This document shows, in pieces, positions 1 to 32,339 of a stretch of DNA of 32,339 nt. The first letter of the stretch is position 1. Each line of letters starts with the position of its first letter. The stretch covers positions 1 through 32,339 of the forward strand of contig JAFCCJ010000007.1 of assembly GCA_017610305.1 (NCBI GenBank). The letters run 5' to 3'. This DNA is from Candidatus Iainarchaeum sp. (GTDB taxonomy: Archaea; Iainarchaeota; Iainarchaeia; Iainarchaeales; JAFCCJ01). Under the pieces are notes generated by a model. The model was not told the DNA's origin. It saw only the letters and a program-made list of their open reading frames with translations, and ran no database searches. The translations under genes were made by a program, and so were the position numbers.

Positions 1-746
1 ACTTTATTCGGGCCTAGTTTTAAAAAATTTGCCGGGGAAAGTTTTGCCTCATTCTCAGGAACTTGTAGAATTTCAAAACCTATCTTTTCTGCAATTGGGT
101 CCAACCGGTCTTTAAATTTCCGGTAATATTGAGGGTCAACAGTTAAAAGTTTTTTTCCTGGAACAGAGTTAATAAACATATCAATGTGGGCATGCCGCGT
201 ATCAAGAGGCAATTTAATAAATTCTATTTTCTTTTGCCGAAGTTTTTCAATGGAAGGGCGCTCCCTCCTGAAAGTGGATTCATCAATAAGGAAAATGCCT
301 TTTGAAACCTGAACAATACGCCCACCTTCTCCCAAATTAGACTGATAGGCATGTCCTTGCTCGTCTTTAAGTTCTGCCCCACGCATGCTCCTCCCCTTTC
401 TTTTCTTGGGGCCGATGACAAATCTCTTGCCGTCTATGTTGGTAAAGTTATCTCTCATCCAACTAGTAGCAGAATAACCTCCTCTGGAATTAACTTTAAA
501 AGCTCGAGCACCATGTTTTTCATACGCGGGTATCATACTACTTTCAAATTCAGGTATAATACGGCCGTTTATACGAGCATTCTTCTCTCCAGTAAAAGGA
601 ACCATTACACGATACCCCAAATCAGATAATTGTTTAACAATGGCAAGTCTTTCCTCATGTACGCCTTCTAAAGGAATAGGTGAAACAAAAATGCCGCCTT
701 TAGATGCTCTTGGTTCTGTAATTTTCTTAAACGTAATTTTTCGCAT
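1..746 (-). CDS. Amidinotransferase/agmatine deiminase-like (guanidino-modifying fold) protein, C-terminus outside the window
   Basis: Manual translation from ATG at 746 gives an uninterrupted frame to the window edge: MRKITFKKITEPRASKGGIFVSPIPLEGVHEERL...SWMRDNFTNIDGKRFV...GEGGRIVQVSKGIFLIDES...LPLDTRHAHIDMFINSVPGKKLLTVDP. The WxRD, GG and HxDMF pattern resembles the agmatine deiminase/DDAH superfamily. The ORF track misses it because no stop codon is in the window. Confidence 0.6.
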   Translation of the reverse strand, partial: MRKITFKKITEPRASKGGIFVSPIPLEGVHEERLAIVKQLSDLGYRVMVPFTGEKNARINGRIIPEFESSMIPAYEKHGARAFKVNSRGGYSATSWMRDNFTNIDGKRFVIGPKKRKGRSMRGAELKDEQGHAYQSNLGEGGRIVQVSKGIFLIDESTFRRERPSIEKLRQKKIEFIKLPLDTRHAHIDMFINSVPGKKLLTVDPQYYRKFKDRLDPIAEKIGFEILQVPENEAKLSPANFLKLGPNK

Positions 747-764
747 ATTAAAACTAAACACCAG

Positions 765-1985
765 CTACTTTTTAGCCCCTTCCAGATCCTTTATTTTCTT
801 GTCAAGCTCATTTATTTTCGCCTGGTATTTTGTCAGGTTCTTTTTGTAGGATGCCGCAGGCATAACCCCTTTGGTGAAATAATCCTCCTGCAGGGACTTG
901 ACAAGATTCATGGTTTTTTCCCGGTCATTCTTCAGCAACCTAACCTTAAGGTTATGTGAAAGCGCCGAATAGGCAAACATGCCCACGGTAACAACAATCA
1001 CAATAATTACAATGAAGTAAATCCAGTTATCCCTTAAGAAACACCCTATTTGGCCGGTCGCAACTATATTTTTGGTTATCTGCCCGGTATTGCCCGCAAT
1101 ATCAGACGCAAAAAACCTAATGGAAACAGAACCAGCATTATCGCAGCTCATAAGATGTTCAGATGAAAACAACCCCTCCCCGATTTCTGCCAATGGAATA
1201 TCCACCCCTGAAATCTCGGCCGTTATCTCCTTGAGATTCTCAATAGGTTTGCCATCGGAATATCTGACCCTGGCCTCAAGGGGAAGGGGCATGCTCAAAT
1301 CATATTCATGGACTTCAGGCTCCAATACCTCAATAATTATCAGCGCCGGTTCTATTTCCACACCCATACTTTGCTCCCCGCCAAAAAGAACATCTCTTTT
1401 CATACTTTGTGCGAGAACAATAAAATCCCAGGATGTTTTTTCAGTGTCAAATGGAATTACCAAACCAACGGAATAAATTCCGCCCCCATTGTTTTTCAGC
1501 TGCAATTTCTCCCCCTCAACACCCCAACTAATTACATTAGCATCAGTAACTGCCTCTCCGGCATCAAGAACCTTTACACTCAAAGTTAAATTCCCGCCCT
1601 TTTTATATTTTCCCGGGCTTGGGCTAAGGAAAGTTATCAGATAAAACGCACCCTCGTTTTTAGGATACATGTAAATAGGGGATTCATCTTCCTCTCCGCT
1701 TTGGGAAACCTTAAGGTCCCATTTGGCTTTTGGATCAAGGAAGCTGGTTTTATAATTTAGAAAATATCTTGAGTTTTTGTTGCAATATATCTTCTCTTCA
1801 TGCACATTTCTTTCTGAAGCGGTAATTGAAACAGTAAGCGCTGTGTCCTTAAGGCATTCTCCGGTTATTGAAATAAATTCCCCCTTCTCATAGCTTGCCT
1901 TATCAGTCTCAACACTAATCGCAAATGCAAACGTCGCAAGCAACACTATCGAAAGAATAAGGACAATTTTTCGCATAAAAATCAC
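765..1985 (-). CDS. Surface protein with Ig/MG-like domains, C-terminal TM helix and short cytoplasmic coiled-coil tail (paralog A)
   Basis: N-terminal signal peptide (MRKIVLILSIVLLATFAFA), beta-rich K/DxxYxxGExIxIxG modules, TM near C-terminus (WIYFIVIIVIVVTVGMFAYS), basic/helical tail. ORF start is GTG at 1985; ATG at 1976 is an alternative. Confidence 0.75.
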   Translation of the reverse strand: MIFMRKIVLILSIVLLATFAFAISVETDKASYEKGEFISITGECLKDTALTVSITASERNVHEEKIYCNKNSRYFLNYKTSFLDPKAKWDLKVSQSGEEDESPIYMYPKNEGAFYLITFLSPSPGKYKKGGNLTLSVKVLDAGEAVTDANVISWGVEGEKLQLKNNGGGIYSVGLVIPFDTEKTSWDFIVLAQSMKRDVLFGGEQSMGVEIEPALIIIEVLEPEVHEYDLSMPLPLEARVRYSDGKPIENLKEITAEISGVDIPLAEIGEGLFSSEHLMSCDNAGSVSIRFFASDIAGNTGQITKNIVATGQIGCFLRDNWIYFIVIIVIVVTVGMFAYSALSHNLKVRLLKNDREKTMNLVKSLQEDYFTKGVMPAASYKKNLTKYQAKINELDKKIKDLEGAKK

Positions 1986-4699
1986 GTTTCTAAATCTTTT
2001 AATTCACTCTCATATTTAAGCATTATCTTATCATATTCCCCGCGGTTAATGCTCCCCTCCTTGAAATATGCGGTCTGAATTTTTTTAATTTCCATCATGA
2101 CCTCCGTTTTCCGGTCTTTCTTGCCGGCCTTGTTTTTTTGGCGGATAAGGAACACAACAATTATTAGTGTCGCCCCCAAAATAATAATCAGATTTTCCTG
2201 CAATAGGTAAATAGGCGAAATCCCGCTGGAACTAAATTCCACCTCCTTTTCCACAGAATTCCCGAATAAATCATGGACACTTATCGAATAAACAAAGTCA
2301 TTGTTTGAGCTGACTCTGTATTCTCCAATGAATTCCCCAGGCCCTGCATGCCCCAGCCTTTGCATCGCAATAAACTCCTCCCCGACAGTTGCCTCAATAA
2401 ATGCCTCTTCGACAGGCCTGTTTCCCGAATAATTCAACCTAATATGGAATTTTATGAGGTCCCCTATGGCGAAATTACGCTGTTTTGGCTCTAGAATATC
2501 AATTAGGAGATCGGATTCAAGAATCTCTGCCTCAAAGGATTTATCCCCCCCAAAGAGCTCATCCCCAATGATTTTTAATGCCGAAATAACATATCTTTGC
2601 TTTCCAAGTTCTGCATCTATCTCCACCGGAACCATGGAGGAATAGCCTCCCCCTTCTTCAACAAAACTTATCAAATTATTTGATGCCGTAAGTATCTTGA
2701 CATCCGCCCCCTCAATCTTCTCCCCGGATTCATCAATAATCTCCAAAAACAATGCAATTGATTCTCCGCGATAGTATCTTTCCTTCGGGATTTCCATAAA
2801 ATTTATTTCCACAATATTCAAAATCGAAGGGGCCACAAAACTTATTTTCTGTTCTGCATGGCCCTTGTTGCCCTTGGCATCCTTAGCATCTGCAGAAATA
2901 AGCCAGTTTCCTGACGGGTCTGAAAAGTTGCTCTTATAAATTATCTCAAAAAAACCATCATCATCAGAATAAATTCTTTCCCCATAAATTATCTGCCCAT
3001 CTAAAGCAATTTCTATGTCAACACCGGTTTTTATGCCAACCCCGCCCTTTTTTACAAATCCCTTCAAAGTTATTTCCTCTCCGACAGAATAAGTATCTTT
3101 AACAGCCCTCATTTCCAGGGAAAGAGTTGATGCAACAACAACTTCTTTTGACACATAAATCTTATCTGAGTCTTTTGAAACAGTTATGATAATTGGTTTC
3201 ACCCCCCCTGAAACATCCCCTGAAACAAAAATTGTATTGCCATAAATCCCGTCATTTATGGACTTGTCATTATGTTCGCCATCATCCAGAAGAGTCACTT
3301 CGCCAAAAAAGCCCTTTGCCACAACATCCGCCCCGAGAACGGTGACATTCCCGTCCAACAACTGCAGATTGAGAACAGGCTCACTCCCCAAAAGAAAAAA
3401 ATCCCCTGCCTGGGGAGCAATGACCTCAGCACTAAAAGGGGTTGCGCAATCAAGGGTGCAACTTTCCTCAGATTCTGCCGCTTCACATATGCCGTTTCCG
3501 CAACATTCAGCCTCAACCACATTTTCACAAACAAGGCCACTGCACTGCAGTTCCCCGCAAGTAGACCATTTTCCCTCACAACTCCCGCAATCGCCTGGGC
3601 AACTGCATCTTGTTTCATCCCCATCACAGGTTCCATCTCCGCAGCTTGATGAACTCCAACACACCGCATCGCATTCCCCCCCATCAACACAAATATCCGC
3701 AGTTCCTGAATCCCCATCATCACAATCTGCGCTTTTTGAGCATTCAGGCGCACACAATTTGTTTTCGCATTCCGACATGCAGGTTCCCGCAAAAAGGCAA
3801 CTATCTGCTGTAAAGGGATTGCTGTCCAAACAATCCTCATTGCTGTTGCAGGCAACTAGGCAGCTCTCGGCGGAGCAGTAAGCATCGCATTCCCCTGCAT
3901 TAATGCATTGGTTTGCGGTCAATGCGCTTCCATCATCACAATCGCTATTGAATTTACATTCGGTTTTGCACTCAATGTTTGAGCAGCTTGCATCACAGCT
4001 GCCAATATTCAGGCACACATCCTCGGTTAACGGATCATCATCATCACAATCCTCATCTGTGCCGCAATTAATGCTCTCTCCGCAAAGATTGAACTGAATT
4101 ATCCCCGCGCTCCTTACATTGTATGCGGTAAATGTCCGCCCTTCTGAGGTTTCCCACACAGTATTTATGCCATCGCCGCCCTCATCCAGATACAGCTTTG
4201 CCCTTCCCCCGCCATTTATCGAATTGTATTTTAGCACAATCTTAAGTTTGTGCCTTGCCTCAATCAAGGCAGACACCGGAAGTTCGGCAAAAGATTCCTT
4301 CTCGGAATTATTGGGAAAGGCAACCCAGTCAGATTCAACAAGCAATTCCTCGGTGCTGTTCAAAGCATCAAGTTCATATAACGCCCATTTCCATGAACCG
4401 GAATCATTTGAAATTCCCATATCTGAAAACCAGACATAAACCCTGCCGGAAATCAGGAGACTCTGGGAAAAACTGCTCGAATACCATCTCGCCCATTCAT
4501 ATTCCCCGATTTTAGTATTTACTGAAAGATCGGCCTTGGCAGAACCCGCATTTGGCGGGGAGCTGTTCATCGAATAATAAGGCGCCTCAGGCGATGTTTT
4601 TGTGCCCCTTAACCAGAAAACATTTACCGATGCAGATGCATAGGATGACAACATGAGAATGGCAATCAAAATAACAAACCAGAGAGGGTTAATTCTCAT
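1982..4699 (-). CDS. Large surface protein: N-terminal domain, Asp/Cys-rich repeats, Ig-like domains, C-terminal TM and cytoplasmic tail (paralog B)
   Basis: Signal peptide; repeats of CxxxxDCDDxxxxTxDxCxxxGxCxxxC; LLDDGEHNDKSINDGIYGN module; TM ENLIIILGATLIIVVFLI; tail IKKIQTAYFKEGSINRGEYDKIMLKYESELKDLE. Overlaps neighbours at start and stop codons. Confidence 0.8.
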   Translation of the reverse strand: MRINPLWFVILIAILMLSSYASASVNVFWLRGTKTSPEAPYYSMNSSPPNAGSAKADLSVNTKIGEYEWARWYSSSFSQSLLISGRVYVWFSDMGISNDSGSWKWALYELDALNSTEELLVESDWVAFPNNSEKESFAELPVSALIEARHKLKIVLKYNSINGGGRAKLYLDEGGDGINTVWETSEGRTFTAYNVRSAGIIQFNLCGESINCGTDEDCDDDDPLTEDVCLNIGSCDASCSNIECKTECKFNSDCDDGSALTANQCINAGECDAYCSAESCLVACNSNEDCLDSNPFTADSCLFAGTCMSECENKLCAPECSKSADCDDGDSGTADICVDGGECDAVCWSSSSCGDGTCDGDETRCSCPGDCGSCEGKWSTCGELQCSGLVCENVVEAECCGNGICEAAESEESCTLDCATPFSAEVIAPQAGDFFLLGSEPVLNLQLLDGNVTVLGADVVAKGFFGEVTLLDDGEHNDKSINDGIYGNTIFVSGDVSGGVKPIIITVSKDSDKIYVSKEVVVASTLSLEMRAVKDTYSVGEEITLKGFVKKGGVGIKTGVDIEIALDGQIIYGERIYSDDDGFFEIIYKSNFSDPSGNWLISADAKDAKGNKGHAEQKISFVAPSILNIVEINFMEIPKERYYRGESIALFLEIIDESGEKIEGADVKILTASNNLISFVEEGGGYSSMVPVEIDAELGKQRYVISALKIIGDELFGGDKSFEAEILESDLLIDILEPKQRNFAIGDLIKFHIRLNYSGNRPVEEAFIEATVGEEFIAMQRLGHAGPGEFIGEYRVSSNNDFVYSISVHDLFGNSVEKEVEFSSSGISPIYLLQENLIIILGATLIIVVFLIRQKNKAGKKDRKTEVMMEIKKIQTAYFKEGSINRGEYDKIMLKYESELKDLET
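3445..4095 (-). repeat. Tandem Asp/Cys-rich protein repeats (coding) in paralog B
   Basis: About five units like CGTDEDCDDDDPLTEDVCLNIGSCDASC / CKFNSDCDDGSALTANQCINAGECDAYC, then CGDGTCDGDETRCSCPGDCGSC. Confidence 0.8.
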
Positions 4700-7600
4700 C
4701 AGATATCTTCCCCTAGAAACTTGAACTTAATGTCCAGATTGAAAGGCTTGTGCCTTTGCAGGAAAGAAAGGTTCTTTTTCAAGTCCTCAATCTCAGTTTC
4801 ATAATCCATTATCAGCGAATTATAGTTGCGCTTGTCCATGGTGGCATCCTTGAAATACTGGGTTTGCGCATCTTTTATCAGTGCAATTATCTCTCTCGCT
4901 CTTTTCTTCATGAAGAAAACCTTCCTGAAATAGTTAAGGTAGATAAATGCCACAAATGCCACAACCACCCCCACAACAGCAAGAATAATTGCAGGGAGGT
5001 AAAACTCCCTCACATAATGCCATATCGAAATTCCTGAAACTTCCAGCCCAATACTTCCTGCCTGTGAGCGGTTTCCATGCTCATCAATGGCGGAGAATTC
5101 CAGGAGTATATTCCCCGAATCCGATTCCTCAATTAAATATGTTCCTGCATAAACCCCGTTTTCTATAGACCTAAGCACAACTGACTTACCATTTACATTT
5201 GCATCTACTGTGCTTTTTGTCACCGGCTCATCATTGGGGTAAGTGAGCCTAATCTTAATCAGCAGATCCTCCCCAATTTGGTAATGGGTGGTGCTTGGCT
5301 CAAGCAGTTTGTAAAGTATTTCAATAGCCATCACATCTATTGAGGTTTCAGTTCCCCCGCCATGTGTTGTGGCTCCGTCCACTTTTAGGGCAATAACCTT
5401 GAATGTGTGCGTCCCGATTTCGGAGTCAAATTCAATAGGAACTGCCCCCATATATTTGCCGCCATCAATCTCCCTGAAATCTATTTTTTCGCCACTTGGG
5501 CTAATTGTTGAAACCGAGGCATCAGTTATAAGGGTGCCTCCCTTGTCCTTAACAGTTGCAATTAATTCAACACTTTCCCCCCTGCGATATGTTGTTTTGT
5601 TCAGGTCTTCCAATTCGACCTCGAGAAAAGAGGTGATGTCTGGCGAGGCGAACTCAACGTCCTTTTGTATAAATCCAAAGTTTCCATTTTGGTCAGAGCT
5701 GTAAACAGTTATTGACCAGGTTCCTGAACTATCGAGGAAACTGCTATGATAGTCAAATTCATACCTTCCATCTACTAAGGAGGTAAGCTGTTTCTTGTAA
5801 AGTAACCGCCCACCGGCAATAATATTAACATCCAACCAGTTCTCAAATGGCGAATCTTTCCTTTTCAGAAAACCAAAAACCTCAATTACATCCCCAACAT
5901 TGTATCTTTCCTTGCTTGTGGTGAGTGTAAGGTTAAGGCGGGGTGAAACAAAATAAGTTTCAACAAGCAAGCCATCCCTGTCTAAAAATTCCGCCTCAAT
6001 TGTTACAGGATAGCTCCCCTCCTTCACATTATCAAGAACAGTAAATGAATTTGCATAAATATTGTCCCTGGAGATTCCATCATCATGTTCCCCGTCATTA
6101 AACAGGGGAAACTCCCCAAAAAATCCTTTTGCAATTACTTTTGCATTTGTGACCTCGAGATCGTCAGCAGTCACAGAAACTTTTATGGTTACATTCTCGG
6201 CCCTAATAATCGGTGAATTTGTGGGAGATTCAATGGCGGTTATTTTAACAACCCTTGGCTTACAATCGGTTGCGCAATTTGAATAATCCTCCCCGCTCTC
6301 ACACACGTCATTTCCACAACATCCAAATGTCTTAATAATTTTGCAGGAATGCCTGTCGCAGCCATAGTCAGTACATGTTCCTGAAGTGTTTCCTGTACAG
6401 CTCCCGCAATCGCCTGGGCAATTGCATTTGGTTTCATCCTCATCACAGCTTCCATTCCCGCAGGTTGTTGAATTCCAACACACGGCATTGCACCTTCCCA
6501 GCCCAACACAAACATCCGCCGTTCCTGAATCCCCATCACCACAATCCGAATCAGAGGAGCATATAGTTGAACATGTATTGTTTGAGCATAAAGCCCCACA
6601 TTGCCCCGCATTCTTACACACGTCATTGGTTAGCAAAACACCATCATCACAATCGGAATTGCTATAACATGAAATATTGCATACTGAGTAAGAACAGGAA
6701 GAACCACATTCCCCTGCATTGATACAGCTGTCAGTGGTTAAAGGATTCCCGTCACCACATTCGGCATCTGATCCGCATCCAATAACACATTCGCTTGAGT
6801 TGGAACAGCTTGCCTGGCAGCTCCCTGCATTATAGCAGGTATCCATTGTTCCGGGATTTTCATCATCACAATCACTGTCCTCGCTGCAGCTAACGGTGCA
6901 GGCCGAATTTATGCAACTGGAATCAATAGTTCCCGCACCAACACAAGTGTCGGTAGTCAATGAATTACTGTCATCACACTCCGCATCATTGTTGCAGGTT
7001 ATCACTGAATTCTCATTGGTACAATATGCCGAACAAACATCCGCATCATGGCAGATATCGATTGTAAATGGATTTTCATCATCACAATCAGTATTGATTG
7101 AGCAAGGGGCACTGCTGCACATATCAGCTGCAGAAATTATGGTGCTTCTTATGTGCTCAATATTGTAAGTATTTCCGTGAGGGTCATTAAAAGAGAATGA
7201 ACTATCCCCGTCATATTCATCAACCTTTAATTCAATCCTGCCGGAAGAAGAGCTGGCAGAGTATTCAATTACTCCCTTTATCCTGTGGCTTGACTCAAGT
7301 AAATAAGGTGTTTCAATCTCGCTCTGCAATAAAAGGTCAGAGAAGCTCTCGGGGATATCAATCAAATCACTTTCCATTATTTTTGTACTCTCCCCGCTGG
7401 TTGGATTAAAATCATAAACTAAAAATCTTATCTGCGCAGAATCATTTGTTGAGGATATCCTTGAAATCCATGCCCAACCGGTTCCGGATATTATCTGGTT
7501 TTCCACCAATGGAAAGCTGTACCATCTCCCAAGTTCATATGTTCCTGAACTAACATTTGTGCTCAGGTCGGTTATGGCAGAACCCGCATCAGGCGCAATA

Positions 7601-7749
7601 AACGAAGATTCATAGTATGTATCTCCCTCAATAAGGATTGAGTAATCCGACCCCCGCCCATAGGCAACTATGTCGGTAGCAGATGCATTAATAGCTAAAA
7701 GCAGAATCGCAAACCCGGCCAGAATCTTAACACAGTTATTCCTGAACAT
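4699..7749 (-). CDS. Large surface protein, same architecture as paralog B (paralog C)
   Basis: Signal peptide; N-terminal domain alignable with paralog B (PDAGSA..DLSTNVSSGTYELGRWYS vs PNAGSAKADLSVNTKIGEYEWARWYS); more Cys/Asp repeats; DGEHDDGISRDNIYANSF module; TM YLPAIILAVVGVVVAFVAFIYL; tail LIKDAQTQYFKDATMDKRNYNSLIMDYETEIEDLKK. Confidence 0.8.
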   Translation of the reverse strand: MFRNNCVKILAGFAILLLAINASATDIVAYGRGSDYSILIEGDTYYESSFIAPDAGSAITDLSTNVSSGTYELGRWYSFPLVENQIISGTGWAWISRISSTNDSAQIRFLVYDFNPTSGESTKIMESDLIDIPESFSDLLLQSEIETPYLLESSHRIKGVIEYSASSSSGRIELKVDEYDGDSSFSFNDPHGNTYNIEHIRSTIISAADMCSSAPCSINTDCDDENPFTIDICHDADVCSAYCTNENSVITCNNDAECDDSNSLTTDTCVGAGTIDSSCINSACTVSCSEDSDCDDENPGTMDTCYNAGSCQASCSNSSECVIGCGSDAECGDGNPLTTDSCINAGECGSSCSYSVCNISCYSNSDCDDGVLLTNDVCKNAGQCGALCSNNTCSTICSSDSDCGDGDSGTADVCVGLGRCNAVCWNSTTCGNGSCDEDETKCNCPGDCGSCTGNTSGTCTDYGCDRHSCKIIKTFGCCGNDVCESGEDYSNCATDCKPRVVKITAIESPTNSPIIRAENVTIKVSVTADDLEVTNAKVIAKGFFGEFPLFNDGEHDDGISRDNIYANSFTVLDNVKEGSYPVTIEAEFLDRDGLLVETYFVSPRLNLTLTTSKERYNVGDVIEVFGFLKRKDSPFENWLDVNIIAGGRLLYKKQLTSLVDGRYEFDYHSSFLDSSGTWSITVYSSDQNGNFGFIQKDVEFASPDITSFLEVELEDLNKTTYRRGESVELIATVKDKGGTLITDASVSTISPSGEKIDFREIDGGKYMGAVPIEFDSEIGTHTFKVIALKVDGATTHGGGTETSIDVMAIEILYKLLEPSTTHYQIGEDLLIKIRLTYPNDEPVTKSTVDANVNGKSVVLRSIENGVYAGTYLIEESDSGNILLEFSAIDEHGNRSQAGSIGLEVSGISIWHYVREFYLPAIILAVVGVVVAFVAFIYLNYFRKVFFMKKRAREIIALIKDAQTQYFKDATMDKRNYNSLIMDYETEIEDLKKNLSFLQRHKPFNLDIKFKFLGEDI
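6265..7130 (-). repeat. Tandem Asp/Cys-rich protein repeats (coding) in paralog C
   Basis: About six to seven units like CSEDSDCDDENPGTMDTCYNAGSCQASC, then CGNGSCDEDETKCNCPGDCGSC. Confidence 0.8.
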
Positions 7750-7813
7750 TTTATCCTATATAGTATGTTTTTGTGTTTAAATTACTTTTCCAGTAGTAGA
7801 AACAGAGCATCAT

Positions 7814-9190
7814 CTAAAACTTAATTTCTTTGAATTTCTTCAGCTCAGATTCCATAATTCCCCTAATCTCTTCAAGCCTTTCCTCAGATTTAGCCTCATA
7901 CCTTACAATAATTTTCGGCTGTGTATTTGAGGCCCTAACCAAACCCCAGCCATCTCCAAAAAGAACTCTCGCACCATCAATATCAATAACCTCGTGCTTT
8001 TCCTTAAAAATTTCCCTTAACTTTTCAACAACCTTAAATTTCACATCATCGGCACAATCAAGCCTTATCTCAGGGCTGGAGTAATATTTCGGCATTTCCC
8101 CGATTATTTCCCCCAAATTCCTTTCACTTCCGGAAAGAATCTGCAATAACCTTGCGCCGGAATAAATTGCATCATCAAACCCAAACCAATTATCTGCAAA
8201 AAACATGTGCCCTGACATTTCCCCCGCCAGTTTTGCCTCGATTTCCTTCATCTTGGCCTTTATCAGCGAATGCCCGGTTTTATACATCAATGGCTTCCCA
8301 CCCAGTCTTTCAATTTCCTCAGGAAGCAGCTGGCTGCATTTGACCTCAAAAACTATGGTGGCGCCAGGATTATTCTTCAGTACTTCTCTGCTGTAAAGCG
8401 CCAGCAGTTTATCCCCCCAGACAATTTCCCCCTTTGCGGTAACAACACCAATCCTGTCACCATCACCATCAATCCCTATCCCCAAATCCGCATTTTCCTT
8501 TTTCACCCTGGCGATCAAATCCTGCATCAGTTTCTCTTGAGTAGGGTCAGGCAAATGGTTGGGGAATGAACCATCCATCTCACAGTAAAGGGGAACAATC
8601 TCTGCACCAATTTCCCCCAAAACCTTTACGGCCATTGGCCCCGCAGTTCCATTCCCACAATCAAGAACAACCTTTAATTTCTTTTTCAACTTAATTCGTT
8701 TTTTTATTTCCCCAACATATTCTTCGTCAACATTTTTCTCGCTCAGCTTGCCATCACCCGAAGGAAATTCGCCCTCCTCAATAATCTTTCGAATTTCCTG
8801 AATCTGTTCCCCAAAAAGTGCATCCTTCTTGTTCAGTAATTTAAAACCATTAAATTCTGGCGGATTATGCGAGGCGGTAACCATCACCCCGCCATCAACA
8901 TCCAATGTGTTCACGGCATAATACAAAACAGGTGTCGGCACCAAACCAACATCAACAACATCCAAACCTGTTGAAATAATCCCATCAATTAAATTTTTGG
9001 AAATCCTTTCACTGCTGGGCCTGTTGTCCCTCCCAATGGCAATCTCCTTTCCGCCATTATTAATTATGTAGAAGCCAAAGGCCTTTCCCAGCGCAGTCAC
9101 AAGCTCAGGATTAAGTTCTCCCTCAGCCAAACCGCGAATATCATACTCCCTAAAAATTTCAGAATTAAAATTCAAAATTATCACACTCAC
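7814..9190 (-). CDS. Phosphomannomutase/phosphoglucomutase family
   Basis: FREYDIRG N-terminus, phosphoserine loop TASHNPPEFNGFKL, metal loop DGDGDRIG, sugar loop GEMSGHMFF, C-terminal RASNTQPKIIVRYEA. Confidence 0.92.
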   Translation of the reverse strand: MSVIILNFNSEIFREYDIRGLAEGELNPELVTALGKAFGFYIINNGGKEIAIGRDNRPSSERISKNLIDGIISTGLDVVDVGLVPTPVLYYAVNTLDVDGGVMVTASHNPPEFNGFKLLNKKDALFGEQIQEIRKIIEEGEFPSGDGKLSEKNVDEEYVGEIKKRIKLKKKLKVVLDCGNGTAGPMAVKVLGEIGAEIVPLYCEMDGSFPNHLPDPTQEKLMQDLIARVKKENADLGIGIDGDGDRIGVVTAKGEIVWGDKLLALYSREVLKNNPGATIVFEVKCSQLLPEEIERLGGKPLMYKTGHSLIKAKMKEIEAKLAGEMSGHMFFADNWFGFDDAIYSGARLLQILSGSERNLGEIIGEMPKYYSSPEIRLDCADDVKFKVVEKLREIFKEKHEVIDIDGARVLFGDGWGLVRASNTQPKIIVRYEAKSEERLEEIRGIMESELKKFKEIKF

Positions 9191-9633
9191 TCTTTGAAAA
9201 CAAGTTGCCCGGTTTCTGCAGTTTTCTTAACATCAACACCCATTTCACCTAATTTTCGAATTCTGTCAACAACAATCTGATAGTCGGTACCAGCACCAGA
9301 TTTCACCAATTCTTCAGGACTTTTTAATATCTTTTCCATATCTTTATGTTCAGAACTTTCGGATTTTTTAGAATTTATAAATGTTTTCATATATAGTTCC
9401 CCAAATCTTTTGCCCTCATTTGTTCGCCATTCTTCATCAAAAAACTTAACAAGATTATTACAATATCCAACAATATCCTTTACCTTTCCTTGAGCACTGG
9501 GTTTAAACCTAAACAAAGGGGCACCCAGAAGTTTTTTGTGCAGATCATCCACCCTCTCACGATGTTTTGGGTTTCCTCCAGGTAAATGTCCCCTACGTCG
9601 TTCCATCATCCCTGCCAAGTAATCACCAATCAA
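9187..9633 (-). CDS. Hypothetical protein, translationally overlapping the downstream phosphohexomutase
   Basis: 148-aa ORF overlapping the next start; ORF start is TTG, with ATG at 9609/9606 as alternatives. No family recognised. Confidence 0.55.
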   Translation of the reverse strand: MIGDYLAGMMERRRGHLPGGNPKHRERVDDLHKKLLGAPLFRFKPSAQGKVKDIVGYCNNLVKFFDEEWRTNEGKRFGELYMKTFINSKKSESSEHKDMEKILKSPEELVKSGAGTDYQIVVDRIRKLGEMGVDVKKTAETGQLVFKE

Positions 9634-9686
9634 AATAAGTCACAAGAAGTTAATAAAACTAAGGTCAAGCCCAGAATAAAAAATCC

Positions 9687-9858
9687 AAAAAAAATAGTCC
9701 CCGAAGGGATGCATTGATTTTAGAGTCTGCAATTCCGAAGAACCACAAGTCCCAAAACCAACACAAAAGGCATTGATGTTCAAATTAAGCGAAAATTCCG
9801 AAGAATTTCTTTTGTCTTTTCCGAAGAAAAGACCGCCTAATTCCCCCACCAATACCAA
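9687..9858 (-). ncRNA. Candidate structured RNA or mRNA leader with four C(UUCG)G-capped hairpins
   Basis: Minus-strand hairpins: GTCTTTTC-TTCG-GAAAAGAC (9814-9833, 8 bp perfect); AAATTC-TTCG-GAATTT (9793-9808, 6 bp); TTGTGGTTC-TTCG-GAATTGCAG (9727-9748, 9 bp with G-U pairs); TCCC-TTCG-GGGA (9698-9709), then TTTTTTTT (9694-9687). TATA-like TTAAATAAA lies upstream at about 9876-9888. Confidence 0.45.
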
Positions 9859-9980
9859 TTACTATTATCTACCTAATTTTATTTAACCCTATTTTCTTAG
9901 CAATCCAAACCGCCAAACCTTCCTTCAGGAATTTTTCCGAACCAATTTTGTTTAAATCCACTTCCCCTTTTTAATTCCCT

Positions 9981-10577
9981 ATGCTGGTTGTTGGTTTAAC
10001 AGGGGGAATTGCCTCTGGAAAAACATTGGCTGGGGAAGAGCTCCAACGCCTGGGCGCGAAGCTCATAGGCTGCGATAAAATAGTGCATCTGCTTTATGAA
10101 AAGGAAGATGTGAGGGAAAAAGTAATCGTCGAATTCGGAAAAGAGGCCGTAAACGAAAGGGGCACAATCAACAGGAAAAAACTCGCGGCAATCGTTTTCA
10201 GTGATTCTGAAAAACTGAAAAAACTGAATTCAATAGTGCATCCCCTTGTTTTTACAGAAGTTGAAAAAAGAATCAAAAAATTAAAGGAAGAAAATTTCGA
10301 GGGAATTGTTGTTGTTGAGGCCGCGGTCCTCCTTGAATCAGGGATGCAGGAATCCTTCGACAGGGTTATTGCGGTAAATTCCCCGAAGGAAAAGCGCCTG
10401 GAAAGGCTTATCTCCAGGGGGCTTTCCAAAGAGGAGGCAAATGAAAGAATCAGTTCCCAAGCAAGCGATGGAGAACGGGTTAAATTGACCGACTATTTAA
10501 TTGATAATGATAAGGGAATCAATAAATTAATTACGGAGACAAAAAAGATTTACAATAAATTGGAGGACTTGCTGTGA
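9981..10577 (+). CDS. coaE: Dephospho-CoA kinase, bacterial type
   Basis: MLVVGLTGGIASGKT P-loop, GAKLIGCDKIVH, IVHPLVF, VVEAAVLLESG: CoaE signatures. Confidence 0.92.
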   Translation: MLVVGLTGGIASGKTLAGEELQRLGAKLIGCDKIVHLLYEKEDVREKVIVEFGKEAVNERGTINRKKLAAIVFSDSEKLKKLNSIVHPLVFTEVEKRIKKLKEENFEGIVVVEAAVLLESGMQESFDRVIAVNSPKEKRLERLISRGLSKEEANERISSQASDGERVKLTDYLIDNDKGINKLITETKKIYNKLEDLL

Positions 10578-11050
10578 GAAAGGCCATTTACCCCGGAACA
10601 TTTGATCCAATAACTTTAGGGCATCTTGATGTGATTAAAAGGGGCGGCAATTTATTTGATGAATTGGTTGTGGCAGTAACAACAAACCCCAACAAAAAAA
10701 CCCTGTTTTCGCTTGAGGAAAGGATTGAACTGATTGAAAAATCGGTTTCAGGAATGAAAAACATAAGGGTTAAGGGCTTTAACTCCCTGCTTGTTGATTT
10801 CATGAAAGGGGAAAACTCCACAATAGTCCTACGCGGGCTAAGGGAAGTAAGTGATTTCTCCAGTGAGTTCCAGCACGCAATAGTGAACAGGAAACTTGAT
10901 GGGGATATTGAAACTGTTTTTGTGATGACCTCAGAAGATTACTTCTACCTGAATTCCTCACTTGTAAAAGAAATCTCCTCCTTTGGGGGAAATGTTTCCG
11001 AATTTGTCCCTGAACCGGTTAAGGAAAAACTAAAAGAGAAATTCAAATAA
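10574..11050 (+). CDS. coaD: Phosphopantetheine adenylyltransferase, bacterial type
   Basis: GTG start overlapping the coaE stop; AIYPGTFDPITLGHLDVIKRG, VLRGLREVSDFSSEFQ, SSLVKEISSFGG. Confidence 0.93.
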   Translation: MRKAIYPGTFDPITLGHLDVIKRGGNLFDELVVAVTTNPNKKTLFSLEERIELIEKSVSGMKNIRVKGFNSLLVDFMKGENSTIVLRGLREVSDFSSEFQHAIVNRKLDGDIETVFVMTSEDYFYLNSSLVKEISSFGGNVSEFVPEPVKEKLKEKFK

Positions 11051-11551
11051 TTAATTTTCCAGTTTTTGTTTTATCACATTAACCAATTTCTTGAGAATTT
11101 CTTCAGAAATTTCAAAATCATTGTACGGAGCATAATTCTTTCCCCATTTTCCATCCTCAAACACAATTCCTTCAAATCCCCTTGAGTTTTTATACCTTGG
11201 AATAATGTGCAGGTGCAAATGAGTCGCAACATTTCCTAATGCCGCATAGTTGAACAAATCAGGCCGGAAAAGTTCATTCAACACATTCCTTACTTTTCCA
11301 CCAATCTCAAACAATTCTCCCTTCTCATCTTCATTCATATCCATAAAATCAACGGCATCTTCTCTCTTCGCCCAAAGGTAAACCCTGCCAAGATAGCGCT
11401 GTTTTTTGTGTAAATAAAGAGTCCAGTGTTTATACTCCTTTATTGGCAATTCCTTAAATCTTTCAAATACGTCCGTCATATCTAAGAATTCCAAAGCAGA
11501 AAGCTTTAAATACTTCAAGGATTTCTTATAGTAAGAAGTACTATACTTCAT
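11051..11551 (-). CDS. HIT family (histidine triad) protein
   Basis: HLHLHIIPRYK triad motif; size consistent with HIT proteins. Confidence 0.85.
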   Translation of the reverse strand: MKYSTSYYKKSLKYLKLSALEFLDMTDVFERFKELPIKEYKHWTLYLHKKQRYLGRVYLWAKREDAVDFMDMNEDEKGELFEIGGKVRNVLNELFRPDLFNYAALGNVATHLHLHIIPRYKNSRGFEGIVFEDGKWGKNYAPYNDFEISEEILKKLVNVIKQKLEN

Positions 11552-11575
11552 GATTCATTATTTTGATAACAAATT

Positions 11576-11588
11576 AAAAGGAGGTTAT
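11576..11588 (+). promoter_or_regulatory. Strong Shine-Dalgarno for pilin 1
   Basis: AAAAGGAGGTTAT just upstream of ATG at 11594. Confidence 0.75.
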
Positions 11589-11593
11589 AGAAA

Positions 11594-12040
11594 ATGTTTG
11601 ATAAAAGAGGACAATCGGCACTTGAATACCTGATGACCTATGGTTGGGCATTGGTTGTGATTGTGATTGTTGTTGCCGCGTTATTTGCGTTCGGTATCTT
11701 CAATCCGCCAGCAGCCGCACGATGTGCAGGCTTGGATAAACTGCTATACAAGGACCACGCAGTAGATGCAGTAGGCACAGGCATAACCCTTGCAATGGGC
11801 AATGGTGCAGGCAGCACAATTGATGTAACATCTGTTGCATATGGTGGAGATTTCGTAGGTGGAGTAGACACAGATACCCCCATCAACAATATTGGGAGCG
11901 GAGCTGACTTCACACTCAATAATGAAACAGTATTCACTGCAGCAGTCACAGGAACCTACAATGGGACCATAACAATCACATATGATACTGACTCAGGAAT
12001 AACTCACATTGAGACAGCAACCTGCACAGGTACAGCGTAA
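11594..12040 (+). CDS. Type IV pilin-like protein with class III signal peptide (pilin 1)
   Basis: MFDKRGQSALEYLMTYGWALVVIVIVVAALFAFGIF: KRG|QSALEYL prepilin peptidase site plus hydrophobic helix. Confidence 0.88.
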   Translation: MFDKRGQSALEYLMTYGWALVVIVIVVAALFAFGIFNPPAAARCAGLDKLLYKDHAVDAVGTGITLAMGNGAGSTIDVTSVAYGGDFVGGVDTDTPINNIGSGADFTLNNETVFTAAVTGTYNGTITITYDTDSGITHIETATCTGTA

Positions 12041-12074
12041 AGGAACTAAGTTCCTTTACTTTTTCTATTTTTTT
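12037..12074 (+). terminator. Intrinsic-terminator-like hairpin plus T-tract after pilin 1
   Basis: GTAAAGGAAC-TAA-GTTCCTTTAC (12037-12059, 10-bp perfect stem, includes the TAA stop) followed by TTTTTCTATTTTTTT. Confidence 0.65.
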
Positions 12075-12135
12075 AAGTTCATCTAGCTTAGGCACAGCCA
12101 TAAATTTCCATTCAAATTCCGGCGATAAGGAAAAG

Positions 12136-12147
12136 AATTAAATAATA
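12136..12147 (+). promoter_or_regulatory. TATA-like box of pilin 2 (apparently leaderless)
   Basis: GAATTAAATAATAG about 20-25 nt upstream of ATG at 12164; no SD nearby. Confidence 0.5.
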
Positions 12148-12163
12148 GTTTGCATTTCTATAA

Positions 12164-12619
12164 ATGATGAATCAAAAAGCACAATCTGCACTTGAATACC
12201 TGATGACCTATGGCTGGGCACTGATTGTAATTATAATCGTTGTCGCAGCCCTGTTTGCTTTCGGAATATTCAATCCGCCAGCAGCCGCAAGATGTGCAGG
12301 CATGGATAAGTTGCTTTACAAGGACCATGCAGTAAGTGCGGCAGGCACTGCCATATCATTAGCTTTTGGCAACGGCGCAGGCAGCACAATTGATGTAACT
12401 GCCGTTGCTTTCGCAGGAGACTTTGCCGGAGGGGCAGATGCATCAACTATCTCAAACATCGGAAGCGGTGCCGACTTCGCAGTCAACAACACTGATGGCG
12501 GAGACACAGCATTCACTGCAGCAGTCACAGGAACCTACAACGGGACCATAACAATCACATATGATACTGACTCAGGAATAACTCACATTGAGACAGCAAC
12601 CTGCACAGGCACAGCGTAA
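12164..12619 (+). CDS. Type IV pilin-like protein with class III signal peptide (pilin 2), tandem paralog of pilin 1
   Basis: MMNQKAQSALEYLMTYGWALIVIIIVVAALFAFGIFNPPAAARCAG...; C-terminus TGTYNGTITITYDTDSGITHIETATCTGTA identical to pilin 1. Confidence 0.88.
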   Translation: MMNQKAQSALEYLMTYGWALIVIIIVVAALFAFGIFNPPAAARCAGMDKLLYKDHAVSAAGTAISLAFGNGAGSTIDVTAVAFAGDFAGGADASTISNIGSGADFAVNNTDGGDTAFTAAVTGTYNGTITITYDTDSGITHIETATCTGTA

Positions 12620-12624
12620 ATACA

Positions 12625-13629
12625 TTACACTAAAGTTGAGAATGCATTTGCAAGCAGGAATCTTATTCCAAAAAACAGAATAAATGAAACAATAAGGATT
12701 ATCGGGAAGTATTTAACGCCACCCTTTTCTTTTCCAGTATTAATCACGCCGATGGTTAGGGACGCAAATAGGCTGGTTGTAACAAGCATAATCATAACAA
12801 ACATTTGGACAAACTCAACACTTATCGGTTCCTTGTCACTGGAAAATTGGGAAACATTGCCGCCCATACTGCCAGGAATATTTGCGGTGTTTATTTCCGG
12901 CATGGTGGCCATTTGTTTGGTTAAAATTTCAACAATAAAGCTGCTTATGCCAAAAAGCACAGGCCCACCCAGTGCTGCCGCGAAGAATATGAGCATTATG
13001 TAAATCGAAATATTTGCCGCAATCTCCTTTCTTAACGCAAGCTGGTCCCTTAAATCATCACTCAGCTGGATAAGCAAATTCGCTATCTGGCCCCCGCTGC
13101 TTATCCCCTTCGAAACCAGCCACATGGTCCTCTCCAGAATGATTGACTTTATGTTCTTTGGAATTTCATTCAGTGCCTCCTCAACCCTTGCCCCGGCCAT
13201 TATTCTTTTGCTTGCATTCCTGAGTTCATCCTCCAATGGGCCAAATTCAGGCCTTGCAGATAAAAGCAAAGCCCTTTCAGTTGTCAGGCCTGATTTCATA
13301 TTTGATGCAACAAGCTGCAGGGCATCAGGGAGAATGCTCTCAACAAACTTCCCCTTTGATTCTGCTGCAATGCTCAGCCATAGGTAGGTTCCGCCCGTAA
13401 AAAGCAGGAAGAAGAAGGGAAATGCAATGAAATAAGGAAGTATCTGGAAAATTTCAACAAGATATGCAAGGAATAAGCTCAAAATCAAACCATAAATAAA
13501 AAGAAAACCAACAAACCTTTTTTCACTGATATCAATATTCAGATAATCCATCTGCTTTTTGAATGCATCCACGATGGAATTTGGGAGAATCGCAGTCAGC
13601 CTTTTGTATATCTCAACCATTTCACTCAC
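12625..13629 (-). CDS. TadC/GspF-like (T2SSF domain) pilus assembly membrane protein
   Basis: Multiple TM helices; cytoplasmic helical domain ESILPDALQLVASNMKSGLTTERALLLSA...GPLEDELRNASKRIMAGARVEEALNEIP typical of T2SSF. Confidence 0.85.
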   Translation of the reverse strand: MSEMVEIYKRLTAILPNSIVDAFKKQMDYLNIDISEKRFVGFLFIYGLILSLFLAYLVEIFQILPYFIAFPFFFLLFTGGTYLWLSIAAESKGKFVESILPDALQLVASNMKSGLTTERALLLSARPEFGPLEDELRNASKRIMAGARVEEALNEIPKNIKSIILERTMWLVSKGISSGGQIANLLIQLSDDLRDQLALRKEIAANISIYIMLIFFAAALGGPVLFGISSFIVEILTKQMATMPEINTANIPGSMGGNVSQFSSDKEPISVEFVQMFVMIMLVTTSLFASLTIGVINTGKEKGGVKYFPIILIVSFILFFGIRFLLANAFSTLV

Positions 13630-14521
13630 TCATTAAGTTTGGTCTCCTTGATTTCATAAATCCCAAAAACATGAACTGTGCCACTAGGATGAAGAGCAAA
13701 AGGAACCAAAAAAGCCATTCCCCTATGGACGTTTGGGGGAAAGTGGCCAGAATTATGATAAAAGTAAAGCCAAGTGCAGGAATTATCACCCCTAACATCA
13801 TGTAAATCAGGGACATAAGCCTCATTGCAGAACCATATTCCCTTATCTGGTTCATTTGTTCCTTGCCCATAGAATCCACCAATGCCCCCATTACAACACT
13901 CACATCCGCCCCTGCCTTAAGGCCATTTAATATCTGCCATACCGACCTCCTGAAAAAAAGTGAAGGATTATTTGTGGCCATTTCTTCCATGGCCTGCTCC
14001 TGCAGTTCCCCTGTATTAATCTTTTCAACTGTTTTTCTGAATTCTTTGCTCACTTCCCCAAAATCACCTTCCGAAACCATTGAAATTGCGTCAAAAAGGC
14101 TTACCCCTGATTTTATCTCAACCAGCATTGTCCTCAATGCATCTATCAAATTCCTTTCCAGGCCCCTTACCTTTTTCTTTACCTTTATTTTCGGGAATAT
14201 GCTCAACTGAACCATAATGAAAAGCCCAAGAAGAAGCCCGGCGGTAACTGACATAACTAGGGACATTACCAAATCCAGCTTAAATCCAACCGCAAACAGG
14301 AAAGTTGTAAGGGCACCAAACCCGGAATAGATAACTGCAAGCAAAAACATTATTGCCCCATATTGCTCAATGTTCAGGTCTATTTCGGCCTGTACCAATT
14401 CCATTTTTAGATATGGAAAAGCTCCGGCAACCTTAAAGCCAATGCCTATAAATCTGGAACTTAGATTGTAGAGAACCGGAAAGGGAAAGGGACTCATCGG
14501 TATGGATGTTTTTGGGTCCAT
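13622..14521 (-). CDS. TadC/GspF-like (T2SSF domain) pilus assembly membrane protein
   Basis: LERNLIDALRTMLVEIKSGVSLFDAISMVSEGDFGEVSKEFRKTVEKINTGELQEQAMEEMA plus several TM helices; overlaps the next gene. Confidence 0.85.
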   Translation of the reverse strand: MDPKTSIPMSPFPFPVLYNLSSRFIGIGFKVAGAFPYLKMELVQAEIDLNIEQYGAIMFLLAVIYSGFGALTTFLFAVGFKLDLVMSLVMSVTAGLLLGLFIMVQLSIFPKIKVKKKVRGLERNLIDALRTMLVEIKSGVSLFDAISMVSEGDFGEVSKEFRKTVEKINTGELQEQAMEEMATNNPSLFFRRSVWQILNGLKAGADVSVVMGALVDSMGKEQMNQIREYGSAMRLMSLIYMMLGVIIPALGFTFIIILATFPQTSIGEWLFWFLLLFILVAQFMFLGFMKSRRPNLMSE

Positions 14522-14525
14522 TGAA

Positions 14526-16028
14526 TCACAACTTGAAATCAGTGTCCTTTTTGACTAATTTCTTTATGTCTTCTGTATCCATGTAATATGTCGCCATTAT
14601 TCTCCCAACATGCTCTTTGTTCCTGTGGTTGTGCTTTACCATCCAGTCAAGAATTGTTTTTTTGGAGGCAATCTCCTTGTTTATCTCATCAATTGTAAGC
14701 CCGGTGTGCAGGGAAAGCTCATCATAAAATCTCACACTGTCAGAATGCTTGCCAATAACATCCTGCGCAGGCATCCACCTATAAAGGACATTTGCCTTTA
14801 TGGATTCCTTCTCCCCCCTTTTCTCAGGGACAAATTCGGCAAGTTCCAAAACCCTTCTAACACCCAATCTCCTGTTTCTGAACATCACAACATTCAAATG
14901 TACAGAATCAAGCATGCTTGGGGGCAGTTCAATCGGCGGATTTACAAGCCTTCTGATTGTCTCATCAGCGGTATTTGCGTGCACCGATGTATATACACTA
15001 TGCCCTGTATGCATCGCCTCAAATAAAACCTCAGCTTCCCTCTGTCTTCTTACCTCCCCAACAATAATCCTGTCAGGTCGCATCCTCAAACTGTTAACAA
15101 GGAGGTCAAGCATTGTCACCCCCCCTTTCCCCTCAGGATTTGGCTCCCTTGTTGTCATTGGTACCCAATGGAGAAAGTTAGGCAAAGACAATTCCCTTGT
15201 GTCCTCAATTGAAATAACCCTGTTATTTGGCTGGATAAATGGCATGCATATATTCAGGAAGGAAGTTTTCCCTGATGCAGTTCCCCCACTAAGAATGATA
15301 TTAAGTTCATACTGCATTGCAAGCCATATGATTGCCATAATATCTGAATTGGTGGTCTTGTTCTTTATGAAATCAACAACAGTCCATGGGTCTCTCTTAA
15401 AGCGCCTAATTGTAATTGTGTTTCCCTTGCCTGAAATAGGGAATAACGTTGCGTTTGCCCTGTCCCCTGTAATTAGGTGCGCATCAAGAAGTGGGTTAAG
15501 GATTGTTATCTGCTTGCCCACCCTTCTTGCAATAATGCTTGCATAATTTTGCACCTCTGCTTCAGGCTTTATGAATACATTGGTTTCCAGCCATCTAAAT
15601 TCCTTGTGGTAAACCCAGACAGGCTCTTTGGATGAATTAACAACAATCTCCTCAAGGTTCCCGTCGCTCAGCAAAAATTCTATCTTCCCCAACCCAAGCA
15701 TTTCACTCAACAGGATTCCTATAAGCGCATTCTTGGTCTCAAGGTCAAGGCTGGGCAATTTTCGGTTCATGATTGTAAGTGCCCTTGCCCTAAATTTTTC
15801 CTTAAGCTCCTCAATAAATTTTGGCTCTAGCATTCGTTCGGTCTGGATTTTGGTGTCCATTATAAGGTCTTTTTTTAAGTTATGCAGCATGGCTTCAGTT
15901 CCTTCCCCATATTCAGGGATGTCGAGCAAATAACTAAGGACATAACTCCCCTCCCTGTTGACAATGCTTACCTCTATTTTCACCCCTTCGGATTCCATAC
16001 TATACTTCTTCAAAAGTTTATCAACCAT
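14526..16028 (-). CDS. Type II/IV secretion system ATPase (TadA/VirB11-like)
   Basis: Walker A SGGTASGKTSFLN; VISIEDTRELSLP; LRMRPDRIIVGEVRRQREAEVLFEAMHTGHSVYTSVHANTADETIRRL. Confidence 0.95.
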   Translation of the reverse strand: MVDKLLKKYSMESEGVKIEVSIVNREGSYVLSYLLDIPEYGEGTEAMLHNLKKDLIMDTKIQTERMLEPKFIEELKEKFRARALTIMNRKLPSLDLETKNALIGILLSEMLGLGKIEFLLSDGNLEEIVVNSSKEPVWVYHKEFRWLETNVFIKPEAEVQNYASIIARRVGKQITILNPLLDAHLITGDRANATLFPISGKGNTITIRRFKRDPWTVVDFIKNKTTNSDIMAIIWLAMQYELNIILSGGTASGKTSFLNICMPFIQPNNRVISIEDTRELSLPNFLHWVPMTTREPNPEGKGGVTMLDLLVNSLRMRPDRIIVGEVRRQREAEVLFEAMHTGHSVYTSVHANTADETIRRLVNPPIELPPSMLDSVHLNVVMFRNRRLGVRRVLELAEFVPEKRGEKESIKANVLYRWMPAQDVIGKHSDSVRFYDELSLHTGLTIDEINKEIASKKTILDWMVKHNHRNKEHVGRIMATYYMDTEDIKKLVKKDTDFKL

Positions 16029-16063
16029 TCAAACACCTTTCACCTATTATCTCCTGTTTTGAA

Positions 16064-17722
16064 CTATTTATTCTTTTTCTTTTGTTTCTCCTGTAATTTC
16101 CTTGCCTTCTCCTCAGCCCTTTTCTTTTCCTTAATCACCTTTTGCATTTCATCATAACCCGGAATCTGCACCGTAACCTCACCAAATGCCGGGTATTTAA
16201 GTTCCAAAAGCCCCTCATCCTCAAGATCTGACAATAGCCCTGCACAGGTTTTCTTGTCTATCTTAAGCTGGGCTGAAAGTTTGCTCAATTTTAAATTCCC
16301 CTGCTGGTTAACAATGGAAATAATCTTGTCAAAATCGGTCACAATCCTGTGCTTCTTTATTTCTGTTGCGATTCCCTTTACCATCTCAACCTCTTTTGCA
16401 GATTCCTTAAATGCCTTTGGAACACCAACAATTCTGACCTGATTCAATCTCCTGTTTGCCTCCCTTTCCAAATCAATCAATGACACAAGCTTATTGAAGC
16501 TTTCAAGAGTTTTGTTGGTGTCAATATTCAGGACATCCTGTTCAAGTTCCTGTTCTGAGAGATTGTATCTCTTGGCCAGTTCAGTTATCTTATTCTCAAG
16601 TTCGCCAAGCCTTTCATCATCTATCTTGCCTCTTGCCTTTGCCCTTAGAATTTGGTGCACCTTAGTCTGGCTTACCGCCTTTTTTGTTTCGGTGGCTGTC
16701 ACAGGCGCAAATTCCCGGGCATTGTCAGCAACCCTTGGCGTTCCTGATTGCGCCTTTAGAATATTTCTCCTCCTTATCTCCAGAAGCTTCATCTTTTCCC
16801 TATACTCGAGGGTTTTTCTCCTGTACTCCTCCTCAGTAATCCTTCTCTTGAAAAAGTCCATGTTAAGGCTCTTTATGAGCTCTTTAGTAACGGTTATTTG
16901 CTCGTCAAAGTCCTCTATTTGGGAAACACCTACTGCCCCACCCCTAAAGACAGGGGCTCGCCTTATTGGTTCTGCCCTGGCAACAGCTGACGCGGGCATT
17001 TCAACAGCTGGTGATTTCTCAAATTTTGGGTTCTCAACAATCTTCGCCTTTTTTGGCTTCTCCTCAATCTTTTCTTCTTTCGGCTTTTCAACAACCGGCT
17101 TCTTTGCAGGCACCACTTTTTCAGCAGCGGGTTTTGACTCAATTTTCGGCAGGGTTATGGCCTTCTTCGTTTCATCAGCCTTCTTCTTGGTTTTCCTCTT
17201 TGCCCTTTTTCCTCTTGCCTTTTTCGCAGGTTTTGTTTTTTTCTCAACACCAAGGCTTCTTTCGAATTTGCTCCTTTTTCTGGCGGCTGGTTTTTTGGGA
17301 ATCTCTTTCTTAACAGTTTCCTTTTCAGGCTTTTTGTCCACAATCTTTTCTTCCTTAGGAGTCGACTTTTTCTTGTGGAACATCGGTTTTAGGAATTCAT
17401 CCTTTGGCGGAACCTTTTCCCCGCCCTTTTTTTGTTCATCAAGTTCCTTAACCCATTTGGGCTGTTTGGCCATTTCCCTCTTCTTTTTCTCAAGCCTTTC
17501 CAGCTTCAGCCGTGTTTCCTCAACAATTTGCTCCCTTCTGCCGGGTGGGGACGTCTTTGCCGGTTTTTTGGCCGTCTTTTCTACTGGTTTTTTGGCCACT
17601 TTTTTTGCCGGTTTGTCAACCTCTTTTTTCGCCTTAGCAGCATCAGGTTTCTTCCTGAACACTTTCCCAATACGGTCAATAAAAGTTGAAACTATTCCCT
17701 TCTTCTTAGCCATTTTCCTCAC
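16064..17722 (-). CDS. Lys/Ala/Pro-rich protein with central coiled-coil/SHOCT-like helical hairpin and C-terminal winged-helix-like region
   Basis: N-terminus histone-H1-like (KKVAKKPVEKTAKKPAKTSPPGRREQ); ELIKSLNMDFFKRRITEEEYRRKTLEYREKMKLLE; C-terminal FDKIISIVNQQGNLKLSKLSAQLKIDKKTCAGLLSDLEDEGLLELKYP. Confidence 0.75.
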   Translation of the reverse strand: MRKMAKKKGIVSTFIDRIGKVFRKKPDAAKAKKEVDKPAKKVAKKPVEKTAKKPAKTSPPGRREQIVEETRLKLERLEKKKREMAKQPKWVKELDEQKKGGEKVPPKDEFLKPMFHKKKSTPKEEKIVDKKPEKETVKKEIPKKPAARKRSKFERSLGVEKKTKPAKKARGKRAKRKTKKKADETKKAITLPKIESKPAAEKVVPAKKPVVEKPKEEKIEEKPKKAKIVENPKFEKSPAVEMPASAVARAEPIRRAPVFRGGAVGVSQIEDFDEQITVTKELIKSLNMDFFKRRITEEEYRRKTLEYREKMKLLEIRRRNILKAQSGTPRVADNAREFAPVTATETKKAVSQTKVHQILRAKARGKIDDERLGELENKITELAKRYNLSEQELEQDVLNIDTNKTLESFNKLVSLIDLEREANRRLNQVRIVGVPKAFKESAKEVEMVKGIATEIKKHRIVTDFDKIISIVNQQGNLKLSKLSAQLKIDKKTCAGLLSDLEDEGLLELKYPAFGEVTVQIPGYDEMQKVIKEKKRAEEKARKLQEKQKKKNK

Positions 17723-17759
17723 AACCCAAATCCACCTAAATTTATGTAATTACTCATAT

Positions 17760-18962
17760 TTAAACCCCATCCAACTCAACCAAAAGGCCATCACTGTAAA
17801 CTGATTCATTGCCTGAAAGGTCAAATGCAGTTATTACAAAGTGAAATCTTCCTTCCCCTGAAATTGTTAAATCCTTTGAGTTTTCCTCAGAACCCACAGT
17901 TTCAAAAAGCGAATAAAGGATGTACAAATCCCCGGCATCTGTTGATTTATAGATGTGATATCCTCCAAGATCATCTTCACTGTTGCTTGACCAATTCAGC
18001 CTAACCACACCATCAGTTTTTGTAAAATTCAAAGTCTGTGGTTTTGATGGTGGCACATCATCCCTTTCTAAAACAGAAACAAAATCATCGACAAAAATAC
18101 TGTCAAATACAGCCTTATTCTCATCCCTCTCTTCAGGGTCCAGTAAAAACACGGTGGCGGAATAATTTCCTGCAAAAAGTTCTCCAGGCGGAATAATTTC
18201 CTGCACTGCATAATCTCCCTTGCAGCATGAAAGGGATTGTTCCAGAACAATATCATAATTCAGCAAAACATTTTCGTCTTCTGAATCCAGCACAATCTTC
18301 ATCTTATAATTCGCCCCCTGCTGAATAGCCAAATTTCCCGCAGGTTTCACCTGGAGCACAAACCCAATTTCCTCATCATCAAGAATCCTTTTCTTCACCG
18401 AATCAAAGCTAACAATTCTCGCATCAACAGCAACAGCTTTGCAGACCCCGTCAGCACAAGCCAAACCTCCGTCACACCCACATATCTCGCAATCGGAAAG
18501 AAGTTCCCCGTTTACGCATATTAAAGGCCTTTGTGAAGAACACGCCCCAAAAAGGGTTTGGTCCGAACATCTGTCCTTACTATCTGAAACCCGCACATGG
18601 ACAGTTTCAATAACAAAATCCCCCTCAGAATCAATCGCCTTAACCTTTAACGAATAATTCCCAATCTGCTTGAAAATCAATTCAATTCTTTTACTGCATT
18701 CCTCTCCTCTCCCGCAATCAATCTCCTCAATTATTCCCCCGCCCTCAATAGTAATTTCCCTAATGCCGTTCCCGCCACTGGCGACAATTTCAATTGCAAC
18801 TTTATCGCCAAGGACAACATGTTTCTTTTCAAGATTGATGGAAGTAAATTCCAGTTCTTGTTCATTTGGAAATCCAGGAATGGGAATTATTGCAAGAAGG
18901 ATAAATCCAACAACAAGTATGCCCAGTAGAAAAACGGCCTTGCTTATCAGTTCCGGGTCCAC
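17760..18962 (-). CDS. Membrane-anchored extracellular protein with Cys-rich segment and fibronectin type III-like domain
   Basis: N-terminal TM (AVFLLGILVVGFILLAIIPIPG); CGCDGGLACADGVC; PPSKPQTLNFTKTDGVVRLNWSSNSEDDLGGYHIYKS... FN3 pattern. Confidence 0.75.
   Translation of the reverse strand: MDPELISKAVFLLGILVVGFILLAIIPIPGFPNEQELEFTSINLEKKHVVLGDKVAIEIVASGGNGIREITIEGGGIIEEIDCGRGEECSKRIELIFKQIGNYSLKVKAIDSEGDFVIETVHVRVSDSKDRCSDQTLFGACSSQRPLICVNGELLSDCEICGCDGGLACADGVCKAVAVDARIVSFDSVKKRILDDEEIGFVLQVKPAGNLAIQQGANYKMKIVLDSEDENVLLNYDIVLEQSLSCCKGDYAVQEIIPPGELFAGNYSATVFLLDPEERDENKAVFDSIFVDDFVSVLERDDVPPSKPQTLNFTKTDGVVRLNWSSNSEDDLGGYHIYKSTDAGDLYILYSLFETVGSEENSKDLTISGEGRFHFVITAFDLSGNESVYSDGLLVELDGV
18156..18205. 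repeat. Pair of exact 19-bp direct repeats, 31-bp offset
   Basis: GGCGGAATAATTTCCTGCA at 18156-18174 and 18187-18205. Confidence 0.9.
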
Positions 18963-18966
18963 ATAA

Positions 18967-19941
18967 TCACCTATAACTTTTTGTTATCTGGGCACTGGGT
19001 TTTGTAAGGGTATAATTGAAATCATTCGCATCAAAACTGCTAATTGATGAATTGAAGTCAACCGCCATTTCAGTTGAAACCGAACTTCCATCATTCCTTG
19101 CCACAGAAAATCCATCCCCGACGGAAACAGAAATTGTTTCAGAGTAAGGGCAATCTGTTCCAGGGCTGCACCAGATGGTGATGTCATTGTTTGCGGCAGG
19201 GTCATAATGGGTGCTCACCAATAAGTCGCCTGCGCCAAATGCACAGCTTCCACAGCTGCTGTCATCAATTTCCAGCTCAAAGAATGGCCTAAGGTCCATT
19301 GGATCAACTGAATTTTGAGGGCAGCCTGTAACGCCGCCGAAAGTACAGCTCACCATGTTCAGGTCCTCACTGCCGTTAGTAATAATAACATTCAGGTCAA
19401 ATCTCCTGACATCCGATATCTCGAAAACATCCATGCAGTTGCCAGGCCCATATGCAATTTGGTTAAGCCCTGAAATCTTGTATTCCATGCAAAAGGGATA
19501 TGCGATGAACGAGACCGAATCATCGGTGCCCCCCCATCTTGTATCCTGTATGGTGTCAATGCTGACCTCAATACCATCAAATGCATTGCTGTAGTTGGAA
19601 TCCTCGAGGAATATTTTCATTGCATTAAGGCTGTCGATGTAGGAATTCATCCTTGAGCTTTCCACAGGAAGAGTTGTTGTGATATTAATCCTGTTCTCAT
19701 CAAGCGACATGCTGAAGGGAAGAATCCTCTGCTCAATTGCCGCAGCAGAACCGGTTTGGTCGTAAAGAATTGCATCCCTGTAAAGGTTATTGGACTTGTT
19801 ATTGACTGAAATAAAGGAACTCATTAGGCTGAATACCTCCTGATTATCCTGGTTATTTTCGGTGGCAACACCTATAAGCAGAATAACGTTAAATGCCATG
19901 AGAAAAGTCATAATTGTGAAAAAGATCCCTTTTTGGTTCAT
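18967..19941 (-). CDS. Pseudopilin-like/N-terminally anchored extracellular protein
   Basis: Track start 19968 moved to ATG at 19941 (MNQKGIFFTIMTFLMAFNVILLIGVA), which has GGAGG upstream (AATTCCTCC on +) and begins just after the upstream gene stop. Confidence 0.7.
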   Translation of the reverse strand: MNQKGIFFTIMTFLMAFNVILLIGVATENNQDNQEVFSLMSSFISVNNKSNNLYRDAILYDQTGSAAAIEQRILPFSMSLDENRINITTTLPVESSRMNSYIDSLNAMKIFLEDSNYSNAFDGIEVSIDTIQDTRWGGTDDSVSFIAYPFCMEYKISGLNQIAYGPGNCMDVFEISDVRRFDLNVIITNGSEDLNMVSCTFGGVTGCPQNSVDPMDLRPFFELEIDDSSCGSCAFGAGDLLVSTHYDPAANNDITIWCSPGTDCPYSETISVSVGDGFSVARNDGSSVSTEMAVDFNSSISSFDANDFNYTLTKPSAQITKSYR

Positions 19942-19942
19942 T

Positions 19943-22231
19943 TTAATTCCTCCAGACATAGTAGTCAACTACGTAATACTGCGGGACCGAGCCCCCATAA
20001 CAGTTTACAACATCTTCATTGTTTCCAGGGCACTCACTCATGGAACCGTCCTCATTGACCACTGCAACTATCACGCCTTCCCGCGTTATATTTACTGCAT
20101 TGAATATCTGTTCTGAATTAACACAGCCAACAGATTCCCCCCCGCACAGGGCATTAACAGTTCTGCTTGCCAGGAGCGTTCCCCCGACAAAATCCTCGTA
20201 GAAGTTTAGGGTTGTTGATGGAGTATTCAAATCCGCAATGTTTGCAACATTAACATCAAGGTAAATGTCATCAGGCCCTGTAATTTCCCCTGTAAAAATA
20301 TCCACAGTTAAATCCCTAGTTAGGAAAGGAATAGTCACCTGGACGTTGAAATCAATCCTATGATATCCTGCATCATCTTCATATTCGAAATAAGCGCCAT
20401 CTCCAGGAAAGCTTATGGCATCAGAATCACAAGTGTTTGCATTTGAACATGGCAGATTTAAGATATATGTTGCAGTCCAGGTTTGCCCCCCCTCAAGGTT
20501 GTTTACATCAAAAACCATATTTTGGTCAACTATTTCCGCTCCACCGCTCTCAATTATATTTATGTCCGGAATCAACGGGATTACAACATTTGCATCGCCC
20601 GCAATTGACTGTATTGCCTGAGCAATTAGGTCATATGCCTCCTCCAGGGCATTTTGGTCCTTGGCATAATAGTACTGCCCTCCTGTTAGGTCTGCAATAT
20701 TCTGCAGTTCTGTTTCATTAATTTTGGTGCCCAATCCAACAGTGAAAATTATTATGTTATTATCCGCAGCATCCTGGGCGGCCCCTGACGAACTCCTTCC
20801 GGTATTGGTCTGTCCATCAGACAGTAAAACCTGGAAATCAAGAGTCTCCTCATCCGCCCTGGGTGAAAAAATAAGCTCATTAGTGGCCTCATAAATTCCC
20901 TCACCTATTGCGGTTGCCCCCCCGGCCTTAAGGACATTAATTTTATTTTTTACCGCAGTTCTGTTTGAGGTAAGTGGCTGTTCCAGTTTTGAAGCATCGT
21001 TGAAAGAAACAAGGCCAGTGTCATCATTGGCAGTCCAGTCTGCATGGTCTATGAACTGCTTTCCAACTTCCTGCATTGCCTCTAATTTTGAAATTGGTTC
21101 CTCAATAATTTTTACTGTAAGGTTTACATCGATTGAGGGGTCATTATTCCAGCCCCACACCACCCAAGTTCCATTTTGTGATAGGGTGTCGGGAACTGCA
21201 AAATAAACATTGTCCTGTATGTTAAACAAAGTGGGCGAAATATAGCAGCCATCTCCCGGAGTCCCCCCATAGTAACCATAAAGCGTCCCATCAGGGGCCT
21301 CAATATACATCTTTGTGCAGCCAAAGAAATCACAGGCAGTTTCCCACTCTAGGAAAACATCGAAGGCATCCAAATTGGTTATTTCGAATTGGGTAAGCGC
21401 AGTCCAGTTGGTATGCCCTGTAAAAAAGTTGTAATTTCCGCCGCCAAGAGTGTTTTGGTCCTCAACTATTGCAGTCCCTTCTGCAACAGCACACTCACTC
21501 ATACTGCCACTTATGTCCATCACCTCTATCACATCTACAGGAACCCTAAACCCGCCGGGAACAGTCACACTAAGCTGAACAGATACATTTTCATCACAGG
21601 ATATTTCTGTGTCAGGCGTTACATTAACATCGAAAGTAACCTCAAGCCCCCCCTCCTGGAAATACAAAGGCCCATAGTAATCAGAAAACATTATTGAATC
21701 CAGTCTCTCTTCCTCAACAGCTTCCAGTTCGGCACCATAGCTTAAATTGCAGTCTGCATTCTGCTGCCTCTTTGCGAAAATTCTCTGCCCATGCAGTATA
21801 GCTCTATTGCTGGGAATTGCCGAACCACTACTGCTAATCACAGTCCCTCCCTCCAAGAAGCAGCCCTCAAAATCCCGTGATATTCTGCAGGTGGAAAGAT
21901 TCAAGGTGTATTGTGTTATCTGGACATTTATGTCCACCGTGCCTGGAAGGTCAGATGAAAGCCGGCTGTTAATTTCCAGTGCGGCATCATCTAGTGTATT
22001 TGTATCAAGAACTTCCAGCAAATAACCTGTGTTTTCCATTGTAGTAATAGAATCATCAATCAATTGGTTTAGCTGTGCCCTTGGAAAGGCGGTCCCCCCC
22101 AAATCAGGCTTGTTTGCAACTGTTGCCATCAACACAAGCAGGAGTATAACTGCCATTGCGGCATCCAGTGAAAAAACAAAACCAAACGACTTTTTACCGG
22201 AGATTGTAAAGCGTGAATTTAACATCAGCAC
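19943..22231 (-). CDS. VWA domain protein with N-terminal pilin-like TM helix
   Basis: KKSFGFVFSLDAAMAVILLLVLMATVA N-terminus; MIDAS DISGSMS; later VWA strands TGLVSFNDAS, TAIGEGIYEATNELI, FQVLLSDGQTN, IIIFTVGLG. Confidence 0.88.
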   Translation of the reverse strand: MLMLNSRFTISGKKSFGFVFSLDAAMAVILLLVLMATVANKPDLGGTAFPRAQLNQLIDDSITTMENTGYLLEVLDTNTLDDAALEINSRLSSDLPGTVDINVQITQYTLNLSTCRISRDFEGCFLEGGTVISSSGSAIPSNRAILHGQRIFAKRQQNADCNLSYGAELEAVEEERLDSIMFSDYYGPLYFQEGGLEVTFDVNVTPDTEISCDENVSVQLSVTVPGGFRVPVDVIEVMDISGSMSECAVAEGTAIVEDQNTLGGGNYNFFTGHTNWTALTQFEITNLDAFDVFLEWETACDFFGCTKMYIEAPDGTLYGYYGGTPGDGCYISPTLFNIQDNVYFAVPDTLSQNGTWVVWGWNNDPSIDVNLTVKIIEEPISKLEAMQEVGKQFIDHADWTANDDTGLVSFNDASKLEQPLTSNRTAVKNKINVLKAGGATAIGEGIYEATNELIFSPRADEETLDFQVLLSDGQTNTGRSSSGAAQDAADNNIIIFTVGLGTKINETELQNIADLTGGQYYYAKDQNALEEAYDLIAQAIQSIAGDANVVIPLIPDINIIESGGAEIVDQNMVFDVNNLEGGQTWTATYILNLPCSNANTCDSDAISFPGDGAYFEYEDDAGYHRIDFNVQVTIPFLTRDLTVDIFTGEITGPDDIYLDVNVANIADLNTPSTTLNFYEDFVGGTLLASRTVNALCGGESVGCVNSEQIFNAVNITREGVIVAVVNEDGSMSECPGNNEDVVNCYGGSVPQYYVVDYYVWRN

Positions 22232-22688
22232 TCACCCCCTTGTAACTTGCCTTCCTATAGATAACAACTTTATCTGCGTCTCCAACAGGAGGCAGGCCTG
22301 CGTTTACATCATCAACCCCGTCAAACTCAAAAAAGAAATCATAATGCCGTATCTTTAGCTTTTCCCTCGCCCCATCATAACTCATATTCTGAAACGCAAC
22401 CAAATTATCTTCCTCAACCACCCTGCTCATTTTTACAAGCCCAATTTCATTTACCATGGCCTCAGGAAGATATATCCAGTTATCAGGATTGCCCTGGGTT
22501 GTAAGCAGGATCTCAATCGCATTGAATGCAATTAACTTCATCTCATTGGTTTCTATATTGTCGTCGAGGGAGTTAAGTTCCCCAACCCAAAAAGTATTTA
22601 TCGACAGAAGGACGAGCAGAAAAATGATTGCCCCGACCAGCAAATCAAGCATCATCCCCTGCCCCCTATTATCAGATATTTTCAACAA
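22194..22688 (-). CDS. Pilin-like small secreted protein
   Basis: DNRGQGMMLDLLVGAIIFLLVLLSINTFW: RGQ followed by hydrophobic helix; operon context. Confidence 0.65.
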   Translation of the reverse strand: MLKISDNRGQGMMLDLLVGAIIFLLVLLSINTFWVGELNSLDDNIETNEMKLIAFNAIEILLTTQGNPDNWIYLPEAMVNEIGLVKMSRVVEEDNLVAFQNMSYDGAREKLKIRHYDFFFEFDGVDDVNAGLPPVGDADKVVIYRKASYKGVSADVKFTLYNLR

Positions 22689-23034
22689 CAGCCCCCCCGT
22701 CTACCTCATAGATTAAAACACTGCCGTTTGAAAGAAAATTATCCTTTGCCTCACCAAAAAAATCACAAAACCGGTTCCTAATCTGAACAACATTGCCTAA
22801 AATGTTGAAATCATTTGAAATATTGTCCAGCCTGACAGAATCATTTCCCGGACTCATGTTTACAAAGCTAATCATAGTTGAAATCTTTTCGCATTCAATT
22901 TTTGCAGTATTTGAACTTCCTAATTCTTGCCCCAGATTGTACCTATCTACATACTGGCTGGTTACAAGAACAAGCACTATTAGTACAATTACAACTGCCG
23001 CAATTGTTTCCTGTGCCACTTGCCCCTTTTCCAT
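22672..23034 (-). CDS. Pilin-like small secreted protein
   Basis: MEKGQVAQETIAAVVIVLIVLVLVTSQYV: KGQ plus hydrophobic helix; overlaps the downstream gene. Confidence 0.65.
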   Translation of the reverse strand: MEKGQVAQETIAAVVIVLIVLVLVTSQYVDRYNLGQELGSSNTAKIECEKISTMISFVNMSPGNDSVRLDNISNDFNILGNVVQIRNRFCDFFGEAKDNFLSNGSVLIYEVDGGAVVENI

Positions 23035-23038
23035 TCAA

Positions 23039-23437
23039 TCAGACCTCTGAAAGCAGTACATTGCCATCAATGCTTTCTACTTTTATAAAATGAATTCCTT
23101 CCGATATAGGGAGGCTAACATAAGTAACCTCTGCATTTGGAAATTCTTTGGCTGAAGTTGTAGTCCCTGAAATAGTGATATTAAATTCAATCACATTCTC
23201 AAGCCCCCTTCCGGAGGTAATCCCTTTGGGAAGTATAATTTCAACAATTTTTGTGTTTCCCTCTCCCAATCCATCAACCTCATCAGAAGCATTCTTAAGC
23301 TTTGAAACAGCTATCTGGGCAGCCGAAAATCTGCTTGAATCATCGAACATTATAAGTGATAAAACAAAAAGCAAGCCAACAGCTATTAGCAAAAAAGAAA
23401 TTATTAGCATATACTCCATCGAAGATTGTCCTCTCAT
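23039..23437 (-). CDS. Class III signal peptide pilin-like protein
   Basis: MRGQSSMEYMLIISFLLIAVGLLFVLSLI. Track start 23464 moved to ATG at 23437 with upstream GGAGG. Confidence 0.75.
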   Translation of the reverse strand: MRGQSSMEYMLIISFLLIAVGLLFVLSLIMFDDSSRFSAAQIAVSKLKNASDEVDGLGEGNTKIVEIILPKGITSGRGLENVIEFNITISGTTTSAKEFPNAEVTYVSLPISEGIHFIKVESIDGNVLLSEV

Positions 23438-23448
23438 ACTATTGCCTC

Positions 23449-24051
23449 CTAACTTGGTGAACAAAGCACCTCACACTCGGCCTGGGAAAAATCCTGGTTT
23501 TGTATGCAGGTATTGAAACACTCAGTAAATCCTGCCCCTTCCCTCAAGCACACCCCAACACAACACTCCCCTATAAGCTCACCAAAACAACTCTCTTCAG
23601 GGCAGACAGTTCCTGTAATCTCTGCGGAGACTGAACATGCCTGCATGGTTGGAGTATCATCTGAAGAACCGCCTGGCGTAGGGGTTGGTGGCCCAATTCC
23701 TGGCCCTATTCCCCCCCCAATCTCATTTTCGTCTACAGAAGCATTACCATCCTTTTCATCGGGATCGTTGGGAACTGTTCCATTCCCCCCATCATTCCCT
23801 GTTCCATTTTCAGGAGATTTCTCCCTTACACAACTGCATGAATTGCAGACATAATTCGGCGGGCAACCCAAATTGTCACACTCCTCATCGGCTTCAACAA
23901 ATCCATTTCCACAGGAGGGATTTCTCGGATCAGGCTCATTTTCGCCAAGGCTGAGGCTGATTACAACAATTATTACAAAAAGCACAACAACAACCAGAAT
24001 AATTTTGATTGCCCTTTTCTTATTTTCCTCAAAACTCTTTTCATCAGCCAT
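23449..24051 (-). CDS. Membrane-anchored Cys-rich protein with low-complexity linker
   Basis: Track start 24129 moved to ATG at 24051 (MADEKSFEENKKRAIKIILVVVVLFVIIVVISL). CGNGFVEADEECDNLGCPPNYVCNSCSC resembles DUF4215/Myxococcus Cys-rich repeats; Gly/Pro/Thr linker; second Cys cluster. Confidence 0.7.
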   Translation of the reverse strand: MADEKSFEENKKRAIKIILVVVVLFVIIVVISLSLGENEPDPRNPSCGNGFVEADEECDNLGCPPNYVCNSCSCVREKSPENGTGNDGGNGTVPNDPDEKDGNASVDENEIGGGIGPGIGPPTPTPGGSSDDTPTMQACSVSAEITGTVCPEESCFGELIGECCVGVCLREGAGFTECFNTCIQNQDFSQAECEVLCSPS

Positions 24052-24129
24052 TAGAACCCTATTATCAATAAGCTTTGGACTATAAAATAATATGGGGCTG
24101 GATTTCCGAACCATCTGAAAACTCGGCAA

Positions 24130-24148
24130 GAAATGGAAAATTTATATA
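24130..24148 (+). promoter_or_regulatory. Archaeal TATA box for the 24199 gene
   Basis: TGGAAAATTTATATACTATCC; followed by SD TGGAGG before ATG at 24199. Confidence 0.6.
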
Positions 24149-24198
24149 CTATCCAAGACTAGGTTAATTAGGGATAAGTGATTTGTGGAGGCCCTGTA

Positions 24199-25095
24199 AT
24201 GTCAACTAAATCTTCTAAAAAACCCGTAAAACCAATGCTTTCGGTTTTCATGCCGGCAAGGGATGAGGAAAAAAATGTGGGTAAAAACCTCGATGTCATT
24301 CTGCAGGGGATTAAGGAGGGAAAGATTAACCATGCAGTTATTGTAATAGATGGAAGCCGGGACAGAACACCGCAAATAGTTTTCAAAAAACTTAATCTGC
24401 CAGAAGCGCAGATGAGAAAGTTTAATGCCAGAGTAGACGGGAGAATAGGCAGAAACACACTTGTTCTGCCAAATGGGGTGATTCTTATCCGCCATGCAAT
24501 GCCAGAGGGAAAAGGAAGGTCTTTTGCGGAATCTGTTTGGACTTTGAAAGGAAAGACCAAACATTTCAAAAACGAGAAATCTGTTCTGGTTAATTTTGAT
24601 GCGGACGCGCTTGACCTGGAGCTTAAGAAAATCACAGGCCTTGCCTCGATAGTTCATAAAACCGATGAGAAAATGGTGTTGGGTTCTGTTAAGGAAGGTT
24701 TGGTTATTACTCCAAATAGTTCAATCGGATTTAGGGCAATGCGCACAGACGCATTGCGTCCCTTATTCGACATTCGACATCCTGACCATAAAAAATGGGT
24801 CCATGTTTTTCCCAAGGAGATGGGGATGGACTTTGCATTAAACAAGCTTGTTTATCCTGATGGGATGCCGAATATGGGCGAATATAAGCGAGTTATAGAA
24901 GAACTTGTAGTGAAATTTGAAAAGCCCTTCCGGCATCAAAGTGCTTTGAGACAAATAGGTGATCACCATACAGTCAGTGAAAGGCTCGAATTGTTTTCTA
25001 GGAAGCCAGATGCTTGGTTGCCTGAACGAGGCCTTGCTTTTAAGGAAAAACACAAAAATGCGACATCAGGGCGGAAAAGGAATAAACCAAAGTAA
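24199..25095 (+). CDS. Glycosyltransferase family 2-like protein
   Basis: Track start 24178 (GTG) moved to ATG 24199 after GGAGG. LSVFMPARDEEKNVGKNLDVIL, VIVIDGSRDRTPQI, VNFDADALDL (DxD). Confidence 0.7.
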   Translation: MSTKSSKKPVKPMLSVFMPARDEEKNVGKNLDVILQGIKEGKINHAVIVIDGSRDRTPQIVFKKLNLPEAQMRKFNARVDGRIGRNTLVLPNGVILIRHAMPEGKGRSFAESVWTLKGKTKHFKNEKSVLVNFDADALDLELKKITGLASIVHKTDEKMVLGSVKEGLVITPNSSIGFRAMRTDALRPLFDIRHPDHKKWVHVFPKEMGMDFALNKLVYPDGMPNMGEYKRVIEELVVKFEKPFRHQSALRQIGDHHTVSERLELFSRKPDAWLPERGLAFKEKHKNATSGRKRNKPK

Positions 25096-25150
25096 AATTA
25101 TGTAGAAGTAAGCCTTTTTCTGCATTTTCTCTCAGTTAATATTACTAATT

Positions 25151-26077
25151 ATGGCACTGAAAGAAACAGTTTCAGAGCTCCCGCAGGAAAAGCTCAAGAA
25201 AACATCTGCAGAACAGACCATTCTTCGAAACCTGCAGGAACTGGAGTTAGAACTGGCTGAGGAGAGGGAAGACTCCCGTAAAAAGGAGTTAATAGCCCAA
25301 ATAAGCGAGCTTAAGAGCCATTTGGCTGCCGTTCAGGGCCCCACTTATTTTGACTTGGAGCAGGAAAATGAGGAAATGAAGCAGGAATTGAAGGAATTGG
25401 GCAAGAACCTTAAGCAGATTAAGAAGGAAAATTCCCTCCTGAAAGAGAGTTCTGGCTTTGTTTCCCTAAAAGAAGAGGTTGAGCCAGAGGAAACCCCGAA
25501 AAAGGAACTAAAATCCACCCTTTACAAATTGCTGCTCGGGAAATACTCAAATATTATAAATGATTTTGAAAAGAAAACAGTGGGGGAAATAAAGGGCCTG
25601 GTGAATTCCGAGGATTTAACTGTCCAGTCACTTTTGAATGATTTCAAGCCGGAAAACTATTCCTTTGAGGAAAATTACCTTAGGGCTGCCAAGGAAGTGC
25701 ATGAATTCATTTCAAAGGAGATTAATTATGTAAAATCCGATTTGGAAATAAATTTCTGGCTCTCGCCCAAAGAAATTGTAACATCCAAAATTGGCGATGA
25801 TGAAGACCAGGCGGTTTTCCTTTGCTCAATGCTTTTTGCGCTGGGGGATAAAAATGCAGAGGTCGTGATTGCGGAACTTGAAAACCTCTCAACACATGCA
25901 TTTGTGATCACAGAATTCAACGGGAAATTCTACCTATTTGACCCGGCACAAAAAGAGGACTTTGGAAAATTCTTAGGCGAAAAGAAAAATGTAATCGCAA
26001 ACTATTCCTTTGATAATTCCAAAATCAAAAGATTCCTCTACAAATTCAATGCCGAGAATTATGAGCAGTTTGTCTGA
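25151..26077 (+). CDS. Coiled-coil protein with C-terminal transglutaminase-like domain
   Basis: Long N-terminal coiled coil; AAKEVHEFISKEINYV...SPKEIVTSKIGDDEDQAVFLCSMLFALG...THAFVITEFNGKFYLFDPA matches the transglutaminase-like pattern. Confidence 0.65.
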   Translation: MALKETVSELPQEKLKKTSAEQTILRNLQELELELAEEREDSRKKELIAQISELKSHLAAVQGPTYFDLEQENEEMKQELKELGKNLKQIKKENSLLKESSGFVSLKEEVEPEETPKKELKSTLYKLLLGKYSNIINDFEKKTVGEIKGLVNSEDLTVQSLLNDFKPENYSFEENYLRAAKEVHEFISKEINYVKSDLEINFWLSPKEIVTSKIGDDEDQAVFLCSMLFALGDKNAEVVIAELENLSTHAFVITEFNGKFYLFDPAQKEDFGKFLGEKKNVIANYSFDNSKIKRFLYKFNAENYEQFV

Positions 26078-26149
26078 ATTTAAAAAACCAATCCGAATTC
26101 AGACAACAATCTTCCTTAAAAGCTTTTAACCAAAAGTTAATTGGTTGAA

Positions 26150-26410
26150 ATGGAAAAGGAACATCTGAAAATATTTGTAATCACAGTCCTTACAATTGCA
26201 TTCTTCCTTATTATGGTGACAGGAATAATAAAATTCCTTTTCCTTCAGCCATGGCTTGGCTTAACAGATATTGTGCTTCCCTTTGCACAGATTAGTTTCA
26301 TCCATGACTGGACAGGTTTAATTCTGATCCTCTTTATCCTAATCCACATGTATCTCAATCTGGGATGGTTTACTAAAACAATAAAAAAATTATTGGGAAA
26401 GGAGGCCTGA
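26150..26410 (+). CDS. Small two- to three-TM membrane protein, DUF4405-like
   Basis: VLTIAFFLIMVTGIIKFLF...FIHDWTGLILILFILIHMYLNLGWFTKTIKKLLG. His residues within TM segments. Track start is TTG 26141; ATG 26150 is preferred. Confidence 0.65.
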   Translation: MEKEHLKIFVITVLTIAFFLIMVTGIIKFLFLQPWLGLTDIVLPFAQISFIHDWTGLILILFILIHMYLNLGWFTKTIKKLLGKEA

Positions 26411-26411
26411 A

Positions 26412-27059
26412 ATGAACAGAATAGTTTTTGTCATTTTCATTGCAGCAGTTCTCCTGCTTTCTGGCTGCGTCAGTGAGGAAGTAAGGGAGCTGCAGGAAGT
26501 TGAAATCAGGGAGTATCAGGGGGAAAACCTTTCCTCAATCGGCGATTTCAGGGAGAACTCAATCAAGGGCCCGCAATACATCGACATCGAAAACTATTCT
26601 CTCGAAATCACAGGCCTTGTTGAAAATACAAAATCCCTCAGCTATGACGAGGTGCTTAACAGGCAGAAATACTCGAAGCTTGTTACACTGTTTTGCGTAG
26701 AGGGGTGGAATGCGAAAATTCTTTGGGAGGGAATTCTCCTGAAAGATTTACTTAATGAGGCAGGAATAAAACCCGAAGCAAATACCGTAATTTTCTACGC
26801 CTATGATGGCTACTCAACTTCCCTCCCGCTTGATTACATTATCGGCAATGACATTATAATGGCTCACAAGATGAATGGGGTTGTAATGCCCTCTGAAAGA
26901 GGATTCCCATTTGAATTGGTTGCGGAGGAAAAATGGGGCTATAAATGGATTAAATGGATAACCAAAATCGAACTTTCCAACGATCCGGAATATAGGGGCT
27001 ATTGGGAGCAGCGAGGCTACAGTAATAATGGGGATTTGGACAAATCGTTTGTTGGCTGA
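26412..27059 (+). CDS. Molybdopterin-dependent oxidoreductase-like lipoprotein (sulfite oxidase/YedY fold)
   Basis: Lipobox LLSGC; LEITGLVENTKSLSYDEVL, LVTLFCVEGWNAKILWEGILLKDLL with conserved Cys, SERGFPFELVAEEKWGYKWIKWITKIEL. Confidence 0.8.
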   Translation: MNRIVFVIFIAAVLLLSGCVSEEVRELQEVEIREYQGENLSSIGDFRENSIKGPQYIDIENYSLEITGLVENTKSLSYDEVLNRQKYSKLVTLFCVEGWNAKILWEGILLKDLLNEAGIKPEANTVIFYAYDGYSTSLPLDYIIGNDIIMAHKMNGVVMPSERGFPFELVAEEKWGYKWIKWITKIELSNDPEYRGYWEQRGYSNNGDLDKSFVG

Positions 27060-27063
27060 GAAA

Positions 27064-28062
27064 TCACAATTTACTAACCCTAACCCTATTATTTTTCCGC
27101 GAATATTTTTTGATGAACTTTTTCAGGCCTGATTTTGTCAGGAGGATATTTTTCGTTCCGAGGCAGCACACAATGGACGATGCTTCAGCAGTTCCCCAGT
27201 CGAGTGCGGTCGGAATATCTTTTCCCGCAATCAGCGCAGCAGTGAATCCGGAATTGAACGCATCCCCTGCCCCTGTTGAATCAATGTGCGGCGTGTCATA
27301 AATATTCTTGAAATAAAGATTCCCTCCGTCATAGGCATATGCCCCCTTTCTTCCGTCAGTAATAACCGCAATCGGCGAATACCTCTGAAGAATTTTCAAA
27401 TTCTCCCGCAAATTCTTTTTTTTGGTGAGCAGTTCTGCCTCCTCCTTGTTCATAAACAAAACATCGGTTCCCCGCAACAACCCCCGCATCGCTTTCAAGC
27501 CTGTTTTAAGTTCCCTTCCTCCAGGATTGAACGCAACCTTAATTCCATTCATAAGCGCAAACCTCACAAGCCTTTTCAGCACAATTGGTTTTGTATGGAT
27601 GCTCCCCAAATGCAGCCATTCTGCTTTCTTCAATTCTTTCCAATCAATTTCCTTTTCATTGTTCAGTTCAGCTGTTGCGCCTCTGTAAACCAGAATAACT
27701 CTGTCCTTACCAAAGCCGGTTAAAATCACTGAGTAGGGAGTATTCAGTTTCTTTGATCGGATTATCAATTTCGTGCCAACCTTTTCCTCCCGCATTTCCC
27801 TTAAAACAGCCCTTCCTGATTCATCATCCCCAATTGCCGCAAGAATCCCTGTCTTTAAACCAAGCCTTGCAAATGCAACCGCAGAATTTGTGGCGCCCCC
27901 GCCGATGAAGTAATCCATATCGTCGATTTCCATTTTTGTGCCAGGAACAAAGCAAACATTCTTCCCAACAGCCTTTGGATGCACCTTTACAAAAACATCT
28001 TCAGTTGCCGAACCTACAGAAACAACATCATACATATTATCGCCGAATAAGTTATTCTCCAA
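27064..28062 (-). CDS. PfkB family carbohydrate kinase
   Basis: FIGGGATNSAVAFARLGLKTGILAAIGDDESG and DSTGAGDAFNSGFTAALIAG. ATG at 28035 (MYDVVSVGSATED) is a likely alternative start. Confidence 0.9.
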   Translation of the reverse strand: MENNLFGDNMYDVVSVGSATEDVFVKVHPKAVGKNVCFVPGTKMEIDDMDYFIGGGATNSAVAFARLGLKTGILAAIGDDESGRAVLREMREEKVGTKLIIRSKKLNTPYSVILTGFGKDRVILVYRGATAELNNEKEIDWKELKKAEWLHLGSIHTKPIVLKRLVRFALMNGIKVAFNPGGRELKTGLKAMRGLLRGTDVLFMNKEEAELLTKKKNLRENLKILQRYSPIAVITDGRKGAYAYDGGNLYFKNIYDTPHIDSTGAGDAFNSGFTAALIAGKDIPTALDWGTAEASSIVCCLGTKNILLTKSGLKKFIKKYSRKNNRVRVSKL

Positions 28063-28097
28063 GTTTATTTATTTGTTTCCTATTCATGTAAGGGAAA

Positions 28098-28108
28098 GAA
28101 ATTTATAT
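28098..28108 (+). promoter_or_regulatory. Archaeal TATA box, probably leaderless transcript of the 28129 gene
   Basis: GAAATTTATATCTGC about 25 nt upstream of ATG at 28129, no SD. Confidence 0.55.
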
Positions 28109-28128
28109 CTGCACCCCCTTTTCTTTAC

Positions 28129-28806
28129 ATGGATGTCTCAGTTGTAATGCCCTGTCTGAATGATGAGAAGACAATAGCTGATTGCGTTGGAGATGCAAAA
28201 AAGGCGATAAATGGTCTGGGTTTAGACGGGGAAGTGATTGTGGTAGATAGTATTTCCACAGATGCCACCCAGATTTATGCAACACTTGCAGGCGCAAAAG
28301 TTCTGCAGGAGCAGAATGAAGGTTATGGGAAGGCCTGCGTTAAGGGCATAAACCGGGCAAAAGGAGATTTCATTGTCCTTCTCGAGGGAAACAAATCCTA
28401 TAATCCGTTTGAGATTGGAAAATTTGTCAGGATACTGCAGGAGGGGAGTGATGTTGTTGTTGGGACAAGGTTCAAGGGAAAAATTGAAGAAGGATCAATG
28501 CCGCCCTCCAGGCGTTTCATTGGAAACCCGCTTCTAACAGGAATTTTCAACCTGCTTTTTAGCACCAGATTCAGCGATTGCTACTGTAATTTCAGGGGCC
28601 TTTCGAAGGAGGCCCGCGACCGACTTGGCTTAGAGGCTGTGGGAAAGGAATTTGCAACTGAGATGCTAATCAACGCAAAAAGAATGGGGCTGAACATTGC
28701 AGAAGTTCCAATTAAGTACCGCCCTAAAATTACAGAACCAGACAGGGATTTGTTCAGTGAAGGAATTTCCCATATCCAGTTCATGTTTAGGGAAAGATTC
28801 AAATGA
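28129..28806 (+). CDS. Glycosyltransferase family 2 (dolichol-phosphate-mannosyltransferase-like)
   Basis: MDVSVVMPCLNDEKTIADCV, EQNEGYGKACVKGINRAKGDFIVLLEGNKSY, VVVGTRFKGKIEEGSMPPSRRFIGNPLLTGIFNLLF. Confidence 0.82.
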   Translation: MDVSVVMPCLNDEKTIADCVGDAKKAINGLGLDGEVIVVDSISTDATQIYATLAGAKVLQEQNEGYGKACVKGINRAKGDFIVLLEGNKSYNPFEIGKFVRILQEGSDVVVGTRFKGKIEEGSMPPSRRFIGNPLLTGIFNLLFSTRFSDCYCNFRGLSKEARDRLGLEAVGKEFATEMLINAKRMGLNIAEVPIKYRPKITEPDRDLFSEGISHIQFMFRERFK

Positions 28807-29915
28807 AGATTCTTTTCGTTAGCCCATACATTTATCCTGAGGGAGGGGGTGTGGGGAGATTTGCATATAATCTGGCAAAGAACCTTTCCAAAAAGAATAA
28901 TGTTTCTGTGGTGTGCAATGGGGACCACAATGCAAGCGCAAATATAAGGGGAATCGATTTCCATTTCTTAAAATCCGGATTGAAATTCAAGAACACCCCT
29001 CTGAATCTTGGCCTCCTGCCAAAACTCGACCAATTGATGAAAGAAAATGATTATGATCTGGTGCAGGCATTTACTCCTGTACCTTTCTTTGCTGATATGG
29101 CCGCAATCGCAGCAAGAAAAAACAAAATCCCCTTTTTCCTGAGCTATAATACTTTTGATTTAGGCGGGAAAGGCCTGCTCCTTGCACCTTTAATTTATCT
29201 TTATCAAAAAACCCTTGAGAGATTCACAATCAATTCCGCAAGAAAGATAATCCTCTACAACAAAAATCTCTCCGAATCAGACGCCCTTAACATGCACCGC
29301 AATAAAACCGAATTTGTCCATCCCGGAATTGACAAAGAGATTTTCCGTCCAATGGACCTTTCTCCAAAATATTTCCTTTTTGTGGGTACCTTGAACAGGA
29401 AGCAGAAATGGAAAGGCCTCCATCATCTGCTAAAGGCGATTAAAATCCTGGATTCAAGGGGACTGAAGGCAAGGCTTAAGGTTGCAGGCACAGGAGACTC
29501 ATTGGGCCATTTCAAAACCTTTTCCCGGAAACTGGGGATTGAAAACAATGTTGAATTCCTCGGCTTTCTAAATGACAGGGACTTGGCAGAAACATACAAT
29601 AAATCCCATTCACTGGTTGTGCCTTCATTCACCAATGCAGAGCTTATGCCATTTGTAATCACAGAGGCATTTGCCTGCGGAAAGCCTGTCATTGCCTCAA
29701 GTGTTGGTGGAATTCCCTATATAATCGACCGCTGGCACAACGGCCTGCTTGTAAATCCACAGAAACCTCGGGAAATTGCAGACATGATGGAACTTGTTTT
29801 GAGGGACAGCAGGATTCCGGAAAAATTAGGGAAGAACGCACTAAATTCTGTGGCAAAATTCAGCTGGAGCAATACCGCAAAAGAGATAGAGGAAATTTAC
29901 GAAAGAAGCATTTAA
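28803..29915 (+). CDS. Glycosyltransferase family 4 (GT-B)
   Basis: SPYIYPEGGGVGRFAYNLAKNL; FVGTLNRKQKWKGLHHLLKAI; VPSFTNAELMPFVITEAFACGKPVIASSVGGIPYII. Confidence 0.9.
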   Translation: MKILFVSPYIYPEGGGVGRFAYNLAKNLSKKNNVSVVCNGDHNASANIRGIDFHFLKSGLKFKNTPLNLGLLPKLDQLMKENDYDLVQAFTPVPFFADMAAIAARKNKIPFFLSYNTFDLGGKGLLLAPLIYLYQKTLERFTINSARKIILYNKNLSESDALNMHRNKTEFVHPGIDKEIFRPMDLSPKYFLFVGTLNRKQKWKGLHHLLKAIKILDSRGLKARLKVAGTGDSLGHFKTFSRKLGIENNVEFLGFLNDRDLAETYNKSHSLVVPSFTNAELMPFVITEAFACGKPVIASSVGGIPYIIDRWHNGLLVNPQKPREIADMMELVLRDSRIPEKLGKNALNSVAKFSWSNTAKEIEEIYERSI

Positions 29916-29920
29916 CCCAA

Positions 29921-30868
29921 TCAGAATTCCAGAAGAATTCCGCCGCCTGTCCAGCCTGCACCAAAACCAACACAGAGAAGCATATCCCCCCGTTTCACTT
30001 TCCCTCGCTCAATTCCTTCGCCAATTGCAAGCGGTATTGATGCAGCGGCAGTATTCCCATACTTATCCAAATTCAAAAAGGTTTTGTCCATCCCCAGCCC
30101 AAGAGCCTCCATGCCCTTCTCGATTATGTTCACATTGGCCTGATGCGGGAAAATCCAGTCAACATCCTCCAATTTCATTTCAGATTTCTTCAGTGTTTCG
30201 TTGACAAGTTTTGGGAAAAGATCAACCGCAAAATCATAAACATCCTTCCCCTCCATCCTCAGATATCTCTCCCCCTCAGGAATAATTAGCGCATCCTTCC
30301 CTGACCCGTCTGCATAAAGATAGGAGGAAATCACCTTGTCCTTCTCACTGGCTGAAACAATTGTTGTGCAGCCAATATCCCCAAAAATCGGGGAAATGCC
30401 CCTGTCAGAATAATCCATAATTCTCGACATCTTTTCAGCTGTCACAAATGCTATATTTTTGTAGGAATCCCCCTTCATCCTGTTGTCCAGCATCCTTGTC
30501 ACAGCATCCAGGCCGTAAACATAGCCTGAACAGAAAGCGCTGAGGTCAAAGGCAGGGATTCCCTTAAGCCTTAGTTTTTCCTGAACTATGCATGCGGTGG
30601 AAGGGCATTGTAAATCAGGAGTCATTGTGGCAACAACTATTGCATCCAAATCCTCTTTTTTAAGATCTGCCCTCTCCAGTGCAATTTCAACAGATTTTAC
30701 ACCCAAATCAGAGGTATTTTCATTCTCAGCAACCCTTCTCTCCTTAACCCCAAACTTCTCCCTTATGAACTCATCAGAGCTGTTTATGCCCTCTATCGCA
30801 ATCAGTTCCTCATTCAAAAGCACCTTTTCAGGCACATATGTCCCAATCGCACTTATTTCAGCCTTCAT
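29921..30868 (-). CDS. fabH: Beta-ketoacyl-ACP synthase III-like
   Basis: Catalytic triad contexts SAFCSGYVYGL (Cys), FPHQANVNII (His), YGNTAAASIPLA (Asn); full-length FabH. Confidence 0.85.
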   Translation of the reverse strand: MKAEISAIGTYVPEKVLLNEELIAIEGINSSDEFIREKFGVKERRVAENENTSDLGVKSVEIALERADLKKEDLDAIVVATMTPDLQCPSTACIVQEKLRLKGIPAFDLSAFCSGYVYGLDAVTRMLDNRMKGDSYKNIAFVTAEKMSRIMDYSDRGISPIFGDIGCTTIVSASEKDKVISSYLYADGSGKDALIIPEGERYLRMEGKDVYDFAVDLFPKLVNETLKKSEMKLEDVDWIFPHQANVNIIEKGMEALGLGMDKTFLNLDKYGNTAAASIPLAIGEGIERGKVKRGDMLLCVGFGAGWTGGGILLEF

Positions 30869-30935
30869 AAATTATCCCCCTAAAAATAAGATATGAAGAT
30901 TAGAAAAAGCTTTTGCTGGTTTTAATCCTCCGCCC

Positions 30936-32339
30936 CTAGTTTAGATAGCCAAGGGCTTTCAATTCCCTTAACGTTTCTTCATCTATTTGGAGGAATTCAG
31001 TTTCAGAAGCCTTCCTTGACTCAAGAAAATCGATTAATCTTGTCTTGAGTTCTTCCGCCACAGTGGTTTCGGTTTCAAAAACATTGTTCTGCTCAAGAGG
31101 GTCTGAAACAAGGTCATAAAGCTCAAAGCCCAAAAAACCCCCGATTAATTTCCATCTGTCGGTACGAATAGCTGCGGTTTCATTCAAACCAAAATAGTTT
31201 TTCCTGAAATTCCTTGGATAAGCCACAAAAAAATTTCCGTCTGCAAAAACAGCATCTTCTTCCTTTGCGGTGCTTTCGCCGCAACCCATTGCGTTGAACA
31301 AATATTCTTTCTTCTCAATCTTCAATAATGATTTCACATCATTGACTCTGTAACTGACAGTTAAACCATAAAATTTTCGGTTGCAGGGAATAATCATTGT
31401 TTCACTAATGGTGTCAAAATTCACAATTTTCAAATAGGCGGAATCTTCATGGACGGTGATTAAATCAATTTGCTTGCTATAACTTGATAAAGATTTGATG
31501 AGGCATTCGCGGAAAGAGGAATCTTTATCAACACACCTGCCTGAGGAAACCTGGAAAGATACCCCCCCATCAGTCATAGAAATCAGGTTCTTTGTTGCGA
31601 TAGAGCTTATGTTGGAGTACCTATGTTCTGTGAAAATAGCAACATCAGCTTCAGGTTTCTTTCCTTCCACTGCCGTGAGAAGACTTCGGCCCTCCATTTC
31701 AGATGATCCGCCAATGTCCACCAAATCAAAAACCATGGGCATTATATCAATCAATTGGGCCAGTGATTCAATCCTCCTGCTACCAATCCCCGGAATTTTA
31801 ACAATCAAAGGCACCCTGATGAATTCATCGTAAAGGTATGGGCCCACATGCTCAAGATGGCCATGCTCCATAAATGCCTCGCCATGGTCTGCCGTAAATA
31901 TGATGACCGTATTCTCCAGCAAACCTTCCCCCTCAAGATAATCCAGGAATTCCCCAATCAAACTGTCAGAGTATGCAATTTCCCCGTCGTAAAGGGAAAT
32001 TATTTTTTTCAAATCATTTTCATTAATTTGCATTTTATTTTTGTTTATTTTATCTATTGAGTCATGTCCAAAATAATCCCCAATCTCTCCCGAATATTCC
32101 CTGTAAAAAATATTGAACTCTTCCGGTGGATTATATGGGGAATGGGGATGGAAAGAATGCATAAACAAAAAGAATTTCCTTTCGCGATTCTGCTCAAGCC
32201 AGCTACGCGCCTCACCAAACACATCATCCTCAACTAGCTCAAAGCTGGCAAAGCCCTGCTCAAATCCCCGTTCTTCAGTCAGGAAAGACCTGTTAACGAA
32301 GGCAGCATTCAGGTAGCCATTGTCCCGGAGAACCTCCGC
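30936..32339 (-). CDS. Sulfatase/alkaline phosphatase superfamily hydrolase, N-terminus outside the window
   Basis: FTADHGEAFMEHGHLEHVGPYLYDEFIRVPLIVKIPG. The track start at 32222 is an internal GTG; the frame stays open to the edge as AEVLRDNGYLNAAFVNRSFLTEERGFEQGFASFELVEDDVFGE, typical sulfatase sequence. Confidence 0.85.
   Translation of the reverse strand, partial: AEVLRDNGYLNAAFVNRSFLTEERGFEQGFASFELVEDDVFGEARSWLEQNRERKFFLFMHSFHPHSPYNPPEEFNIFYREYSGEIGDYFGHDSIDKINKNKMQINENDLKKIISLYDGEIAYSDSLIGEFLDYLEGEGLLENTVIIFTADHGEAFMEHGHLEHVGPYLYDEFIRVPLIVKIPGIGSRRIESLAQLIDIMPMVFDLVDIGGSSEMEGRSLLTAVEGKKPEADVAIFTEHRYSNISSIATKNLISMTDGGVSFQVSSGRCVDKDSSFRECLIKSLSSYSKQIDLITVHEDSAYLKIVNFDTISETMIIPCNRKFYGLTVSYRVNDVKSLLKIEKKEYLFNAMGCGESTAKEEDAVFADGNFFVAYPRNFRKNYFGLNETAAIRTDRWKLIGGFLGFELYDLVSDPLEQNNVFETETTVAEELKTRLIDFLESRKASETEFLQIDEETLRELKALGYLN

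Follow-up and report, generated by a model that had tools for sequence, protein, structure and literature searches.

Do the tails of archaeal surface proteins carry a module that is also found on a component of the pilus motor encoded beside them? Cultivated DPANN archaea depend on host-cell contact, and to our knowledge the organization of their surface adhesins and pili is poorly known. The window, i.e., the whole stretch of 32,339 nucleotides analyzed here, is contig C16 of a 1.24 Mb Candidatus Iainarchaeum genome; the nearest relatives of its secretion ATPase are found in Candidatus Diapherotrites/Iainarchaeota, GW2011_AR10 (AR10) among them. A two-helix segment of ~60 residues is common to three surface proteins (A, B and C) and a 552-aa protein of the pilus locus, all encoded on the minus strand. 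The relevant features are as follows:

765–1985, minus strand: protein A, with a signal peptide, three Ig/MG-like domains, a transmembrane (TM) helix and a C-terminal hairpin (tail 777–959)
1982–4699, minus strand: protein B, with an N-terminal domain, Cys-rich repeats, Ig/MG-like domains, a TM helix and a C-terminal hairpin (tail 1985–2146)
4699–7749, minus strand: protein C, a paralogue of B, with a C-terminal hairpin (tail 4750–4941)
7814–9190, minus strand: phosphogluco/phosphomannomutase, upstream of C-B-A and in the same place in AR10, G004 and G015
11594–12040, plus strand: pilin with a putative class III type N-terminus (QSALEYLMTYGWALVVIVIVVAALFAFG), from direct sequence reading; position conserved
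12164–12619, plus strand: second pilin, a near-duplicate of the first, from sequence reading; position conserved
12625–13629, minus strand: TadC-like platform protein 2 (T2SSF)
13622–14521, minus strand: TadC-like platform protein 1 (T2SSF)
14526–16028, minus strand: FlaI/TadA-type secretion ATPase, directly downstream of the proposed adapter
16064–17722, minus strand: 552-aa cytosolic protein (proposed adapter), with a Lys-rich N-terminal half, a hairpin (16751–16924), a helical linker and a MarR-like winged helix
17760–24129, minus strand: remaining pilus operon, encoding 400-aa, 333-aa, 762-aa vWA, and 164-, 120-, 141- and 226-aa secreted or pilin-like proteins

C, B and A are three tandem minus-strand genes with few-base overlaps (B and the start of A share 4 bases), following the mutase gene. 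Their products are homologous across the Ig-like ectodomain, membrane helix and tail, and have a common architecture of signal peptide, ectodomain, single membrane helix and tail, in which the hairpin segment ends 0–16 residues before the C-terminus. In the 552-aa protein, which has no membrane helix, the hairpin is internal (residues 267–324). The platform proteins match PF00482 over its cut-off (E 2e-16 and 1.3e-15). The ATPase matches the archaellum ATPase model at E 1.3e-75 and the TadA model at E 5e-50, both below these equivalogs' own cut-offs; by its sequence, homology to the FlaI/TadA type is clear. In the pilins, an N-terminal QSALEYLMTYGWAL stretch was read by eye as a candidate class III signal peptide, and a family search returned no match for them. 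A transglutaminase-like 308-aa protein on the opposite strand (25151–26077) is conserved beside the pilus locus, and similarity to it was judged by eye in two family f4 proteins that carry an N-terminal TM segment and a hairpin (L331, L332).

The original prediction held that the ends of the three surface proteins align with one another and with a segment of the 552-aa protein, and all four segments were found where it had placed them. Leave-one-out profiles built solely from window sequences, and thus containing the 552-aa segment, recovered A, B and C at E 4e-4, 8e-7 and 1e-5; the paralogy of A, B and C means that their tails do not count as three separate observations. A profile of A, B and C searched against their own genome did not match the 552-aa protein at E ≤ 10, so proof of the link needs more than the four window sequences. 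Inclusion of relatives made the match significant in both directions. Seeded with A/B/C only and grown on non-adapter proteins, a profile gathered 78 proteins from 3,087 pooled ORFs without adapters (the pool was drawn from regions surrounding hits and pilus loci; genome-wide searches were run separately) and matched the 552-aa protein at E 8.2e-7 and 16 adapter proteins at E < 1e-3. In the reverse direction, an adapter-only profile matches 20 of the 3,087 other ORFs at E < 1e-3, nearly all of them membrane tails. At E < 0.01, 22 of 25 pool proteins were tails already recruited from A/B/C, and two of the remaining three (L143 and L139) are membrane proteins too, in which TM segments are combined with a C-terminal hairpin. 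As these reciprocal searches avoid circularity, the A/B/C and adapter hairpins are assigned to one family, and the 552-aa protein does carry the surface-tail motif, although this could not have been concluded from the window alone.

To the own genome, a seven-row profile matched at seven places only up to E 10: the four window segments and three further tail proteins on contigs C8, C27 and C73; a 77-row profile added two weak matches. A KaiC-type ATPase gene (L177:8985–9857) lies immediately downstream of the gene for the tailed surface protein of contig C8. Across 53 Iainarchaeota (Diapherotrites) genomes of the same order, 96 matching proteins were found after removal of duplicates, comprising 78 membrane proteins, 17 orthologues of the 552-aa protein and one that is truncated at a contig end. 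The distance from TM segment to hairpin in the membrane proteins has a median of 14 residues, and 63 of the 78 tails lie within 30 residues of the C-terminus; adapter hairpins are internal. Weaker matches are mostly juxtamembrane too, for instance a membrane protein with a Lon/S16 domain and two-TM proteins that carry tandem hairpins, an arrangement present in several proteins; only two appear soluble. Outside the phylum, a juxtamembrane variant (KRxIDExxF) occurs in Altiarchaeota, Aenigmarchaeota and nanohaloarchaea, with a few soluble tandem forms. Searches of 77 members against Pfam, NCBIfam and PDB returned no family at convincing E-values, and literature searches yielded no description of the hairpin module or of the winged-helix adapter. 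Judged by sequence, the hairpin is a genuine and specific SHOCT-like module, unannotated and unnamed.

Two further observations concern the carriers. A common C-terminal stretch of ~50 residues, ending GYxPxVAxKVV and outside any named domain found here, follows the hairpin in L178:11146–14286 and L059:4555–5592. Small two-TM proteins with two tandem hairpins (L193:9088–9792, L328:1230–1982, L330:1486–2316) recur in several families.

AlphaFold2 modeling of adapter residues 256–552 gave helices at 264–291 and 297–326 (pLDDT about 90–97) and a winged helix with pLDDT about 97. For protein A, modeled from an alignment of five sequences only, it gave Ig-like domains and a continuous helix (321–371) comprising the TM segment and the first hairpin helix, followed by a turn and a second helix (377–403; pLDDT about 81–88). 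In both models two amphipathic helices form a helix-turn-helix hairpin, with the turns at equivalent residues. A Foldseek search with A returned MG/Ig-like matches only (complement C3, SiiE) and nothing informative on the tail.

Within a DPANN-wide type IV pilus locus, the 552-aa protein is a core component, and the winged-helix gene lies directly upstream of the ATPase gene in most of the DPANN and Altiarchaeota loci examined. Paralogous secretion ATPases have its winged helix joined to their own N-terminus; because of these fusions, we propose that the 552-aa protein is likely a detached ATPase domain and hence an adapter. One such paralogue is encoded in this genome (L174:8000–9895, G000:C28). 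In 32 adapter homologues from other DPANN, membrane helices occur, for the most part ahead of the winged helix; Iainarchaeota adapters have no TM helix, and the hairpin is present in about 20 of 33. As for the orthologous pilus ATPases, they are interrupted near residues 255–277 or 305 in nine genomes. The five interrupted ATPases examined (L126:6277–10011, L127:7420–9432, L142:11721–14879, L165:10156–14763, L190:6001–9024) have intein splicing or LAGLIDADG matches, with apparently two inserts in the ATPase of G027 (L165).

The gene order phosphomutase-C-B-A, CoaE-CoaD, pilin, TadC-TadC-ATPase-adapter is shared by this genome, AR10, G004 (with B-A instead of C-B-A) and G015, one from each of four families. 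Most tail genes are distant from the pilus locus, on other contigs or further away, so that the predicted linkage of tails to TadA/TadC loci holds as a conserved neighborhood in these four families and not in most. The expected co-occurrence of tails and adapters is weak and at most suggestive: Fisher's test gave p 0.003 for weaker tails and p 0.08 for strict tails, and on the tree the values lost significance (p 0.06 and 0.6). Strict presence/absence coupling of tails with hairpin-bearing adapters is unsupported on the tree. In AR10, G005 and G016, tails occur together with an adapter that lacks the hairpin, and in families f10 and f18 they occur in the absence of an orthologous pilus/adapter.

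In families f1, f14 and f16, the tail of A is 58% identical vs. 34% for the ectodomain, and is more conserved than the TM segment also; over 18 sequences from more families, the values are 33% and 27%. In family f8, the surface proteins of G039 and of G023, the latter with Cys repeats like those seen here, end in adapter-type hairpins, which share about 50% identity with the adapters of other families and 53% with the window adapter. We consider these hairpins the best evidence that the two settings may share a function.

Our best reading is that of a SHOCT-like juxtamembrane association module common to surface proteins and the pilus ATPase adapter. The single membrane helix of each surface protein would continue into the first hairpin helix just under the membrane; the adapter's winged helix would hold the ATPase, as the natural fusions suggest; and the adapter hairpin, carried on a flexible Lys-rich protein, is the same module as the tails. 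The hairpins would most likely associate, A/B/C mutually and with the adapter, as helical bundles, which would cluster the tailed surface proteins and tether the pilus ATPase beside them. We give this docking a probability of about 0.5. It is the most economical mechanism, in which we infer the hairpin–hairpin contact and the coupling to the pilus; the homology of the hairpins, the architecture, the conserved locus, the fusions and the predicted fold are results. Docking is favored by the reciprocal searches, the specificity of the profile, the confident models with equivalent turns, the place of the adapter gene before the ATPase gene, the fusions, the C-B-A linkage, the higher conservation of the tail in the close set, the f8 hairpins and the tandem copies, as well as by the TM helices of other-DPANN adapters where many Iainarchaeota adapters carry the hairpin. 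It is disfavored by hairpin-less adapters, families f10 and f18, the weak co-occurrence, the distant tail genes and the only experimental test of a SHOCT domain, which did not support oligomerization or self-association (PMC3581485). A role exclusive to the pilus is disfavored by f10 and f18, AR10, and the tails on Lon/S16-domain and small two-TM proteins.

A less likely possibility is that the hairpin serves generally for juxtamembrane self-association or stabilization, with tails pairing among themselves and the adapter copy oligomerizing on the hexameric ATPase, so that surface proteins and pilus make no contact. Such a role would suit tails on diverse ectodomains (Ig/MG, Lon/S16, two-TM proteins), their presence in genomes without a hairpin-bearing adapter and the adjacent A/B gene pairs of many families; however, it accounts neither for the adapter-type hairpins of the f8 surface proteins nor for the fact that, at scale, the pilus ATPase adapter is the only soluble carrier. 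Less probably still, the hairpins bind a third common partner (membrane surface, platform protein or cytoskeletal element) that co-localizes their carriers without mutual contact. Residues conserved across all hairpin classes are consistent with this, and the replacement of the hairpin by TM helices in other-DPANN adapters would suit membrane targeting, but no candidate partner was seen, and bundles explain tandem copies equally well. A role of the 552-aa protein in regulating transcription of the pilus operon, with the hairpin as a dimerization arm, is very unlikely: the protein has the winged-helix fold of MarR-type regulators (a fold search gave MarR and Z-alpha domains at VIA-align Z about 11–12 over ~61 residues), yet the same winged helix stands at the N-terminus of paralogous secretion ATPases and is accompanied by TM segments in other DPANN. 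Convergence of charged helices into a generic coiled coil, suggested by weak, scattered Pfam and PDB coiled-coil matches and raised in the original prediction, together with a lack of enrichment near pilus loci, as the finding that would overturn it, is hardly credible and is refuted at the level of sequence specificity by the reciprocal profile searches, by reversed-profile controls (no matches for A2, one for A3) and by the 96 matches, which are membrane tails, adapters and one truncated protein only.

Extending the docking of hairpins, we tentatively hypothesize, as a somewhat unlikely further step, a homotypic hairpin code by which external Ig/Cys-repeat adhesins recruit, and possibly gate, the ATPase via the hairpin-bearing winged-helix adapter. 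If true, it would connect the outside of an archaeal envelope to the motor in a way not described before. The hairpin and a winged-helix subunit resembling a detached ATPase domain suggest two concrete contacts, adapter–ATPase and hairpin–hairpin, in a pilus type conserved across DPANN and Altiarchaeota. The hairpin is also a name-worthy family for many proteins without domain annotation.

Among known systems, SHOCT (PF09851) is likewise a short two-helix hairpin. In most proteins SHOCT lies within 50 residues of the C-terminus, as compared with the tails and the internal adapter hairpins described above. The hairpin described here has about double the length of SHOCT (28- and 30-residue helices vs. 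a ~30-residue domain). Of the Gly and Glu that are strongly conserved in SHOCT, a Gly is seen within the A/B loop and a Glu among adapter-type hairpins, neither being near-invariant. At the curated cut-off of 27 bits, none of 27 genomes had a SHOCT member, and the model did not match the A/B/C tails and adapter of this genome at E ≤ 1. The SHOCT-like shape noted from the sequence thus stands as a two-helix hairpin, and SHOCT membership is rejected, as the hairpins fall below the cut-off. Hairpins of some S16-domain membrane proteins are matched near the cut-off by SHOCT and also by the hairpin profile; in L313:1863–4361 and its relatives, a Lon/S16 proteolytic domain lies outside and tandem cytosolic hairpins bridge to SHOCT.

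The predicted secretion complex of arCOG02884 and arCOG01314, in the portion of its description available to us (PMC5898192), also has membrane-anchored Ig-like archaeal surface proteins; it differs in its MoxR ATPase, DUF4350 and 2 or 4 TMs, and that portion describes no shared cytosolic hairpin. The arCOG07564 protein of subclade 4F pili is, like the adapter, a cytosolic helical protein in a pilus locus; it is halobacterial and described in PMC4858521 only as a coiled-coil protein. The same archaeal pilus census does not contain the terms DPANN, HTH and Diapherotrites. The locus resembles the archaeal type IV, Tad-like pili of that census in combining a FlaI/TadA ATPase, TadC platform, pilins, vWA and secreted proteins, and differs from them in that a winged-helix adapter belongs to its core genes and tailed Ig surface proteins are encoded beside it.
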